Of a DNA stretch of 64,000 nucleotides, positions 1 to 64,000 are shown in pieces (position 1 is the stretch's first letter; each line of letters opens with the position of its first letter). A model generated the notes under the pieces. It was not told the origin of the DNA. It made no database searches and saw nothing but the letters and a program-made list of their open reading frames with translations. The DNA is from Armatimonas rosea (GTDB lineage: Bacteria; Armatimonadota; Armatimonadia; Armatimonadales; Armatimonadaceae), in assembly GCF_014202505.1 (NCBI RefSeq), contig NZ_JACHGW010000004.1:124001-188000 (forward strand), written 5' to 3'. Position numbers and translations under genes: made by a program.

Positions 1-774
1 CAAGATGTGGAGGTGCTCCTCGCGGCAGGAATCAATGTCCTCTCGACCCTCAATGTCCAGCACCTGGAGAGCCTCAACGACACGGTCTTGGAGATCACGG
101 GAGTGCGCGTCCGGGAGACCGTCCCCGACCACGTCCTACGCGATGCCGACGAGGTCCAGATGATCGATATCACGCCCCGTGCGCTGGTCAACCGCCTGGA
201 GCGCGGCGATATCTACAAGCCCGAGAAAGTGGCGCAGGCCCGACAGAACTGGTTTCGGGAGGGGAACCTCAATGCCCTGCGGGAGATCGCGCTCCGGGAG
301 ATCGCGCAAGAGGTTGATGACGAGCTAGAGACCTACCGGCGCGAGCGTCGGATCGCCCAGCCCTGGGCCACCCACGACCGGATCATGGTCTGCCTCTCCC
401 CGACCCAGTCGTCGCTGCGGATCCTGCGGCGGGGCTGGCGGATCGCCCGGCGGCTGAAAGGCGAGCTGGTGGCGGTCTATGTCGAGGCGCGGCCCCCACG
501 GCCGCAGGAGCAAGCGATCCTCAAGGCGGACTTTGCGGTCGCCGACCAGCTCCAGATTCCGGTCGTGACCCTCCAGGGCTCGGATGTGGCGGCGGAGCTG
601 GTGCGGTATGCTCGGGAGAAGAGTGTGACTCAGGTGGTCCTGGGGCACTCGGACCGCTCGCACTGGCAGGAGCTCCTGCGCGGCAGTATCGTCAATCGCC
701 TGACCCGTGAGCTACGCTCCATCGACCTTCTCATCATGGCAAACAGTACACAAGCAACTCAGGAGGCGCTCTAA
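1..774 (+). CDS. KdpD-like sensor fragment: KdpD domain plus Usp domain, no histidine kinase (5' partial)
   Basis: The frame is open to the window edge, so the start lies upstream. The visible 258 residues begin in the C-terminal half of the KdpD N-terminal domain (motif NVQHLESLND) and continue into a universal-stress-protein domain (about residues 125-250) ending in GSIVNRLTREL and DLLIMAN. In full KdpD this part senses K+ or c-di-AMP and precedes a membrane domain and histidine kinase. Here the protein stops right after the Usp domain, so it is a stand-alone sensor. It is followed two bases later by an MpsC-type gene and then a KimA-like permease, which suggests a role in regulating ion uptake. 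The kinase-less form is seen directly; the potassium link is inferred from family and neighbours. Confidence 0.85.
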   Translation, partial: QDVEVLLAAGINVLSTLNVQHLESLNDTVLEITGVRVRETVPDHVLRDADEVQMIDITPRALVNRLERGDIYKPEKVAQARQNWFREGNLNALREIALREIAQEVDDELETYRRERRIAQPWATHDRIMVCLSPTQSSLRILRRGWRIARRLKGELVAVYVEARPPRPQEQAILKADFAVADQLQIPVVTLQGSDVAAELVRYAREKSVTQVVLGHSDRSHWQELLRGSIVNRLTRELRSIDLLIMANSTQATQEAL

Positions 775-776
775 CC

Positions 777-1151
777 ATGCCCAAGACCAAAGGCGAGCTG
801 GAGTCAGAAGCGGCCAGCGCGACTGTCAAGTTTCAGCGTGAGCAGCAGGGCCGTGGCCCCACCGATGTGCGCGCGACCCTGGTCGGGGAGCTGCTCCTGG
901 TGCGCTCCAGCGGGATCTTCACCCCCACCGAGGCGCATCTGGCAGTCTCCGACGAGGGCCGCAAGCTGATCAAGTCCGCCCGGATCGAGCTGCGGAGCAT
1001 CAACCACGGTGAGATCGAGGCGATCCTCTCCGACCTCGCGCGGAGCGTCGTGGTGCGCAGCTACTACGACCTCAATGTCGAGGCCGCCGAGCAGGTCGAG
1101 GTCTATATCTTCGCGGAGAACATAGAAAAAAGACTGCTTGCACCCCACTGA
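777..1151 (+). CDS. DUF2294 / MpsC-type protein
   Basis: A 124-residue soluble protein with the pattern of the DUF2294 (MpsC) family: an N-terminal KFQREQQGRGPTDVR block, a central strand-rich region and a conserved SYYDLN near residue 100. MpsC was named for a sodium-translocating membrane-potential system in Gram-positives; its biochemistry is poorly known. The start has a good Shine-Dalgarno, AGGAGG at 761-766, inside the end of the upstream sensor gene. The genes are therefore co-transcribed. The family is often found beside KdpD-like sensors and cation transporters, as here. Family assignment is firm; function is unknown. Confidence 0.8.
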   Translation: MPKTKGELESEAASATVKFQREQQGRGPTDVRATLVGELLLVRSSGIFTPTEAHLAVSDEGRKLIKSARIELRSINHGEIEAILSDLARSVVVRSYYDLNVEAAEQVEVYIFAENIEKRLLAPH

Positions 1152-1341
1152 AAGCGGAGGTAAAGTGCGTTTCATAGCAACTAAATAATGCTCGCGCAAC
1201 CTCAGGTTGCCGAAACGAAGGGGCACGGACACCGTGTCTTGTCGCGACGGAGGCCAAAGAAGCGTGGTTGAGCCGGAAAGCGTTTGTCTTTCCGACTCCC
1301 ACCTTTTTTGGCCTCCGTTTTTTTTGCTCTGGAACAAATAC
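1152..1341 (+). promoter_or_regulatory. Structured 5' leader of the KimA-like permease (candidate attenuator)
   Basis: The 190 bases between the MpsC gene and the permease hold no gene. They contain small perfect hairpins (1196-1210, GCAACC tca GGTTGC; 1224-1236, CACGG aca CCGTG) followed by a large intrinsic terminator that ends only 16 bases before the permease start. A terminator placed this close to a start codon usually acts conditionally, as part of a riboswitch or protein-controlled attenuator. The c-di-AMP riboswitch (ydaO class) is the expected class for KimA genes, but I do not see its conserved blocks. Regulatory nature is inferred. Confidence 0.55.
1247..1325 (+). terminator. Intrinsic terminator just upstream of the permease start
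   Basis: A 12-bp perfect outer stem pairs 1247-1258 (ACGGAGGCCAAA) with 1307-1318. It encloses further pairing: GTGG with CCAC, GAG with CTC, and CGGAAAG (1274-1280) with CTTTCCG (1288-1294) around a 7-base loop. Eight T residues follow at 1318-1325. This is a textbook rho-independent terminator on the plus strand. Confidence 0.85.
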
Positions 1342-3261
1342 ATGACTGGAAACTCGCAACCGCCCGTGGGCTTCGCTCGCCGACTCCTCCTGGGCGCTCC
1401 CCTCTCCTCAGACCACGCGGAGCACACACTGCTTCGTAAGCTGGTCGCCCTCCCTGTCTTCGCCTCCGATGCGATCTCGTCGGTGGCGTATGCATCGCAG
1501 CAGATTATCCTCGCCCTGGGTGGCGCTGGCCTCTGGATGGCAGGCCAGAGCGCGACCTACGGCCACTACACGCTCCTGATCACCGGGCTGATTGTCTTGC
1601 TCCTCGGAATTGTGGTGATGAGCTACTGGCAGACAGTCTTTGCCTACCCGAGCGGCGGCGGGAGCTACATCGTGAGCAAGGAGAACCTTGGCACGATGCC
1701 GGGCCTGATCGCCGCCGCCGCGCTGCTGATCGACTATGTTCTTACGGTCTCGGTCTCGATCGCGGCGGGGATTCAGAACCTCAAGGACGTCCCTCTCTTC
1801 GCCCACGCCCATATCAGCGAGCACTTGGTTCTCTACTGCCTGCTGGCCATTGGGGTGCTGACCTACGCCAACCTGCGCGGGCTGAAGGAGTCGGGGACGG
1901 TGTTTGCGCCGCCGACCTACGCCTTTGTTGGCCTCTGCTATCTCATGATCTTTCTGGGAATCGCGGGCCCGTTTCTCGGCTGGCAGTTCCACCCAGAGTA
2001 CGTGAACCAGGAGTGGGGCGCGGGCAAGGCGGCGGAGACCCTGGGGCTGGTCGTGCTGATGAAGGCCTTTGCCAACGGTTGCTCCGCGATGACCGGCACC
2101 GAGGCGGTGAGCAATGGCATTCCCGCCTTTCAGGGCAATAAGTCCAAGAACGCGGCACTCACGCTGCTGGCGATGGGGCTGATCCTGGGGAGCCTCTTTC
2201 TGGGCATCTCGTTTCTGGCGGTGAAGTTCCACGTGGTCTACTGGGAGGAGAACGGCAAGACCGCCAATGCCGTGATCGACCAGCTCTCGGGGGCGATCTT
2301 TGGCAAGACCGGCAAGTTTGCCTTTCTCTATGTCGCCACCCAGCTCGCCACCGCCCTGATCCTCGTGCTGGCGGCCAACACCGCCTACGCCGACTTCCCG
2401 CGCCTGGCATCCATTCTCTCCAAAGATAAGTTCCTGCCGCGCCAGCTCAGCAATGTTGGGGACCGGCTGGTCTTTAACAATGGGATTGTGATGCTGGGGG
2501 TCTTTGCCGCGTTGCTGATTGTCGTGAAGAAAGGCAGTGTCGATGCGCTGATCCCGCTCTACGCCATCGGGGTGTTTCTGGCCTTTACCCTCTCGCAGAC
2601 TGGGATGGTGCTCCACTGGAAGAGCGAGAAGAGCCCGGGCTGGGGGCGCAAGGCGGCGATCAATGGGATTGGCGCGGTGGCAACTTTCCTAGTCCTGCTG
2701 GATATCGCCTTCGAGAAGTTCACCGAGGGTGCGTGGATCGTCATCCTGCTCATGGCGGCGCTGGTCATGCTCTTTCGCAAGATCCACCGCCACTACTGCG
2801 ATATCGCCAGCCAGCTCCGCCTCACCAAGCTCTCCCCCATCGCGGCCCCGACCGTCAATACGGTCGTATTGCTCGTACCCTCGGTGCACCGTGGCGTGCT
2901 CCCCGCGCTCGCCTACGCCCGCTCGCTCTCGCCGGAGGTGCGTGCGGTCCATGTCGGTCTGAACCCCGAGAAGCTCGATGCGCTCCGCCAGGAGTGGGCT
3001 CAGGTGGCGGGAGAGATTCCCCTGATCGTCCTGCCCTCGCCCTACCGCATGCTGGTTCCGCCCTTGTTGGAGTACCTGCAGACTGTCCAGGACGAGCGCA
3101 CCGACGATATGGTCATGGTGATCCTCCCGGAGGCGGTCCCGACCCGCTGGTGGCACCACCTCCTGCACAACCAGACCGGGTTTCGGCTCAAGCTCGCGCT
3201 GCTCTCGCGCCCCGATCTGGTGGTCACCAACGTCCGTTATCCGCTCCAGCGCGGAGACTAG
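1342..3261 (+). CDS. KimA/YdaO-like APC-superfamily permease
   Basis: About 639 residues. The N-terminal 450 carry the twelve-or-so hydrophobic segments of the APC superfamily, opening with FASDAISSVAYASQQI, typical of the KimA/YdaO-like branch. The cytosolic C-terminal domain (about residues 500-639) has PSVHRGVLPALAYARSL and ends in a LHNQTGFRLKLAL block, also typical of KimA-like proteins. KimA is a high-affinity K+/H+ symporter; related members carry amino acids, so the substrate is not certain. I chose ATG 1342 because the in-frame extension back to 1207 would be translated through the terminator stem. The upstream KdpD-like and MpsC genes support ion transport. Confidence 0.82.
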   Translation: MTGNSQPPVGFARRLLLGAPLSSDHAEHTLLRKLVALPVFASDAISSVAYASQQIILALGGAGLWMAGQSATYGHYTLLITGLIVLLLGIVVMSYWQTVFAYPSGGGSYIVSKENLGTMPGLIAAAALLIDYVLTVSVSIAAGIQNLKDVPLFAHAHISEHLVLYCLLAIGVLTYANLRGLKESGTVFAPPTYAFVGLCYLMIFLGIAGPFLGWQFHPEYVNQEWGAGKAAETLGLVVLMKAFANGCSAMTGTEAVSNGIPAFQGNKSKNAALTLLAMGLILGSLFLGISFLAVKFHVVYWEENGKTANAVIDQLSGAIFGKTGKFAFLYVATQLATALILVLAANTAYADFPRLASILSKDKFLPRQLSNVGDRLVFNNGIVMLGVFAALLIVVKKGSVDALIPLYAIGVFLAFTLSQTGMVLHWKSEKSPGWGRKAAINGIGAVATFLVLLDIAFEKFTEGAWIVILLMAALVMLFRKIHRHYCDIASQLRLTKLSPIAAPTVNTVVLLVPSVHRGVLPALAYARSLSPEVRAVHVGLNPEKLDALRQEWAQVAGEIPLIVLPSPYRMLVPPLLEYLQTVQDERTDDMVMVILPEAVPTRWWHHLLHNQTGFRLKLALLSRPDLVVTNVRYPLQRGD

Positions 3262-3309
3262 GCCCTCTGGCGACCGACCATCGCGGCGATCCCGTAGCGA
3301 ATGTTTGCC

Positions 3310-4083
3310 TTAGTCTGTCAACGTAATCGTCGCCACGACCATGCCTTCGTCCTTGCCCGTGCTCGCGACCAGGGTACCGTCGGGGGCGACGATGCGGCTG
3401 TGGCCGTAGTCCCAGGTCTGGCCGACCGTGCCGCCTTGGTTGGCAACAAGATGCCAGCAGCCGGACTCAATCGCGTTCTGTGCGGCGTACTCCTCGAAGA
3501 GCCAGCCGTGGTCGCCGGTCCAAGCGGAGACCGTCGCGATGATTTGTGCCCCGGCTTCGGCAAGGTGCTTGCCGTAGCCGTGGGACATCTCGACACAGAT
3601 CATCATCCCCAGCTTCCCCCACGGGCTCTCGACCACAAGCCCCGCCTGGTCACCGTAGCTCCAGAAACAGTGCTCATTGCCGCCCGTCTCTTCGTCCCAG
3701 AGCCGGTGCTTGCGGTAGCGAGCAAGAATCCCGCCGGGGCCGAGAAAGACACTGGTGTTATAGAGCTTACTGTCGGGGCCAAGCTCGGTCATGCCAAAGA
3801 TCACATGAAGATTTAGCGCCTCTGCTTGCTCCGTCAGCCAGTCGCAGCTCGGGCCGGGGATGGGCTCGGCGGTGCGCCGGACGTAGTCTTTCTCCCTGTC
3901 GGTGGGGACGTGTGAGATATAGCCCCAGCCAGGGTTCTGCTGGAGCGCCACCTCGGGAAAGAGCACGAGCTCCGCGCCCTGGGCTTTTGCCGCGTGGAGG
4001 TAGCGCAGGAAAGTCGCACGGTTCGCCGCCACATCGCACTCGGCGCGCAGGCAGACAGTAGCCACGATGAGTGTCTTTGCCAT
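3310..4083 (-). CDS. Carbon-nitrogen hydrolase (nitrilase superfamily)
   Basis: 257 residues with the Glu-Lys-Cys triad of the nitrilase/omega-amidase superfamily: Glu in LVLFPEVAL, Lys in RYRKHRLWDE and Cys in MMICVEMSHGYG. Such enzymes hydrolyse amides or N-carbamoyl groups; the substrate cannot be read from sequence. The start ATG (4083) overlaps the stop of the upstream cytochrome gene as TGATG, so the two are translationally coupled. A 15-residue in-frame extension is possible but would lie inside the cytochrome gene. Confidence 0.87.
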   Translation of the reverse strand: MAKTLIVATVCLRAECDVAANRATFLRYLHAAKAQGAELVLFPEVALQQNPGWGYISHVPTDREKDYVRRTAEPIPGPSCDWLTEQAEALNLHVIFGMTELGPDSKLYNTSVFLGPGGILARYRKHRLWDEETGGNEHCFWSYGDQAGLVVESPWGKLGMMICVEMSHGYGKHLAEAGAQIIATVSAWTGDHGWLFEEYAAQNAIESGCWHLVANQGGTVGQTWDYGHSRIVAPDGTLVASTGKDEGMVVATITLTD

Positions 4084-5300
4084 CACTTTACCTTCGGGTA
4101 CCACTTCTTCACGGAGTCCAGCGCCCACTCCACGGACTTGTCTTTGTGGCAGGTGTTGCAGCTATTGGGAGTCTTGCCATCGAGCGAGACACTTGGGGAG
4201 ATAAAGCGAAAGGTGTGGTCCCGCGCCTCCGCCCCGACCGAGTTCTCGCCCAGGTTGGCCATGTGGCAGCCGATACACTGGCTCCCCGTACTCAGCGGCG
4301 CGTGGTGTGTGTGCTCCGTGATACTCTTGACCTCCGGCCCGACACTCTTGCCCGGCCCGTGGCACGAGCTGCAGAGCGCATTCGTACTGGCGGACTTGAT
4401 GGTCATCGACGTATTTCGGGAGCCATGGGCATCGTGGCAGTTGGAGCACTGGAGGCCGCGGGCGTGCATGACGCTGTGCGTGTAGGTGTTGCCCTGCACC
4501 CGGTTCTTGTGTGCCGTCCCATTGGCCCAGAACTCCGCGGTCTGCTTGCCCGGCTCCGGCTCGAAGCCCTGCCAGTAGTTGGTAAGAGTCTTGCCGGGCT
4601 CGTAGCCGACTGCCCAGGCGTAGTCGTTGGTGCCCTTGGGCTTTCCCGCCTGGTGGCAGGCGAGGCAGACATCCAGTGAGCGCTCGGTGCTGAGGCGCGC
4701 GGGATTGACCACATTCTCCTTGGTCGGCTGCGCAGCGTGGGCTTTACCCGGGCCGTGGCAGCTCTCGCAGGTGATATTGAGCTCGGTCCAGGTCTGGGTC
4801 TTGGGATCGACTCCGGTGCTATGGCAGCCCGCGCAGAGCTTGAAGTTGGAGCGTGTCTTCCAGTCCGGGTGCTGGGGATACCACCAGTCTGATTTTCCCG
4901 TGTAGGCCTGCCACTTCTTCTCCTGGATGCTCCACTGCGCCGGAAAGACCACTTCCTCGCCGTTGACCACGCCGATAAAACGTTGCTTCCAGCGGTGCCC
5001 AATCACCCACTTCACGTCCTTCAGCTCAAACGGCCGGGTCGGGTCGGGCTTGCTAAAGTCGGCGAGAATGGTCTTCCCCGGCCCCTCGGCGACTGCGGGG
5101 CGGATCATCTTGTTGTGCGGCGAGCCCTTCCAGCTGTCGAAGTAGCTCTGGTGACACGGAGCGCACTTCTCGGAGCCCACGTAGGCGGCTTGGTCGATCT
5201 GCGGCAGGGGCACCTGTGGAGCCTGCGTGGTGTCTTTGGAGTACCCAAACGCGGTGACAAGAAACGCCGAGGTCACCGCAAGGAAGAGAAAACGTCGCAT
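4083..5300 (-). CDS. Octahaem c-type cytochrome (cytochrome c554/NrfB-like)
   Basis: 405 residues with an N-terminal signal segment (MRRFLFLAVTSAFLV) and eight CxxCH haem-binding motifs: CAPCH, CAGCH, CESCH, CLACH, CSNCH, CSSCH, CIGCH and CNTCH. It should be exported and loaded with eight haems c, acting in periplasmic electron transfer. The spacing recalls the cytochrome c554 and multihaem carrier families, but the partner reductase is not in view. The start ATG 5300 is preferred over an upstream TTG because TAGAAT lies 5 bases upstream (leaderless). It is coupled to the downstream nitrilase gene. Confidence 0.87.
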   Translation of the reverse strand: MRRFLFLAVTSAFLVTAFGYSKDTTQAPQVPLPQIDQAAYVGSEKCAPCHQSYFDSWKGSPHNKMIRPAVAEGPGKTILADFSKPDPTRPFELKDVKWVIGHRWKQRFIGVVNGEEVVFPAQWSIQEKKWQAYTGKSDWWYPQHPDWKTRSNFKLCAGCHSTGVDPKTQTWTELNITCESCHGPGKAHAAQPTKENVVNPARLSTERSLDVCLACHQAGKPKGTNDYAWAVGYEPGKTLTNYWQGFEPEPGKQTAEFWANGTAHKNRVQGNTYTHSVMHARGLQCSNCHDAHGSRNTSMTIKSASTNALCSSCHGPGKSVGPEVKSITEHTHHAPLSTGSQCIGCHMANLGENSVGAEARDHTFRFISPSVSLDGKTPNSCNTCHKDKSVEWALDSVKKWYPKVK

Positions 5301-5305
5301 GGGGC

Positions 5306-5311
5306 ATTCTA
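5306..5311 (-). promoter_or_regulatory. -10 box TAGAAT of the octahaem cytochrome gene
   Basis: Read on the minus strand, TAGAAT ends 5 bases before ATG 5300, which predicts transcription starting at or next to the start codon. Confidence 0.55.
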
Positions 5312-5326
5312 CCGCCAATTCAAACT

Positions 5327-5339
5327 CTTAAACGTTAAG
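5327..5339. promoter_or_regulatory. Short palindrome between divergent genes
   Basis: CTTAA ACG TTAAG is a 13-base inverted repeat between the cytochrome and SGNH hydrolase promoters. It is a possible operator, but short palindromes arise by chance. Confidence 0.25.
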
Positions 5340-5353
5340 GGGGCTCTAGCGGC

Positions 5354-5359
5354 TACAAT
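5354..5359 (+). promoter_or_regulatory. -10 box TACAAT of the SGNH hydrolase gene
   Basis: TACAAT ends 5 bases before GTG 5365. There is no Shine-Dalgarno, consistent with a leaderless mRNA. Confidence 0.55.
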
Positions 5360-5364
5360 AGGCA

Positions 5365-5994
5365 GTGGTGGAATATTTTGAACCCGAAGTTCGTCTCCTA
5401 GAGCCGCGCACCCGCCTGGCTGGCTCCAATAGTATCGTCTTTTACGGGAGCTCATCGGTGCGGCTCTGGACCACGCTCCAGAGCGATATCGCTCCCCTTA
5501 CCGAAGCCCCCCATCCCCCGATCCTCAACCTGGGCTTTGGGGGCTCGACTCTGGCAGCCTGCGTGCACTACTTCGACCGGCTGCCGGGGCGCGTGATCAA
5601 AGAGCACGGCCCGCTCCGCTCGCTGGTTGTCTATGCCGGAGAGAACGACCTAGGGGACGGTGCCTCGGTCGATCAGGTGGTGGACTCGTTCTTCTGGCTC
5701 CATGCCATGGTCCGCGACCGGCTGGGTGAGACCCCCTTTGTGTTTCTCTCGATCAAGCCCTCGCCTGCCCGTGCCCCGATCTTGGAGAAGATTCGCCAAG
5801 CCAACGCCCGGATCGCCACGCTGATTCCATCGCGCCCCCAGAGCCAGTTCGTCGATGTCTACGCCTCGATGGTGGACAGCGACGGCAAGCCGCGGGCGGA
5901 GCTCTGGTGCGACGATGGCATCCATCTTAGCGCGGCGGGCTACGCGCTCTGGACACAGCTTCTCGCGGTTCATCAGGTGCGGCTCTTTCGGTGA
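5365..5994 (+). CDS. SGNH/GDSL-type hydrolase
   Basis: 209 residues with the four SGNH blocks: Ser in FYGSSSVRLW, Gly in LNLGFGGST, Asn in VYAGENDLG and the Asp-His pair in DDGIHLSAAGY. These esterases/lipases act on acyl groups of lipids or glycans. There is no signal peptide, so it should be cytoplasmic. Two adjacent GTG codons (5365, 5368) are possible starts; the -10 box supports a start at the first or second. Its stop overlaps the next gene (GTGA), so the two are one operon. Confidence 0.82.
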   Translation: MVEYFEPEVRLLEPRTRLAGSNSIVFYGSSSVRLWTTLQSDIAPLTEAPHPPILNLGFGGSTLAACVHYFDRLPGRVIKEHGPLRSLVVYAGENDLGDGASVDQVVDSFFWLHAMVRDRLGETPFVFLSIKPSPARAPILEKIRQANARIATLIPSRPQSQFVDVYASMVDSDGKPRAELWCDDGIHLSAAGYALWTQLLAVHQVRLFR

Positions 5995-6719
5995 ATCGTG
6001 AGTACCATACCTGGCACAGTCCCGCGCTCAGCCAGGAGCTGGAGCTACTGGTCTTTGGGCACGCGGGGGCTCGGGTGCTGGTCTTTCCCACCCGCGATGG
6101 CCGCTTCTTCGACTACGAGGACTGGCGCATGGTCGCCGCACTGGGGCAAAAGATCGAGGCGGGCGAGCTCCAGCTCTACTGCCTCGATAGCATCGACCGA
6201 CAGTCCCTCTACGCCAACTGGGCACGCCCCGAGGATCGGATGCGCCGCCACCTCGACTACGAGCGCTATGTCTTGGACGAAGTGATCCCCTTCACTCAGG
6301 AGCGAAACGAGCACCCAACCTTGGTGGCACACGGCTGTAGCCTCGGGGCGTTCCATGCCATGAACCTGGCGCTACGCCATCCGCAAACGGTCAATCGTGT
6401 GGTCGCCTTCTCCGGGCGCTACGACCTGACGGAGTCTGTCGGCTCATTTCGGGGGCTCTTTGATGGGCACTACGACGAGACCATCTACTTCAACACGCCC
6501 ACGCACTTTCTGGCCAACCTCACCGATGAGGTGCTCCTGGCGCAGCTACGGCGGCTAGAGATTGTCTTCACCATTGGCCGCGACGATGCCTTCTTTCCTA
6601 ACAACGAGCGCCTCGCCTCGCTCCTCAATGAGAAGGCCATCGCGCACCAGTTCGCGATCTGGGACGGTGAAGCGCACCGTCCCCGCTACTGGCGCCCGAT
6701 GGCCCGGCTCTATCTGTAG
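5991..6719 (+). CDS. Esterase-family alpha/beta hydrolase
   Basis: 242 residues of the putative esterase (EstD/PF00756-like) type, opening with the HTWHSPAL block. The nucleophile Ser lies in HGCSLGAFHAM, a variant elbow with Cys before Ser, a candidate acid lies in GRDDAFF and the His is in GEAHRPRYW. It starts at GTG 5991 inside the stop of the upstream SGNH hydrolase, so translation is coupled. The substrate is unknown; pairing of two esterase types suggests deacylation of a common compound class. Confidence 0.8.
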   Translation: MNREYHTWHSPALSQELELLVFGHAGARVLVFPTRDGRFFDYEDWRMVAALGQKIEAGELQLYCLDSIDRQSLYANWARPEDRMRRHLDYERYVLDEVIPFTQERNEHPTLVAHGCSLGAFHAMNLALRHPQTVNRVVAFSGRYDLTESVGSFRGLFDGHYDETIYFNTPTHFLANLTDEVLLAQLRRLEIVFTIGRDDAFFPNNERLASLLNEKAIAHQFAIWDGEAHRPRYWRPMARLYL

Positions 6720-6722
6720 TGC

Positions 6723-7853
6723 CTAGTACTTGGTGATGGTCGGATCGACCTCATCGGCCCAGGCAAGGATGCCCCCCTTGAGGTTAGTCAGGTTGGTGAA
6801 GCCATTTGCCTGGAGAAACATCAGGGCATCGGCACTGCGCTTACCACTGCGGCACTGCACCACGATCTCCGCATCCGGGTCCAGCTCGCCCATCCGCTGT
6901 GGGATGGTTCCCAAGGGAATCAGCTGTGCCGTCGGAATCCGGCAAAGCTCGAACTCATTGGGCTCGCGAACATCGATCAAAAGAAAGTCATCCCCACGGT
7001 CGAGCTTGGCTTTTAGCTCCGTGGGCGTTATCTCACGCATTGAAGTTACTCCTAGGTCGCATTGTACCCCAGCCAGATCCACAAGCGCGTGGATACGAGG
7101 AACATCGCCACAAGCGGCACAAGCGGGGTTTCGAGCGAGCCGGAGCTCCCGAAAGCGCAGGGTCAGGGCATCGATCAGGAGCAAGCGCCCCACAAGCGGA
7201 AGCCCCAGCCCAACCAGGAGCTTGAGTGTCTCGGTGGCCTGGAGCACTCCGACAAGGCCAGGGAGAACCCCTAGGACCCCCGCCTCACTGCACGAGGGCA
7301 CGGTTCCCGGCGCGGGCGGCTGGGGGTGGAGGCAGCGGTAGCACGCCCCCCCCGGCAGAAAGACACTCACCTCGCCCTCGAACCGATGGATCGCGCCATG
7401 AACATGGGGAATCCCAAGCAGGACGCTCGCATCGCTGACAAGATAGCGCGTGGGGAAGTTATCGGCCCCATTGACAATCACGTCACTGCCGGTGAGGAGC
7501 TCGGGCGCATTGGCCGCGGTCAAGCGCACGGCGTGGGCCTCGACTCTAACCAGCGGGTTCTGGGCGCGGAGCCGGTCTGCTGCCACCTCTGCCTTGAGCC
7601 TGCCCACATCGGCGTCGGTGTAGAGGACCTGCCGCTGCAAGTTGGACCGATCCACCACATCGTTGTCGATCACCCGCACGGTCCCCACACCGGCCGCGAC
7701 AAGGTACTGGAGCACGGGGCAGCCCAGTCCGCCCGCCCCAACCACCGCGACAGTCGCCTCGGCGAGCCGTAGCTGGCCGCTTACCCCGAGCTCAGGGAGG
7801 AGGACATGGCGGGCGTAGCGCTCGCCCTCGGCAGGAGTGAGAGATCGTTGCAT
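6723..7853 (-). CDS. ThiF/MoeB-type adenylyltransferase fused to rhodanese
   Basis: 376 residues. Residues 1-260 form a ThiF/MoeB E1-like domain: nucleotide-binding VVGAGGLGCPVLQYL, the DNDVVDRSNLQRQ block, two zinc CxxC pairs (CYRC and CAAC) and the VPSCSEAGVLG segment carrying the conserved Cys. Residues 275-376 form a rhodanese domain with active-site Cys in VVQCRSGKRS. The architecture matches MOCS3/Uba4-like proteins that adenylate and thiolate a ThiS/MoaD-type sulphur carrier for thiamine, molybdopterin or tRNA thiolation. No carrier protein gene is visible in the window. Confidence 0.87.
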   Translation of the reverse strand: MQRSLTPAEGERYARHVLLPELGVSGQLRLAEATVAVVGAGGLGCPVLQYLVAAGVGTVRVIDNDVVDRSNLQRQVLYTDADVGRLKAEVAADRLRAQNPLVRVEAHAVRLTAANAPELLTGSDVIVNGADNFPTRYLVSDASVLLGIPHVHGAIHRFEGEVSVFLPGGACYRCLHPQPPAPGTVPSCSEAGVLGVLPGLVGVLQATETLKLLVGLGLPLVGRLLLIDALTLRFRELRLARNPACAACGDVPRIHALVDLAGVQCDLGVTSMREITPTELKAKLDRGDDFLLIDVREPNEFELCRIPTAQLIPLGTIPQRMGELDPDAEIVVQCRSGKRSADALMFLQANGFTNLTNLKGGILAWADEVDPTITKY

Positions 7854-7861
7854 CGACCTAC

Positions 7862-7867
7862 AGTGTA
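7862..7867 (-). promoter_or_regulatory. -10 box TACACT of the ThiF-rhodanese gene
   Basis: Read on the minus strand, TACACT ends 8 bases before ATG 7853. Confidence 0.45.
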
Positions 7868-7876
7868 TCGAATCTC

Positions 7877-9454
7877 TCAGCGGTCGTCGTCGGGGCTCCC
7901 CTGCGGCTCCGCAAAGGCCAGGAGCGAGACAACCGCGACCCGCCGCGCCTCCTGCGCGGCGGCAAGCGCACCGCGTGGGTCGGCTCCAAAGGTGAGGAGG
8001 CGTTGCACCGCCGGGACATCTCCATCGCGGGCCGCAAGGACGAGCGCAGTGTCTCCCTGGGCATCCGTCAGGTCAAGCTCTGCGCCGCAGAGGAGAAGGA
8101 AGCGCAGGGCTTCGTCGCCATGCACCGCCGCTTCGTAGAGCGCCACCGTATCGGCGCGTGTGTGCTCAAGCCGCGCTTGCTGGAGGGGAAGCGCATCGGG
8201 CACCTCGCCAAGCAGAGCGCGCAGCTCCTCCGACGAAACATGCCGCAGGAGGCTCGGATCGGCACCCCGGGCCAGGAGCAGCCGTGCCAGCTCCGGCTGG
8301 TCGGTGAGTACGGCGACATCCAGTGGGGTTCCCAAGACAGCAGTCCCGGCATTGGGCGAGGCCCCCACGGTGAGCAAGCGCTCGACCAGCTCGGCGCGGC
8401 CCCTTGCAATCGCACCCATCAGGGGAGTCTCCTGACCGGAGATTGGTGCATCGAGGAGTGTGCCGGGACGCGGCCACAGCTCGGCGGTGCGCGCGGCATC
8501 CCCCATCGCAATCGCTTCCAGAAAGCCGACTGTCGCCCCGGCCTGGGTCAGCAGCGTCGTGATCCGCAGGTTCTCCGCAGTCAGTGCGATCAGCAGCGGC
8601 GTGTGCCCAAAGGCATTGCGCCCATTGAGCAGGCTTCCCTCGTCGAGGAGCTCCGCGACCAGCTTGGGGTTGCCTCCCTCAGCAGCCGCATGGAGGAGGG
8701 TGTCGTCGGTGCGGCCCCGGAGTCCGAGATAATCGGAGCGGTCATCGGCCGGGACAAGTGCCTTCCAGAGTCGCTCGTCACCGGCGCGCAGGGCGCGGTG
8801 GAGGACCGTATCATGGTCGCCAGCGCGCTCGTCAGGCCGGGCTCCCGCCTCCAGGAGGAGTGGAAGCGTATGGGAAGCGCTTCGGCCCTGGACATAGAAG
8901 ATCGGCGTGTGCCCCCACCTGTCCCGCGCGTGCACCGATGCCCCCGCTCGCAAGAGCCGCTCGGTCAGGTCAGCGTCTCCCTGGCGAACCGCCCACATCA
9001 GCGGGGTGGGCCGATCACTCTCCCCCTCACCGTCGGGTCGGGCACCATGGCTCAGGAGCAGTGCCACGAGAGCGAGGTCTCCCCGTCGAATCGCCAGGTG
9101 GAGCGGCCCGATCCCCCGCTCATCCCGACAGTCAGGGTCGGCTCCGTGTGCGAGCAGGCGCTCCGCGATCTCCCCTCGGTGCTCGTCCACAGCCCACCAG
9201 AGCGCGGTTCGGCCCCACGGGTCTCGGGCATTGATGGGGGCATGGCTCTCCAGAAAACGCTTGACGATTCGGGCGTAGCCCAGCGCCGACGCGCCCCAGA
9301 GGGTTGTCCAGTCGTGGGGGCAGAAGCGGGCGGGGGCGGCGCTGTTCTGGATCGGAGCGGGAGCGTAGCGCCCCATCCGAAGCATGTCCTCCCGCACATC
9401 GCGGTGCTGGCGAAGTTTCCCCACCCGCCGGGCTCGCTTCCAGGAGAAGGCCAT
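7877..9454 (-). CDS. Ankyrin-repeat protein
   Basis: 525 residues made almost entirely of ankyrin repeats of about 33 residues (GxTPLxxAxxxGxxxxVxxLLxxGAxP pattern), at least ten, starting near residue 55. There is no signal peptide, membrane segment or catalytic domain. Ankyrin arrays bind proteins; the target is unknown. The start MAFSWKRARR (9454) is chosen because TATACT lies 6 bases upstream; the in-frame extension to 9538 would cross that box. The gene stands alone, divergent from the VOC unit. Confidence 0.82.
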   Translation of the reverse strand: MAFSWKRARRVGKLRQHRDVREDMLRMGRYAPAPIQNSAAPARFCPHDWTTLWGASALGYARIVKRFLESHAPINARDPWGRTALWWAVDEHRGEIAERLLAHGADPDCRDERGIGPLHLAIRRGDLALVALLLSHGARPDGEGESDRPTPLMWAVRQGDADLTERLLRAGASVHARDRWGHTPIFYVQGRSASHTLPLLLEAGARPDERAGDHDTVLHRALRAGDERLWKALVPADDRSDYLGLRGRTDDTLLHAAAEGGNPKLVAELLDEGSLLNGRNAFGHTPLLIALTAENLRITTLLTQAGATVGFLEAIAMGDAARTAELWPRPGTLLDAPISGQETPLMGAIARGRAELVERLLTVGASPNAGTAVLGTPLDVAVLTDQPELARLLLARGADPSLLRHVSSEELRALLGEVPDALPLQQARLEHTRADTVALYEAAVHGDEALRFLLLCGAELDLTDAQGDTALVLAARDGDVPAVQRLLTFGADPRGALAAAQEARRVAVVSLLAFAEPQGSPDDDR

Positions 9455-9460
9455 TTGCCT

Positions 9461-9466
9461 AGTATA
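9461..9466 (-). promoter_or_regulatory. -10 box TATACT of the ankyrin gene
   Basis: Read on the minus strand, TATACT ends 6 bases before ATG 9454. Confidence 0.55.
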
Positions 9467-9517
9467 CGCCTTTCTTCCCCGCAGGGTTCCTGTTTGCTTT
9501 TTGTTTCCGGCCTCTGG

Positions 9518-9523
9518 TATAGT
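9518..9523 (+). promoter_or_regulatory. -10 box TATAGT of the leader peptide/VOC unit
   Basis: TATAGT ends 6 bases before ATG 9530; a weak -35 (TTGCTT, 9494-9499) lies 18 bases upstream. Transcription should begin at about the first codon of the leader peptide. Confidence 0.55.
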
Positions 9524-9529
9524 GCGACC

Positions 9530-9595
9530 ATGAAGCAAAAAAGCGTTTGTATCTGCCGTCCTATTGGCGCACTAAAGGAGAAGTCATTTAAATGA
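9530..9595 (+). CDS. 21-residue putative leader peptide
   Basis: ATG 9530 opens a 21-codon frame (MKQKSVCICRPIGALKEKSF and one final Lys) whose stop TGA overlaps the ATG of the next gene as ATGA. It starts 6 bases after a -10 box, so it would be translated leaderless, while the VOC gene has an internal Shine-Dalgarno, AAGGAG at 9575-9580. The peptide has two Cys and five Lys. It may couple translation of the VOC gene or sense something through its codons. It is also possible that only the VOC gene is real and this is its untranslated leader. Confidence 0.45.
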   Translation: MKQKSVCICRPIGALKEKSFK

Positions 9596-9954
9596 ACCTG
9601 ACTCCCGTCGAGATAAAAGCCTTTATCCCCGCGCAGGACTTTGCCCTCTCCAAGGCATTCTATGAGGCAGTCGGCTTTACGGTTGGCTACAGCGATGACG
9701 ACCTTGCGTACATGGTCTGTGGAAACACCAGTTTTCTGCTCCAAAACGGCTACGTCAAGGAGCTCGCAGAGAACCTGGCGATGCACTTGCTCGTGGAGAG
9801 TGTCGACGACTGGCATGCGCACCTGAGCGAACAAAAGCTTGCGGAGCGCTTTGGCACTCAGCTCGGTGCGCTGGTCGATCAGCCCTGGGCGATGCGGGAC
9901 TTCGTTTTCCGGGACCCAAGCGGCGTCCACTGGACAATCGCCCAGAACACCTAA
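9592..9954 (+). CDS. VOC (glyoxalase/bleomycin-resistance) family protein
   Basis: 120 residues with the VOC beta-alpha-beta-beta-beta fold pattern: an ALSKAFYEAVGF start, a central MHLLVESVDDWHAHL repeat and the terminal VFRDPSGVHWTIAQ. The family includes glyoxalase I, dioxygenases and drug-binding proteins; single-domain members like this one dimerise. The usual metal ligands are only partly present, so it may be non-catalytic. It follows the 21-codon leader with an ATGA overlap and a good Shine-Dalgarno. Confidence 0.78.
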   Translation: MNLTPVEIKAFIPAQDFALSKAFYEAVGFTVGYSDDDLAYMVCGNTSFLLQNGYVKELAENLAMHLLVESVDDWHAHLSEQKLAERFGTQLGALVDQPWAMRDFVFRDPSGVHWTIAQNT

Positions 9955-9962
9955 AAAGTCAG

Positions 9963-9992
9963 CGAGCCGGAGCGCAGGTGCGCTCCGGCTCG
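9963..9992 (-). terminator. Terminator of the TlpA-like thioredoxin gene
   Basis: A 14-bp perfect stem (CGAGCCGGAGCGCA with its complement around GG) lies between convergent genes. On the minus strand it is followed by CTGACTTTTTAGG, a T-run, so it serves mainly the minus-strand gene. The plus-strand side has no T-run. Confidence 0.7.
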
Positions 9993-10013
9993 GGAAGCCA
10001 ACCCAAACAGAGA

Positions 10014-11003
10014 CTAGCCCTTGCTCTTGTAGAGGTCGAGGCGCTCTTGCATCTCTTTCTTGGTGGCGGCATCGACTCCGGCGGGGAGTTTGCTCAGCGC
10101 CTTGATCTGGAGCGCGAGCGCTTCCTTGACATTGCCGGCCTTGTAGTGCACGAAGGCCAGGGTATCGAGGATCATGCCATCGTTGCCCTTGGTCAGATCG
10201 ACCGCTTTCTGGGCCAGGGGCAGAGTCTTGTCCTTCAGCTTGGCGAGCTGCTCAGGGACAGGCTGCTTGCCCTCCGCGATCATCCAGGCGATCTGATTGA
10301 GCGACTGTGCCACCTGCGGTCCCAGCGCCGGGGTATCCGCGACTGCCTGATCGAGAAGCTTAAACGCCTCGTCGAGGTTGCCCTCCAGCATGAGCGGGTT
10401 GAACTTCTGCGCAAACGACTGCATCTTCTTCTCCGCCGCCTGCTCCGCGTCCATGCGCTTCTTCTCGGCCGCGAGGTCCCATTTACCCGCCGTAATCTTG
10501 GTGAGCGGCTCCTCCATCTCCATCGGGTGCCCGATCCAGGCTACCTTGCCCGCCTTGTCGATAATAAAGGCGGTCGGGATTCCGTTCTGGCCGGCGGCAT
10601 CCATCCAGTTGGTACTCATAAAGCCACGCTGGGACGCCGTGTCAATGGCGACATTGTAGTTCATCTTCGCCCCCATGTCCTTGACGAACTTGGCGACCTT
10701 GGCCTGGTAGTCCGGGCTTCCCTCGTTGATGCTCACCCCCAGAAAGTCCGCCTTGCTCTGGAACTTCTTTGCCAGCTCGGTCAGGTGCGGGATGCTCACT
10801 TTACACGGGCCACACCAGGTCGCCCAGAACTCCACCACATGGACCTTCCCCTTAGCCAGCGACGTGACCGGGGTGCCCTTGACCCACTTGCTGAGCTTGA
10901 GCGCGGGAGCAGCATCCCCCAGCTTTAGCTCCGCATGGGCCGAAGAGACCAGTGAAAACGCCAGCGCCATGGTCAGAGCCGGCGCGACAAACGAGAAACG
11001 CAT
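10014..11003 (-). CDS. TlpA-like thioredoxin-fold protein, exported
   Basis: 329 residues. A signal peptide (MRFSFVAPALTMALAFSLV, cleavage near AHA) is followed by a redoxin/TlpA domain with the WCGPC active site in EFWATWCGPCKVSIPHL and the cis-Pro region NGIPTAFIID. The C-terminal 130 residues are helical with TPR-like character (LNQIAWMIAEGK, AFVHYKAGNVKEAL). It likely reduces disulphides in the periplasm. The start at 11003 has a purine-rich AAGGAAAGGAAA Shine-Dalgarno region, so this gene is leadered. Confidence 0.85.
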   Translation of the reverse strand: MRFSFVAPALTMALAFSLVSSAHAELKLGDAAPALKLSKWVKGTPVTSLAKGKVHVVEFWATWCGPCKVSIPHLTELAKKFQSKADFLGVSINEGSPDYQAKVAKFVKDMGAKMNYNVAIDTASQRGFMSTNWMDAAGQNGIPTAFIIDKAGKVAWIGHPMEMEEPLTKITAGKWDLAAEKKRMDAEQAAEKKMQSFAQKFNPLMLEGNLDEAFKLLDQAVADTPALGPQVAQSLNQIAWMIAEGKQPVPEQLAKLKDKTLPLAQKAVDLTKGNDGMILDTLAFVHYKAGNVKEALALQIKALSKLPAGVDAATKKEMQERLDLYKSKG

Positions 11004-11028
11004 AGTTGAAGTTTCCTTTCCTTCGCTT

Positions 11029-11034
11029 ATTGTA
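11029..11034 (-). promoter_or_regulatory. -10 box TACAAT of the TlpA-like gene
   Basis: TACAAT on the minus strand lies 25 bases before ATG 11003, leaving a short leader that carries the Shine-Dalgarno. Confidence 0.4.
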
Positions 11035-11071
11035 CGGCACGCTTGCCCTCGCTGTTCCCAAGCCACTGTCC

Positions 11072-11077
11072 GATAAT
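11072..11077 (+). promoter_or_regulatory. -10 box GATAAT of the acyltransferase gene
   Basis: GATAAT ends 9 bases before ATG 11087; no Shine-Dalgarno is seen. Confidence 0.4.
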
Positions 11078-11086
11078 GAAGCCAGT

Positions 11087-12214
11087 ATGACCACCACGGA
11101 GCCGCAGAAACACTATCCTTTTGTCGATGGCATTCGTGGCTTGACGGCATTTTATGTGGTTTTGAACCATATCTGGACCCGGTTTGTCGCGACCGCCGAG
11201 GCGAGCAGCCTTCCCCCGTGGTTCCACCTACTCAAGTTTGGCCACGCCGCCGTGGCGATCTTTATTGTTCTCTCCGGTTTCTGCCTGATGCTCCCCATTG
11301 CCCAGCGCGACGGCTTGGCGCTCGTGGGGGGCGAGGGGGGCTTCCTTCTACGCCGTGCCCGCCGGATCCTCCCTGCCTACTATGCCGCGATGGCCCTCAG
11401 CCTTCTGCTAGGGATTGTGTGGCCTGTGATCCTACCTCCCCACTCCCGGGAGTGGGAGAGCCTGGTCGGGCATGTGCTCCTTGTCCAGAACTGGACCCCA
11501 CGCTGGTCGATCGCCATCAATGGGCCGTTCTGGAGTATCGCGCTGGAGTGGCAGATCTACTTTGTCTTTGCGCTCCTCTTGCTCCCGGTGCGCCGGTCGT
11601 GGGGTAGGCTCGCGGTGGTGGCCGTAGCCGGTCTAGTCGTGGCAGTGGCCATGCTCTTGCGCCTCGGTGGGACAAGCCCGTGGTTCTTGCTTCTGTTTGT
11701 GCAGGGCATGCTCGCGGCGGAGTGGCTCGCCCGCCCACCGCTGCTCTCGACCACTGCACTGTCCGTGATTGCCAGCGTGCTGGTGCTCCTCTCGGGCGGC
11801 GCTGAGATCACGATCTGGCGCGATAGCTTCCCCTGGCCGCGGCTTGCTTGGCAGGGGCACGTGCTCCTGATCTCGCTCGACCTGCTCCTGGGAAGCGCGA
11901 CCGTCGCCGTACTGCTTCTCGGTGCGCGTAGGGTGCAGTCGGTCCCCTTTCGTGGGCTCTTCACGCTCCTGGGTAGCCGCTACCTCGTCCTTTTGGGGAG
12001 CTTTTCCTACAGTATCTATCTGCTCCACGATCCCCTCCTTGCCTTAGGCCTTACGGCGGCGATCCCCCTGATTGTCGCGGCCCCGATGCAGGCCTTTCCC
12101 TTTGTGCTCTGTACGGTCCTTCCCGTGACCCTGGGGCTCTGCTGGCTCTTCCATCTCGCGTTTGAGCGGCCTTTTCTACGGCGCACGCCGGGAGTGCCCA
12201 AGCAGGTACAATAG
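11087..12214 (+). CDS. Acyltransferase family 3 membrane protein (OafA/YrhL-like)
   Basis: 375 residues with about ten hydrophobic segments and the acyltransferase-3 signature: YPFVDGIRGLTAFYVVLNHIW near the N-terminus (with the conserved His) and LRRARRILPAYYAA. These inner-membrane enzymes O-acylate surface polysaccharides, lipids or peptidoglycan. No dedicated glycan cluster is next to it, so the target is unknown. An in-frame extension to 11006 is unlikely because it runs back through the promoter region shared with the divergent thioredoxin gene. The stop overlaps the -10 box of the following gene. Confidence 0.82.
   Translation: MTTTEPQKHYPFVDGIRGLTAFYVVLNHIWTRFVATAEASSLPPWFHLLKFGHAAVAIFIVLSGFCLMLPIAQRDGLALVGGEGGFLLRRARRILPAYYAAMALSLLLGIVWPVILPPHSREWESLVGHVLLVQNWTPRWSIAINGPFWSIALEWQIYFVFALLLLPVRRSWGRLAVVAVAGLVVAVAMLLRLGGTSPWFLLLFVQGMLAAEWLARPPLLSTTALSVIASVLVLLSGGAEITIWRDSFPWPRLAWQGHVLLISLDLLLGSATVAVLLLGARRVQSVPFRGLFTLLGSRYLVLLGSFSYSIYLLHDPLLALGLTAAIPLIVAAPMQAFPFVLCTVLPVTLGLCWLFHLAFERPFLRRTPGVPKQVQ
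12207..12212 (+). promoter_or_regulatory. -10 box TACAAT of the D-aminoacylase gene
   Basis: TACAAT ends 7 bases before GTG 12220 and overlaps the last codons of the acyltransferase gene. Confidence 0.5.
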
Positions 12215-12219
12215 CGCCT

Positions 12220-13809
12220 GTGACCCTCCCCTTCGATCTGATTCTCTCTGGTGGTTTAGTCGCGGATGGCCTAGGCTCTCCGCTTGTCCGTGCCGATATC
12301 GGCATTGTTGGTGACAGAATTACGGCAATCGGCGAGCTCGGCGCGCGCGAGACCCGCCAGACACTCGATGTCACGGGGCAGGTTGTCTCCCCCGGCTTTA
12401 TCGATATCCACACCCACTCCGATGTCTCGGTGCTCTTTACCCCTGGGATGGAGTCGTCACTAGCCCAAGGCGTGACCAGCGAGGTGGTCGGGAACTGTGG
12501 AATCTCCCTTGGGCTCGCGACCTCCGCCCCCGAGTTCTCTTTGGAGCGCCGCTGGCTGGAGCAGGCCGGAGGTGCCCTTAGCTGGAGTGATCTGGGCGGC
12601 TTTCTCCAGCGCGTCGAGGAGAGCGGGATGGCGATCAATGTCACCACCCTCGCGGGGCACGGGAGCCTACGGAAGCGTGTCATGGGTATGGACCAGCGCG
12701 CGCCCTCGGAGACCGAGCTCCGGGCGATGCAGCACGAGCTAGAGCGTGCCCTCGATGCCGGCGCGATCGGGCTATCGTCGGGGCTGGAGTATGTCCCGGG
12801 CAGCTACGCCGACGTGGCGGAGCTCACCGCACTCGCGAAGGTCGTGGCTGCGGCCGAGGGGTTCTACGCCACCCATCTCCGCGATGAAGGCGATCTCCTG
12901 GAGGAGTCGGTCGCAGAGGCGATCGCGGTCGCGGAGGGAGCAGGGCTACCGCTCCAGCTCTCGCACCACAAGGCCGAGCGCCGGCGCAACTGGGGTAAAG
13001 TGCTCTCCACACTTGCCCAGGTGGACGCTGCCCAGGCGCGGGGGGTGGATATCCTCCTCGACCAGTATCCCTACACCGCCTACCAGACCAGCCTCGCGGT
13101 GATCGCCCTCCCGACCTGGGCGAATGCGGGCAACCCGGAGGACCTTGCGGTCAAGCTCCGGGACCCCGACCTCCGCGCTCGCGCCCGCGAGTGGATGGGC
13201 GAGCTAGAGCGCTCGGGGGGAATCTCCTGGGACTCCGTTGAGATCGCCTCCTGCCCGACCGCAGCGTTCGTGGGAAAGAGCATCACGCACCTCGCCGCCG
13301 AAGCCGCCTGCGACCCGCGTGACTTTATCCTCTCGCTCCTCTCGGAGGGCACAGGCTGGGTAAGCGCCGCCCACTTCGCCATGAGTGAGCAAGATGTCGC
13401 CCATGTCCTCTCCGATCCCCGGGTCATGATCGGCTCGGACTCCGTGGCGATGAACCCCCATGCGCCCTCTGCCGAGGCCCATCGGCCGCACCCGCGCTCC
13501 TACGGCACCTTTGCCCGAATCCTGGAGCGCTATGTCAAGGAGAAGGGCCTGCTCTCTCTGCCTGAGGCGCTCCGGCGCATGACCAGCCTCCCGGCCCAGC
13601 GCCTGGGATGGACCAACCGGGGGCGACTCGTACCGGGGGCAATCGCCGATATTACCGTGTTCTCCCCCACGGCGATCCAGGAAAACGCGACCTTTGTCGC
13701 CCCCCATGCGCTCGCCACGGGCGTTCGTGTCGTCCTGGTTTCTGGGGAGATCACCTGGCGAGATGGTGTCCCGACGGGCGCACGGGCCGGTAAGGTGATC
13801 CGAAGATAG
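12220..13809 (+). CDS. N-acyl-D-amino-acid deacylase (D-aminoacylase family)
   Basis: 529 residues of the amidohydrolase superfamily. Metal-site motifs are FIDIHTHSDVS (HxH), VVGNCGISL (Cys ligand of D-aminoacylases), the THLRDEGD block, LQLSHHKAE and MIGSDSVAM (catalytic Asp). The ends carry the usual composite beta-sandwich (DLILSGGLVADG and LVPGAIADITVF). The enzyme hydrolyses N-acyl-D-amino acids, perhaps in recycling D-amino acids from peptidoglycan. It starts at GTG with a -10 box just upstream. Confidence 0.87.
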   Translation: MTLPFDLILSGGLVADGLGSPLVRADIGIVGDRITAIGELGARETRQTLDVTGQVVSPGFIDIHTHSDVSVLFTPGMESSLAQGVTSEVVGNCGISLGLATSAPEFSLERRWLEQAGGALSWSDLGGFLQRVEESGMAINVTTLAGHGSLRKRVMGMDQRAPSETELRAMQHELERALDAGAIGLSSGLEYVPGSYADVAELTALAKVVAAAEGFYATHLRDEGDLLEESVAEAIAVAEGAGLPLQLSHHKAERRRNWGKVLSTLAQVDAAQARGVDILLDQYPYTAYQTSLAVIALPTWANAGNPEDLAVKLRDPDLRARAREWMGELERSGGISWDSVEIASCPTAAFVGKSITHLAAEAACDPRDFILSLLSEGTGWVSAAHFAMSEQDVAHVLSDPRVMIGSDSVAMNPHAPSAEAHRPHPRSYGTFARILERYVKEKGLLSLPEALRRMTSLPAQRLGWTNRGRLVPGAIADITVFSPTAIQENATFVAPHALATGVRVVLVSGEITWRDGVPTGARAGKVIRR

Positions 13810-13866
13810 AGAAACACACTATATTCCTGTCGGTTTTTCGTAAGATTACCGATATAGAGAAAGTAA

Positions 13867-14223
13867 GTGAACGGTACGTATGGTACAAAATCCTGCTCTC
13901 GTTGCGGCCATATCAATGAGTCCCATCGGCTCACCTGTCGGCAGTGTAGCCTTGCCCTGACAGCAGGGTCGGTTGATGTTATGCCTGGCGGGGCGAGCGC
14001 AGCTCCGTGGTACACCACCGCAAAAAGTACCGTTCCCATCGTCATCTGCTCCCTGATCGTCTTGTTCACGATGACCGTGATCGGGATCAACGCGGCCTTC
14101 AAGCACGATAAAGTGCGCCAGCATACGCTACAACAGATTAAGATCAAGGCGGAACAAGAAAGAGCCAAGAAGGCAGCCGCTGCAAAAGCAAAACGAAGAT
14201 CTAGCTCGTCGCGGAGGAGATAG
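13867..14223 (+). CDS. Small zinc-ribbon membrane protein
   Basis: 118 residues. The N-terminus has a zinc-ribbon motif, CSRCGHINESHRLTCRQC (two CxxC pairs). One transmembrane helix follows (about 52-74, VPIVICSLIVLFTMTVIGI) and then a Lys/Arg/Ser-rich tail (AKAKRRSSSSRRR). The basic tail probably faces the cytoplasm with the ribbon on the other side or folded near the membrane. No function is known. The start is GTG; TATAGA at 13853-13858 lies 8 bases upstream as a weak -10 candidate. Confidence 0.65.
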   Translation: MNGTYGTKSCSRCGHINESHRLTCRQCSLALTAGSVDVMPGGASAAPWYTTAKSTVPIVICSLIVLFTMTVIGINAAFKHDKVRQHTLQQIKIKAEQERAKKAAAAKAKRRSSSSRRR

Positions 14224-14239
14224 GTTTGCGGAGGGGAAG

Positions 14240-14310
14240 AGCGGGCGGGGGGAATCGAACCCCCGTTATCTGCTTGGAAGGCAGGAGCTTTACCATTAAG
14301 CTACGCCCGC
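14240..14310 (-). tRNA. tRNA-Gly (anticodon TCC)
   Basis: Read on the minus strand it folds as a cloverleaf: acceptor GCGGGCG/CGCCCGC, D arm GCTT/AAGC, anticodon loop CTTCCAA, and T arm GGGGG TTCGATT CCCCC. The 3' CCA is not encoded. Confidence 0.93.
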
Positions 14311-14339
14311 AAACTGGGTGCGTCCTCGTCTTGTTGGTA

Positions 14340-14413
14340 TCGGGGCGACAGGATTCGAACCTGCGACCTCAACATCCCAAATGTCGCGCTCTACCAAGCT
14401 GAGCCACGCCCCG
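14340..14413 (-). tRNA. tRNA-Pro (anticodon TGG)
   Basis: Minus-strand cloverleaf with acceptor CGGGGCG/CGCCCCG, anticodon loop TTTGGGA and T loop TTCGAAT. CCA is not encoded. It lies 29 bases from the tRNA-Gly on the same strand, likely one transcript. Confidence 0.93.
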
Positions 14414-14453
14414 ACGAGGTGCGAAGAGTAGTATACCGCCTTTTCGAGATTTA

Positions 14454-15281
14454 TCAAGCGCGGGGATGGCTTGCGCGGTAGGCACGCCGAAGATTTTCTG
14501 TGGCGACATGCGTGTAGATCTGGGTCGTCGCAATCCGGGCATGCCCCAGGAGCTCCTGGATCACCCGCAGGTCGGCACCGTGGTTTAGGAGATGGGTAGC
14601 AAAGCTATGCCGAAGCCAGTGTGGCGACGGGCGGTCGCCGAGCCCCGCGGCCATGACATTGTCCTTCACGGCCCGCCAGAGGGTCGTGCGGCCCGCTCCC
14701 CCAAAGACCCGGTCCGTGGGCTTGGCTCGCTCGGGCCGAAGGCGTGCCAGGCTCTCAAAGACGACGGCAGCCAGGGGCACCTGGCGCTCTTTATCTCCCT
14801 TGCCCCGCACCAAGAGCGTGCCCCGCTCCTCGCTCACATCCCCCCAGCACAGCCCGACTGCCTCAGAGAGACGCAGTCCCCCCGCGTAGAGCAGCTCCAA
14901 CAGTGCTGCATCACGCTGCCCCTGCGGGGTCGTCCGGTCCGGGACGCGAAGCAGGGCGAGGAGCTGCTCGGTAGTCAGTGTATGGGGGAGCTTGCGCTCA
15001 GGGCGTGTCGGGGTGTCGATTCCCAGAACGGGGTTGCTCTCCAGGACCCCCTCTCGTGCAAGAAAGCGGCAGTACGACGAGAGCGCGGCGCGTTTGCGGG
15101 CGACACTGGCCCCAGCCCGCCCCTGTCTCTGGAGCTGTGCCAGGTACTGCTCGATCCCACTAGAGGTTAAGGGCAGACCGGTGCTCTCCCACTGCGCCAG
15201 ATCCCGCTGGTAGGCAAGCAGGGTGTTCTCCGCAAGGCCACGCTCGGCACGCAGGTAGGCAAGGAAGGACTCGACACTCAC
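14454..15281 (-). CDS. Tyrosine recombinase of the XerC/XerD type
   Basis: 275 residues: an N-terminal SAM-like core-binding domain and a catalytic domain with all active-site residues, Arg in GGLRLSEA, Lys in GKGDKER, HxxR in HWLRHSFATH, His in LLGHARI and Tyr in TQIYTHV. The length and sequence fit XerC/XerD, which resolve chromosome dimers at dif; XerC versus XerD cannot be decided. GTG 15281 is chosen because TAGACT lies 7 bases upstream; an in-frame start at 15305 would overlap the previous gene. It sits next to tRNA genes but with no sign of an integrated element. Confidence 0.85.
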   Translation of the reverse strand: MSVESFLAYLRAERGLAENTLLAYQRDLAQWESTGLPLTSSGIEQYLAQLQRQGRAGASVARKRAALSSYCRFLAREGVLESNPVLGIDTPTRPERKLPHTLTTEQLLALLRVPDRTTPQGQRDAALLELLYAGGLRLSEAVGLCWGDVSEERGTLLVRGKGDKERQVPLAAVVFESLARLRPERAKPTDRVFGGAGRTTLWRAVKDNVMAAGLGDRPSPHWLRHSFATHLLNHGADLRVIQELLGHARIATTQIYTHVATENLRRAYRASHPRA

Positions 15282-15288
15282 GCGATGC

Positions 15289-15294
15289 AGTCTA
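15289..15294 (-). promoter_or_regulatory. -10 box TAGACT of the Xer gene
   Basis: Minus-strand TAGACT ends 7 bases before GTG 15281 and lies over the end of the DUF2723 gene. Confidence 0.4.
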
Positions 15295-17343
15295 CCGTGA
15301 ACCAAGCTGACGCGTCACCAGCTGCAAGTTGGCACGCGCCGCTTCGTTCTTGGGACTGAGGGCAAGCTCCTGGGCAAAGAGCTCCTTTGCGGCCTCCAGC
15401 TGCCCACTCTGAGCGAGCAAAACCCCCAACGCCAGGCGCGGCCCCTCAAGCGTAGGCTCGACTTCAATGGCTTCCAGATAGGCGCTACGAGCCTCGGGGA
15501 GCCTCCCGAGGTTCTCATAGCTCGTCCCTAAGCAGTACCACGTCCGCCCCGAGCGGCTCAGGTAGGTGCAGGAGAGGCGCAGTGCCTCCGCCGCCTCGGG
15601 CCAGAGCCGACGTTCGTAGAAAAAGGCACCACGGCTCTGGTGGACAAGCCCACGCATCTCACGCTCCAGCCGGTGTTCCTTGCCCGTTGCTTCCTTGAGG
15701 AGCTCAGGATGCTCGAGCTGGAGGTTCTTCTCCGCCAGACGAATCTCCTCGTCGGAGACCGGTGCCTCACTTACCTCAAAGAGCCAACCGGCAGGACGTA
15801 GGTACTGGGAAGCACGAGGGTATCCGGCGTAGTACTCGATAAATATCCTCGGGAGCGGCTGGCCCGGCGTGAAGATCGGAGCATGAAAGGGTGGGGCTTC
15901 CGTGGTCAAGCGAACCAGGTAGTCCGACTGTGCCTGCGTGTTCCAAGCGCCCTCGCCGCCTTCGGAGAGCACGCGCTCCATTGTCACTAAGGAAGGGTTG
16001 CTCAACACCCGGAAACGGGAGTGCGCAGGAGAGAGCGCCGACGGCCCCGTCTTCGTGTAGGCCGCATAGCCAAGCATCAGAGTCAGGTTGTCGCTTGATG
16101 CGATTATCAGAGCATCCTTTGGCAAGGGAGCAAGGGTATCGGTGAGAAACTGCTGGGGCGCGGTGAAGTGTCGGAGTGAGTGGCTTGTCACGGCCTGAAG
16201 TGCTCCCCAAACGACGAGACCCACAGACAAGAGAGTCACCACAAGCCGTCCCTTTTCAGCGAACCGGCGGGCACACCCTTCCGCACCAAAGCAGGCCAGG
16301 AGTACCGCAAATGTGTAGAGGGGCAGGTGCCAGTCTTTGACCCCATAGTCGCGGAGATACATCAGATCGATTCCGGCCTGGTGGAGGTGTGCCCAGAGAA
16401 GACCGCCTGTGTAGATGCCCCCTAGTCCCAGGAGCAGCCCCAAGAGAGGACGATACCTTTGCCACAAGACAACCCCGCCTAGCACAGCAAGCAGGAACCC
16501 GAGAGGACCAAGCTGTCCCCAGAAGTCGTAGCTCTGCAACCACTCCTGAACAAAGCCAGACGGTGCGGCGCTCAGGGGACGCTGCTGCCACTGCTCGCGT
16601 AGAACCACCCGAAGAAAGCGCTCAAAGGTATCCGCATTCCCAAAGTCGATCGTCGGATCCACCCGTGAGCGCAGGGGAATGTACAAGAAGATCAAGAGCC
16701 CGAGCAGGAGCCCCAGAATCCCCTCCCCCGCGCTCTTGACTCGTCGCGTTCGGGGAACAAGATAGACCGCTAGTCCGAGCAAGGGGATCAAGATTATCTG
16801 GCTAGGGTGGTTGCCGATCGCAAGCCCGATCAGCCCCCCAAGTACCAGGCCTAGCCGGTGCTTGCCTTGGAGCGCGATCTTGGTCAGGACAAGGAGCACC
16901 CCCATCCAGAGAGCGGTCTGAAGCGTGTACTGCTCGGTGATACAGGACTGCTCGACAAAGGTGGAAGAGCCTAAGAGTTGTGCGGGCACCAGCAGCAGAG
17001 GAAGGTGGTCACCACGGCGGTCTCCAAACAGCTGCCGGCTCCCGAGGCGGGCTAGGGCGATCGTGGTGGTGATTGTCAAGGCTCCCCAGAGACCGCTGAA
17101 GAGATTTGTCAAGTACGCCGCCTCCCACAAGGGAAACAGTCGCTGACCGAGAGCAACAAATCCCCAAGCAAGGAAACAGTAGGTGGGAGCGCCCGGTGCG
17201 TGTGGAATCCCCCCCGACTCCGCCGCGAGGGCAAACTCTCCGCTATCGTGGTAGGTCAACCAAGGAGCTGCCCCCCACCATAGGAGAAGGATGCTGATCA
17301 AAAAGGCAACGAGGAGCCCAAACCGGTCAAGAAGCACTCGCAT
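15292..17343 (-). CDS. DUF2723 (TMEM260-like) membrane protein with TPR tail
   Basis: 683 residues. The N-terminal domain has many transmembrane helices and the family signature YHDSGEFALAAESGGIPHAPG (split here as YHDSGEFALAA and GIPHAPGAPTY), typical of DUF2723/TMEM260-type proteins, which are linked to protein O-mannosylation. The last 150 residues form TPR repeats (YLSRSGRTWYCLGTSYENLG, AYLEAIEVEPT). The likely role is glycosyl transfer from a lipid-linked donor. Start ATG 17343 is chosen over an upstream TTG; TACTGT at 17349-17354 ends 5 bases upstream. Confidence 0.8.
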   Translation of the reverse strand: MRVLLDRFGLLVAFLISILLLWWGAAPWLTYHDSGEFALAAESGGIPHAPGAPTYCFLAWGFVALGQRLFPLWEAAYLTNLFSGLWGALTITTTIALARLGSRQLFGDRRGDHLPLLLVPAQLLGSSTFVEQSCITEQYTLQTALWMGVLLVLTKIALQGKHRLGLVLGGLIGLAIGNHPSQIILIPLLGLAVYLVPRTRRVKSAGEGILGLLLGLLIFLYIPLRSRVDPTIDFGNADTFERFLRVVLREQWQQRPLSAAPSGFVQEWLQSYDFWGQLGPLGFLLAVLGGVVLWQRYRPLLGLLLGLGGIYTGGLLWAHLHQAGIDLMYLRDYGVKDWHLPLYTFAVLLACFGAEGCARRFAEKGRLVVTLLSVGLVVWGALQAVTSHSLRHFTAPQQFLTDTLAPLPKDALIIASSDNLTLMLGYAAYTKTGPSALSPAHSRFRVLSNPSLVTMERVLSEGGEGAWNTQAQSDYLVRLTTEAPPFHAPIFTPGQPLPRIFIEYYAGYPRASQYLRPAGWLFEVSEAPVSDEEIRLAEKNLQLEHPELLKEATGKEHRLEREMRGLVHQSRGAFFYERRLWPEAAEALRLSCTYLSRSGRTWYCLGTSYENLGRLPEARSAYLEAIEVEPTLEGPRLALGVLLAQSGQLEAAKELFAQELALSPKNEAARANLQLVTRQLGSR

Positions 17344-17348
17344 TTGTA

Positions 17349-17354
17349 ACAGTA
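17349..17354 (-). promoter_or_regulatory. -10 box TACTGT of the DUF2723 gene
   Basis: Minus-strand TACTGT ends 5 bases before ATG 17343; only partial match to the consensus. Confidence 0.35.
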
Positions 17355-17376
17355 TCGGTACTGTAGACAAAATTGG

Positions 17377-19251
17377 TTATAGCTTGAGGAACGGAAGTAG
17401 CTTCTTCAGGTACGCGCGAAGATTCGTCTCTGGAAACTGCTCTCGCTCACGCTCCAGCCGATTGGCCTCACGGGTGAACTCGGCGACCTCCATCTCCAGG
17501 CGCTGGACATCGGCGGAGACATTCTTGGCCGACGCATTGTACTTGCGCCACTCGTCCTCGAACTCTTTCTCCATCTCGCGGCACCAGGTCTGGAGCGTGG
17601 TGATCTGGTGCTGGGGAATGCCGGGGAGGGTCGTGCGACGAGAGAGCTCTAGGGCGTTGGTAATCCCGGCAGACGCCAGCTCACGCTTGGTGTTGACCGG
17701 CATGCCATGGATCGTGATGACCCGGTTGATCGGCACCTGGCGCAGCTTCTCGGCGACATAGTCGGCTTGGGCGCCCTGTGCCGCCTGGAGGGCTTGGGGA
17801 GAGGCTCCGCGGTTGCGCGTGGCGACTCGGTCCCTGCGCTCGGCGGCCAGCTGGTTCATCTTGGCGATCTCTGCCTCAAGCTCATCGAGGATCTTACGCT
17901 GGGGCCAGTTGCTGTAGCCCAGGTACCCCGCAGACGCCACCCACATCAGAAAGACCAGGGGGAACCACGGCCCCAGTGCCGTCTGGGCAAGGGCCAGCAC
18001 CAGGAGAAGCACCGAGGCAATCGCCACCCGCGTCCACATCAAGTTTGTTGCTTCTTTTGTCTGGTGGGACTGCTCGTTGAGGAGGATCAGGTAGCGGAAG
18101 ACATCTTTTTGCGCTTGACGCTGGCCTCCCGGCCGGAAGCTGGTACCGGCCTGCCACCACTTGTCATGGGTCACCACCTCACTGTAGGTCCGAATCCAGT
18201 CTAGGTTGTCGGCCTTTTCCAGCCGCTCTTGGGCACTAGGCTCGGGCGGGCCGACAAGCTCGGCGGGCAGTGGCTGGGGCTCTTGCGTCGAGATCACCGG
18301 GAGCAGGGTTGAGTCCGGCCCATGCGCGAGGGCATCTTGCAGGCGGGCGAGGGAGTCGGCCAAGGCTTCATCGCGGTCGAGCTCCGCTTGGGCACGGAGC
18401 GCGGCAAAGACCGGAGAGCCCGCCGGATCACGCAGATCGGAGGCCTTGAAGAGCAGGCTCTCGCCGTCGCCAAACTGTACCCAGAGCGCGGGATTTCGGG
18501 CAAGAGCGAGTAGTGCAGTCTGCATCACTAGGCAGGCGAAGCGATCTAGGCCGACTCCAAAGTGCTGGACCTGGCGCTCCGGGTGCTGGTAGTTGGGGTG
18601 TCCCAGCTCGGGCGAGGGATAGCCCTCCAGACCGGGCACAAACATCCCGTCATAGTCCACCAGGGTGACTTGTGTGCCGTCGGGTGAGATCAGGAGGTTG
18701 TCGTGCTGCCAGTCGCCGTGTGCCATGCCCGCCGCCTCAAGGCGCTGGAGGAGTGCCCCAAGCTCCTCGGCAAGGCGACGCAGGCGCTCTGGCTTCTCTC
18801 GGTTCTCCTCGACCCAGCGTCCCAGGGGTGTCCCCTGCGCCCACTGCATCGCGATAGTCGGGTACCACTTGCCCGCGATCCGAATCCCACTCTCTACAAA
18901 CCGGAACGGAACAAAGACATCATCGAGTGCGGCGATCTTTGTCGCAAGCAGGCGGTAGCGCGTCCCCCGCGTGATCCCGTAGCCGTCTTGGGGGGTGGTG
19001 AAGCAGCGCAGCGCCCAGTCGGCACCATCGTGGCCGCGCAGCCGAAAGACCACGGCAAAGCGCCCCGTGTAGGCAATCGGGAGCCCCTGCCGGTTCTCGG
19101 CGACCTTTGCACCTGTGAGGAGGGGGTCCCCCAGGCTGAGTCCTGGGCTTTGGATCGCCTCGCGATAGGCCACGGCATCGGGCCACTCACTTCGCCCTTG
19201 CCGGGTGCTACTTAAACTACTGGCGCTGGTCTCCGCCGGATTGAGCCTCAT
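17377..19251 (-). CDS. Kinase-like protein with transmembrane segments and C-terminal helix-hairpin-helix (YegI-like)
   Basis: 624 residues. Residues 55-300 resemble a divergent protein kinase: a glycine loop GRFAVVF, Arg82 in WALRCF where Lys is usual, catalytic loop MAHGDWQHDNLL (residues 176-187, with Asp180 and Asn185) and a metal-binding DYDG in place of DFG. Two hydrophobic segments follow near 410-445, then a coiled coil and a helix-hairpin-helix (about 525-570, ITIHGMPVNTKRELASAGI). This layout matches YegI-type kinase-HhH proteins reported beside vWA and PP2C partners, none of which is seen here. TAAAAT (19261-19266) lies 9 bases upstream of the start. Confidence 0.75.
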   Translation of the reverse strand: MRLNPAETSASSLSSTRQGRSEWPDAVAYREAIQSPGLSLGDPLLTGAKVAENRQGLPIAYTGRFAVVFRLRGHDGADWALRCFTTPQDGYGITRGTRYRLLATKIAALDDVFVPFRFVESGIRIAGKWYPTIAMQWAQGTPLGRWVEENREKPERLRRLAEELGALLQRLEAAGMAHGDWQHDNLLISPDGTQVTLVDYDGMFVPGLEGYPSPELGHPNYQHPERQVQHFGVGLDRFACLVMQTALLALARNPALWVQFGDGESLLFKASDLRDPAGSPVFAALRAQAELDRDEALADSLARLQDALAHGPDSTLLPVISTQEPQPLPAELVGPPEPSAQERLEKADNLDWIRTYSEVVTHDKWWQAGTSFRPGGQRQAQKDVFRYLILLNEQSHQTKEATNLMWTRVAIASVLLLVLALAQTALGPWFPLVFLMWVASAGYLGYSNWPQRKILDELEAEIAKMNQLAAERRDRVATRNRGASPQALQAAQGAQADYVAEKLRQVPINRVITIHGMPVNTKRELASAGITNALELSRRTTLPGIPQHQITTLQTWCREMEKEFEDEWRKYNASAKNVSADVQRLEMEVAEFTREANRLEREREQFPETNLRAYLKKLLPFLKL

Positions 19252-19258
19252 GTACCCG

Positions 19259-19915
19259 CTATTTTACCTCAACCAGCGTGTCCAACCAGCGATTGAGCGA
19301 GGCAATGTGGAGCAACATCTTCTCCTCCGGGTCGTTGGGAACCACCCACCCCCTGTCGGCGATACACTGGTCGGCGTCTAGCAGGGTTAGCACGTCCCAG
19401 GCAACCTCCCCCGGCTCGTCGTCGGCGTGAGCGGTTGCCAGCAGGCTCTGGACCCGCTGGAAGACCTGGTAGTAGAGCTCCGCCGCGCGAAAAAACGACT
19501 CGACCTCTTGCGCCTCCAAGTACTCTCCAACCGTCCCCGACAAGCCGTAGTCCCCCTCCGACTCGGGATGGGGCTGGACCTCGCAGAAGCGCTCCTCCCC
19601 CGTGCTCCGCACCATGCGCCCAAGGGGATAGAGCCGACAGGCGGCGGGTCGTCCGGCATGGACCGTGCAGCCCTTCTCCCCCAGAAAGACACAGGGCTGC
19701 CCCGGCCTCTCCCGAACCGCGAGAGCTGTCCCCTCCTCCGTGAAGCGCTCCAGAAACACGCCGGTCGAGACCCCCACTACCTGAGCAAGCCGGATGATCT
19801 CGTAGGGGTTGAGCGGGATGCGTTTCTCGTAGCAGCAGCGGTTACACTGGCGGCAGGTGTAGGAAAACGGGCTCTGCCGGGTCAGGGTAAACGCGGCGTC
19901 TAGACTCGCTGCCAC
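19259..19915 (-). CDS. YkgJ-family cysteine-cluster protein
   Basis: 218 residues with the YkgJ (zinc/iron-chelating) pattern: CRQCNRCCYEKRIPL near the N-terminus, then QPCVFLGEKGCTVHAGRPAACRLYPLG. Eight conserved Cys probably hold an Fe-S or metal cluster. Function is unknown. It starts at a GTG inside the end of the upstream Tat-protein gene (16-base overlap), and its stop precedes the kinase-HhH gene by 7 bases, so the three may be co-transcribed. Confidence 0.82.
   Translation of the reverse strand: MAASLDAAFTLTRQSPFSYTCRQCNRCCYEKRIPLNPYEIIRLAQVVGVSTGVFLERFTEEGTALAVRERPGQPCVFLGEKGCTVHAGRPAACRLYPLGRMVRSTGEERFCEVQPHPESEGDYGLSGTVGEYLEAQEVESFFRAAELYYQVFQRVQSLLATAHADDEPGEVAWDVLTLLDADQCIADRGWVVPNDPEEKMLLHIASLNRWLDTLVEVK
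19261..19266 (-). promoter_or_regulatory. -10 box TAAAAT of the kinase-HhH gene
   Basis: Minus-strand TAAAAT ends 9 bases before ATG 19251, overlapping the stop of the YkgJ gene. Confidence 0.35.
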
Positions 19916-20253
19916 TTGATCTGGATCGTATCGGAGTAGAGCGTCTCAGGTTTCCCGCCGGGAGCGGTCCGCATACATTTCCAAGTGAACATCACGGTAT
20001 TGTCCCCCGCGATCTTTTCGAGGACGCTACGAGGAATCTCTGGGCTCTCGAGGAGCGCCAGCTGGTTGCCCACATTGAGCTTGACCGTGAGGCGGTTCTC
20101 CTTCATCTGAACCAGGCTCTGCCTGCCCAATTTTGTCGCACCGTCCTGTGGAGCGGCTTCGGCACTCTCCGAGATACAGAGACCCGCACCGAGGAGGGTT
20201 CCGAGCTGGGCGAGCTTGAGGGCATCGCGTCGGGAGATAGATTTATCTTGCAC
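19900..20253 (-). CDS. Small Tat-exported protein of unknown function
   Basis: 117 residues. The N-terminus is a twin-arginine signal, SISRRDALKLAQLGTLLGAG, followed by Ala-rich cleavage region SAEAA. The mature part is about 85 residues with no recognised domain (VGNQLALLESPEIPRS, VMFTWKC). It begins at GTG 20253, 14 bases after the DUF1553 gene, with AAGGAA as Shine-Dalgarno. In relatives this slot is normally filled by a DUF1501 protein that also carries a Tat signal. Confidence 0.7.
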   Translation of the reverse strand: MQDKSISRRDALKLAQLGTLLGAGLCISESAEAAPQDGATKLGRQSLVQMKENRLTVKLNVGNQLALLESPEIPRSVLEKIAGDNTVMFTWKCMRTAPGGKPETLYSDTIQIKWQRV

Positions 20254-20267
20254 TTTCGTTCCTTTTG

Positions 20268-22964
20268 CTAATCGACATAGAGAAACTCATTGGCAGCCAG
20301 CAGAGTCTGGCACCAGGCGGCCCAAGCACGCTCGGTGGGGACAACTTGTGCCGCCCGATTGAGGAAGCGTCGCGCGGTCGCAAGCTCCCCCGGCAACGGG
20401 AGGCGCTGGAAGGCGCGCTCGTAGGCCTGACGAATCTTTGCATCGTCGTCGCCGGTGAGGGACTTGGCAAAGGCCTGGGCCTGGGCCATCACCAGAGGAC
20501 TATTGAGCAGATAGAGTGCCTGGGGCGAGACCGTGGTCGGGGTTCGCTTGGCATTGACCATGCTGGGATCGCCGAAGTCGAAGGTCCCAAAGAAGTCGTA
20601 GACCGCGTTTCGGATCACGGGCAGGTAGATCGCACGGCGCGGCGCATCGTACTGGGCTTTGTTGGCCGACTGGTCGTTGGTGACATAGTCGTAGTCCTTG
20701 CTTCCCAGCAGAGAGCCGCCCATGGTCGTGTCCAGGGTCCCCGCCACGTAGAGCAGGCTATCGCGGAGCGGCTCGGCATCCAGGCGGCGGCGGTTCTGAC
20801 GCCAGACCAGCTTGTTCTCGATATCCTTCTTCTGCCCCACGGGGTCGGTGTAGCGGCTGGCCTGCTGGTAGGTGTCCGAGAGGACAATCCGGCGGATCAG
20901 CTTCTTCATGCTCCAGCCATCGTCGGTGACAAACGAGGTCGCGAGGTAGTCGAGGAGCTGGGGATTCGACGGCTTATCGCCGCGCAGTCCCCAGTTATCG
21001 GCGGTCCCGACAAGGCCCTCGCCAAAGAGCTTCTGCCAGACACGGTTCACCGCCACACGGGACGTCAGCGGGTGATCCGGGCGGGTGAGCCAGTACGCAA
21101 GCTCCTTGCGCCCGCTCGACTTGGGCTGCTCCAGCGGCTGGCGCGTGCCACCACAGAGCACCGATGGAAACCCGCGCGGGACCAGGTCGCCCAGAGTCTG
21201 GGTGTCGCCGCGGATGTGCACCTTGACATCCTCGATCTTGGTGTTCTCGGTGACACACATCACCATGGGCGGGCTGGGCTTCTTGGCCTCCAGCGCCTTG
21301 AGCGTATCTTGCGCGGTCTTGAGGGCCTTCTCGGCTCCGGCAAGATCCAGATCGGTCTTGCCCATGGGCACGAGGGCGATCCGGCTAAAGTGCGGGATAG
21401 CCCCGTTTCGCTCGATCCGCACGGTGCAGAGACCGGCCTCAAGCTGCTGCACGCCCGCAGACTCCCAGCGCTGGTCCTCTTCTTGCCAGCCGCCTGTCGT
21501 GCTCGCCGCGATCTTCTTCCCAAGGTTCTTTCCCGCGACCGTAAGCACCACGGGCCGCGACTCCTCGGCGGCGTAGCGCAGGTAGACCTTGTAGCGCCCC
21601 GCTGTCGGAACCGAGAAGTCCCACTCCGCAAAGGTCGGGGAGCCGTTGCTATTGATCGACTTAGGGCCGTACTGCTCCTTGCCCAAGCGCTCGCCACGGT
21701 TAAACGCCGATGCATCGGCCAGCAGGGCCTTACCATTACCGTTGAGTGCACCGTCGAGCTGCTTCTTGGCCTCGTCGACGGCTTGGAGGGCGGGACCGAG
21801 CGACTGCTGGTAGGTTGCCAGCTCCGCCTTCAGGGTTGGGCTGGAGAGCGGCCGCTCGTACCAGCGCGCGACCGTGTTGAGGGTCTCCATCGTGCGGGTC
21901 GACTTAAAGATCCCCGCGAGGGCGTAGTAGTCTTTCGTCGCAATCGGGTCGAACTTATGGTCGTGGCAGCGCGCACACGCCACGGTCAGCCCGATCACGG
22001 ACTTGGTGACCACGTCGATCTGCTCATCGACAATGTCCATCACCATCTTCTCTTTGTCCGGCTCGGCCAGCACCTTCGGCCCCAGCACAAGATAGCCCGT
22101 CGCCGTGAGCCGCCCCGCGTCCTCGCTGTCGTTGCCGGTGAGCATCAGGTCGCCGGCGAGCTGCTGACGGATAAACTCATCGTAGGGTAGGTCCCGGTTC
22201 AGTGCCTCGATCACCCAGTCCCGGTAGCGCCATGCCTGCGCGTGGGCCGTGTTCTCATCCAGTCCGTTGGAGTCGGCATAGCGCGCCACATCCAGCCAGT
22301 GCCGCCCCCAGCGCTCCCCGAACTGCTTGGAGGCGAGCAAGCGATCTACCTGTTTCGCGAAGGCCGCCGGCGAGCTATCCGCCAGAAACGCCGACATCTG
22401 CTCTTGGGTCGGGGGCAGGCCGATTAGATCGAAGCTCACGCGCCGCAGGAGTGTCCGCTTATCGGCACGGGGGGCAGGGGTAATCCCGTTCTTCGCCAGC
22501 GCCCCAAGGACAAACGCATCGATCCCGCTCTTCTCCACGGGCGGCTCCAGCGGGCGCTTGGGGGAGATAAACGACCAGTGCTTCCCCACAGAGACCGTCG
22601 GGGTCTTCGCCGTGGTTTGGGGCCAACTCGCCCCTTCCTGAACCCACTGCGCGATCCCCACGATCTCTGAGTCAGCCAGCTTGCCGCTCGGCGGCATGAT
22701 GGGCTTGCCCCCTACGCCTTGCATCCGGCGCAGCGCTTCTTGTGCCTTGGCCAGGGAGAGCGGTTTGGTCAGGTCCAGCCCCGCCTGGGGCGACTGACCG
22801 CTATGGCAGAGCCCACACTTGGCCACCAGCACGGGGCGAACACGCGCCTCAAAGTGCTGGGACTGCGCCGGGGTGAGCGCCTTTATCTCGGGACTGGACT
22901 GAGCGAGCGCCAGCCCCACCAAACCAACCATCGGAACCATAGCAGCAAGCAAGGACAACTTCAT
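20268..22964 (-). CDS. Planctomycete-type cytochrome with DUF1549 and DUF1553
   Basis: 898 residues: a signal peptide (MKLSLLAAMVPMVGLVGLAL), a cytochrome c domain with one haem site (KCGLCHSGQ, about residue 55), a DUF1549 domain (FVLGALAKNGITP, RHWLDVARYADSNGLDE), a carbohydrate-binding-like insert (about 420-500, FAEWDFSVPTAGRYKVYLRY) and a DUF1553 domain (RVAVNRVWQKLFGEGLV). Such PSD1-type proteins are frequent in Planctomycetes and Armatimonadetes and are thought to help degrade polysaccharides. The start lies 18 bases from the divergent GH16-like gene. Confidence 0.88.
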   Translation of the reverse strand: MKLSLLAAMVPMVGLVGLALAQSSPEIKALTPAQSQHFEARVRPVLVAKCGLCHSGQSPQAGLDLTKPLSLAKAQEALRRMQGVGGKPIMPPSGKLADSEIVGIAQWVQEGASWPQTTAKTPTVSVGKHWSFISPKRPLEPPVEKSGIDAFVLGALAKNGITPAPRADKRTLLRRVSFDLIGLPPTQEQMSAFLADSSPAAFAKQVDRLLASKQFGERWGRHWLDVARYADSNGLDENTAHAQAWRYRDWVIEALNRDLPYDEFIRQQLAGDLMLTGNDSEDAGRLTATGYLVLGPKVLAEPDKEKMVMDIVDEQIDVVTKSVIGLTVACARCHDHKFDPIATKDYYALAGIFKSTRTMETLNTVARWYERPLSSPTLKAELATYQQSLGPALQAVDEAKKQLDGALNGNGKALLADASAFNRGERLGKEQYGPKSINSNGSPTFAEWDFSVPTAGRYKVYLRYAAEESRPVVLTVAGKNLGKKIAASTTGGWQEEDQRWESAGVQQLEAGLCTVRIERNGAIPHFSRIALVPMGKTDLDLAGAEKALKTAQDTLKALEAKKPSPPMVMCVTENTKIEDVKVHIRGDTQTLGDLVPRGFPSVLCGGTRQPLEQPKSSGRKELAYWLTRPDHPLTSRVAVNRVWQKLFGEGLVGTADNWGLRGDKPSNPQLLDYLATSFVTDDGWSMKKLIRRIVLSDTYQQASRYTDPVGQKKDIENKLVWRQNRRRLDAEPLRDSLLYVAGTLDTTMGGSLLGSKDYDYVTNDQSANKAQYDAPRRAIYLPVIRNAVYDFFGTFDFGDPSMVNAKRTPTTVSPQALYLLNSPLVMAQAQAFAKSLTGDDDAKIRQAYERAFQRLPLPGELATARRFLNRAAQVVPTERAWAAWCQTLLAANEFLYVD

Positions 22965-22969
22965 GATGC

Positions 22970-22976
22970 TATTATA
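22970..22976. promoter_or_regulatory. Overlapping -10 boxes serving two divergent genes
   Basis: The sequence TATTATA (22970-22976) reads TATTAT on the plus strand, ending 7 bases before ATG 22983, and TATAAT on the minus strand (22976-22971), ending 6 bases before ATG 22964. The two start codons are only 18 bases apart. Confidence 0.6.
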
Positions 22977-22982
22977 GCCCCA

Positions 22983-23642
22983 ATGGAGCGCTTAAAGTTC
23001 GCAAATTTTCTCTGGGAAGTGCGGCAGTCGGCGGGGCTGGCCGGACCGGGGCCGAATCGCTTTGACAGGCGCAACGTGTCTCTCCTTCCGAGCGGCGCTC
23101 TCCAGCTGGAGGTGGCCCTGCGCGACGGAGCCTGGACCTGTGCGGAGCTGACTACGATCGAGCGCCTTGGGCTTGGGACCTACCAGTTTCAGCTCGTCGG
23201 GCACCCCGAGCTGCTCGATCCCCAGCTTGTCTTTGGGTTCTTCCCCTACCCCACGCCTGAGATCGGCCCCGACGGCACCCATGAGCTCGACATTGAGTTT
23301 GCGCGCTGGGGGGAGCGCACCAAGCCCTGTGGCAACTACACGGTCTGCCCCACTACCCTAGGCAAGCCCGCCACGACCCACCCCTTCCCTCTCAACGTGA
23401 CCAGCGAGCTGTCCACCCACCGCATCGTCCGCCGCGCGGATCGGCTGATCTTCTCAAGCTATACGGGCCACCGCCGGCTGGGTGACCAGGCAGGCAAGCT
23501 TCATGAGTGGGAGTTTGCGGGCGAGCTCTCCCAGGCGGCAATGCCACTTCATGTCAATTTCTGGCTCTTTCGTGGTAAGGCACCGCAGGACGGTCAGGCT
23601 GCGTCGCTGACACTCAAAAACATCCAGTTTATCCGTGCTTGA
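22983..23642 (+). CDS. GH16-like glycoside hydrolase fold protein, no signal peptide
   Basis: 219 residues. The segment HELDIEFARWG matches the bulge-free catalytic motif E-[IL]-D-[IV]-E of glycoside hydrolase family 16, where the two Glu act as nucleophile and acid/base. Flanking strands (LGTYQFQLVG, HVNFWLFRG) fit a concanavalin-like jelly roll. No signal peptide is present, unusual for GH16 enzymes that attack extracellular beta-glucans. The divergent DUF1553 cytochrome shares its promoter region, which suggests a link to polysaccharide use. Activity is inferred. Confidence 0.6.
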   Translation: MERLKFANFLWEVRQSAGLAGPGPNRFDRRNVSLLPSGALQLEVALRDGAWTCAELTTIERLGLGTYQFQLVGHPELLDPQLVFGFFPYPTPEIGPDGTHELDIEFARWGERTKPCGNYTVCPTTLGKPATTHPFPLNVTSELSTHRIVRRADRLIFSSYTGHRRLGDQAGKLHEWEFAGELSQAAMPLHVNFWLFRGKAPQDGQAASLTLKNIQFIRA

Positions 23643-24204
23643 GCGACCAGTTGGTAAAGCCTGGCAGGATCTCACGCTCCTCTTTGACCACGAAGCCGCG
23701 GCGGGTATAGAAGCGGACATTCTCCTCGGCCTGGGTCTCTAGGTAGATGGGGACGCCTTGCGCCTCGGCGCGGGCGATCCCCTGCTTGAGGAGCTCTCCC
23801 CCGATCCCTTGGCCGTGAAAGGCGGGATCGACAGCGAGGAAAAAAAGGTACCAGTGTTTCTCCGGTGCGTGTACTTTGTGCATCGCGGTGAGGGCACTGT
23901 CGATTCTCAGCAGGCCCGGAAGCGCTCCTCCGAGCTCCAGTGCGAGCCCGCCAAAACCGGTTCGCAGCATTCGTGGAAAGGTGAGGTGCTCGCCCCCTGG
24001 CGGGAGCCAGAGTGCGAGCCCCCGGTTCGCCTCGGCACTATCGGCGACTCCGTAGCGATTGGCGTAGCGAATCGCCGACTGATGGAGGGTTGTGGCTGCC
24101 CGTGCCCGGCGCTGGGTATCGTTGAGGAGCGTGGCAAAGAGCGAGTCGGCATCAAAGGCGCGGTCCAGCACTCCCACAAGGACACGTTCATCGTCGGTTG
24201 TCAT
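23629..24204 (-). CDS. GNAT-family N-acetyltransferase
   Basis: 191 residues with the GNAT acetyl-CoA site (LAVDPAFHGQGIGGELLKQGI, here seen as AFHGQGIGGELL) and the C-terminal strand-helix YLETQAEENVRFYTRRGF. The substrate is unknown. The 3' end overlaps the convergent GH16-like gene by 14 bases. ATG 24204 (MTTDDERVLVG) is the best start; a much longer in-frame extension crosses the divergent surE gene and is not credible. Confidence 0.8.
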   Translation of the reverse strand: MTTDDERVLVGVLDRAFDADSLFATLLNDTQRRARAATTLHQSAIRYANRYGVADSAEANRGLALWLPPGGEHLTFPRMLRTGFGGLALELGGALPGLLRIDSALTAMHKVHAPEKHWYLFFLAVDPAFHGQGIGGELLKQGIARAEAQGVPIYLETQAEENVRFYTRRGFVVKEEREILPGFTNWSLKHG

Positions 24205-24274
24205 CCCAAAAGCACCAACTTTCCCAAAGATTGGGACATCATACCTGAATCCCTTCCTGGTGGGGAGAATAGGG

Positions 24275-24280
24275 TACACT
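24275..24280 (+). promoter_or_regulatory. -10 box TACACT of surE
   Basis: TACACT ends 8 bases before ATG 24289; no Shine-Dalgarno. Confidence 0.45.
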
Positions 24281-24288
24281 TGCCCGTT

Positions 24289-25056
24289 ATGTCTTTGCGT
24301 ATTCTTCTCTCCAACGACGATGGCATCCTTGCCCCTGGTATTCTCGCGCTGAAGAAAGCGCTCGATGCCGAAGGGTATCACGTGACAGTCTGTGCGCCAG
24401 ACCGCCCCCGCTCCGCAGCCAGCCATGCGATCACGCTCCACAAGCCCCTCCGCGCCGTCGAGACCCGCCTCCCCGATGGCTCGCTGGGCTGGGCGGTCTC
24501 GGGGACGCCCGCGGACTGTGCGCTCCTTGGCCTCGATGCGATCTGTGCGGAGACCGGAGTGGATCTGGTGATCTCGGGGATCAACCACGGGCCGAATCTT
24601 GGCTGGGATGTGATCTACTCAGGGACGGTGGCGGCGGCGATGGAGGCGGTGATCTTGGGATTTCCGGCCATCGCGGTCTCGACAACCAGCTTTGGCCCGG
24701 ACCTGCACTACGACACCGCTGCCCGGTTTATCGCACGTGAGCTCGTTCCCAAGGTGGTCGCGCACGGGCTGCCGCGGAACTCGCTGCTCAATGTCAATGT
24801 CCCCGACCTGCCCGAAGACCAGATCAAGGGCGTCAAGATCGCCAGCAAGAGCGAGCGACGCTACAAAGACCGGATGGAGAAGCGACTTGATCCCCGGGGC
24901 GGGGCCTACTACTGGCTTGGGGGCCTTCCCAGCGAAGAGCCCGCGCCCGCGGGCACGGATAGCGCGGTGACGGCGGAGGGCTATATCGCCGTGACGCCGC
25001 TTCACTTGGACATGACCTCCTACCCGTTGTTGGAGGAGATGAAGGGCTGGTTCTAG
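24289..25056 (+). CDS. surE: 5'/3'-nucleotidase SurE
   Basis: 255 residues with the SurE signatures: LSNDDGILAPGI at the N-terminus (metal-binding Asp-Asp), VCAPDRPRSAASHAITL, VSGTPADCALLGL and LVISGINHGPNLGWDVIYSG, followed by the GFPAIAVS segment. SurE dephosphorylates nucleoside monophosphates and works in stationary-phase survival. The start MSLRILLSNDDG is set by family alignment. The stop shares the palindrome CTAG with the convergent nfeD stop. Confidence 0.93.
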   Translation: MSLRILLSNDDGILAPGILALKKALDAEGYHVTVCAPDRPRSAASHAITLHKPLRAVETRLPDGSLGWAVSGTPADCALLGLDAICAETGVDLVISGINHGPNLGWDVIYSGTVAAAMEAVILGFPAIAVSTTSFGPDLHYDTAARFIARELVPKVVAHGLPRNSLLNVNVPDLPEDQIKGVKIASKSERRYKDRMEKRLDPRGGAYYWLGGLPSEEPAPAGTDSAVTAEGYIAVTPLHLDMTSYPLLEEMKGWF

Positions 25057-25730
25057 GCGACCAAGGCGACAATGGGATCGACGACGATCCTATCGCCTGC
25101 GATCTCGGTGATCTCGACTTCGATCCCCGGCTCTAAGAACTCGCCCTCGGTGACCACGGTGAGCTGGCGGCCTTCGATCACCACAACCCCCACGGGGCGG
25201 AGCGCGGTGACCACTTGGCCGCGCTTGCCGATCCAGTGCGACGGTAGCTCGCTGAAGGTCTCGGTGCCAGCCGCCTGTGCGACAAGCTCACGGCCGAGCT
25301 GCTTCCAGACCGGCGACTTGGGAAGATAGGCAAAGAAGGTCACGACCGAAAAAATGGTCACAGCCGCTGCCGCAGCAAGAGCAAAACCCGAGCTGTAGTG
25401 CTGCGCACCGCCGGTCAGGGAGAGATACATACCGCCAAAGACCAGCCCAAAGCCCAACAGAGCCGCGATTCCACGACCTGGCAGCAGGTGCGTCTCGATC
25501 AAGAGCAGGGCCACCCCACCAATCAAGACCGCGACCCCCACCCCGCTGACTGCGTGGGCAAGAAGGACGAGCGCAAAGAAGATCACGCCCAGTGTCCCGG
25601 TCACCCCCCAGGTCAGAGGCGTGAGCAGGTCGTGGAAGAGGAGCAGACACGCTGCCACGAGGAGCAAGATCGTGACCCAAGGCTGGGCGATAAATGCCTC
25701 GGCCTGGGACCACCACGCGACATTGCCCAC
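25053..25730 (-). CDS. NfeD-family membrane protein
   Basis: 225 residues with four to five transmembrane helices (about 18-125) including ALLLIETHLLPGRGIAALLG, and a C-terminal OB-fold domain (about 160-225) with IGKRGQVVTALRPVGVVVIEG, typical of NfeD. It lacks the ClpP-like serine protease domain of long NfeD, so it is the short type that works with stomatin/flotillin proteins; none is visible here. The start abuts the stop of the anti-sigma gene, so it belongs to the sigma-factor operon. Confidence 0.8.
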   Translation of the reverse strand: MGNVAWWSQAEAFIAQPWVTILLLVAACLLLFHDLLTPLTWGVTGTLGVIFFALVLLAHAVSGVGVAVLIGGVALLLIETHLLPGRGIAALLGFGLVFGGMYLSLTGGAQHYSSGFALAAAAAVTIFSVVTFFAYLPKSPVWKQLGRELVAQAAGTETFSELPSHWIGKRGQVVTALRPVGVVVIEGRQLTVVTEGEFLEPGIEVEITEIAGDRIVVDPIVALVA

Positions 25731-26162
25731 CTAGCCCTCCCCTCCTGAGGCCAGGGAGTCCGGCATGACATACTTGCGCATTTGGTTCTCCGTGTTTAGC
25801 GCCACGGCCTGCGTGAAGAGGATCGCCCCTGACGCGAAGTTCGAGAGAAACCGGGCACCACGAAAGCGCCACCTCGCAAACACACCCATTCTCTCCTCAA
25901 GCTGGAACTGCACCAGCTTGGGCTCCAGCTCCGGCCAGACATCGATCACGGGCTCCCGAGCGGGAAGCTGGTGGAGAATCTGCAGGAGCGCACCGAGCTC
26001 CTGTGTCTCCTTGGCCAGGGCGGTGTCGCTCTGTAAAAGTCGCTCAAACTCTCCCAGCTTCTCCGGTGAGAGAGTCCCGTCTAGGTAGTCGGGCAGCGTT
26101 TCGATTTCACGTTGCTTGCTGTTCATCATATCCCTGCTCTTGTTTAGATCTCTTTGATTCAT
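25731..26162 (-). CDS. Putative anti-sigma factor lacking the zinc motif
   Basis: 143 residues (or 132 from an internal Met). The N-terminal helices, LPDYLDGTLSPEKLGEFERL, resemble the anti-sigma domain of ECF regulators, but the HxxxCxxC zinc motif is absent. A hydrophobic segment (about 106-122, FLSNFASGAILFTQAVAL) suggests membrane attachment. The ATG overlaps the sigma-factor stop as ATGA, the usual arrangement of a sigma/anti-sigma pair. Confidence 0.72.
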   Translation of the reverse strand: MNQRDLNKSRDMMNSKQREIETLPDYLDGTLSPEKLGEFERLLQSDTALAKETQELGALLQILHQLPAREPVIDVWPELEPKLVQFQLEERMGVFARWRFRGARFLSNFASGAILFTQAVALNTENQMRKYVMPDSLASGGEG

Positions 26163-26830
26163 CGTCCGATCCCCCCGTCAAGTAGTGCGAGATGCGGCTG
26201 AAAGCGCTTCTTAAAAGCCTGTCGCGCTCGATGTATCTTAGACTTCACATTCACGATCGAAAGTTGCGTCACCTGCGAGATTTCATCGTAGCTAAGCTGT
26301 TCAAAATCTCTCAGGATCAGGAGCATCCGAGCCTCGGCAGGCAAGGTCGCCAGTACTTCATCAACCACTCGCTGGAGCTCGCGCACCTCGGAGATACGGC
26401 TGACATTCATGGTCTCGTCGATTGGTTCATTGCCCGGGTGGTCGTCCTGAGCCTCTTCGAGAGAGCCCTCATGCAGGACGTTTTTATGCCGCAAGTGGTT
26501 CAGACACGTGTGCCGCGCAATGGTGTAGAGCCAGGTCGAGAACTTCGAGTCTCCCCGGAAGCTCTTGAGGGACTTGAACGCCCGCAAGAAGACCTCCTGG
26601 GTGATATCGTAGGCCTCTTCCCCACGGACCATGCGCGTGATCATGTTAAAGATCGGTGTCTGGTACTTCCGAAAGAGCACCTCAAACGCCGCAACCTCTC
26701 CGGCAACAACCCGCCGCACCAGGGCCGCATCGGGGTCCGGCGCACGCAGCGTCGTCCCGCCCACTCCCGCAGCTACCGCCGGAGCCAGAGTCTGTGCTTT
26801 CCCACTTCTTAACACCTGAATCGCATCCAT
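26159..26830 (-). CDS. ECF-type RNA polymerase sigma factor
   Basis: 223 residues: sigma region 2 (FEVLFRKYQTPIFNMITRM, AYDITQEVFLRAFKSL, STWLYTIARHTCLNHLR) and region 4 (LPAEARMLLILRDFEQLSY and VKSKIHRARQAFK) with the linker between. It would direct polymerase to stress or envelope promoters and be held by the coupled anti-sigma protein. ATG 26830 has a clear Shine-Dalgarno, GGAGGGG. The leader contains a large hairpin (26901-26945). A longer in-frame extension crosses feoA and is rejected. Confidence 0.88.
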   Translation of the reverse strand: MDAIQVLRSGKAQTLAPAVAAGVGGTTLRAPDPDAALVRRVVAGEVAAFEVLFRKYQTPIFNMITRMVRGEEAYDITQEVFLRAFKSLKSFRGDSKFSTWLYTIARHTCLNHLRHKNVLHEGSLEEAQDDHPGNEPIDETMNVSRISEVRELQRVVDEVLATLPAEARMLLILRDFEQLSYDEISQVTQLSIVNVKSKIHRARQAFKKRFQPHLALLDGGIGR

Positions 26831-26900
26831 CTTCCCCTCCGTATCGAGGTGACGTACTTCCTCCGACACGCGAGCGGCACATAGGTTGCACACAACAACG

Positions 26901-26945
26901 AAAAAAAGTCGTCCGTCTCCGATAGAAAATATCGGCGACTTTTTT
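26901..26945. terminator. Bidirectional terminator-like hairpin between sigma factor and feoA
   Basis: AAAAAAAGTCG (26901-26911) pairs with CGACTTTTTT (26936-26945), enclosing CCGATA gaaaa TATCGG (26919-26935). The T-run follows the stem on both strands. It lies in the leader of the sigma-factor gene on the minus strand and upstream of the feo promoter on the plus strand. It may be an attenuator for the sigma gene or an insulator between divergent transcripts. Confidence 0.55.
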
Positions 26946-26968
26946 GGTCGGCGGTATTGCTCCGCACG

Positions 26969-26990
26969 ATTGTATCTGATACATTGTATC
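26969..26990 (+). promoter_or_regulatory. Candidate metal-regulator operator upstream of feoA
   Basis: ATTGTATC TGATAC ATTGTATC: an 8-base direct repeat (26969-26976 and 26983-26990) whose halves also form overlapping inverted repeats (GTATC t GATAC and GATAC att GTATC). It is AT-rich, sits 22 bases before feoA and resembles the interlocking half-sites of Fur-type regulators. Regulator identity is inferred. Confidence 0.45.
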
Positions 26991-27011
26991 GGTCTCTGAG
27001 GCGTTTGACGC

Positions 27012-27295
27012 ATGCAAGAAGAGAAAATTATTGAAACAGCCTGTCCGGCAACCGAAGAAGTGTGCAGCCTCTGCTGCCTCCAACAGGGGCGCAGCGGTCG
27101 CGTCCTGAGTGTCAGTGGCCCCAACCGGTGCCGCCTGATGGAGCTGGGCTTCACCAGCGGTGCCGAGGTCAAGGTCGCACGCAAGGCCGCGTTTGGTGGC
27201 CCCATCGAGATCGAGCTCCGCTCGTATCGTCTCTCCCTGCGCCGTGAAGAAGCCGAAGGCATCCGGGTCGGGGTGGATACCACTGATACCCCCTC

Positions 27296-27299
<4 letters not shown>
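27012..27299 (+). CDS. feoA: Ferrous iron transport protein A
   Basis: 95 residues, an SH3-like FeoA domain: LCCLQQGRSGRVLSV, CRLMELGFTSGAEVKVARKAAFGGPIEIELR split over residues 25-75. FeoA is a small cytoplasmic partner of the FeoB transporter. An N-terminal extension with four Cys (CPATEEVCSLCCL) is visible, more Cys than usual. The stop overlaps the feoB GTG start (GTGA), giving tight coupling. Confidence 0.88.
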
Positions 27300-29401
<2,102 letters not shown>

Positions 29402-29403
29402 CC

Positions 29404-29589
29404 ATGCAAGAGCTCACGGTCTATGTCTTGGTCGCGGGAGCAACCGCCTATCTCCTGCGCCGCGCCTACCAGCGCCTGAAGTTTGGCGAGGGCGGCAACT
29501 GCCCCGGCTGCAAGGGCTGTGGAAAACCCGAGCCCCAAAAATTAATCCAGCTCAGCACAGTCCCGAGAAGGAAACCACCAATTACGTAG
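29404..29589 (+). CDS. FeoB-associated Cys-rich membrane protein
   Basis: 61 residues starting two bases after feoB. One transmembrane helix (TVYVLVAGATAYLLRR) is followed by NCPGCKGCGKPE, the Cys cluster seen in small FeoB-associated proteins. It is thought to help FeoB in place of FeoC. The stop at 29589 leaves a Lys/Arg-rich tail. Identification rests on position and pattern. Confidence 0.75.
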   Translation: MQELTVYVLVAGATAYLLRRAYQRLKFGEGGNCPGCKGCGKPEPQKLIQLSTVPRRKPPIT

Positions 29590-29605
29590 CGAACAAGTGT
29601 TCATT

Positions 29606-29995
29606 ATGGCAACACTCAACGCAATTGGTATCGTCGTTTCGGACATGAGCAAGGCGCTCGCCTTCTATCGCCTCCTTGGCATCGAGATCCCGGAGCCTGA
29701 GGCGGGCGAGGACCACGTGGAGACAACCCTCTCCAGCGGCGTGCGTCTTATGTGGGACACCGAGGCACTAGTCCTCTCTTTTGATCCCGAGTGGACCCGC
29801 CCCACCGGAAGCCGCATCGGGCTGGCGTTTGAGTGCGCGTCTCCGGCGGAGGTCAATGCCCTCCACGCCCACGCGGTCGCCAGCGGCTACTGGAGCCACA
29901 AAGACCCCTGGGACGCCTTCTGGGGCCAGCGCTATGCCCAGCTCTGCGACCCCGATGGCACGGTGGTGGACTTATTTGCCGCTCTGACCCCGTAA
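29606..29995 (+). CDS. VOC-family protein
   Basis: 129 residues (132 from an alternative GTG at 29597) with the VOC fold: MATLNAIGIVVSDMSKALAF, RLLGIEIPEPEAGEDHVE and the closing RYAQLCDPDGTVVDLFA. It belongs to the glyoxalase/dioxygenase-like superfamily with unknown substrate; an Asp and Glu remain at metal positions but the His are reduced. No Shine-Dalgarno or close -10 is obvious. It is separate from the feo operon only by 16 bases, so read-through is possible. Confidence 0.75.
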   Translation: MATLNAIGIVVSDMSKALAFYRLLGIEIPEPEAGEDHVETTLSSGVRLMWDTEALVLSFDPEWTRPTGSRIGLAFECASPAEVNALHAHAVASGYWSHKDPWDAFWGQRYAQLCDPDGTVVDLFAALTP

Positions 29996-30006
29996 GGACT
30001 CGGCAC

Positions 30007-30408
30007 GTGGACACCGACTGTGATCGCCTAGACCGAGCATTTGCTGCCTTGAGAGCAAGGCACATGATTGCACTTCACGATGCAGGAGACTGCCAAGAAG
30101 ATGGATTCGAGCTCTGTGATGCCGCTTTTGGTCGCCTTACAGAACCCGAGCAAGCGGAAATAAGCGGCTACTGTTTCTATCACGGGCAAGACACCACCCG
30201 AGCAATTGAGGGAGCAGGCCTTGGACTGACCTACTGTCCCATCGGCCCGATTCAGAGCGATGGCGATGCGGAGGGTATCGCCCTTGGTCGGAGTATTTGT
30301 GACGAGCTAGAGCGGGCGGGCCTGACCGTTGTGTGGAGCGGCGACTTTCAGGATCGTATCCAGGTCATCCCCTTTGACGGGAAGAGATGCTGGAAAGACG
30401 AAGCCTAG
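30007..30408 (+). CDS. DUF6891-type protein
   Basis: 133 residues starting at GTG 30007. The blocks RARHMIALHDAGDCQEDGFE, ISGYCFYHGQDTTRAIEG and LTVVWSGDFQDRIQVIPFDGKR match my recollection of the DUF6891 family, small cytoplasmic proteins of unknown function often found next to other orphan proteins. It follows the VOC gene by 11 bases. The stop shares a CTAG palindrome with the convergent ABC-F gene. Confidence 0.6.
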   Translation: MDTDCDRLDRAFAALRARHMIALHDAGDCQEDGFELCDAAFGRLTEPEQAEISGYCFYHGQDTTRAIEGAGLGLTYCPIGPIQSDGDAEGIALGRSICDELERAGLTVVWSGDFQDRIQVIPFDGKRCWKDEA

Positions 30409-32213
30409 GCTTGTTTTGCTTCTAGCTCTTCCCAGCGGGCGTAGAGGCGCTCGACATTGGCCTTGGCTTTGGGCAGCTCTTCGCCCCAGAGACGCTGGAG
30501 CTCGGCGGCGTTGGTGGCGATCTCGGGGAGGAGCATCTTGGCCTCGATCTCGGCGACTTTCTCCTCCGCGGCGAAGATGGTCTCCTCGATCTTGGAGAGC
30601 TCCCGGCGCTCGCTGGCGGTGAGAGCAGCCTTAGGAGCCGTGGGAGCGACAGGCGCGGCGACCGCTTTCGGGGCTTTCTCTTTGGGAGGCGGTGCCAGGG
30701 CAGCGGCGCGGCTCTCGGTGTACTGGGTGTAGTCGGCGTAGAAGTTGGGGGCACCCTCACCCAAGACCAGGACCTGGTTGCAGACCTTATCCAGCACGAA
30801 CCGGTCGTGGCTGACCAGGATCAGGGCACCGGGGAAACTCTCCATCCCCTCTTCCAGGGAGCCGAGCGAGGCGAGGTCCAGGTCGTTGGTGGGCTCGTCG
30901 AGAATCAGGAGATCGGCGGGCTGGAGCATGAGCTTGGCGATCGCGAGGCGTGCCTGCTCGCCGCCGGAGAGCAGCGCGACCTTGGAGCCAAGCTGGTCCT
31001 CGCGGAAGCCGAACTTTTTCGCCCAGCCCGTCACATGGATCGTGCTCTCGCGGTAGTTGATCACGTCCGACGCCGGCGAGAGCGACTCCCGCAGCGTGAG
31101 GTTGGGGTCGAGCTCGGCACGGTTCTGGGAGAAGAAAATCGTCCGGAGGCTAGCTGCCCGCTTGATGGTCCCCGTGTCCGGCTCCAGCGTCCCCATCAGG
31201 AGCCGCAAGAGGGTTGTCTTACCGCTCCCGTTCTCTCCCACCAGCCCCAGCTTGAGGCCGGGGGTCAGGACCAAGTCCAGCCCCGCAAAGAGCTCGCGGC
31301 CGCCTAGGGTCTTGGAGAGGTTCTTGCCGACCAGGAGCTCCTTGGTCTGGCGCCCCGATGCGGAGAACCCGCTCTCCATCGCCAGCTTCTCCGCATTGCG
31401 CCGCTTGACCGAGTCCAGCTCCGCAAAGACCTCGCCGGCGTCCTCGATGCGTCCCTTGGCCTTGGTCGAGCGCGCCCGTGCGCCACGCCGCAGCCACGCC
31501 AGCTCCACCTTTGCCGTGGACTCCAGCGCGTCCTGCTTTCGCCCCAGTGCGATCATGTAGGCCGACTTTGCCTCCAGAAAGTCCGAGTAGCCGCCCTTGA
31601 CCGCCAGAAACCCCTCGGCGTAGGCAGAGTTCAGGTCCATGAGCTTGGTGGTGGTGTTTTCAAGGAAGTACCGGTCGTGGGTGATGACCACAAAGGCAAA
31701 CGCCGGACTCTCCAGAATCCCTTCGAGCCACTCGACCCCCTTGAGGTCCAGGTGGTTAGTCGGCTCATCGAGAAACAAGACATCGGGCTCGCGCAGGAGC
31801 TGCTGGACGATTGCGAGGCGCTTTTTCCAGCCCCCGGAGAGTAGTGCCGCCTTCTGGTTGCGATCCGGGAAGCCGCCTTGCGCCAGCGCGATCTCGACTG
31901 AGATCATCTTCTCGGTCTCGTCCTGGTTCATGCCCGCCAGCCCAGCCAAGAGTGCCTGCTCGACTGTCTGCTCTCCCTCGAACAGCTCGTCTTGCGCCAC
32001 GTAGCCGATCTGGAGCCCCCGCCGCGTGGAGATCGTCCCCCCGCTCAGCTGCCCACTCCCCGCCAGTGCCTTGAGGAGCGTGGACTTCCCCGCGCCATTC
32101 GGGCCAATCAGCCCAAGCCGCTCGCCGTCCTCAATGCCAAACGTGAGCCCCGTAAAGAGCGTCCGCCCCCCACTCCGAGCCTCGATTCCCTGCGCCGATA
32201 ACAAAGTCGCCAT
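30405..32213 (-). CDS. ABC-F family ATPase, Uup-like
   Basis: 602 residues with two ATPase domains and no membrane segments. Walker A: GPNGAGKST and GENGSGKTT; signatures LSGGWKKRL and LSGGEQARL; Walker B with LFLDEPTNHLDL and LILDEPTNDLDL. The C-terminal 80 residues form a coiled coil (SKIEETIFAAEEKVAEIEAK), as in Uup. ABC-F proteins act on ribosomes or, for Uup, bind branched DNA. A possible -10 TACACT (32225-32230) lies 11 bases before the start. Confidence 0.88.
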   Translation of the reverse strand: MATLLSAQGIEARSGGRTLFTGLTFGIEDGERLGLIGPNGAGKSTLLKALAGSGQLSGGTISTRRGLQIGYVAQDELFEGEQTVEQALLAGLAGMNQDETEKMISVEIALAQGGFPDRNQKAALLSGGWKKRLAIVQQLLREPDVLFLDEPTNHLDLKGVEWLEGILESPAFAFVVITHDRYFLENTTTKLMDLNSAYAEGFLAVKGGYSDFLEAKSAYMIALGRKQDALESTAKVELAWLRRGARARSTKAKGRIEDAGEVFAELDSVKRRNAEKLAMESGFSASGRQTKELLVGKNLSKTLGGRELFAGLDLVLTPGLKLGLVGENGSGKTTLLRLLMGTLEPDTGTIKRAASLRTIFFSQNRAELDPNLTLRESLSPASDVINYRESTIHVTGWAKKFGFREDQLGSKVALLSGGEQARLAIAKLMLQPADLLILDEPTNDLDLASLGSLEEGMESFPGALILVSHDRFVLDKVCNQVLVLGEGAPNFYADYTQYTESRAAALAPPPKEKAPKAVAAPVAPTAPKAALTASERRELSKIEETIFAAEEKVAEIEAKMLLPEIATNAAELQRLWGEELPKAKANVERLYARWEELEAKQA

Positions 32214-32265
32214 ACCAAGTCAGCAGTGTACCGTACTTGTGGGGTTCCCGGATAACGTAGAAGTT

Positions 32266-32397
32266 CCGGACAACGAGTGTCCGGGCTTGAGAGGGCGATC
32301 CACCCGCAAGCGGGTACCCGGCCTTCGCAGCCAACGGAATCTGTTGGGCACGAAGGTGCCCGTCGCCCTCTCAAGCCCAAGGACTCGTTCCTTGGGC
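32266..32397. repeat. Palindromic nested-hairpin element, copy A
   Basis: A 132-base near-palindrome between divergent promoters. Left hairpin CCGGACA acgag TGTCCGG (32266-32284); 16-bp outer stem 32283-32298 with 32363-32378; inner hairpins CCCG caag CGGG (32303-32314) and GGGCAC gaag GTGCCC (32346-32361); right hairpin GCCCAAGGA ctcgt TCCTTGGGC (32375-32397). Loops on the two sides are complementary (acgag/ctcgt). It is homologous to the element at 45330 read in reverse. Confidence 0.8.
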
Positions 32398-32415
32398 TCC
32401 CTCGGGTACACACGG

Positions 32416-32421
32416 TAGAAT
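32416..32421 (+). promoter_or_regulatory. -10 box TAGAAT of the cytidine deaminase gene
   Basis: TAGAAT ends 7 bases before ATG 32429 and begins 19 bases after palindromic element A. Confidence 0.5.
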
Positions 32422-32428
32422 ATCGGCG

Positions 32429-32818
32429 ATGACCGACTCACTTATCCCGCTTGCGCTCGCCGCCCGCCTGCGTGCCTATGCGCCCTACTCCAACTACTTC
32501 GTTGGGGCCGCGATTGCCACCGATGCGGGCGTGTTCTCCGGGTGCAATGTGGAGAATGCGAGCTACGGCCTGTGCAACTGCGCCGAGCGCACCGCCGTGT
32601 TTTCCGCCATTGCCGCGGGAGCGAGAACCGTCATGGCGGTCGTGGTCGCCACCCGGAACGGGGGCTCGCCCTGCGGCGCGTGCCGTCAGGTCCTCGCCGA
32701 GTTCGCCGACCCTAGCTGCCCGGTCGCCTGCGTGGACGAGACCGGGACGCTCGTGCTAGAGACAACTGTGGGTGCGCTTCTGCCCCATGCCTTTACGCCA
32801 CGGAACCTCGCGCACTAA
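32429..32818 (+). CDS. cdd: Cytidine deaminase
   Basis: 129 residues, the usual length of the homotetrameric enzyme. Substrate motif YAPYSNYFVGAAI, zinc site with Cys-Ala-Glu in NCAERTAVF and PCGACRQVL, all present. It converts cytidine and deoxycytidine to uridine and deoxyuridine in pyrimidine salvage. It lies downstream of palindromic element A and directly upstream of a large TPR gene. Confidence 0.93.
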   Translation: MTDSLIPLALAARLRAYAPYSNYFVGAAIATDAGVFSGCNVENASYGLCNCAERTAVFSAIAAGARTVMAVVVATRNGGSPCGACRQVLAEFADPSCPVACVDETGTLVLETTVGALLPHAFTPRNLAH

Positions 32819-32840
32819 CCTACCGTCCGATTTTTTAGCT

Positions 32841-35249
32841 ATGCAGAAACCTACGTCTTCGTCGCCGCCCCCGCCCACAGCCCAGCAAAAAGCCAGTGTG
32901 CTCTTCAACCAGGCCATTCAAGCCACGCGTCAGGGAAAGCTCGCGCAGGCAGAGAAGCTCTACCGCCAGATGCTGGAGCAGGACCCCAAGGCCACCGTGG
33001 GCTGGATGAACCTGGCACTTCTCTTGGGACAACAAAAACGCCACGACGAAGCCATTGCGACCGCGCAGAAGGCAGTTCGACTGGAGCCCAAGGAGGGCCT
33101 CTACAAAGCGACCTTAGCGAGCTTGGAGTGGAACGCGGGCCGCACCGACGAGGCCATTGTCTCGGCCAAAGAGGCGCTAGCGGTCGCGCCCAAGAGCCTG
33201 GATGCCCTGCGGACACTCGGTGGGGCTCTGGTCTCCCAGAAACGCTTCGCCGACGCCGTCCCCTACCTCAAGACCTGGGCCGAGCTCCAGCCTAAAGACC
33301 CCGCGCCGCTGGGGGCGCTCGCCACGATTCAGGTCCAGGCAAAGCTGCCCACGGATGCCCTAGTCACCCTTCGGACCATGACCAAGCGCTTTCCCAAGGA
33401 AGCCAATGCGTTTCTGATGCGCGCGGATCTGGCGGGGCGGCTGGCGACCGAGCGGAAAGACAAGAAGCTGTTTCTAGAGGCGCGCGATAGCTACTCCCGC
33501 GCCTTCACGCTCAATCCCAAGAACCTCCAGGCGGGCTACAATGCGGCGGTCTCCGCCGACCAAGCCGGGGAGCACTCCGAGGCGCTCATGCTTCTGGAGA
33601 AGCTCCGGGAGCGCTTCCCCAACGCCGCGATGGTGCGCCATAGCCTCGCGCTAGCCTATCTCCGCGACACGCGGCGCACCCCCGGCGACCGGGTGGCACT
33701 GGGGCTGAAAGAGGCCGAGGCCGCTGTCGGCCGAGAGCCCAAGAACCCGGACTATGCCGCGACCCTGGGCTACATGGTGCTCTCACAGGGCAGCTCCAAG
33801 GAGCTGGGGCAGCGGGCTGCAAAGGTCTTTGAGGGTGCCCTCAAGCTCGATCCCAAGAATATCCGTGCCAAGCAGGGGCTGGCAGAGTCGTATCTGGTGC
33901 AGTCCGAGTGGGAGAAAGCCCTGCCCCTGCTCAAGGAACAGCTAGCTGCACAGCCCGACGACGACACGCTGCGACACCGGCTGGCGGCGACGCTCCAGGC
34001 CGCCGGCAGGCGCTCTGAGGCGGCGGTCGAGCTCAGGACGATCGCCAAGCGCAATCCTAAGGACACCAAGACTCTCAAGGACCTTGCACGCCTCTTTGAG
34101 CAGGATGGCCAGCCCGACGAAGCCGAGAAGACGCTGGAGGAGGCCCGGCAGCGCGACCCACAGGACCTGGAGACCCAGCTTGCACAGGCGGGCCTGGCCA
34201 CGCGGCGGAAGCAGTACGAGAAAGCGCTCCTTGCCTACAACGCCGTGCTCGCAAAGCAGCCCGCCAACGCAGACGCGCACGCCGGTCTCATCGGTGTCTA
34301 CGATGCGCAGGAGAATAAGACGGAGGCGCTGGCGGCTCGGGAGCGCTGGGTCAAGGCCGATCCCAAGAACAACCAGGCACGCTATGAGCTGGGGCTGCTC
34401 TACTCCAACCAGGGCCGCGACGACGACGCGTTGCGGATGCTGCGCTCTCTCACCCTACGCCAGGGCGACCCCAACCGCGATCTCTACCGCCAAGCGCTCC
34501 CCGAGTTCTACCGCCGGAAGAACCGCTTCGCCGAGGAGGCCAGTGAGCTGCGGCATCTCACGACCGAGGAGCCCACCAACGACGCCTTTCGTTTGCGGCT
34601 CGCGGAGGCCCTGGAGCGTGCGGGGAAGCCAAGTGAAGCCGAGGAGACCTACAAGACCCTGATCGCCCGTGCGCCCACCAACGACCTGCGCTACAACCTG
34701 GCGCTCATTGGCCTGCACGAGCGGACCGGGAAGGTCGACCAGGCAATCCAGGAGCTTGAGGAGCTCATCGCGATACGCACGAGCTCTGTCGAGGCGCGCA
34801 CCCAGCTGATCCGGATGCGCAAGGAGCAAAAACGCCCCGAGCTCGCAGTCGATTTCTTTGAGAAGGTCGCCTTGAGCGAGGCAGGACAGCCCAATATCCT
34901 GCTCTGCCGCGCTCTGGATGAGCTGTGCCAAGAGCTGAAGCTGCCCGAGCGCTACCTTGCCTTTACCCAGAAGTCCCTTGAGGTCTATCCCAAGAGCAAC
35001 CTCGCCTGGAAGCGTCGGGGTCAGTCCCTAGACGCAGCCAAGCGCTATTCGGAGTCTGTGGCCGCGTTTGAGAAGGCCGGTGAGCTCGATACGCGTGACC
35101 CGGAGGCCCCGTTTCTGCTCGGGCGGCTTCAGGAGGCGCAGGGCAAGAAGGCAGAGGCCATCGCTGCCTACACCGCCTCAATAAAACGACAGCGCACCGA
35201 CCCTGCGGTCGATGCGCTGAAGCGGCTTGGAGCGCCAGTGCCGAAGTAG
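32841..35249 (+). CDS. Large TPR-repeat protein
   Basis: 802 residues built almost wholly of tetratricopeptide repeats (about 20 of the 34-residue unit; for example AEKLYRQMLEQDPKATVGWM and DAVPYLKTWAELQPKDPAPL). No signal peptide or membrane segment is seen, so it should be a cytoplasmic scaffold. Start ATG 32841 (MQKPTSSSPPP) is chosen because the in-frame extension overlaps cdd. The partner is unknown. Confidence 0.82.
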   Translation: MQKPTSSSPPPPTAQQKASVLFNQAIQATRQGKLAQAEKLYRQMLEQDPKATVGWMNLALLLGQQKRHDEAIATAQKAVRLEPKEGLYKATLASLEWNAGRTDEAIVSAKEALAVAPKSLDALRTLGGALVSQKRFADAVPYLKTWAELQPKDPAPLGALATIQVQAKLPTDALVTLRTMTKRFPKEANAFLMRADLAGRLATERKDKKLFLEARDSYSRAFTLNPKNLQAGYNAAVSADQAGEHSEALMLLEKLRERFPNAAMVRHSLALAYLRDTRRTPGDRVALGLKEAEAAVGREPKNPDYAATLGYMVLSQGSSKELGQRAAKVFEGALKLDPKNIRAKQGLAESYLVQSEWEKALPLLKEQLAAQPDDDTLRHRLAATLQAAGRRSEAAVELRTIAKRNPKDTKTLKDLARLFEQDGQPDEAEKTLEEARQRDPQDLETQLAQAGLATRRKQYEKALLAYNAVLAKQPANADAHAGLIGVYDAQENKTEALAARERWVKADPKNNQARYELGLLYSNQGRDDDALRMLRSLTLRQGDPNRDLYRQALPEFYRRKNRFAEEASELRHLTTEEPTNDAFRLRLAEALERAGKPSEAEETYKTLIARAPTNDLRYNLALIGLHERTGKVDQAIQELEELIAIRTSSVEARTQLIRMRKEQKRPELAVDFFEKVALSEAGQPNILLCRALDELCQELKLPERYLAFTQKSLEVYPKSNLAWKRRGQSLDAAKRYSESVAAFEKAGELDTRDPEAPFLLGRLQEAQGKKAEAIAAYTASIKRQRTDPAVDALKRLGAPVPK

Positions 35250-35257
35250 CACCCGGC

Positions 35258-35959
35258 TCAGACGGTCTTAAGATCGCGGAGCATGGGGCGAATCACCAGC
35301 CCGATCAGGATCACGACCGCACTGACCATCCAGAGGCTCGCCCAGACAATCGCAGGAATCCAGGTCGCCTGCTGCATGTTCATGGCATCGGTGTGGACAT
35401 TGGTCTGGGCGGAGAGCAGGAAGAGCGTCTTGAGGTCGTAGAAGGCGTTGAGGACGCACTGCACCCCCAGAAACCCGACCAGCAGCTCCTGGTTAGGCCG
35501 AGCGAGCTTCTTCGCCGCTAGCAGGAGCGCTCCAGCGATCGGCACACCGGTCACCAGGGCAAACCAGGCACCAGGAGCGCTCGCCAGCCCAAAAACCGCC
35601 AAGGGAAGGGTCAGCGCGACACAGGCTCCCATAACCGTCAAGAGCCGCTTGGGCGCGATGCCACGGCGGAGACCAGCGAGGATCAGGGCACCAAAGAGGG
35701 TCGCCCCAAGATAGCCCGCCGCATTGATCACCGCCCCGACGCCGCCACGGGTCAGGGTAACCCCAGAGCCATCCGGTGAGACTCCCAGCGCCGTGGGCAG
35801 CCCCCCAGTGAGGAGCGCCGCCAGCGCATGACCGCCTTCATGGATAAAGGTCACAAAGAGACGCGCAGGGTAGGTCAGGAAACCGGCATACGGGACAAAC
35901 GAGAGCGCGATTGTCAGAACGGCCCCCAAGAGGATACTACGGGTTGTATTGGCTTTCAT
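35258..35959 (-). CDS. M50B-type membrane metallopeptidase
   Basis: 233 residues with about six hydrophobic segments. The zinc motif HExxH appears as FIHEGGHALAALL near residue 40, and a second conserved block NAFYDLKTLFLLS lies near 165. This matches the peptidase M50B-like (S2P-related) family. It may cleave membrane-bound substrates or be a non-site-2 relative of unknown target. It is leadered: a TATAAT box lies 16 bases upstream and AGGAAAA serves as Shine-Dalgarno. Confidence 0.78.
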   Translation of the reverse strand: MKANTTRSILLGAVLTIALSFVPYAGFLTYPARLFVTFIHEGGHALAALLTGGLPTALGVSPDGSGVTLTRGGVGAVINAAGYLGATLFGALILAGLRRGIAPKRLLTVMGACVALTLPLAVFGLASAPGAWFALVTGVPIAGALLLAAKKLARPNQELLVGFLGVQCVLNAFYDLKTLFLLSAQTNVHTDAMNMQQATWIPAIVWASLWMVSAVVILIGLVIRPMLRDLKTV

Positions 35960-35975
35960 GGTTTTTTCCTACTCT

Positions 35976-35981
35976 ATTATA
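35976..35981 (-). promoter_or_regulatory. -10 box TATAAT of the M50-type gene
   Basis: Minus-strand TATAAT at 35981-35976, 16 bases before ATG 35959, leaving a leader of about ten bases with a purine-rich AGGAAAAAA. Confidence 0.5.
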
Positions 35982-35994
35982 CGGCTAAACAAGA

Positions 35995-36750
35995 CTAAAT
36001 CGTTCCCCCGCGCTGGAGGTACTCTCGCGCCGCCTCTCGGACCTGGGGCGAGGGCGACTCTAAGTGAATCCGAGCCACAGCGCCGCTTCCAGACTCCCCG
36101 GCACTAGCGAGGGTGAGCAAGATCGCAACGGTCGCCTCCTCGGAGATATCGCGCAGGAGCCGCTGGTTGAGGTAGGCCCGGTTCTCGACGCTCAGTGCCT
36201 GTGCCTCAGTCGTGGTCAGGCGGGGAAGGAGCCGCGCAAGAAACGTCTCCTCCGCCCTGTCCCACGCAGCGTGCACCTCCGTAAGCGTCCCCCGTGGAAC
36301 CTGCCGCGCGACATCGAGCACCAAGGGAACGAGGCGCGTCTCCTTGACCTGCGACACCAGGGTGGTCAGTCCCAACACCAGATTTCTCTGCATGCGCTCC
36401 TCCCGCTCCCGTATCTGCTCCTGGTGTTTCCCAATACTTACCAGCCAAATGCCCGCAAACAGTACCAGAAAGAAATCCGACGTTTGCAATGGTCCTGAGA
36501 GAATAATCCACGGGACACCGATCAAAATAGCTACCACTAACACGACTAACACGACCGTCACACGTTCTTTGGTCCACCAGCGAACGCGCTTGGGATTTTC
36601 CAATAGCACTGCGCAGGCCGCCAGAGCAGGCTCAAGCTCCATGCCGTCGGTGAGGCGCACCGGGGGAAGATTTGAGTCCGCGAGACGCTCACGAAGCTCC
36701 CGCACAAGTGCAACTTGCGGTTCCTGAGGTTGCCTTTCCATCTGGTTCAT
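35995..36750 (-). CDS. Membrane protein of unknown function
   Basis: 251 residues, not recognised. Two adjacent transmembrane helices (about 65-105: VTVVLVVLVVAILIGVPWII and FFLVLFAGIWLVSIG) are followed by a helical domain (REREERMQRNLVLGLTTLV, RLLPRLTTTEAQALSVENR) that ends with a HEAT-like pair. The ATG overlaps the stop of the upstream orphan gene as ATGA, so the two form an operon. Confidence 0.55.
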   Translation of the reverse strand: MNQMERQPQEPQVALVRELRERLADSNLPPVRLTDGMELEPALAACAVLLENPKRVRWWTKERVTVVLVVLVVAILIGVPWIILSGPLQTSDFFLVLFAGIWLVSIGKHQEQIREREERMQRNLVLGLTTLVSQVKETRLVPLVLDVARQVPRGTLTEVHAAWDRAEETFLARLLPRLTTTEAQALSVENRAYLNQRLLRDISEEATVAILLTLASAGESGSGAVARIHLESPSPQVREAAREYLQRGGTI

Positions 36751-37310
36751 GGCGTGGGCCGGGCGGGGAAGCGCCGCTGGATACGCGCTAGCTCACGGGT
36801 CAGGGCCGGTGAGTCGTGCGTCATCAAGAGAGCCTTCGTAGCCTCGTCGCCGAAGCGGTGGACGAAGTGTGCCACCTGGAATCGGTGGGCTTGCAGGACG
36901 ATTAGAGCGCCCTCGCGGCGGAGATTCGCGACCAAGAACGCCTTCCAGCGTAGCGTGAAAAACAGCCCCATCGACGCGCGCGGCGGCAGGTTGGTCTTCG
37001 CGAGCCAGGGGTCGTCGTAGCGTGGAGCAAGAACCGATGCGGCATGCGGGGGTAAGAAACAGAGCAAAAACGCCATGCGGGTCGCCGCAAGGCTGTCGGC
37101 TCCCGGTTCGGGGTGTGTCTCCGCGAGGCGAGGATCGTCGAGAAAGGCCACAAGCTGAGTGTGGTCTAAACTGGCTAGCGCGGCGCGAAGGCCAGCGTTT
37201 TCGGGAGGAGCTGGCGGCAAGCCCGAGGCACTCGACGACTTGATTTGCTCAATCATTGCAACACAAAAGCTCTCCCACTCTGCCCACGCGGTTTCCAGCG
37301 GCTCGTCCAT
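36747..37310 (-). CDS. Protein of unknown function
   Basis: 187 residues, soluble, not recognised. Mostly helical with Trp-rich N-terminus (AWAEWESFCVAMIEQ) and a C-terminal RFQVAHFVHRFGDEATKALL segment. The first gene of a two-gene operon with the membrane protein at 35995. TAGAAT lies 6 bases upstream of the ATG. Confidence 0.5.
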   Translation of the reverse strand: MDEPLETAWAEWESFCVAMIEQIKSSSASGLPPAPPENAGLRAALASLDHTQLVAFLDDPRLAETHPEPGADSLAATRMAFLLCFLPPHAASVLAPRYDDPWLAKTNLPPRASMGLFFTLRWKAFLVANLRREGALIVLQAHRFQVAHFVHRFGDEATKALLMTHDSPALTRELARIQRRFPARPTP

Positions 37311-37316
37311 GGCTGT

Positions 37317-37322
37317 ATTCTA
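37317..37322 (-). promoter_or_regulatory. -10 box TAGAAT of the orphan operon
   Basis: Minus-strand TAGAAT ends 6 bases before ATG 37310. Confidence 0.5.
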
Positions 37323-37361
37323 GCGTGAAAAATCATACTTGGCGGCCGGCGTCCCCCTGCC

Positions 37362-37367
37362 TACAAT
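37362..37367 (+). promoter_or_regulatory. -10 box TACAAT of the divergent orphan operon
   Basis: TACAAT ends 9 bases before ATG 37377. Confidence 0.45.
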
Positions 37368-37376
37368 GACGCCACA

Positions 37377-38054
37377 ATGGTCGAGCTTTGGTTTACACCG
37401 CGTAGCAATGTCACGATTCACCCGCACAAGTGGACCTACCGGCTCTCGCTGGCGCACATCGACGGCTGGCGGAACCTGGACGATGTAGTACAGGTGGCCC
37501 TGGCACGTGGGGGCTATAGCCAGGAGTACGCGGGGATTGCACACTGCCGCGACGACGCCCACCGGGGAAAGATGCAGTTCTGGCGGATGCAGTGGACCGA
37601 TAAAACGGGGCCACGCGGCAAGGTTCGCCAGTTCCATTTTCCAGAGGAGGACTACCTGGCCACCCTAAGCGCACGCCTCCTGCTCGACGGTCGCATCGAG
37701 GATGCAGAGCGGGTTCGAGGGCTTGCACTGGCCCCCCTGCCCGATGTGACTCTCCTCCCCGTCCCCGATCCCTACGAGCTCTCGAACTACAGCTTCAACC
37801 ACCAATTCACCTACGACGTGCGCCACGCTGTCCGGCTGATCCTCGACCAGCGGGACTTTGCGCTGGCCCAACAGCGTGCCGAGAGCCGTGAGGGGTACAC
37901 CGTGGCAGATGGGAGCCGGCTGGAGTATCTTTCGGGAGGGCAGCTTCGCCTGCACCTACCGAGAGGACATTCGCACGAAGTCCCGGAGGCGCTCTACAGT
38001 TCCCTTGTCGCACGGCTCCCTCAGGAGGTGGAAAAGTGGACTGCGAGTCACTAA
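37377..38054 (+). CDS. Protein of unknown function
   Basis: 225 residues, soluble, not recognised. A Trp/His-rich N-terminus (WFTPRSNVTIHPHKWTYRL) and a motif SNYSFNHQFTYDVRHAVRL in the middle are the most distinctive parts. Its 3' end overlaps the next gene by 19 bases and carries that gene's Shine-Dalgarno, so the three genes from 37377 to 39312 form one operon. Confidence 0.5.
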   Translation: MVELWFTPRSNVTIHPHKWTYRLSLAHIDGWRNLDDVVQVALARGGYSQEYAGIAHCRDDAHRGKMQFWRMQWTDKTGPRGKVRQFHFPEEDYLATLSARLLLDGRIEDAERVRGLALAPLPDVTLLPVPDPYELSNYSFNHQFTYDVRHAVRLILDQRDFALAQQRAESREGYTVADGSRLEYLSGGQLRLHLPRGHSHEVPEALYSSLVARLPQEVEKWTASH

Positions 38055-38473
38055 AAAAACGATTAGATGAGGCGGGGTGCTCCGAGTCGAACTACAGTAT
38101 TGGGTGCCGCAACGACGATACCTTTGCGCTGGAGAAGTTCGGCGACGAGTGGTGGGTTTTCTACACCGAGCGCGGTAGCGTGAGCGATCCTGAGTTTCGC
38201 TCGGAGAGTGAAGACGCCGCCTGCGCGTATCTCTGGGAGAAGATGCAGCACATCCGCCACGATCACTTAGTAGGAACCTTCTCCGACCCCGATGAAGCAC
38301 GGGAGTTTGTCGCATGGCTGGAGCGCCAGGGGCTCGCCCACTCCTACAATCCCATACCGGAGCCCGTCGTCACCCCGACGATGCACCGTATCTTTGTTCA
38401 CGGCACGGCGGTCTTTGCGGTGCGAAAGTTCTTTCCAAATCTCCCTATCCGGCGCTGGAAGGCTGGCACATAG
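38036..38473 (+). CDS. Small acidic protein of unknown function, immunity-protein-like
   Basis: 145 residues from GTG 38036, with an excellent Shine-Dalgarno AGGAGGT (38023-38029). The segment LEKFGDEWWVFYTERGSVSD and ESEDAACAYLWEKMQ looks like small alpha+beta immunity or SMI1-type proteins; I cannot name the family with confidence. The C-terminus (MHRIFVHGTAVFAVRKF) is a separate motif. The stop TAG overlaps the next start (TAGTG). Confidence 0.45.
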   Translation: MDCESLKKRLDEAGCSESNYSIGCRNDDTFALEKFGDEWWVFYTERGSVSDPEFRSESEDAACAYLWEKMQHIRHDHLVGTFSDPDEAREFVAWLERQGLAHSYNPIPEPVVTPTMHRIFVHGTAVFAVRKFFPNLPIRRWKAGT

Positions 38474-39312
38474 TGGGACACAGCATCAGCGGCCTCCTTC
38501 TCAAGGGGCCCTACGAGCCGGTTCGAGCCGCGCAGCTCGGGATGCCGTCGCGCTCCCTCCCCTTTGACCTCACCCTCTTCTTCTGCGAGTGGCGCCTCGC
38601 GGAGTACTGGAGCCGGATCTTAGGGATTTCAGGCGAGCTCCCGATCCCAGACTCGATCGCGCCGCCCTATCCCCGCGACCAGGTTCTCATCACCCTGATG
38701 CAGACCATCACGCAGCAACCCGAGCCGCTATTTGCCATTCTTGCCACAGACTACTTCGGCGGAATCGGTAGCCAGGCCGCCTTTGTCTTTCAGGGCGAGA
38801 GGAGGGTCACGCCCGAGGGGGAGGACAGCATCAATGCCGCACTAGTGCGCCTCGGCGTGATCAGCGTTCCGGGCCACGATGCCTTCGAGACGCTAGGGCT
38901 CGACAAAATCCGCTCGATGCCCGACATTGACTTGCCCGAGTATGATGTTCCCACGCCGACCACCTACCCGCACCCTATCCCCGGCCTGCTTCCTCGGACA
39001 GAAAATGCGTTCTGGCTCGCGGCGGGAATCTCGGAGCTGTCGCTACGGCGCCTCGTCGACGAGCTCCCTCCCGACCACAGCCTCACGTTCTACGACCCTA
39101 CCTATCCCTCCCCCACCGACCCCGGCGCCTTTGTCACTGTCACGCATGGCCCCGTAGGAGGTTTTCTCTGCAGGCGCGCCAACCACGGCTGGCACACCCG
39201 GGCGGAGCCGATTCGGAAGGATGAAGCCCTTGCGCTCTTAGTCGCTGCCTCCCCACACCACGTCCCGCTCAACGCAACCGCGGCCACGGTTCACGTGCGC
39301 CCGCGGCGCTGA
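38473..39312 (+). CDS. Protein of unknown function
   Basis: 279 residues from GTG 38473, which overlaps the preceding stop by one base. No recognised domain. It contains a Trp-Arg block (FFCEWRLAEYWSRILG), a Gly-rich LATDYFGGIGSQAAFVFQ and a C-terminal half rich in Pro and His. A longer frame back to 38314 overlaps the preceding gene and is less likely. It is the third member of an orphan operon. Confidence 0.45.
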   Translation: MGHSISGLLLKGPYEPVRAAQLGMPSRSLPFDLTLFFCEWRLAEYWSRILGISGELPIPDSIAPPYPRDQVLITLMQTITQQPEPLFAILATDYFGGIGSQAAFVFQGERRVTPEGEDSINAALVRLGVISVPGHDAFETLGLDKIRSMPDIDLPEYDVPTPTTYPHPIPGLLPRTENAFWLAAGISELSLRRLVDELPPDHSLTFYDPTYPSPTDPGAFVTVTHGPVGGFLCRRANHGWHTRAEPIRKDEALALLVAASPHHVPLNATAATVHVRPRR

Positions 39313-39319
39313 GGGTGTC

Positions 39320-41515
39320 CTAGAGCTCGAAGAGGCTCATCTGGTGCTTGGCATCTTCGGCGGCCTTGCGTTTTGCGCCGGTGAGGGGCTTGGGGCAGAG
39401 CTTCTCGAAGTCCTCCCCAATCGCGGCTTCCAGGCGGAGGGCGAACTTGTAGAGCTTGGTCTGGTAGTATTCGATGTCTTCGTCGTGGTTGTAGTTCTCT
39501 GCCGAGACCAGCGCCTTATCGCCCTCGCGCTGGTAGATAATCGCGTAGTCCCCGACCGTCAGGCCGGCCATCGCCTCGGCGTTGCGCTTCTTGGCATCGC
39601 TGGTGAAGGTCTTGTCGGTCACCCGCTCGCGGCGGGAGATCTCCTCGATCCCAAGAGTCCGGTTCTCGATGGCATCCAAGAGCTCTTTGTAGCGCGCCGA
39701 GAGCCCCGCACGGTCGTCGTTGAGGAGGTAGTCCACGGCTTCGTAGAGGAACTTTTTCCCGAACTTCTCATCGGCGCGCGAGCGAAGGCTGGAGCCCTTG
39801 AAGGTCTTCTTGCCCTCATAGCTCACCAGCACGTAGTTCTTGGCCTTGAGCGAGAGCATCACCTGGTAGCGGCCATCGAAGGCGAGGCGGATTCCCTCCG
39901 GCAGGGTCGCGCCGATCTCGCCGATAAACGCCTCTTCCGCCGCCAGGCCCGTGATGCCGTCGGGTGCCTGGAAGTAGACCCCATCCGTGTCGATCTCGAT
40001 CACGGTCGCGCCGCGGTTTTCCAGCTCCTCGGCGATCTGCTTGACAATCACCTGCCCGATCTCGGTCACTCTTGCGGCGGCGGTGTAGTCGTTGAAGTAG
40101 AACGGGGCACCCAGGTAGCCGTAGAACGAGTTGATGAGCAGCTTGTAGGAGCCCTGGAGGCCATCCCAGTACGCCGATGCAATCTGGTTTTGGGCGGCCT
40201 CGTAGTCCTTGGCCTTGCGCTTTGCCATCAGGCGGCGGCGCGTCAGCTCCTTCAGAAGTGGCAGAAAGAGCCCGAGGGTGTCCGAGCTACTACTGACATT
40301 GTAGTTGAGCATGATGCTCGGGTAGAGGCTCTCGACATCCGCCTTGACGATCCCGCGGAGCAGGCCCGCGAGGCGCATCTCGGTGTAGCCGCCGCCGTAG
40401 GGCTGGCTGGGCTGCTGGCGTGGGATCGCGTGGCCCGCTTGCAGGTACGCCCGCACAAAGACCGAGTTGATCTTCTCTCCGCTCCCGGTCACCGCCACGG
40501 ACTGAAAGACATCGGGCACCATCTGGGTGGAGTAGAACTCTGTGGGCGTGACGATCTCCGCGAGGCGCCGGGTCTCGCGCACATCTCCGAGCGTGTAGGC
40601 CTTCACCCGCTCCGGGTCCGTGCGCCAGAGCGACGCGATCTCATCGTGGGGGATGTAGACCCGGTCGGGCTCGGCGATATGGTAGGTGCGGGCGCACTCC
40701 TTGAGGTTGTAGGAGCTGATCTCCCCGCGGGCCACATCGAAGCGCTGGGTCTGGAAGAGCGTGTCCAGCACGTGGCGTCCCCAGATAAAGTGCGGAATAA
40801 AGGGGCGCGTGTTGGCTCCCATCGCACAGTTGCGCTCGTTGCCCACCCCGATCTCGGACTGGTCGCGGCCCCACGGGAGCGCGATATGCAGCGCCTTTGC
40901 CCGCGCCCGAATCCAGGGGAGATCGAAGCCGTAGATATTGTGGCCCTCGATAATATCTGGGTCCCACTCCGCGACTAAGTGATTGAGCGCCCAGAGCATA
41001 TCTCGCTCCTCGCCAAAGAGCAGCTCCTCGTTGCCCACATTATCCGAGCAGGCGATCAGGAAGATGCGGGCGTCGGGCTCGTTTGGGGTAAACGTGGTGG
41101 TCTCGATATCCACCTGCATCCGGCGCACCTCGGTGAAGGCCATGCCCTTGAAGAGCGTCCGCCCCGTCCCGAGCAAGAACTGTTTCTGCGGCGAGCCATA
41201 CTGGAGAAAGTCCCGGCGCTCGTCGCGCAGGATCTGCCGCGCATCCAGGTAGGCACGCCAGCTCGGGAAGCGCACGAGCCGGCTGTAGCCCTCGCCCTCG
41301 AGAAGCACCTCTTCCCCCTGTGGCAAAAAGCGCTCGTCGCGCTGGATCAGCCACGGGATAAACGGAACCGTCTCTTGGTGCACCACTCCGTCGCGATCTC
41401 GCGAGAGTAAGGTCGCGCTATCTTGAGTCGTCTCCACCGCCACCAGCCGCGGGGTGGTATCGAGCCCATTTAAGGCAGCATCGAGGTGAATTTTATCCAG
41501 AGCGGGTACGGGCAC
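39320..41515 (-). CDS. Family B DNA polymerase
   Basis: 731 residues with a complete 3'-5' exonuclease (DIETT at 136-140, NIYGFD 193-198, YTLGD 307-311) and polymerase palm (motif A DVESLYPSIM at 393-402, motif B KLLINSFYGYLG at 458-469, motif C DTDG at 509-512). Motif C has Gly where Ser is common. The C-terminus QMSLFEL (725-731) fits a sliding-clamp-binding box like that of E. coli Pol II. Such enzymes serve in damage-tolerant or repair synthesis. The start is a GTG with TATAAT 5 bases upstream. Confidence 0.92.
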   Translation of the reverse strand: MPVPALDKIHLDAALNGLDTTPRLVAVETTQDSATLLSRDRDGVVHQETVPFIPWLIQRDERFLPQGEEVLLEGEGYSRLVRFPSWRAYLDARQILRDERRDFLQYGSPQKQFLLGTGRTLFKGMAFTEVRRMQVDIETTTFTPNEPDARIFLIACSDNVGNEELLFGEERDMLWALNHLVAEWDPDIIEGHNIYGFDLPWIRARAKALHIALPWGRDQSEIGVGNERNCAMGANTRPFIPHFIWGRHVLDTLFQTQRFDVARGEISSYNLKECARTYHIAEPDRVYIPHDEIASLWRTDPERVKAYTLGDVRETRRLAEIVTPTEFYSTQMVPDVFQSVAVTGSGEKINSVFVRAYLQAGHAIPRQQPSQPYGGGYTEMRLAGLLRGIVKADVESLYPSIMLNYNVSSSSDTLGLFLPLLKELTRRRLMAKRKAKDYEAAQNQIASAYWDGLQGSYKLLINSFYGYLGAPFYFNDYTAAARVTEIGQVIVKQIAEELENRGATVIEIDTDGVYFQAPDGITGLAAEEAFIGEIGATLPEGIRLAFDGRYQVMLSLKAKNYVLVSYEGKKTFKGSSLRSRADEKFGKKFLYEAVDYLLNDDRAGLSARYKELLDAIENRTLGIEEISRRERVTDKTFTSDAKKRNAEAMAGLTVGDYAIIYQREGDKALVSAENYNHDEDIEYYQTKLYKFALRLEAAIGEDFEKLCPKPLTGAKRKAAEDAKHQMSLFEL

Positions 41516-41520
41516 GGGGA

Positions 41521-41526
41521 ATTATA
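41521..41526 (-). promoter_or_regulatory. -10 box TATAAT of the DNA polymerase gene
   Basis: Minus-strand consensus TATAAT ends 5 bases before GTG 41515. Confidence 0.6.
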
Positions 41527-41624
41527 CCCCACGGTCTCTGAAGGCGTGAGACACAAGGTTATTTACTTAAATACGTTTAATTTTCCCGCTTGAAAAACAA
41601 TGTTTCCGAGAGAAAAATTACCTC

Positions 41625-41653
41625 TTGACATTATGTCTATAAGTATGTAAGAT
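41625..41653 (+). promoter_or_regulatory. Sigma-70-type promoter of the pilin operon
   Basis: TTGACA (41625-41630), a 17-base spacer, and TAAGAT (41648-41653). The leader of about 44 bases ends in a strong Shine-Dalgarno GAGGAGGT (41686-41693). This is the best consensus promoter in the window. Confidence 0.8.
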
Positions 41654-41703
41654 CGCGGTGTCTTCCCTTTTCGGGAGGCGATCCTGAGGAGGTACTTAGG
41701 TTT

Positions 41704-42564
41704 ATGAAAGTTATGCAGAAAGTACTGCGTGGTTTTACACTGATCGAGTTGCTTGTTGTCATCGCGATCATTGCCATCCTTGCCGCAATCCTTTTCCCTG
41801 TCTTTGCCCAGGCCCGGGAGAAAGCTCGACAGACGGCCTGTCTCTCGAATATGAAGCAGCTGACACTGGGCATGGTCATGTATGCACAGGACTACGATGA
41901 GAACTTTCCGGGCTGGCAGTGGGATCGCTGCTACTCTGCCGGTTCAGACCCGACCTGTGTCAACAACGGTGGTGGTCTTTGGCACAACGCGATCTTCCCC
42001 TACGTGAAGAGTGCCGGTGTCTATTCCTGTCCCAGCGATGCACGTCAGGCGGGCGTGAAGACCAACTACTCTGGCTGGTTCAACATGGCCACGGTCAAGG
42101 GCTTCCCCAGGGAGCTCTGGGATCCCATCACCCAGAAGGGTGCCCCCATCTCCTACGGTGCAAGTGAGCCCCTCACGTATAGCTATCCGTCACTGGCCAG
42201 CATTGGCCGGCCCGCCGATACCTATATTCTTGGGGATATGGTGACGACACTCTCGGGCTGGGAGGGCTGGGACCAGTGGGTTCAGATCGCCAACAACCCG
42301 ACGCACCCTGGCTGGACCGCCGCGGGCCAGCCGGCCAACTGGAGCCGATGGCGCCTGATGCGTACTGCCTACCCCAAGGCCGATGCCTGTATCTCCACCT
42401 ACTGGGGAAACAACGCGGTCTGGCAGGGACCGTTTGACCCGGCCTGGGACAAGTGTGCACAGCACTCCGCACAGGGCAACAACATTGGCTTTGCCGATGG
42501 CCACGTGAAGTACACCCAGACCGCACGCTGTACCATCCAGCTCTACGGTATCGTCAACAACTAA
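41704..42564 (+). CDS. Type IV pilin-like protein with H-X9-DG-type C-terminus
   Basis: 286 residues. A class III signal [10 protein letters not shown] precedes the cleavage site G/F and the hydrophobic N-helix starting FTLIELLVV with Glu5, then the [13 protein letters not shown] stretch characteristic of Armatimonadota pseudopilins. Near the C-terminus His is followed by ten residues and then DG ([13 protein letters not shown]), a variant of the H-X9-DG processing-associated motif. It is likely a major surface or secretion pseudopilin; the strong promoter and Shine-Dalgarno predict high expression. It heads a four-gene operon. Confidence 0.88.
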
Positions 42565-42580
42565 ACCAACGAGAGGAAAG

Positions 42581-42608
42581 GCCAGCAGGGGAGCCCTCCC
42601 CTGCTGGC
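42581..42608 (+). terminator. Strong intercistronic hairpin after the pilin gene
   Basis: A 12-bp perfect stem GCCAGCAGGGGA with its complement around GCCC. There is no T-run after it, so it probably stabilises or partly terminates the pilin mRNA rather than ending it fully. It lies 12 bases before the lipoprotein start. Confidence 0.55.
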
Positions 42609-42620
42609 TCAGGTCACGCC

Positions 42621-42854
42621 ATGTCTAAGTCTGTTGCTGTCCTTGTTGGGCTCGGTGTTCTCCTCCTTGCGGGATGTAACAAAGCCGCGACGGAGAACCC
42701 CAATGCTCAGATTAAGGGGCCTTCGCAAAACGAGATGCAGAATACCTACGCCAACCGCGCCCGCCCAGGCGGCGGTGGAGCGATGGGCCGTCCCATGCAA
42801 CCAGGGATGGGAATGGGGGCACCGTACGGCTCGCAAGGGGGCGCACCGCGTTAG
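42621..42854 (+). CDS. Small lipoprotein
   Basis: 77 residues with a lipoprotein signal (SVAVLVGLGVLLLAGC) and lipobox LLAGC. The mature part is Gly/Met/Pro-rich (MGRPMQPGMGMGAPYG) and probably disordered. It is translated immediately ahead of a TPR lipoprotein and behind the pilin, so an accessory role in the pilin system is likely but unproven. Confidence 0.65.
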   Translation: MSKSVAVLVGLGVLLLAGCNKAATENPNAQIKGPSQNEMQNTYANRARPGGGGAMGRPMQPGMGMGAPYGSQGGAPR

Positions 42855-44063
42855 ATGCGCTGTGCGGCTCTTGTCCTAGGTCTCCTCTGTCTTGGGTGCC
42901 GGCTGACGCCAGCACCCTCTGCCTCTCTTGGGAGCTCCCCCCTCCCTTCCACCACACCGCTCCCAACCCCAACACCTCTACCGCTGAGCCCAGCCCTCAC
43001 GGAGAAGCTGAGCGATGCCGCCAGCCGCCTGCGCGCCCAAGACGCGTCGGCGCTGACTGCCCTTTTGGCCCTTGAGAGTGATGCCAAGAACTCTGCCGTC
43101 TTGAGTGAGCAGCTTGCCGGGCTCTACGAGGAGCTTGACTTCACCGACAAGCTCTACACCCTGGCCCTCCAAGCAACCCGTCTTGACCCGCAGTACTCCC
43201 CCGGCTTTGTGCGGCTTGGCCGCGTGGAGCAGTACCTGGGTTACTTCGACCAAGCAGAAAAGCACCTGCGCGAAGCCGTGCGCCTTGCCCCCCACTCCTC
43301 GGATGCCCAGCTCGCCTATGGCCTCTACTTTCAGCACGAGGCCAAGTGGCCCGACGCAGAGCGCTGCCTGAAGGCCGCCTGCGACGCCGACCCCGCCACG
43401 TGGCAGCTCGCCATTGTCTACAGCCAGATCCTGGTGCAGGAAGGAAAGTTCGACCTCGCGCTTCAGGCGATCGACACCGCCCGCAAGGTCGCGCCCGACA
43501 AGCAGATGCTTGTCTTTCAGCGCGCGATCACCCTCGCCGAGCAGGCAACCGCCCTCGAAAAATCCGGTCAGGGCGCGCAGGCAGCAGCACTGCGGCAAGA
43601 GGCACGCCCCGCCGCGGAGCAGGCCATTCTCAAGCTCGCCCAGTCCGGGCCGAGCTGGTTTCACCTGAGCAAGCTTCGCCAAGCGATGGGGGACCAAACC
43701 GGAGCGCTTGAGGCGCTGGAGAAGGCCCATGCGCTCGCCCCCGGCTACCTCAACACACGCTATGTCTTTGCCCAAGCCTTGCTCCGCCAGGGCCAGCGGG
43801 AGCGTGCCCAGAAGCTCCTCACCGACGATGCCGCGCAGAAAAGACAGTCGGATCGCTATCAGCAGCTTGCGCTCGGGGTGGGGCAAGCCCCCGACGATAG
43901 CGAGAAGCGCCGCGCCTTTGCTCGGTACTGCCAGGAGCACCGCCTGATCAACCGAGCGCTCTTTGAGTGGGAGCAGCTCCTCCAGCGCAAGCCCACTGAC
44001 CCAGAGGCGACCCAGCAAGTAAAGACCCTCACGGCACAGCGCCTCAAGGATATGACACAATAA
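42855..44063 (+). CDS. TPR-repeat lipoprotein
   Basis: 402 residues. A lipoprotein signal (AALVLGLLCLGC) is followed by a Pro/Thr/Ser-rich linker and TPR repeats (AVRLAPHSSDAQLAYGLYF; KVAPDKQMLVFQRAITLAEQ). It starts on the base after the preceding stop. TPR lipoproteins of this kind act as outer-membrane assembly or pilotin factors for type IV pili or exopolysaccharide export. Confidence 0.8.
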   Translation: MRCAALVLGLLCLGCRLTPAPSASLGSSPLPSTTPLPTPTPLPLSPALTEKLSDAASRLRAQDASALTALLALESDAKNSAVLSEQLAGLYEELDFTDKLYTLALQATRLDPQYSPGFVRLGRVEQYLGYFDQAEKHLREAVRLAPHSSDAQLAYGLYFQHEAKWPDAERCLKAACDADPATWQLAIVYSQILVQEGKFDLALQAIDTARKVAPDKQMLVFQRAITLAEQATALEKSGQGAQAAALRQEARPAAEQAILKLAQSGPSWFHLSKLRQAMGDQTGALEALEKAHALAPGYLNTRYVFAQALLRQGQRERAQKLLTDDAAQKRQSDRYQQLALGVGQAPDDSEKRRAFARYCQEHRLINRALFEWEQLLQRKPTDPEATQQVKTLTAQRLKDMTQ

Positions 44064-44067
44064 GGCT

Positions 44068-45309
44068 ATGAAGCGCCAAAAGAACCTCTTTGTCTTGTTG
44101 GGAGTCCTGCTGGTGGGTGGGCTCGCCAGCCTTCCCTGGCAGCTCCGCCAGTGGAAATCTCTGGAAGCAGAGCGCCAGAAGACAGCCTTTCAGGAGAAGC
44201 GCTTGCGGGAGCTGAGCCAGGCGAGCCAGAAGACTAGCGAGGCACGCACGCACCTGCCAACCGATCCCGCGAGCCGCATGGAGGCTGCCCTCGCCTTGGT
44301 CAAGACAGGTGATAGCACGCATGCCCTCCCGCTCCTGCACGCCCTTGAAGAGGACTCGCACCGCATTCCGGGAATAACCAGCCCACTCGGCGACCTCTAC
44401 CGACAGGTCGGGCAGGTCGACCGTGCCTATGCCTTGCTGAGTAGTGCGCTCCTCCTCACTCCCAATGACCCCGCGACTCTGGTCCGTATGGCCTACCTTG
44501 AGCTCAGCCTCGGGGAGCGGGAGGCGGCGATGGAGCATATCCACAAAGCACAGGCCGCCGCCCCCAACGATCCCGAGCCCTACCTTGCCGAGGCGTTCTA
44601 CCAGGACCAGGAGAGCAAGTTCGCCCTCGCCGAGCCCCTGCTGAAGAAAGCACTCGCCGCCGCGCCTGAGCGCTGGAACACCGCCGCTCTCCTGGCAGAC
44701 AACCAGGCACGCCAAGGCCGCTACGACCAAGCACTGGAGTCGCTGGACCGCTTGGTCGCCGAGCACCCCGGGGAGACTCAGATCCTGGCGCAGCAAGCAC
44801 GCACCCTGCTCGATGCCGCAAACGCTCAATCGTCGAAAGCCTCAGAATATCGCAAGAAGGCAACCGAGGTACTGGAGACCGCCCAAAAGCTCGCGCCCGG
44901 TGATGCATCGCTTCCCTTTGAGCGGGGCCGTGCCTGGCGCGACCTTGGGGAGACCGCAAAGGCGCGGCAGGCCTGGGAGGAGAGCTACCGGCTCAAGCCC
45001 ACCTACGCAAAGCTTCGCGGACAGCTCGGGGCGCTCCTTCTCCGCACGGGAGAGATCGAGCGCGGCCGCCGCCTGATCGCCGAGGAGGAGCAAGCCGAAC
45101 GGGAGCGGACGGACTACAATGTCGCGGTGGGTAAGGTGATGCAGGCCCGTGGCGACGAGCAAGCACGCCGGCAGTTTGCCCACTGGTGCGCGACGCACCA
45201 GAAGCCCGCCCGCGCGATCTTGGAGTGGGAGCGTCTCCTCAGTGCGCACCCCAATGACCCGGAGGCAACACAGGAGCTCGCCCGGCTGAAGAACAACGGG
45301 ATGGAGTAG
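44068..45309 (+). CDS. TPR-repeat membrane protein
   Basis: 413 residues with an N-terminal transmembrane anchor (LFVLLGVLLVGGLASLPW), a coiled coil and TPR repeats. The C-terminus (EWERLLSAHPNDPEATQELA) resembles the end of the preceding TPR protein (EWEQLLQRKPTDPEATQQVK), so the two are paralogues from a duplication. It closes the pilin operon; the palindromic element B follows. Confidence 0.78.
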   Translation: MKRQKNLFVLLGVLLVGGLASLPWQLRQWKSLEAERQKTAFQEKRLRELSQASQKTSEARTHLPTDPASRMEAALALVKTGDSTHALPLLHALEEDSHRIPGITSPLGDLYRQVGQVDRAYALLSSALLLTPNDPATLVRMAYLELSLGEREAAMEHIHKAQAAAPNDPEPYLAEAFYQDQESKFALAEPLLKKALAAAPERWNTAALLADNQARQGRYDQALESLDRLVAEHPGETQILAQQARTLLDAANAQSSKASEYRKKATEVLETAQKLAPGDASLPFERGRAWRDLGETAKARQAWEESYRLKPTYAKLRGQLGALLLRTGEIERGRRLIAEEEQAERERTDYNVAVGKVMQARGDEQARRQFAHWCATHQKPARAILEWERLLSAHPNDPEATQELARLKNNGME

Positions 45310-45329
45310 GCCGTAACCACAAGGGTTCC

Positions 45330-45424
45330 GGCTTAAAAGGGCGACGCGTCCCTTCGGACGCAGTAGATTCTCTTGGCTACGAAGGTAGCCGTAGCCCTTT
45401 CAAGCCCGGACACTCGTTGTCCGG
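45330..45424. repeat. Palindromic nested-hairpin element, copy B
   Basis: Outer stem 45330-45342 with 45394-45406 (12 of 13 pairs), inner hairpins GCGTCC cttc GGACGC (45346-45361) and GGCTAC gaag GTAGCC (45375-45390), and a terminal hairpin CCGGACA ctcgt TGTCCGG (45406-45424) identical to the reverse complement of the left hairpin of copy A. In reverse orientation it aligns with copy A over its length, with three compensatory changes in the GAAG-loop stem. Confidence 0.8.
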
Positions 45425-45447
45425 GCATCTTGTCCCAGCCGACAGGG

Positions 45448-45453
45448 TACAAT
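45448..45453 (+). promoter_or_regulatory. -10 box TACAAT of the alpha/beta hydrolase gene
   Basis: TACAAT ends 5 bases before GTG 45459 and starts 23 bases after element B. Confidence 0.5.
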
Positions 45454-45458
45454 TGCCT

Positions 45459-46265
45459 GTGACCTTTTCTGAGCTCGTTCGCCTCTGGCTGGTTCCCCCG
45501 ACGTTCCCCGCGCCTAGCTTCCCCATCGCTCCTCGGGAGTTCACTCTGACGCTCGGGGCGGTTCCTCTTGAGGGTTTTCCGGCGGAGCGCTACCCCGAGG
45601 TCCTTGGTGCCCATAAAACCGTCGCTTGCTACGAGTGGCCCGGCGATGGCCCTACTCTCGTTCTGGCGCATGGCTGGGGTGGGTGTGCGGCGCAGTTTGC
45701 GGGCTGGATCAAGCCGCTGACCCAGGCGGGCTACCATGTTCTGAGCTACGATGCCCCAGCGCACGGTGCCTCGGAGGGAACTCTGGCCAGCGCCCCCGCC
45801 AATGCCGCCACTCTGAAGGCCCTGATCGAGTGGCAGGGCAAGCCAGTACACGGAATAATCGGGCACTCCCTGGGGGCGATTGCGACCACCCTCGCACTCG
45901 CCGCCGGCGTTCCGGTCACGCAGGCGATCTTCCTCGCCCCGATCTGCTATGTGAGCGATGGTCTCAAGAACCACGGGCTACGGCACGGGCTAACCGACTC
46001 GGAGGCGGACGGGCTTGTCGCCTACTTTCAGGCTGAGTTCTCCACGGACCTCTCGCTGCTCACGGCGCTGGCGCGGGTCTCGTCACCACCGCCCCTCACC
46101 CTCTTCCACGACCGCGCCGATGAGAGTGTCCCGTTTGCCGAGGCAGAGACCATCGCCGCGCACTGGCCCGGCGCACAGCTCGTTGAGGTTCCGCGCGTCG
46201 GCCACACCCGTATTCTGCTGGCACGCGGGGTTATCCAGCAAGCGCTTTCCGTGCTAGCCGGCTGA
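45459..46265 (+). CDS. Alpha/beta-hydrolase
   Basis: 268 residues with the alpha/beta hydrolase fold: oxyanion region LVLAHGWGGCAAQF, nucleophile Ser in GIIGHSLGAIATT, a candidate Asp in FHDRADESVPF and the His in RVGHTRIL. No signal peptide. Start GTG 45459 rather than an upstream ATG in the same frame because the -10 box is 5 bases before it. Substrate unknown. The 3' end overlaps the convergent Nudix gene by 35 bases. Confidence 0.83.
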   Translation: MTFSELVRLWLVPPTFPAPSFPIAPREFTLTLGAVPLEGFPAERYPEVLGAHKTVACYEWPGDGPTLVLAHGWGGCAAQFAGWIKPLTQAGYHVLSYDAPAHGASEGTLASAPANAATLKALIEWQGKPVHGIIGHSLGAIATTLALAAGVPVTQAIFLAPICYVSDGLKNHGLRHGLTDSEADGLVAYFQAEFSTDLSLLTALARVSSPPPLTLFHDRADESVPFAEAETIAAHWPGAQLVEVPRVGHTRILLARGVIQQALSVLAG

Positions 46266-46734
46266 GCGATTCTTCGTCGAAGGCCGCCAGCTCCGTGAGA
46301 GGAATCCAGCGCCCCGTGGTCGGGGCCGCGCCCTCGCGCAAGATGAAGCGGTAGCGCAGGTCGTAGTGAAAGTGATCGGGCTCCGCGCCGCGCGCGGGAA
46401 TGAGATGGACATCCACATCGAAGAGCGCACCATCGCTGAGGACCTCCCCCTCGGTCAGCCCCGTCTCCTCACAGAGCTCCCGCAACGCCCCATGCCACGG
46501 CGACGCGTCCTCCGGCTCCAAATGCCCTCCCGGTTGCAACCAGCGCTGGAGCTTCTCGTGCCAGATCAGCCACGCCTCGGTGCCGTCGGGGTTCACCAAG
46601 AACGCTGAGCCCGTCAGGTGCCCTTCCTGCGTTGAACGCGACGCGGGTGCGGTGACGCGCGCCACAAAGGCACGTAGATTGGCCACATGTACCGCTTCTG
46701 TGGCATCGAATGCGTCGTAGTTATCGGGAATCAT
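46231..46734 (-). CDS. Nudix hydrolase
   Basis: 167 residues with the Nudix box variant GGHLEPEDASPWHGALREL followed by CEETGL; it has two more residues than the canonical GX5EX7REUXEEXGU, a spacing common in NUDIX proteins with a GGHxEP start. It hydrolyses a nucleoside diphosphate linked to another group. It has AGAGGAAG as Shine-Dalgarno and lies 15 bases behind the S51-type gene. Confidence 0.83.
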   Translation of the reverse strand: MIPDNYDAFDATEAVHVANLRAFVARVTAPASRSTQEGHLTGSAFLVNPDGTEAWLIWHEKLQRWLQPGGHLEPEDASPWHGALRELCEETGLTEGEVLSDGALFDVDVHLIPARGAEPDHFHYDLRYRFILREGAAPTTGRWIPLTELAAFDEESLSRLARKALAG

Positions 46735-46749
46735 GTTCTTGATCTTCCT

Positions 46750-47445
46750 CTAGGTGGGAAAGTGCCGCCAGTGTCCCTCGGAGACAACTTCAACGGTACC
46801 ATTGCTCACTTTTATCGCGGTCTCGTCGTCGATGGTGTAGCACGGCACCGATATTCCGGCGGCCCAGCGCTCGGCATTCGCCATTGTATTGGTGGGGAGC
46901 TCCGCGTGGTCCAAGTGGGGAAAGATCGAAAAGTCTACCAGACCCAGTGCCGCATCGATCGTGCCGCCTGTACTGTCGCTCGAAACGGGTGGCTTCCAAC
47001 CAACAAAGTCCTCCCCGATACGTGGGGTCATGGCCATGCTCCCCGCGCTCAGTCCCACCCAGACGGTGTTGTTTAACGAGGGTAAGAGATGGAGCAGACC
47101 CGACTGTCGCATCCAGTGGCACAAGTACAGGGCATCGCCCCCCGCCACGAGCAGGACATCGGTCTCACGAACCTTGGGCACCCAGAGCGCTTCGTCGATA
47201 CTCGGCAGTGCCGTGAGCTCCAGAACCCCCAGGGACTTCCAACCGAGCTCGCACATCGGGGTGCGGGGTTCGCGTCCGCTGATGAAGGACCACACCTTGT
47301 CGCCGGGACCGACCCAAGGATGGCCGTACATCGCGGTGGGGATGCAGAGGGCGTTCGATTCTGAAATGGGTTTGCCCAGCAGGTCCACCAGCGCGTTCCG
47401 GATACTCGCATTTTTGATGCCCGCGGAAGTGAGAAGTAGTTTCAT
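46750..47445 (-). CDS. Peptidase S51-family protein (dipeptidase E-like)
   Basis: 231 residues. The nucleophile elbow LSAGSMAMTP with Ser, preceded by VLLVAGGDALYLCHWM, and the later GLVDFSIFPHLDH block are typical of the S51 class I glutamine-amidotransferase-like fold. Members cleave Asp-X dipeptides or, in cyanophycinase, beta-Asp-Arg. The exact substrate is unknown. It stands between the SGNH and Nudix genes on the same strand. Confidence 0.8.
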   Translation of the reverse strand: MKLLLTSAGIKNASIRNALVDLLGKPISESNALCIPTAMYGHPWVGPGDKVWSFISGREPRTPMCELGWKSLGVLELTALPSIDEALWVPKVRETDVLLVAGGDALYLCHWMRQSGLLHLLPSLNNTVWVGLSAGSMAMTPRIGEDFVGWKPPVSSDSTGGTIDAALGLVDFSIFPHLDHAELPTNTMANAERWAAGISVPCYTIDDETAIKVSNGTVEVVSEGHWRHFPT

Positions 47446-47457
47446 TACACGGGCAGT

Positions 47458-48189
47458 TTACGGTGACTTGAGTAGCAGCACCAGTCTCTCATTGAGCCTT
47501 TCGTACCCCGCAGGACTCAGGTGAAGATGGTCCGTAGCGAGCTCCGCCCGGATTTTTCCGTCGGCTGCTGCAAGAACAGGCTCCGTCTCAAGTATCTGGA
47601 CTCCCTCGCGGCCAAGCTTCCTAAGCTCCGTATTCGTTTCCCGAACCAGCCCCGCAATACCGTCCGACCAGAACGGCTCCTGCCAGGGCTTAGGGGTTTG
47701 TACGGGGAAAATCGTGCAGAGAACCACAGGAATATTGTGTTTTCGTAGTGTCTCCACCATCTTGGCAAGGTTTGCCACGCAGTCCTCTTTGAGGCGCACT
47801 CGGCGCTCGGGTAGGAGTGGCAAGGCGCGCAAATCGTTGATACCACACTCCAGCACGACACACGAGGGCTTCCATCTAAGCACATCTCCCTCCAGCCGTC
47901 CGAGCGCCTGTGCCGTTGTCTGTCGTCCCACACCCCGCGTCACACATGCTCGCCCTTGGATACGTGGCAGTACCCACATCTGCGCGCGGGAGTCTCCAAA
48001 GAATACAATCGCACCTTGACTGGGAGTAGGTTCACTCTCATAGACTTCTTGGCCAAGGGGATCAAGGCGAACCAAAAAGTTCTCCGTCCGCTGAAGGCGA
48101 AGCTGGGTAGACAGAGCCAAAGCGGTCGCAAGTGCTACGAGAAAGCCAACGCTTACGGCGGAAATCGCGAGCCGAGCCGTACGCTTCAT
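47458..48189 (-). CDS. Membrane-anchored SGNH/GDSL hydrolase
   Basis: 243 residues with an N-terminal hydrophobic anchor (LAISAVSVGFLVALATALAL) and SGNH blocks GDSRAQMW, RGVGRQTT, LECGINDLRA and DHLHLSPAGY. Likely faces the periplasm and deacylates glycans or lipids. Start has a Shine-Dalgarno CAGGAG 6 bases upstream. Confidence 0.82.
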   Translation of the reverse strand: MKRTARLAISAVSVGFLVALATALALSTQLRLQRTENFLVRLDPLGQEVYESEPTPSQGAIVFFGDSRAQMWVLPRIQGRACVTRGVGRQTTAQALGRLEGDVLRWKPSCVVLECGINDLRALPLLPERRVRLKEDCVANLAKMVETLRKHNIPVVLCTIFPVQTPKPWQEPFWSDGIAGLVRETNTELRKLGREGVQILETEPVLAAADGKIRAELATDHLHLSPAGYERLNERLVLLLKSP

Positions 48190-48211
48190 TTACGCTCCTG
48201 TGACGACATCT

Positions 48212-49327
48212 CTACCAACACGCCTCTAGAACTTCTCGTACGTCGCTCTCGTGGACGGTGCGAGGATTGGCTTTTGTGGAGCCGCTGACCAGTGTCTCGG
48301 CGATTACGGCATCTAGGTCGGCGCGCTGGAGGCCAAGGTCGGAGAGCTTGCGCGGGATGCTGAAGTCATCGAGCCAGGTTTCTGCGAGGGCGGCGAGGTC
48401 TTCGCGGGGCGCTCCGATTCCGATGGCGAGATCGCTGTAGCGGTCGAGGTCGGCGCCGGTGTTGAAGCGGATCACGGCGGGTAGGAGCAGGGCGCAGAGG
48501 AGGCCGTGGGCGGCACCGGTGCGCGCCCCGACCGGATGGGCGATGCCGTGTACCAGCCCGAGACGTGCGGTGTTGAGCGCCATCCCCGCCTGATAGCTTG
48601 CGATCAGCATCCGCTCACGGGCCTCCAGGCTCTCGCCGTCGCGAAACGCCGACGGCAACCACTCGGCGATATCAAAGGCGGCTTGCAGGGCGAGCGGATC
48701 GGTGAAGGGGTTGGCACCGCGGCTGACATAGGCCTCCACGGCTTGCACAAACGCGTCCATGCCAGAGTACGCGGTGACGTGCGGTGGGCAGGAGACACTC
48801 AGTGCGGCATCTAGGACGACCGTCTTAGGGAGCATCGCCCCGCCGCGAATACTTGCCTTTTTGGGGCTCGCACCGCGCTTGTCGGTGAAGACCCCCACCC
48901 AGGTCGCCTCAGAGCCAGTGCCTGCTGTGGTCGGGGCCGCGAGGATCGGGAGGGCCTGGCCCCTTTCGTCGGGAACCGTGAGCTTGCCGTCGAAGTAGTC
49001 GTAGATGCTCCCCGGGAGGGCGGCGGCCTTGGCGACATCGAGGACGCTTCCCCCACCAATGGCAACTATCGAGTCGCACCCGAGCGCGGCTTGCTGGGCG
49101 TCGGCGCAGTCGGTGAGGCTCGGCTCGGGAGGGACACCAAGGTGAACCTTCGCGCCGGGAAGGGTCGCCAGAATCTTCTCCAGCATCCCCGACGCTTGCA
49201 GGCTCTTGCCACAGACCAGCAGCGGCTTTGCCCCTAGTAGCGCGGCCTCCTGCGCGAGCCGACCATCGGTGGCGGCACCCGCGCCGCAGACGACCTTACC
49301 GGGGGTGACAAACGTGAACGTGTGCAT
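48212..49327 (-). CDS. Iron-containing alcohol dehydrogenase
   Basis: 371 residues of the type III (Fe-ADH) family: NAD-binding GGGSVLDVAKAAA, the TTAGTGSEAT segment, and His-rich metal-binding GLVHGIAHPVGARTGAAHG. The enzyme interconverts alcohols and aldehydes or maleylacetate with NAD(P)H. I take ATG 49327 because TACCCT lies 7 bases upstream; a nearby in-frame ATG at 49333 is possible. Confidence 0.86.
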   Translation of the reverse strand: MHTFTFVTPGKVVCGAGAATDGRLAQEAALLGAKPLLVCGKSLQASGMLEKILATLPGAKVHLGVPPEPSLTDCADAQQAALGCDSIVAIGGGSVLDVAKAAALPGSIYDYFDGKLTVPDERGQALPILAAPTTAGTGSEATWVGVFTDKRGASPKKASIRGGAMLPKTVVLDAALSVSCPPHVTAYSGMDAFVQAVEAYVSRGANPFTDPLALQAAFDIAEWLPSAFRDGESLEARERMLIASYQAGMALNTARLGLVHGIAHPVGARTGAAHGLLCALLLPAVIRFNTGADLDRYSDLAIGIGAPREDLAALAETWLDDFSIPRKLSDLGLQRADLDAVIAETLVSGSTKANPRTVHESDVREVLEACW

Positions 49328-49334
49328 GGGCATT

Positions 49335-49340
49335 AGGGTA
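49335..49340 (-). promoter_or_regulatory. -10 box TACCCT of the alcohol dehydrogenase gene
   Basis: Minus-strand TACCCT ends 7 bases before ATG 49327; weaker match. Confidence 0.35.
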
Positions 49341-49351
49341 CCCGATCTTTT

Positions 49352-49502
49352 CCCCCCCGGTTGGAGCGGGGGGGCTGGAGAGCGTCGCAGGCTCCGCTGC
49401 AAAGCCCGTGCCGGGCATACCGAAACCGCGTTGGCGCGGTTATGGCCGGAACGGCCTTCGCAGCGCGGAGCGCTCTCCAGTCCCGCCCCTCCAACGGGCG
49501 GG
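49352..49502. repeat. Palindromic nested-hairpin element, copy D (same architecture, different sequence)
   Basis: Flanking hairpins with 7-bp stems (49352-49374 and 49482-49502) have complementary loops (GTTGGAG and CTCCAAC). A 10-bp outer stem pairs 49375-49384 with 49471-49480. Between them lie four hairpins, GCCCG tgc CGGGC, AACCGCG ttgg CGCGGTT, GGCCG gaa CGGCC and AGCGC gga GCGCT. It shares the 13-mer CGGCCTTCGCAGC (49452-49464) with element A. It fills the gap between two minus-strand genes. Confidence 0.7.
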
Positions 49503-49503
49503 A

Positions 49504-50376
49504 TCACATTGTCCGGTGCGCGGACTTCTGCGGGGCGGGCTTGGCGAGCGCTTCGGCCCAGGCGGTGTCCCAGGCGGCGTAGTCGGTCTCGACGCTGGCA
49601 GGGTCGGCCTGGCTTCGCACCACGAACGACGGCAACCAGGGGCGCCCGGTGGGGGTGCCGGTGGGCTGGAAGCGCAGGTCGAGGCTCCAGCGGACGGTGT
49701 CGGTGAGGTTGGGGGTGGAGTGGTGCGGGGTGCAGCGGTGCATGAAGATGACTCCCCCTTTCTTGACCGCACCGATAATCGGTGGCGTGTCGGGGAGGGC
49801 ATCGGGGCGGATGGTCGCGCCGCCGGGACCGCTCGTGTGGGGAAGAAGGCCCTGCTTCCAGACACCCGGGAGGATCTCCATACAGCCGTTCCTGACGGTC
49901 GCGTCCACCAAGGGAATCCAGCAGGTGACAATCTCGCTGTGGTCAGCCTCCTCCCACGTCACGGCGGCGTCTTGGTGCCACGGGACATTGAAGTAGCTCC
50001 CCCCGCTCTGGTCGGTGACCTTGCCGCGGATGTGCTGGATCGGGCTGGCGATCAGCTCAGGGGTTCCGAGGAGCTGCTGCACGGCGTCGAGGAGGTTCTG
50101 GCAGCGCAGGAAATCAAAGAACTCCGGGAGGCGCGTGTTCATCACGTCCATCCCCTGCTCAATCGCCCGGTTCTGGACATAGAGCCAGGCAAAGCGCTTG
50201 TCGAAGGGCAGGCCCTCGTGCAGGTCCGTGAGCCCGAGCTCCCGTGCCTTCGTGTCGATCCAGCGCGTGTAGCCCTCGATCACCGGTGCTAGGTCGGCCT
50301 CGTCGAGCACGCCCTCCGCCACTAGAACCCCGTCGGTCTTAAACTGCGCGATCTGCGCCTCGGTCAGTCGTCCCAT
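49504..50376 (-). CDS. Phytanoyl-CoA dioxygenase (PhyH) family protein
   Basis: 290 residues with the non-haem iron and 2-oxoglutarate site: HxD in VPWHQDAAV, distal His in HRCTPHHSTPN and the 2OG-binding Arg in VRWSLDLRF. PhyH proteins hydroxylate varied small molecules; substrate unknown. TAACAT 6 bases upstream of the ATG serves as a -10 candidate. Confidence 0.85.
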   Translation of the reverse strand: MGRLTEAQIAQFKTDGVLVAEGVLDEADLAPVIEGYTRWIDTKARELGLTDLHEGLPFDKRFAWLYVQNRAIEQGMDVMNTRLPEFFDFLRCQNLLDAVQQLLGTPELIASPIQHIRGKVTDQSGGSYFNVPWHQDAAVTWEEADHSEIVTCWIPLVDATVRNGCMEILPGVWKQGLLPHTSGPGGATIRPDALPDTPPIIGAVKKGGVIFMHRCTPHHSTPNLTDTVRWSLDLRFQPTGTPTGRPWLPSFVVRSQADPASVETDYAAWDTAWAEALAKPAPQKSAHRTM

Positions 50377-50382
50377 TGTGCT

Positions 50383-50388
50383 ATGTTA
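50383..50388 (-). promoter_or_regulatory. -10 box TAACAT of the PhyH gene
   Basis: Minus-strand TAACAT ends 6 bases before ATG 50376. Confidence 0.4.
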
Positions 50389-50395
50389 CCCATCC

Positions 50396-50427
50396 ATAAA
50401 AAAACAGAGGCCGGAGCCCGGCCTCTG
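50396..50427 (-). terminator. Intrinsic terminator of the second pilin gene
   Basis: On the minus strand a 10-bp stem CAGAGGCCGG with its complement (50405-50427) is followed by a run of T residues (50404 down to 50398). It lies 21 bases after the pilin stop. Confidence 0.88.
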
Positions 50428-50447
50428 CGTGTGCTTTTCCGCGTCCC

Positions 50448-51152
50448 CTAGACTCCGAAGACATTGAATGCGGTCGAGAGCGGCGCATCGTTGCCGTTCC
50501 AGGCGGTGCCGGTCGGCCAGTTTACCTTGCGATCCTTGCCGTTGATCCACTTTGCATGGCCATCGCTGTAGGTCATGTTCAGGCCATTGCTATGACGTGC
50601 CTCAACAAAGAAGCGCGTGTCGCTCTGAGGCGTTCCAAAGGGCCAGACACGGTCCACCTCGCCCCAGACCTCCGCAAAGGTCACCACCTCCGCAGGAGCG
50701 GCCATCGCCGCGAGCGTGATCGGGGTCGTGCGAGCAAGCCAGTAGTTGTAGCCGTAGCCACGGCGGAAGCCACGGGTATCGCGCGACGGTGCCTTGCTGG
50801 GGCACTGGTAGAACGGCAGCTTTGCCGTGAACAGATCGGGGCGGGTCGATGCCAGCGCGGCATTGACCTGAGCCGCAAGGTTGGTATCGCCCATCTTGAT
50901 GTAGGGAATCAGGTCCACGGTCCAGTCACGTGCCGGCGGACCACCCGACCAGACCGTACAGAGGGTCTCGTCGTAGTCCTGGACATACATCATGAGCGCG
51001 GTGCCCATCTGCTTGCAGTTCGACAGGCAGCTAATCTGGCGGGCCTTCTCGCGGGCCTGGGCAAAGACAGGGAAGAGAATGGCGGCAAGAATCGCGATAA
51101 TCGCGATCACCACCAAGAGTTCAATGAGAGTAAATGCAGCGTTGCGCTTCAT
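50448..51152 (-). CDS. Type IV pilin-like protein with H-X9-DG C-terminus
   Basis: 234 residues. The N-helix from FTLIELLVV to AREKARQ is nearly identical to the pilin at 41704, but the residue before the cleavage site is Ala ([10 protein letters not shown]) instead of Gly. The C-terminal [16 protein letters not shown] has the exact H-X9-DG spacing. GAGGAG serves as Shine-Dalgarno. It is monocistronic, with its own promoter and terminator, and divergent from an AraC-family regulator. Confidence 0.88.
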
Positions 51153-51211
51153 AAGTTCCGCTCCTCAGAGAGTAAGAAAACACCGTGGTTATCCACCAGC
51201 GGATGTCGTAG

Positions 51212-51240
51212 ACTATAGAGCATATTGCCTCCTTAGACAA
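51212..51240 (-). promoter_or_regulatory. Sigma-70-type promoter of the second pilin gene
   Basis: Minus strand: TTGTCT (51240-51235), 17-base spacer, TATAGT (51217-51212), then a leader of about 53 bases with GAGGAG before ATG 51152. Confidence 0.65.
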
Positions 51241-51269
51241 TACACAAAACGATTAGGAATTTGCACAAT

Positions 51270-52058
51270 ATGAGCAACCTTACGTTTCTTGCGAGCTCCA
51301 GTCACCCTCTCTATACCCTGAACTTAGATAAGCATCTCCTAGGTTATTACACAATCCAGTATGTCTGCCAAGGCGAGCTTGAGGTCGCCTACGACGACCA
51401 GTTCTACTCCCTTACCGACCAGCCCTCCGGCTGGTTCTTTCCGGCCTACCCCGGCCCGCGCCTGCGCTTTCATCCCCGCACGCTTGGCGGAACGTGGTGG
51501 CACCGGCACCTTGCCTTCCAGGGCGACCGGGTCGAGCAGTGGCGCGCGCAGGGCCTCTGGCTCACCGAGCCCCAGCTCTGTCCGGAGAGCATCGACGGTG
51601 GCGCACGCCTCGACACGATTATCGCGCTCAGCCGCGCCACCAGCCGCTGGAGCCATGAGAGAGCCATCAACCAGCTAGAGGCGCTGCTCCTCGACCTCGC
51701 CGAGGCACGCACCACGCCCGCGACAGAGAGCCCCTGGCTGGCACGCGTGCTGGCGCTTCTGGGGGAGGACTTCACCCCCGACTACGAGCAGCTCGCCCGC
51801 ACTCTGGAGTGCTCGCTTGCTACCCTGCGCCGCCGCTTCAAGCGCGAGACCGGCCAAGCGCTCCATGAGTACGTCATTGTCCAGCGAGTCGCCCGGGCAC
51901 GCACCTTGCTCCTGGAGACAGACTATCCCCTGCGCGAGATCGCCGCCCGCCTCGGCTACGACTCGGAGTTTTTCTTTGCCCGCCAGTTCAAGCAAGTCGC
52001 GCTGGTAACCCCCGGCGAGTACCGGCGCAGCGGGCTCTTCATCCCCCCGCCGGGATAA
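51270..52058 (+). CDS. AraC-family transcriptional regulator
   Basis: 262 residues. An N-terminal cupin-like sensing region (FYSLTDQPSGWFFPAYPGP) and a C-terminal pair of helix-turn-helices (LARTLECSLATLRRRFKRET; LREIAARLGYDSEFFFARQF) typical of AraC/XylS proteins. The ligand is unknown. It is transcribed away from the second pilin, 117 bases apart, so it may control that gene or itself. ATG 51270 is taken; a TTG 9 bases earlier is possible. Confidence 0.85.
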   Translation: MSNLTFLASSSHPLYTLNLDKHLLGYYTIQYVCQGELEVAYDDQFYSLTDQPSGWFFPAYPGPRLRFHPRTLGGTWWHRHLAFQGDRVEQWRAQGLWLTEPQLCPESIDGGARLDTIIALSRATSRWSHERAINQLEALLLDLAEARTTPATESPWLARVLALLGEDFTPDYEQLARTLECSLATLRRRFKRETGQALHEYVIVQRVARARTLLLETDYPLREIAARLGYDSEFFFARQFKQVALVTPGEYRRSGLFIPPPG

Positions 52059-52068
52059 ACAAAACGCC

Positions 52069-52605
52069 ATGCTAGAGACCGACCGCCTGCTCCTGCGCCC
52101 CTTTACCCTCGACGATGCCCCCCGTGTCTTCGAGCTCGCGAGCGTCCCCGAGGTCGCCGCAACGTCGCTCAATATCCCGCATCCCTACCCCGAGTCCCTC
52201 GCCGCGGACTGGATCGGCAAGCACCCCGCTGAGGCGAAGAAGGGAATGCATGTCCTTGCCATCACACGCAAGACCGACAGCCTGCTCCTCGGCGGCATCT
52301 CCCTAGGCATCACCCACCGCCACCACCGTGCCGAGCTGGGATACTGGCTCGGGCTCCCCTACTGGAACCAGGGCTACGCTACCGAGGCGGTGCGCCGCAT
52401 GATCGCGTGGGGCTTCACCGAGCACAAGCTCAACCGCATCTTTGCCCAGCACTTTGCCTGCAACCCCGCATCGGGGCGTGTGATGCAGAAGGCCGGGATG
52501 ACTTTTGAAGGAGTCCTGCGCGACTGTATCCAAAAAGACGGTGTCTACCACGATACCCCGATGTACTCGATCCTACGCGCAGAGTGGGTAAACTCTAGCC
52601 CATGA
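52069..52605 (+). CDS. GNAT acetyltransferase, RimJ/RimL-like
   Basis: 178 residues starting MLETDRLLLRPFTLDDAPRV, a hallmark of RimJ/RimL-type GNATs, with the acetyl-CoA site LPYWNQGYATEAVRRMIAW and NPASGRVMQKAGM. Targets may be N-terminal amino groups of ribosomal proteins or small molecules. It follows the AraC gene by 10 bases and its stop overlaps the next start (ATGA). Confidence 0.86.
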   Translation: MLETDRLLLRPFTLDDAPRVFELASVPEVAATSLNIPHPYPESLAADWIGKHPAEAKKGMHVLAITRKTDSLLLGGISLGITHRHHRAELGYWLGLPYWNQGYATEAVRRMIAWGFTEHKLNRIFAQHFACNPASGRVMQKAGMTFEGVLRDCIQKDGVYHDTPMYSILRAEWVNSSP

Positions 52606-53204
52606 GCAACAAATCCACTCTGATCCTGCACGGCTGGGGCGGCAATAAGCCCGAGCACTGGCAGGAGCACCTCGCTGCCACCCTCACCGCTGCCGGCCAG
52701 ACCGTCCACTACCCCAAGCTCCCCGAGCCCACGGCACCCAACCTGGAGCTCTGGATCGCGGGGCAGGAGGCCGCATTTGCCGCTGCGGGCGATCCCGACA
52801 ATCTGACCGTGGTCTGCCATAGCCTTGGGGCGATCACCTACCTGCATGTCGCCAGCCGCGCCACCGCAAAGCTCGCCGAGCGGGTCTTGCTGGTCGCACC
52901 GCCCTATGTCGTCCCCGGAATCCCCCCGTGGAGCGCCCCCGCCACCGTGGACACGTTCTTTCCCCCGCCCCTAAACGCCGATGCCATCGCCAAGGCCGCC
53001 ACCGTGACGCATCTGGTCGGCGGCAACGACGATGACTACGCGACCTGGGAGCAGATGGAGACCTATGCCAAGCGCCTCGGGATCGAGTGCACCATGCTCC
53101 CCGGTGCGGGCCATATCAGCCCGTACTGGGGCTATGGCAAGTGGGAGTGGGTCGAAAACTGGTGCCTCGGAAGCGCCGAGCTTCCCCCCGTCGCCAAGAA
53201 GTAG
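52602..53204 (+). CDS. RBBP9/YdeN-type serine hydrolase
   Basis: 200 residues: LILHGWGGNKPEHWQEHLA at the start, nucleophile Ser in VVCHSLGAITYL, and the C-terminal His in PGAGHISPYWGYG, the pattern of the RBBP9/YdeN family. Such small hydrolases have unclear substrates. Coupled to the GNAT gene by an ATGA overlap. Confidence 0.83.
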   Translation: MSNKSTLILHGWGGNKPEHWQEHLAATLTAAGQTVHYPKLPEPTAPNLELWIAGQEAAFAAAGDPDNLTVVCHSLGAITYLHVASRATAKLAERVLLVAPPYVVPGIPPWSAPATVDTFFPPPLNADAIAKAATVTHLVGGNDDDYATWEQMETYAKRLGIECTMLPGAGHISPYWGYGKWEWVENWCLGSAELPPVAKK

Positions 53205-53215
53205 AAAGTCCTGTT

Positions 53216-53761
53216 ATGGAAGTGCTCCACGATAGCAAACTCGAGGCTCTTTTTGCGGAGCTCTATACAGTTTGTGCCGTGGAGCATTTTGTGTTTCAAG
53301 ATCCCCCCGCGTACAATCCTCACCGAGCGGTAGCACTCGCAAGCCTCTATGCCCTCAAGAGCAAATTCGCCACCCAGACACAACTTCTCTGGAAAATGAC
53401 GATTGACCAAGCCGAGTTTGACCGAAGTCAGGGGACGTATCTCTCCCCACGACGATTTCTGGGTCCCGAGTTTGACTGGAAATCGAAACAGTTCATCCCG
53501 ATAAAGCATCGCGAAAGTACAGACAACTACCTCTATGTCCTTCGAGACCCCGTGCACGGATCTGGTGCCAGCATCGCCCTCGTTGAGCGGGTGTGCGACG
53601 TGCTCTTTGGAGAAATCGCCTCGCTTGAAATCTACGCCTGGCCGACAGATTGCTCCAACTTCTTTGATTTCGGTAAGGAATGGTGGGGCGCGTTTTTCTG
53701 GACAGTCTACAGCCCCACTCACAACTGGTATGTCGGAATCCTCGCCTCATCTACAGACTGA
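53216..53761 (+). CDS. Protein of unknown function
   Basis: 181 residues, soluble, not recognised. Trp/Phe-rich C-terminus (CSNFFDFGKEWWGAFFWTVY) is its most marked feature, and the GKEWWG block resembles the GDEWWV of the orphan at 38036 in style. It starts 11 bases after the hydrolase gene. Followed by a hairpin cluster. Confidence 0.5.
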   Translation: MEVLHDSKLEALFAELYTVCAVEHFVFQDPPAYNPHRAVALASLYALKSKFATQTQLLWKMTIDQAEFDRSQGTYLSPRRFLGPEFDWKSKQFIPIKHRESTDNYLYVLRDPVHGSGASIALVERVCDVLFGEIASLEIYAWPTDCSNFFDFGKEWWGAFFWTVYSPTHNWYVGILASSTD

Positions 53762-53784
53762 CGCGCCATCCTCCCGTTAGCGAT

Positions 53785-53848
53785 GTCGCGGAGCGACTTT
53801 GTGGCGCTTGCGCCAGAAGCGAAGCGGGGCCTGCGTCGTTTATGACGC
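53785..53848. repeat. Hairpin cluster upstream of the DUF1992 gene
   Basis: Three consecutive perfect hairpins in 64 bases: GTCGC gga GCGAC, TGGCGC tt GCGCCA, and GCGTC gtttat GACGC. They end 5 bases before the -10 box TAAAAT. The sequence is unrelated to elements A-D. Confidence 0.5.
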
Positions 53849-53853
53849 CACGG

Positions 53854-53859
53854 TAAAAT
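53854..53859 (+). promoter_or_regulatory. -10 box TAAAAT of the DUF1992/threonine aldolase unit
   Basis: TAAAAT ends 6 bases before ATG 53866; no Shine-Dalgarno. Confidence 0.5.
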
Positions 53860-53865
53860 AGGCGC

Positions 53866-54300
53866 ATGGACTGGATGCGCATTGTCGGGGAGCGGAAGAT
53901 CAAGGAGGCGATGGACGAGGGGGTGTTTGACGACAACCCGCTCAAGGGCCAGCCACTTAACTACGACGAAGACGCGGGGCTGCCGCCGGACCAGCGGATC
54001 ACGAAGAAGATCCTCAAAAACGCTGGTGCCCTCCCCGAGTGGATGCAGCTGGAGGTCGATATCCGCCGCGAGCGCGAGGCGACTGTCAAGCAGAAAGAGC
54101 GGGCCTACAAGCTCCTGGACAAAGCCCCCCTGGAGAGCCGTGAGCGGATCAAGGTGCGCCTGCGGGCCGAGCTGAAAGAGTCCATGGATGCGGTCAACAC
54201 GATGATCCTCCAGTACAACATGATCTGCCCCGCCGGCTACGCACGCCCTTTTGCCCCCTTTAGCCTCCAAAAAGAGCTGGAAGAGCTCAGCGCACGATGA
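53866..54300 (+). CDS. DUF1992 (DnaJ-homologue subfamily C member 28-like) protein
   Basis: 144 residues starting MDWMRIVGERKIKEAMDEG, with the LKGQPLNYDED block and a coiled coil, the pattern of DUF1992. Members are related to a DnaJ homologue (DNAJC28) but lack a J domain; function unknown. The stop overlaps the threonine aldolase start (ATGA). Confidence 0.82.
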   Translation: MDWMRIVGERKIKEAMDEGVFDDNPLKGQPLNYDEDAGLPPDQRITKKILKNAGALPEWMQLEVDIRREREATVKQKERAYKLLDKAPLESRERIKVRLRAELKESMDAVNTMILQYNMICPAGYARPFAPFSLQKELEELSAR

Positions 54301-55337
54301 TCGACCTCTACTCAGACACCAAGACCAAGCCCACGGCGGCGATGCGTGCGGCCATGGCGGCGGCGGAGGTGGGCGATGACCACTTTGGCGAGGACCCATC
54401 GGTGCAGGCGCTTCAGGACTTTCTGGCGGATAAGCTCGGGAAAGAGGCCGCACTGTTTCTGCCGTCGGCGACCATGGCCAACCAGCTGGCGGTGAAGCTC
54501 CACACCCAGCTCGGCGATGCGGTGATCTGCCACGACCTGTGCCACATCCGGCTCTTCGAGGGCGGCTTGCCGGCCGTCCTCTCCGGGGTCTCTCTCGACT
54601 CGGTCACGGGCGAGCGCGGCGTCTTCACCGGCGCTCAGGTGCGCGAGGCGCTCCGCCCCAAGGGCCGCTACTTCCCCCCCACCCGCCTGGTCTGTGTGGA
54701 GAACACGCACAACTTCTGTGGCGGTACCGTCTGGTCCGCCGAGGAGCTCGACGATGTCGTGACGGCAGCGCGCGACGCGGACTTGGGGCTCCACCTCGAC
54801 GGCTCCCGGCTCTTCAATGCGGCGGTCAAGCTGGGCGGTGTCGAGGGTGCCTGGCCGATGGCCGCGCGCCTCTCTCGCGACTTTGACACGGTGACGATCT
54901 GCCTGACCAAGGGGCTTGGAGCGCCCATCGGGGCCCTGCTCCTTGGGGCACACGAGCAGGTTGAAGCAGCGCGGCGGTGGAAACACTCGCTGGGCGGCGC
55001 GATGCGCCAGAGTGGGATTGTCGCGGCGGGCGGGCTCCACGCGCTCCAGCACCACCTCCCGCTACTTGCGGCGGATCATGACAATGCTCAGCGTCTCGCG
55101 CAGGGGCTTGCGGAGATTCCTGGGGTCGCCCTAGATCCCTGGCCGACCACCAACCTCGTCTTTGCCAATGTCACCGGCACGGGGCTGAGCGGCGACGAGG
55201 CGAGACAGCGCTTACGGGCGGTGGGTGTCCTGAGCTCCGGGACGGGAAAACGCGTGCGCTTTGTCACGCACCTCGATATTGGCCCAGACCAGATCAGCGA
55301 GGCCGTCGCGGCGGCGCGGGAGGCGTGGCGGGCTTAG
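54297..55337 (+). CDS. ltaE: Low-specificity L-threonine aldolase
   Basis: 346 residues, fold-type I PLP enzyme. It opens with DLYSDTKTKPTAAMRAAM, has the VENTHNFCGGTVW block, the Asp-Gly-Ser-Arg stretch LHLDGSRLFNAAV and the PLP-binding Lys in ICLTKGLGAPIGALL. It splits threonine/allo-threonine into glycine and acetaldehyde. Gene name by function; the family is clear. The 3' end overlaps a convergent gene by 44 bases. Confidence 0.9.
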   Translation: MIDLYSDTKTKPTAAMRAAMAAAEVGDDHFGEDPSVQALQDFLADKLGKEAALFLPSATMANQLAVKLHTQLGDAVICHDLCHIRLFEGGLPAVLSGVSLDSVTGERGVFTGAQVREALRPKGRYFPPTRLVCVENTHNFCGGTVWSAEELDDVVTAARDADLGLHLDGSRLFNAAVKLGGVEGAWPMAARLSRDFDTVTICLTKGLGAPIGALLLGAHEQVEAARRWKHSLGGAMRQSGIVAAGGLHALQHHLPLLAADHDNAQRLAQGLAEIPGVALDPWPTTNLVFANVTGTGLSGDEARQRLRAVGVLSSGTGKRVRFVTHLDIGPDQISEAVAAAREAWRA

Positions 55338-56028
55338 GGGCAGCGGCTTTCCGTACGCTCTCCTCCCAGCGAGCACGCTCCTGGGCGAGGTTCTGAACCT
55401 CCAGCTCGTGGCGCTGGAGGTCGGTGAGGAGGTCAAGTCGCACGGACTCCAGCGCTTTCTGGTCGAGCTCGTGCTGACGAATCGCCGCTTCCAGCTGCTG
55501 CCGCGTCTTATCTAGCTGCGCCGTGTCCGACTCCCACTGCCGACGCTGTGCCGCGAGCACTTGCTGGTCGTGGGTAAGGGTGCTCTGCTCGGAATCGAGC
55601 CGCTGGCGCGTGCGGACAGCCTGACGCTCCGTGACCTGCAGCTCGGCTTGCCATGTCGCCAGCTTGCGCCGGAACGAGTCGAGCTGGCTGTACTCGGAGT
55701 CGTAGCGTTCTTTGGCAGCGCGGGCCTCGCGACTCTCGTGCTCTAGGGTTTCCTGCAGGCTCTTGACCCGCTGGCGCTCGTTCTCAAAGTCGTGGATGGC
55801 TTGCTGGAGCTCGCTCTGCTCGGTGCGCAGGCGGCGAAGCTGGGGCTCAAAGTCCCGCTTCTCGCTCTCAAAGCGCTGCCGATCCTGGTCGAGCTTCTGC
55901 CGCTCTTCGTCGATGCGCCGCTTGAGCCCCTCCAGCTGCTGTTGCTCCTCGCGCTCCCGCGCTTGGGCAAAAACGGGCGTGGTGAGAGCCAGTGTCACGA
56001 TCAGTAAAAGAGCACCCCAAAGCCGCAT
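55294..56028 (-). CDS. Exported coiled-coil protein
   Basis: 244 residues: a signal peptide (WGALLLIVTLALTTPVFAQA) then an almost unbroken coiled coil (RIDEERQKLDQDRQRFESEK, ELQQAIHDFENERQRVKSL) and a Pro/Ala-rich tail. Probably a periplasmic filament or spacer. Start ATG 56028 has GAGGA as Shine-Dalgarno. Its last 44 bases overlap the end of the threonine aldolase gene, longer than normal for convergent genes here. Confidence 0.72.
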   Translation of the reverse strand: MRLWGALLLIVTLALTTPVFAQAREREEQQQLEGLKRRIDEERQKLDQDRQRFESEKRDFEPQLRRLRTEQSELQQAIHDFENERQRVKSLQETLEHESREARAAKERYDSEYSQLDSFRRKLATWQAELQVTERQAVRTRQRLDSEQSTLTHDQQVLAAQRRQWESDTAQLDKTRQQLEAAIRQHELDQKALESVRLDLLTDLQRHELEVQNLAQERARWEESVRKAAAPKPATPPAPPRRPR

Positions 56029-56059
56029 GTTCGTATCCTCAGAGGTGGGAACGTCGTGG

Positions 56060-56090
56060 TTGGAAGCTCTGTGACAGAAGGTGCTATAAT
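56060..56090 (+). promoter_or_regulatory. Promoter of the exported protein gene at 56132
   Basis: TTGGAA (56060-56065), a 19-base spacer and consensus TATAAT (56085-56090). The leader of about 35 bases carries GGAGAGGA as Shine-Dalgarno. Confidence 0.5.
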
Positions 56091-56131
56091 GCCCTACAGG
56101 CATCTCAGCGCCTGGAGAGGAAACCTTTACG

Positions 56132-56560
56132 ATGGAACGGATGACAACACAGACAAAGATTATTGTTGCGACGGCTGCGGTGCTGGCAGTAGTGGATATT
56201 GCCGTTCGCGCCTTTCTCCCCGCCCGAACCGTGGTGATTCGGGAGGCAAGCCCGGCCTCTGCCGTGAGCCAGAGCGCCGATGTGCTCACCGTGCGCCAGC
56301 TCCGCGTTGTGGACGGCGACGGCAATGTTAAGATCGAGCTGAAGGTCAATGGCAACAACGACCCTGGAATGCTGATGTTCGACAACAAGGGTACTGAGCG
56401 GCTCCAGCTCGATACCTTCCAGGGTGTCCCCAGCCTGATCCTCAACGACGACCAAGAGCTCCGCCGTGTCTACTTTGGCATGAGCTCGTCCACGGGCGAG
56501 GGGCTCTACCAGACCTACGACGACAGCGCGGCCGTCCCGCACGAGCGCAACGACAACTAG
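56132..56560 (+). CDS. Membrane-anchored protein of unknown function
   Basis: 142 residues with one N-terminal membrane segment (IIVATAAVLAVVDIAVRAFL) and an outside domain of DxxGNxKIEL-type strands (VRQLRVVDGDGNVKIELKVN; LMFDNKGTERLQLDTF). This repeated pattern occurs in exported proteins of Planctomycetes and Armatimonadetes. No function is known. It is divergent from the coiled-coil gene. Confidence 0.6.
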   Translation: MERMTTQTKIIVATAAVLAVVDIAVRAFLPARTVVIREASPASAVSQSADVLTVRQLRVVDGDGNVKIELKVNGNNDPGMLMFDNKGTERLQLDTFQGVPSLILNDDQELRRVYFGMSSSTGEGLYQTYDDSAAVPHERNDN

Positions 56561-57060
56561 CTCGCTCGTCCCCGACAGAGGCTGTCCACGCGCTTTAGGA
56601 GCGTGGGCAGCCGAAACGCCCCGTGCATCCCACGCACCGCCTCTGCCGCCACACTGAGGGAAAGCCCCGCCGCGCTCACAAAGAGGGGGTTGCTACTCTC
56701 TCCCCGAACCACCTCCGCCACCGGAGCCGCCCCCACAAACCGCGTCTTTGCCACACCCACAACGGGAATTTCCTGCTCCAGAGCCTTCCAGAGATGCCCA
56801 CCCAGCCCCGGATGGCTCTCGTCCCCCAGCCAGACATAGCCATCGACAATTACCAGAGTGAGCTCGGGCAGAACAGGGGGCAGAAGCTGGAGCAGACAGG
56901 GCAGCTCGCGCTTGTAGAACTGCCCCGGAACGTACTCCGCGACCTCGTCCACCCGCACCGTCCACGCGTGACTCGGCGTGGCATCCTCCCAGTCGTCAAA
57001 GAGCACGCACGCCGCGATCGCGTGATCGTCGTGGTACTGCACATCGGTAGCTGCAATCAT
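56557..57060 (-). CDS. nfi: Endonuclease V family protein, short form
   Basis: 167 residues. Active-site pattern: Asp6 in AATDVQYH, the YVPGQFYKRELP block (wedge and Glu52), Asp73 in VIVDGYVWLG and Lys in VVGVAKTRF, all matching endonuclease V, which nicks DNA or RNA next to inosine. It lacks the roughly 30-residue N-terminal helix of E. coli Nfi (223 residues). The stop shares a CTAG palindrome with the convergent gene. Confidence 0.82.
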   Translation of the reverse strand: MIAATDVQYHDDHAIAACVLFDDWEDATPSHAWTVRVDEVAEYVPGQFYKRELPCLLQLLPPVLPELTLVIVDGYVWLGDESHPGLGGHLWKALEQEIPVVGVAKTRFVGAAPVAEVVRGESSNPLFVSAAGLSLSVAAEAVRGMHGAFRLPTLLKRVDSLCRGRAS

Positions 57061-57105
57061 GCTCTCTCTATCGCCCTGCGGGCCCCATGTGGCAAAGGCT
57101 ATGCA

Positions 57106-58101
57106 CTACATCCACCGGGCGGTGGGGCCGAAGTCGGCGCGATAGTACTCGGAGACGTGGGTTCCGGGGGGAAAGAGCGCATCGAGGGCCGCGTGGTCGT
57201 CGGCGGTGAGCGTGAGATCGCGGGCGGCCAGGTAGGCTTCGTACTGCGCGGCGTTTTTTGGGCCAATGATCGGGCTGGTGACACCGGGCTGGAGGAGCAC
57301 CCAGGCCAGCGCGACCTGCGACGGCTCATAGCCGCGGCTATCGCACCACGCAACATACTTCTCGACCGTCTGGAGGGCGGCCTCGTTGTCGCGGGCAAAG
57401 GGGGCGGCCTTGCTGGCGTAGCGTGCACCGTCGGGGCGGGGTGCGCCCGCGCGGTACTTTCCGGAGAGTAGTCCCCCGGCCAGCGGTGCCCAGGGAATGG
57501 TCGCGATCCCGTAGGTGCGGCACATCGGCAGGAGCTCGCGCTCGATCCGGCGGTCCAGCAGGTTGTAGGGCGGCTGCTCACAGACAAAGCGGTTCAGGTG
57601 CAGCTCTTTACTCGCCCAGAGGCTCTCCACCACCTGGTAGGCGGCAAAGGTACTCGTCCCAATATAGCGCACCTTCCCCGAGCGAACGAGATCGTCGAGC
57701 GCGCGCAGGGTCTCGTCGATGGGAATGCTCGACTGCGGGCGGTGGATCTGGTAGAGGTCGATATGATCCGTGTTCAGTCGGCGCAGCGAGTCCTCACAGC
57801 CCTTGATAATGTGGTAGCGGTGCGAGCCCAGGTCGTTGGGACCATCGCCCATGCGGTTGTAGACCTTGGTCGCCAGGAAGACCTTGTCGCGCTTTTCCCC
57901 GGCGAGCGCCTTACCGACAATCGTCTCACTAATCCCGCGGGAGTAGACATCGGCGGTATCGAAGAAGTTAATGCCATCGTCGATCGCACGGTGCATCAGT
58001 GCGATGGAGTCTGCCTCGGAGCAGTCATCGCCAAAGTTCATACAGCCCAGGCAGAGGTCCGAGACCTGCACACCCGTTCGTCCAAAAGCACGGTAGTTCA
58101 T
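57106..58101 (-). CDS. Aldo/keto reductase
   Basis: 331 residues of the AKR superfamily: start MNYRAFGRTGVQVSDLCLG, catalytic Asp-Tyr (FFDTADVYSRGISE), Lys in VFLATKVYNR and His in DLYQIHRPQ. NADPH-dependent carbonyl reduction of unknown substrate. Start ATG 58101 has TACAAT 6 bases upstream. Confidence 0.87.
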   Translation of the reverse strand: MNYRAFGRTGVQVSDLCLGCMNFGDDCSEADSIALMHRAIDDGINFFDTADVYSRGISETIVGKALAGEKRDKVFLATKVYNRMGDGPNDLGSHRYHIIKGCEDSLRRLNTDHIDLYQIHRPQSSIPIDETLRALDDLVRSGKVRYIGTSTFAAYQVVESLWASKELHLNRFVCEQPPYNLLDRRIERELLPMCRTYGIATIPWAPLAGGLLSGKYRAGAPRPDGARYASKAAPFARDNEAALQTVEKYVAWCDSRGYEPSQVALAWVLLQPGVTSPIIGPKNAAQYEAYLAARDLTLTADDHAALDALFPPGTHVSEYYRADFGPTARWM

Positions 58102-58107
58102 AGGCAG

Positions 58108-58113
58108 ATTGTA
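58108..58113 (-). promoter_or_regulatory. -10 box TACAAT of the aldo/keto reductase gene
   Basis: Minus-strand TACAAT ends 6 bases before ATG 58101. Confidence 0.5.
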
Positions 58114-58132
58114 CCGGAACCCTGCCAGAAGT

Positions 58133-58182
58133 GACGCCCTTTTAGGCCCGAGGAACGAGTGTCCGGACACTCGTTGTCCGGG
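58133..58182. repeat. Palindromic hairpin element, copy C (short)
   Basis: Contains the 19-mer CCGGACACTCGTTGTCCGG (58163-58181), identical to that of element B and to the reverse complement in element A. It overlaps a 22-base perfect palindrome (58154-58175) and keeps GACGCCCTTTTAGGCCC, which resembles the outer stem end of A and B. It looks like an internally deleted copy between divergent promoters. Confidence 0.7.
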
Positions 58183-58210
58183 CTCACCTCGTTGCCCGCA
58201 TTCCCTATGT

Positions 58211-58216
58211 TATACT
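58211..58216 (+). promoter_or_regulatory. -10 box TATACT of the exported protein gene at 58223
   Basis: TATACT ends 6 bases before ATG 58223 and starts 29 bases after element C. Confidence 0.55.
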
Positions 58217-58222
58217 TCCAGC

Positions 58223-58864
58223 ATGAGAACCAATCTCCGATTCGGCAGCGTTGCCCTGCTTGCTCTCCCGCTGGTGGGGGCGGGGCTGTCCTTGGCCCGA
58301 GCCAAGACAGTCACGGTGCACCAAGCGGCCCCGGCGACTCAGTTTGTGCTCTTTGATGCGACCTTCCGCTACACCCAGAGCGACGCGGAGAACTCGCTTC
58401 CGAGCAAGTCCCACTACTACATCTACGGCTACCGGCTCAACCAAAAGCGGCCGCGCAACTGGACCAGCCCGGTGGACTTCCGCAATGGCACCGTGCACAT
58501 CCGCATGGAGGTTTTGGAGCGCCCCGAGAGCGGCGAACCGACCCAGTGGAGTCTCTGTTACATCCCCAACCGTGGGCAAGGGAATGGGTACGGCTGCACC
58601 GGCACGGACCGCTATACCACCAAGGGAGTCTACGAGAAAGATGTCTCGATGACCGCGTTCTGGGAGAACAACGGGATTGTCTGGAGTGAGGGGATCAAGC
58701 AGATGGACCTGGTGATCAAGGACAAGGACGGCAACAAGATCCACACGCGTTCCGACCAAGAGAAGTTTGTCCCCACCAAGGTGCGCTTCACGATGGTTCA
58801 GGTCGCCGCCGGAGCCAAGTACGACCCGAACCTCGTGCCCAATATCCCCCACACCACGCGCTAG
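58223..58864 (+). CDS. Exported protein of unknown function
   Basis: 213 residues with a signal peptide (FGSVALLALPLVGAGLSL, cleavage near ARA). The mature domain is beta-rich with motifs SHYYIYGYRLNQKRPRNW, TQWSLCYIPNRGQGNGYG and KVRFTMVQVAAG; two Cys may form a disulphide. I do not recognise the family. It is transcribed leaderless from behind palindromic element C. Confidence 0.6.
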   Translation: MRTNLRFGSVALLALPLVGAGLSLARAKTVTVHQAAPATQFVLFDATFRYTQSDAENSLPSKSHYYIYGYRLNQKRPRNWTSPVDFRNGTVHIRMEVLERPESGEPTQWSLCYIPNRGQGNGYGCTGTDRYTTKGVYEKDVSMTAFWENNGIVWSEGIKQMDLVIKDKDGNKIHTRSDQEKFVPTKVRFTMVQVAAGAKYDPNLVPNIPHTTR

Positions 58865-58873
58865 GAGGCGTCG

Positions 58874-61774
58874 CTACTTTCCCCAGGCCTTCAGGATCTC
58901 GCGGGCGGCGGGGGCGGCGGACTTCGCGCCGTAGCCCCCGTTCTCGATAATCACCGCGAAGGCGATCTTGGGAGCGCGTGCCGGGGCAAAGCCAACAAAC
59001 CAGGAGTGGCTCTGCTTGTCGCCATTGCCGGTCTGCGCGGTTCCGGTCTTGCCGGCGACAGAGAATGGGACGGAGCTAAAGACCCCACGGGCCGTGCCCC
59101 GCTCTGTCACTCCCGCAAGGGCGCGGGCGATCACGGCGGCCTGCTCGGGCGTGATCGGGGTGGCGAGGGTCTCGGGCTTGTCGCTCTCGACAAAGTGGAG
59201 CTTGCGGCGTGTCCCCCCTGCGGCGATTGTCTGCATGGTCCCGGCGAGCTCCAAGGGGGTGACGAGCAGGCTCCCTTGACCATAGGCGAGGTCGGGGAGC
59301 TCGCTTGTCCAGCGGTCGGCGACGGGCAGGTGGGTCAGGCCAAACTGTCCCGACATCTCCTGTAGCGCCTCCGCTCCTACTTCTAGGCCCGCGTGGGCAA
59401 AGTAGATATTCGACGAGTGCACCAGCGCCTCGGTGAGGCTTAGGCTCCCCCCCAGCGCCTCGCCATCGTCGTTGGTGATGCTCCGGGAGTAGCTCTTCCC
59501 TCCCGCCTTCCAGCGCACGGTCTCGCGGCCACCTGTCCCGCCCGAGAGCTTGAGGTTCCCCTTCCCCGCTTTCAGGAGCGCGGCTGCCGTCACGGGCTTG
59601 AAGGCGGAGCCGGGCGGATAGAGCCCACTGGTCGCGCGGTTTACCTGCGGGGAGCCGTCGGTCTCGGTGACCGGCTGCGAGGGATCGTAGGTCGGAGCCG
59701 TTACCGCGGCGAGCACTCCCCCCGTGGCGATATCGATCACGACCGCGGCACCGGCTCGCTTGGGCTTGCCCGTTTTCTTGTCCTTAACGCGCCCCGCCGC
59801 CCGCACGATCGCCTTAAGAGTAGCCTCTTGCAAGTCGGCATCCAGGGTCAGCTTGACATCTTTCCCCTGCGGAAGCGTGAAGCCCGGAGCGTCTTTTGCC
59901 CGCCAGAGCGCCAGCGCCTGCCCCCAGTCCGACATGCCCTGCAGCGGTGCCGCCAGCGACTCCTCAAAGCCCGTGGGGCCGCCCAGCGCCGGTGAGAGCA
60001 CCCCGATCAGGTGCGCACCTGCTGGCCCCAGAGGGTAGACCCGCTTCCCCTCGACCGTCTTGGCGAGCGGCTTGCCCTTGCGGTCAAGGAGGCTCCCCCG
60101 GGGGATTTGGTTTGCAATCGCGAGGAGACGCGGGTTGCGGTGGGCACGAATCGCCTTGTCGGCATCGGGGGTCTTGATGAGCTGGAGGGCACGTGTGTTG
60201 GCGAGCACGGTCTGGGCCGCAAAGGCAGTAACCACACAGACCAGCAAGGGAACGGTCAGTGCGAGGGTCAGCCGGGAGAGGCCCTTGTGGACATAGGGCG
60301 GCACGAGCTCCGGGTCGTGCTGGGCGCGCTGGGAGATTCCCAAGAGAAGCCCGATACTCACCCAGGTCATCACCACGGCGGACTTTCCGTAGGCAACAAG
60401 CGGTAGGGAGATTCCCGTGAGCGGCAGGAGGCCCAGGCAACCACAGATAATCACCAGCCCCTGCAGCCCGATCAGGGTGGTCAGGCCGGCGGCGAGGTAG
60501 CGCTCGAACTCGGAGCGGGTCCGGGGCACGAGGGCAAGCCCGCGCCAGAAGATCACCCCCAGGCAGAGCAAGACCACGAGCGGCCCCAAGACACCGACAT
60601 CCTCGGCGAGGGCGGAGAAGGCGAGGTCCGAGCCGCCACGGGGGATAAAGCCCGTCCCCCCGCGCCCCAGCCCCGCCCCGGTCGCACCGCCCGTGGCCAT
60701 CCCCCAGAGCCCCAGCGCGAGCTGATCGCCGCCGGGGGCCGCGTTTTCCCAGGGATGGAGCCACATCTCCACGCGGGTCCGAAAGACCCCAAATTCTAGG
60801 ACATAGCCGATCCAGCCGCCCAGCCCCAGCGCGACAAGGCCCAACCAGACAAACGCCCCCCGGCTGGTAACGACATAGAGCAAGGCCACAAATGTCCCAA
60901 AGAGCACCAGCACCGGCCCGAGGTCCTTGAGAAGGGCAAAGAGAGCGAGCGGCAGGGCGTACATGGCGAGCAACGGATAGAGGTCCGCGCGGCGTGCCTG
61001 CGCCGACGTGTCCGCGAGTGCACGCCCCCGGTCGGCGAGGTAGCTGGCCAGAAAGAAGGCAAGGAGGACCTTGATGAGCTCCACGGGCTGAAAGCCAAAG
61101 AGATTGAGCTTGACCCCTCCCAGGCCCCGACCAAAGATTGCGAGTAGCACGATCAGAAGGAGCGACGAGAGCACGTAGAGGTAGCCGTAGCGGTGGAGTG
61201 GCAGGCTCCAGAAGCGCCGGATCGTGAGGAGAAAGACCCCGATCCCCCCCAGCCAGACCCCCTGCGCTTGCGCAAAGAAGGCCATTCGGTCGCGGACCGG
61301 GTCTTTGAGCCCAAAGAGGAGCAGCACCCCGAGCACGGAGAGCAAGGCCGCGCACGGGAGCAAGTACGGGTCCGCGAGGGGCCAGATGCGCCGGATATGG
61401 AGATGGAGCCCTAAAAACATCACCAGGAGCCCCACGGTGCAGAGCCAGAGGGTTGCACTCGCCGTCCCCCACGTCCGAACTGCGAGCTCCAACTCCACCG
61501 CCTTGAGCTGGCTTGGCGTCAGGAGCTTGTGCCGGACCAAGGCATCGACATCGGTGAAGGCGCCGTTTTTGGTGCGATCCGCCACGACCCGCTGGGCAAG
61601 CGCCGCATCCCCGCCTAGGGCCTTGGTGAGCTCTGAGGCGGGGGCGCTATTAACAAGCACGGGAACATTAGACGGCATCTTCGCCACCGAGACCAGCAGC
61701 GTCCCCAGGAGCAGGACGAGTGCCGTGCAGAACAGGAGGAGTGCCTCGGTGAGGCGGCGACGGCGTGGGTTCAT
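58874..61774 (-). CDS. SEDS (FtsW/RodA) - penicillin-binding transpeptidase fusion with helix-hairpin-helix
   Basis: 966 residues in one frame. Residues 10-31 are a membrane helix; 38-95 form a helix-hairpin-helix-like segment (VNSAPASELTKALGGDAA); 105-480 carry the many helices of a SEDS glycosyltransferase with GSDLAFSALAEDVGVLG (candidate catalytic Asp383). After a further membrane helix (505-525), 545-966 form a class B PBP with SxxK (S723-K726), SxN (S787-N789) and KTG (909-911). The protein thus joins both peptidoglycan synthesis activities. Shine-Dalgarno AAGGAGAG precedes the ATG; the gene follows pepF. Confidence 0.87.
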   Translation of the reverse strand: MNPRRRRLTEALLLFCTALVLLLGTLLVSVAKMPSNVPVLVNSAPASELTKALGGDAALAQRVVADRTKNGAFTDVDALVRHKLLTPSQLKAVELELAVRTWGTASATLWLCTVGLLVMFLGLHLHIRRIWPLADPYLLPCAALLSVLGVLLLFGLKDPVRDRMAFFAQAQGVWLGGIGVFLLTIRRFWSLPLHRYGYLYVLSSLLLIVLLAIFGRGLGGVKLNLFGFQPVELIKVLLAFFLASYLADRGRALADTSAQARRADLYPLLAMYALPLALFALLKDLGPVLVLFGTFVALLYVVTSRGAFVWLGLVALGLGGWIGYVLEFGVFRTRVEMWLHPWENAAPGGDQLALGLWGMATGGATGAGLGRGGTGFIPRGGSDLAFSALAEDVGVLGPLVVLLCLGVIFWRGLALVPRTRSEFERYLAAGLTTLIGLQGLVIICGCLGLLPLTGISLPLVAYGKSAVVMTWVSIGLLLGISQRAQHDPELVPPYVHKGLSRLTLALTVPLLVCVVTAFAAQTVLANTRALQLIKTPDADKAIRAHRNPRLLAIANQIPRGSLLDRKGKPLAKTVEGKRVYPLGPAGAHLIGVLSPALGGPTGFEESLAAPLQGMSDWGQALALWRAKDAPGFTLPQGKDVKLTLDADLQEATLKAIVRAAGRVKDKKTGKPKRAGAAVVIDIATGGVLAAVTAPTYDPSQPVTETDGSPQVNRATSGLYPPGSAFKPVTAAALLKAGKGNLKLSGGTGGRETVRWKAGGKSYSRSITNDDGEALGGSLSLTEALVHSSNIYFAHAGLEVGAEALQEMSGQFGLTHLPVADRWTSELPDLAYGQGSLLVTPLELAGTMQTIAAGGTRRKLHFVESDKPETLATPITPEQAAVIARALAGVTERGTARGVFSSVPFSVAGKTGTAQTGNGDKQSHSWFVGFAPARAPKIAFAVIIENGGYGAKSAAPAAREILKAWGK

Positions 61775-61799
61775 GTGGCTTAGACTCTCTCCTTACGGC

Positions 61800-63599
61800 T
61801 CAAACAAGGGTCTCTAGGCGCTCGACATACGACGCGAGGGTGGCGAAGGCGGCCTCGACGGGTGCCGGTGACGAGAGATCAACACCGGCGCTCTTCAGGA
61901 CCTCCAGGGGGTACTGCGAGCCCCCAGCCTTGAGGAAGCCCAGGTAGGCGTCCGCGGCAGGCTGGCCGTCGCGCAGCACCCCCTCAGCGAGGGCATGGGC
62001 TCCGGAGATTCCCGTGGCGTACTGGTAGACATAGAAGTTGGAGTAAAGATGGGTTGAGAACTGCATCCAGGTACTCCCCACACGGTTCCAGTCCTCGCCC
62101 TCCAGCGCGACATCGGGGCCAAACGCCTCGGCAAAGAGCTCGGCCATGCGCTGGGTGAGGAACTGCGCCGTCAGGGCTTGCCCGTTCCAGACACGCTCGT
62201 GGATCTCCCGTTCGAAGCGCGCGAGGGTGGGCATGACCAGAAAGTAGCGGTGGAAGTTGCTCATTGCCTCTTCTAGGACACCGATCAGGAGCTCTTTGTT
62301 GTCGGCGAACTTCTCCAGCAGGTACGCACGGGTCAGGGCCTGGTTGAAGTTGCTGGCAACCTCGGCCACAAAGAGCCCGTAGCTGGCGTAGTGCTGGGGC
62401 TGAGAGCGCCGCGAGTAGTAGCTATGGAGCGAGTGCCCCAGCTCGTGGGCGAGCGTCGAGAGCGAGAAGACATCGTCGTTGTAGCTCATCATGATAAACG
62501 GGTGCGTCCCGACCGTCCCCGACGAAAACGCGCCCATGCGCTTGCCCTTATTGACCGCCCAGTCCACCCAGCGCTCGTCGGTTGCCCCCCGCACCATCGC
62601 CGCGACATACTCCTCGCCCAGTGGGGCCATCCCCTCCGCGATCCACTGAACCGACTGGGCGTAGGACACCTCGGACTTTCCGGGCGTGAGCGGGGCTTTG
62701 ATGTCCCAGGGTGCCAGCTTCTCCAGACCCAGCACGCGTTTGCGCAAGGCCCAGTAGCGGTGCCAGGTCGGGAGGTTCTTCTGAAACGCCTCGATCAGGC
62801 TCTCGAAGACACTCACCGGGATAAAGTTGGGGGTCAGGGCCGCATGGAGCGCGGAGTCGTAGCCGCGCACCCGCGCCAGAAAGACATTCTGCTTCACCCC
62901 CGTGGCCAGGCACTGCGCGAGGCTGTTCTTGTGGGCCAGGTGGGCATCGGCATAGCCCTTCCACGCCGACTCGCGCACCGCGCGGTCGGAATCGGTGAGG
63001 AGGCTACCAATCGTGCTCTGCCCGATCTCATGCCCCCCCTCGGCGGGAGCAAAGGTCAGGTCCGCATCACAGAGGATGCCGTGGATGCGGGTGGCGCTGC
63101 GGAGCGCATCTCCGGCCAGGGTCAGCACTCCCTCGACCTCGGCGGAGCGGATGTGGGGCGCACGCTGGAGCAGGCGCTCGAAGTAGTGGGCGTAGCCCGA
63201 GAGGACCGGGTGGCTCGCCCCCCACTGGGTCAGGGTCTCAGCGCCCAGCGCAAGAAGCTCGGGCTCCGCAAAGGCGAGGGCGGCCCCCAGCCGGGTTCCC
63301 AGCCCCATCGCGCGGTCGGTGCGTGCGGCGGCCTCAGTGTTACTCGTATCGGTGGCAAACCCCAGGTGGGCATAGACCCCGACATGGCTTACCTGGCGCT
63401 GCAGCGCCTCCGCCACCTGGAAGTACTGGACCAGGGTCTCGGGATCGCCCAGCTTTCCGACAAAGGCGGCCAGGCTTGGTACTTCGGCATCGGCGGCGCT
63501 GAAGGCGGCTTCCCAGTCGGCGGGGGTCGCGAAGATCGACTCTAGGTCCCAGGTGCTCTCTGGTGCAACCTCGGCCCGGGTAGGTAGTGAATGGCTCAT
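61800..63599 (-). CDS. pepF: Oligoendopeptidase F (M3 family)
   Basis: 599 residues, the usual PepF length, with zinc motif HExxH in LAHELGHSLHSYYS and a downstream Glu (LFVAEVASNFNQAL). It starts MSHSLPTRAEV and has the AWKGYADAHLAHKNSLA region. It hydrolyses short peptides in the cytoplasm. The start has TACACT 5 bases upstream; the SEDS-PBP gene follows 25 bases after its stop. Confidence 0.92.
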   Translation of the reverse strand: MSHSLPTRAEVAPESTWDLESIFATPADWEAAFSAADAEVPSLAAFVGKLGDPETLVQYFQVAEALQRQVSHVGVYAHLGFATDTSNTEAAARTDRAMGLGTRLGAALAFAEPELLALGAETLTQWGASHPVLSGYAHYFERLLQRAPHIRSAEVEGVLTLAGDALRSATRIHGILCDADLTFAPAEGGHEIGQSTIGSLLTDSDRAVRESAWKGYADAHLAHKNSLAQCLATGVKQNVFLARVRGYDSALHAALTPNFIPVSVFESLIEAFQKNLPTWHRYWALRKRVLGLEKLAPWDIKAPLTPGKSEVSYAQSVQWIAEGMAPLGEEYVAAMVRGATDERWVDWAVNKGKRMGAFSSGTVGTHPFIMMSYNDDVFSLSTLAHELGHSLHSYYSRRSQPQHYASYGLFVAEVASNFNQALTRAYLLEKFADNKELLIGVLEEAMSNFHRYFLVMPTLARFEREIHERVWNGQALTAQFLTQRMAELFAEAFGPDVALEGEDWNRVGSTWMQFSTHLYSNFYVYQYATGISGAHALAEGVLRDGQPAADAYLGFLKAGGSQYPLEVLKSAGVDLSSPAPVEAAFATLASYVERLETLV

Positions 63600-63604
63600 G
63601 CCCC

Positions 63605-63610
63605 AGTGTA
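63605..63610 (-). promoter_or_regulatory. -10 box TACACT of pepF
   Basis: Minus-strand TACACT ends 5 bases before ATG 63599. Confidence 0.5.
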
Positions 63611-63634
63611 CCCGGAAATCAAATCCGGGACGGC

Positions 63635-64000
63635 CTAGACCTCGTAGCGGTCGTAGTCGCGGCAGGAAAAGAGCGCGAGAGTCTCGTCGGGCTGGAGCAG
63701 TGCCTGCCCCTCGGTGACCAGCGCCCCAACCCGCCCATCGGCGGAGAGAGGATCGTGGTGGGTAAAGCCGATCCGGTTCACCCCCGTTGCCCGCGCGAGG
63801 CGCACGGCGTACTCCGGCGTCCCGTGGCCAAAGCCCGCCTTGCCGCCCTTTTCGTACTCCTCCTGCGAGTACTGCACATCCTGGATCAGCAGGTGGGTCC
63901 CCGAGATAAACTCGATCAGGCTCACCGGAATCCCCGCACGCACTTCTTCGTCGGTGAGGAGCACAAAGACCCGTCCCGTAGGCCGCTCCTCAAAGCGATA
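63635..64000 (-). CDS. MBL-fold metallohydrolase, C-terminal part (5' end outside window)
   Basis: The frame stays open to the window edge, so only 121 residues are seen. Motifs HLLIQDVQYSQEEYEKGGKAG, GFGHGTPEYAVRLARATGV and FTHHDPLSADGRV match the end of the metallo-beta-lactamase fold in the branch with an HGTxE and THHDP pair, often annotated as cyclic-nucleotide phosphodiesterase-like. The Asp and His are metal ligands. Substrate unknown. Confidence 0.75.
   Translation of the reverse strand, partial: YRFEERPTGRVFVLLTDEEVRAGIPVSLIEFISGTHLLIQDVQYSQEEYEKGGKAGFGHGTPEYAVRLARATGVNRIGFTHHDPLSADGRVGALVTEGQALLQPDETLALFSCRDYDRYEV

Follow-up and report, generated by a model that had tools for sequence, protein, structure and literature searches.

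Elements A, B and C in the 64-kb window

The window analyzed here is a 64-kb stretch of a 6.3-Mb genome (hereafter G000; assembly 98.2% complete) from the phylum Armatimonadota, and it contains three related palindromic elements, each lying between two genes. Element A is bordered on either side by an ABC-F ATPase gene and a cytidine deaminase gene, element B by a TPR protein gene and an alpha/beta hydrolase gene, and element C by an aldo/keto reductase gene and a gene without assignment. A 19-mer, CCGGACAACGAGTGTCCGG, is identical in all three. Scanning the window with Rfam returned two tRNAs only, and A, B and C matched no Rfam model. The components of the elements, including matches to covariance model R1 described below, are as follows.

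32265-32396, plus strand: element A, full copy of the long-core subtype with module TCCACCCGCAAGCGGGTACCC; fold z −5.6; R1 match at G000:C4:156262-156399
32247-32263, plus strand: half-hairpin echo of A (CCCGGATAACGTAGAAG), outside H1, from the echo analysis
32265-32285, plus strand: left outer hairpin H1 of A, from sequence; A1 helix 1 covaries
32286-32299, plus strand: left strand of the A outer stem (CTTGAGAGGGCGAT), pairing with 32362-32375
32302-32315, plus strand: extra inner hairpin of A, ACCCGC AA GCGGGT, in a module (25 nt, 96%) common to the G028 Y1 gene ends
32331-32347, plus strand: centre of A with GAATCT (CCAACGGAATCTGTTGG), from sequence
32346-32361, plus strand: right inner hairpin h2 of A, GAAG loop; helix 4 covaries
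32362-32375, plus strand: right strand of the A outer stem; covariation in A1
32376-32396, plus strand: right outer hairpin H2 of A; helix 5 covaries
45311-45425, minus strand: element B, full copy of the 73-nt core subtype; fold z −6.0; R1 match at G000:C4:169308-169428
45311-45331, plus strand: outer hairpin of B, GGAACC type (CCGTAACCACAAGGGTTCCGG), a sequence variant
45332-45345, plus strand: first outer stem strand of B
45346-45361, plus strand: inner hairpin of B, GCGTCC CTTC GGACGC
45362-45374, plus strand: 13-nt centre of B, AGTAGATTCTCTT, whose minus strand gives GAATCT
45375-45390, plus strand: inner hairpin of B, GGCTAC GAAG GTAGCC
45391-45404, plus strand: second outer stem strand of B
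45405-45425, plus strand: outer hairpin of B holding the 19-mer
58136-58183, plus strand: element C, a remnant made up of stem strand GCCCTTTTAG and an H hairpin, fused and elongated, that contains the 19-mer

The original prediction, made from the sequence of the window, described A as a nested-hairpin element at 32266-32397. The fold is borne out, with a minimum free energy of −77.6 kcal/mol and a z score of −5.6 relative to 200 shuffles, and the element stands with its bounds moved to 32265-32396 and with the half-hairpin echo added. Element B, which had been placed at 45330-45424, also folds strongly on its minus strand (z −6.0), but its true extent is 45311-45425, the second outer hairpin, which is of a different sequence variant, having been missed. 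Element C does keep the 19-mer, as had been proposed for 58133-58182, yet it is a remnant, at 58136-58183, and has no match to covariance models R1 or R2. The complementary loops (ACGAG/CTCGT) that had been pointed out in the flanking hairpins of A are present but do not in themselves speak for kissing; H1 and H2 are inverted copies of one another, so the complementarity is a necessary outcome of the inversion, and loop kissing was dropped as a separate feature. Elsewhere in the window, positions 41734-41862 and 51006-51134 form a 129-nt inverted repeat (75% complementary) within ORFs, probably reflecting paralogous genes.

A repeat family built from a 52-nt double-hairpin unit

A DNA search of G000 with the window elements returned dozens of copies. 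Covariance models were built from 19 full G000 copies (R1) and from the half unit (R2), and covariance model searching detected 110 half units over 8 contigs, with 46 pairs joined head to head and 18 units standing alone. A half unit spans 52 nt and consists of an outer hairpin H (8 bp, with a loop such as ACGAG), followed by a 14-nt stem strand, CTTRAGAGGGCKAC, and then an inner hairpin h (6 bp, with a loop that is mostly CTTC). In a full element a centre of 13 nt, which usually reads AACCGAATCTACT or differs slightly from it, joins two inverted halves, and the outer stem of 14 bp takes one strand from each end. The core of some copies, A included, is longer and holds an additional hairpin, others have a 20-nt insert in the centre, and elements range in size from 115 to 135 bp. 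GTAG or GAAG precedes H in part of the copies only. The 46 pairs have the plan of a REPIN, i.e., two inverted palindromic units with a short spacer that can fold into one hairpin. Single halves broken off near the centre were seen at L134-L137, L139, L140, and L141, several of them near the stop codon of a neighboring gene.

A genome-wide count had been put forward in the original prediction as a check, and the 110 ends and 46 pairs go well past the three copies visible in the window. The assertion that the 19-mer does not recur by chance is likewise upheld: 61 sites in the genome lie within three mismatches of the 21-mer, compared with none for the reversed control pattern. We detected 10 matches to the family in a genus mate, an Armatimonadetes MAG from Lac Pavin (G001), and no matches to the A/B family in ten further genomes of the taxonomic family. 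An exact 24-nt core pattern, scanned against named genomes, matched only the same genus mate, and a plasmid search recovered no DNA similar to the A/B family. The counts in G000, the genus mate, and the ten further genomes make the A/B family a genus-level amplification.

Placement was analyzed for the 44 G000 copies with a recognizable core, none of which overlaps a gene call. The neighboring genes are divergent at 15 copies, tandem at 23, and convergent at 5, and one copy lacks two called neighbors. Fifty-three of 86 ends point at a gene start, and a TANAAT box is found within 100 nt of 31 of those 53, compared with 10 of 31 window genes that have an upstream gap. The proposal that the elements are mobile or amplified intergenic palindromes resembling REP/BIME or MITE sequences gains support from the copy number, the intergenic placement, and the anatomical likeness of their ends to those of the Y1 transposase genes described below.

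Hairpin covariation, echoes and flanking duplications

Both members of a base pair have changed at 19 of 42 pairs in A1, in which 94.6% of cells are paired, compared with 29-47% when the partner is slid. In the half model, hairpin h reaches 99% pairing, four of its six pairs have changed on both sides and none is G-U, and hairpin H has 6 G-U among 192 cells. Hairpin types are swapped whole between copies; the H types are GGACAAC, GAGGAAC, and GGAACCAC, and the h types are GGCTGC, GGGCAC, GCTCGC, GCGTCC, and GGCGAC. Strong covariation together with the near absence of G-U pairs points to DNA hairpins, and not RNA, as what is constrained, and the pattern fits DNA hairpins, or correction templated by a hairpin, better than it fits RNA.

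At 46 of 88 ends, at least one half-hairpin echo is present, a copy of the loop and outer arm lying outside H and pointing outward. The first copy is mostly 4-7 nt from H and successive steps are mostly 14-18 nt. The echoes number 61 in total; flanks taken 400 nt away contain 3, and a count for the opposite orientation gives 4. Examples are L077 and L082 (G000:C2:1521063 and C1:803335), and similar echoes are seen outside the tnpA-bearing elements L031, L156, and L167. Echoes as paired left and right events were ruled out, the counts at the two ends not being positively correlated (r = −0.28).

Perfect direct duplications flank 3 of the 44 copies:

L127, G000:C2:707415: 17-bp flank duplication
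L076, G000:C2:951815: 21-bp flank duplication
L075, G000:C2:403279: 16-bp flank duplication

The right copy of each duplication starts 4-5 nt past H2. The maximum for mismatched pairs is 12, and the other 41 copies are at background. A target-site duplication of constant length was rejected, since the lengths are 16, 17, and 21 bp and only 3 of 44 copies are involved. Movement of the IS200/IS605 type makes no target duplication, and duplications of 16-21 bp are for that reason unexpected.

Y1 transposase genes between ends of the same anatomy

The original prediction had pointed to a linked RAYT/TnpA gene as something to search for. G000 does contain seven Y1_Tnp loci, each between long inverted ends built like those of A and B, with a single hairpin only at L033. 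The sequences of these ends are unrelated to A and B, and no A/B-type ends were found beside the seven loci or at the loci of G001. No transposase gene in G000 is enclosed by a pair of A/B ends; the gene-bearing pairs that were encountered are two incidental convergent pairs, neither at a Y1 locus, and one of them encloses a gene that appears kdsA-like from its translation. As no A/B-ended transposase gene was found in G000 or G001, the cognate enzyme would have been lost, lie in unsequenced DNA, or act on differing ends.

The survey of Y1 genes took in G000 and G001, additional genomes from their family, and four more from the phylum. Inverted ends were scored, and mismatched flank pairs, used as background, averaged 21.5 with a 99th percentile of 40. 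Of the 22 Y1_Tnp genes with the motif Y---Q--HH, 20 are enclosed by inverted ends with scores over 40, compared with 2 of the 10 other Y1 genes, one of which passes through a microsatellite and the other of which (L157) has a borderline motif. The order H, stem strand, h recurs in the ends. The linked genes encode a short protein that lacks the class 2 tail and has the motifs DH[IV]H (DHVH), WQ, and Y---Q--HH, by which they match TnpA subclass 1.2, an assignment read from sequence motifs. With NCBIfam these proteins score above the cut-off for IS200/IS605 transposase and below that for RAYT. One Y1 gene, L037 (G000:C1:923756), has an apparent deletion between the HUH and tyrosine regions with its inverted ends kept. 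At L111 (G001:C123) and L149 (G054:C315), a complete two-ended element, not one end, is found on each side of the transposase gene.

Short elements that share the ends of local transposase genes

Model R1, which was trained on G000 alone, gave weak matches in six genomes besides G001. Direct comparison revealed that, in four Armatimonadota genomes (G106, G042, G054, and G129), the two ends of a local Y1 gene are both matched by short elements, with 75-100% identity and E values down to 1e-92, and each of the four has a RAYT-style gene flanked by its own units for its own element family. No matching local Y1 gene was found for the short elements of G020 and G139. A 25-nt module, 96% identical, is common to A-type copies and both ends of the G028 Y1 gene. 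In G129, one Y1 transposase gene (L169, G129:C235:4448-4786) has DQVH in place of the HUH motif together with Y---Q--NH, and it is flanked by ends that the genome's short elements match; L169 is probably a decayed source gene.

Outside the phylum, both of the HH-type genes that were examined (Bernardetia and Persicobacter) lie between inverted hairpin ends, compared with neither of two non-HH genes. A plasmid of Persicobacter, a member of the Bacteroidota, carries one gene-bearing element, whose ends lie at 286729 and 287347, together with about six pairs that have those ends but no gene. On a Bernardetia plasmid (NZ_CP147018), an AT-rich Bacteroidota replicon, the subclass-1.2-type tnpA L195 is found between tandem AGCTGC(G/A)TAGCTGCG hairpins.

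Comparison with known systems

The closest described parallels are REPINs or BIMEs with their RAYT (TnpA_REP) enzymes, e.g., in Pseudomonas fluorescens SBW25 (PMC3116915). In both cases, intergenic inverted doublets of a palindrome form one long hairpin, and gene-less units occur genome-wide, with single-copy Y1 HUH transposases as the kind of enzyme to which they are linked. The ends described here differ in that each comprises 52 nt with two hairpins and one stem strand of 14 nt, whereas a REP is one unit of 20-40 nt; the putative partner enzyme is of subclass 1.2, not class 2, and no REPtron with identical ends was found in G000. TIRtrons (PMC3733652) are also Y1 genes (TIRYTs) between long, sometimes self-complementary TIRs, and TIR repeats occur as singles and dimers, as does the family described here. 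According to a later classification (PMC6006769), 20 of 26 described TIRYTs belong to subclass 2.1 and the other six to further subclasses. A common double-hairpin end of variable sequence is not described for TIRtrons in the parts consulted, and Armatimonadota is absent from the phyla listed. REP systems with a lost source gene, the missing REPtrons, are known (PMC3733652), and by likeness to them the A/B family may also have lost its source gene.

Subclass 1.2 of TnpA_Y1 was distinguished in 2018 as a group that resembles IS200 but has neither IS properties nor REP partners (PMC6006769). As presented there, its members share with the linked genes the motifs DH[IV]H, WQ, and Y---Q--HH, a length of about 150 aa, a low copy number, and diverged copies within a genome; they are found mainly in Cyanobacteria and Bacteroidetes, and they lack REP and, as a rule, typical secondary structures at their termini. 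In contrast, the genes described here lie between inverted double-hairpin ends, and gene-less elements related to them exist. Class 3 TnpA_Y1 differs in its motifs (NHVH and YV[VI]-EQ) and in its phyla (PMC6006769). The linked genes are homologous to the IS200/IS605 transposase, with a match to Pfam Y1_Tnp and an NCBIfam IS200/IS605 score over the cut-off, but each end of IS200 is one small subterminal hairpin without a long inverted repeat, and IS200 copies in one genome are near-identical, unlike the copies described here.

Interpretation and alternative explanations

Ends of like anatomy at subclass-1.2-type tnpA genes, and gene-less elements that share tnpA ends in other genomes, lead us to read A, B and C as miniature non-autonomous elements, resembling REPINs or TIR dimers, of a subclass 1.2 TnpA, with a probability of roughly 80%. 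The make-up of the unit, two inverted double-hairpin ends, and the associated transposase subclass go beyond the original prediction.

A repeated structured regulatory RNA upstream of genes (an attenuator, terminator, or noncoding RNA), kept for its RNA fold, would account for the very stable fold, the covariation, the 53 of 86 ends directed toward a gene start, and the TANAAT box within 100 nt of 31 of those 53. However, both strands fold and G-U pairs are nearly absent; single halves, modular exchange of hairpin types, and echoes are not expected of such an RNA, convergent and tandem placements exist, no Rfam model matches, and a like anatomy surrounds transposase genes. We consider a conserved RNA highly improbable. 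The inverted ends, the size of 115-135 bp, and the 16-21-bp duplications flanking 3 of 44 copies would suit a MITE derived from a classical DDE transposon, with an unlinked DDE transposase acting on its inverted ends, but the remaining 41 copies show no constant target duplication, the ends are made of hairpins, and the matching ends seen elsewhere enclose Y1 HUH rather than DDE genes, making such an origin very unlikely.

Passive amplification of a palindrome by replication slippage, template switching, or gene conversion would need no transposase, consistent with the lack of a cognate gene in G000, and it could explain the perfect stems, the replacement of whole stems with hardly any G-U pairs, and the tandem half-hairpin echoes at 14-18-nt spacing. 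As a sole cause it is very unlikely, since the copies occupy unrelated intergenic sites on many contigs as exact inverted dimers and the like anatomy is systematically tied to tnpA genes. Passive amplification may nevertheless act on top of transposition.

Under the miniature-element reading, the double-hairpin ends would serve a TnpA of subclass 1.2, which is a single-strand transposase of the Y1 HUH type, as the equivalent of a REP or TIR. An autonomous element would carry tnpA between both ends, and the short form would remain or spread without the gene. In a single-stranded region, e.g., the lagging-strand template, each end would fold into two hairpins; a TnpA dimer would bind the hairpins, nick alongside them through its HUH/Tyr site, and then move or copy the element dimer in trans into other intergenic sites. 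We infer folding, binding, nicking, transfer, and transposition from homology to IS200/IS605 and TnpA_REP, and the enzyme that served the A/B family is similarly inferred.

Transposase-linked palindromic miniature elements are a kind already known; what is new, relative to the open-access literature searched, is that double-hairpin ends are tied to a subclass reported without them. A bolder and doubtful conjecture is that subclass 1.2 TnpA is a widespread and hitherto unrecognized double-hairpin-end transposition system in several phyla and that the echoes are footprints of repeated single-strand cutting and rejoining at the hairpin. If so, each element would carry a record of its own activity in its echoes. 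The ends and the gene-less populations are candidate substrates for subclass 1.2, so that its binding, cutting, and mobility are directly testable. A REPIN-like system is now placed in Armatimonadota, with no earlier description in the open-access literature searched, and the common plan of hairpin, stem strand, and hairpin is one that can be searched for by structure instead of sequence.
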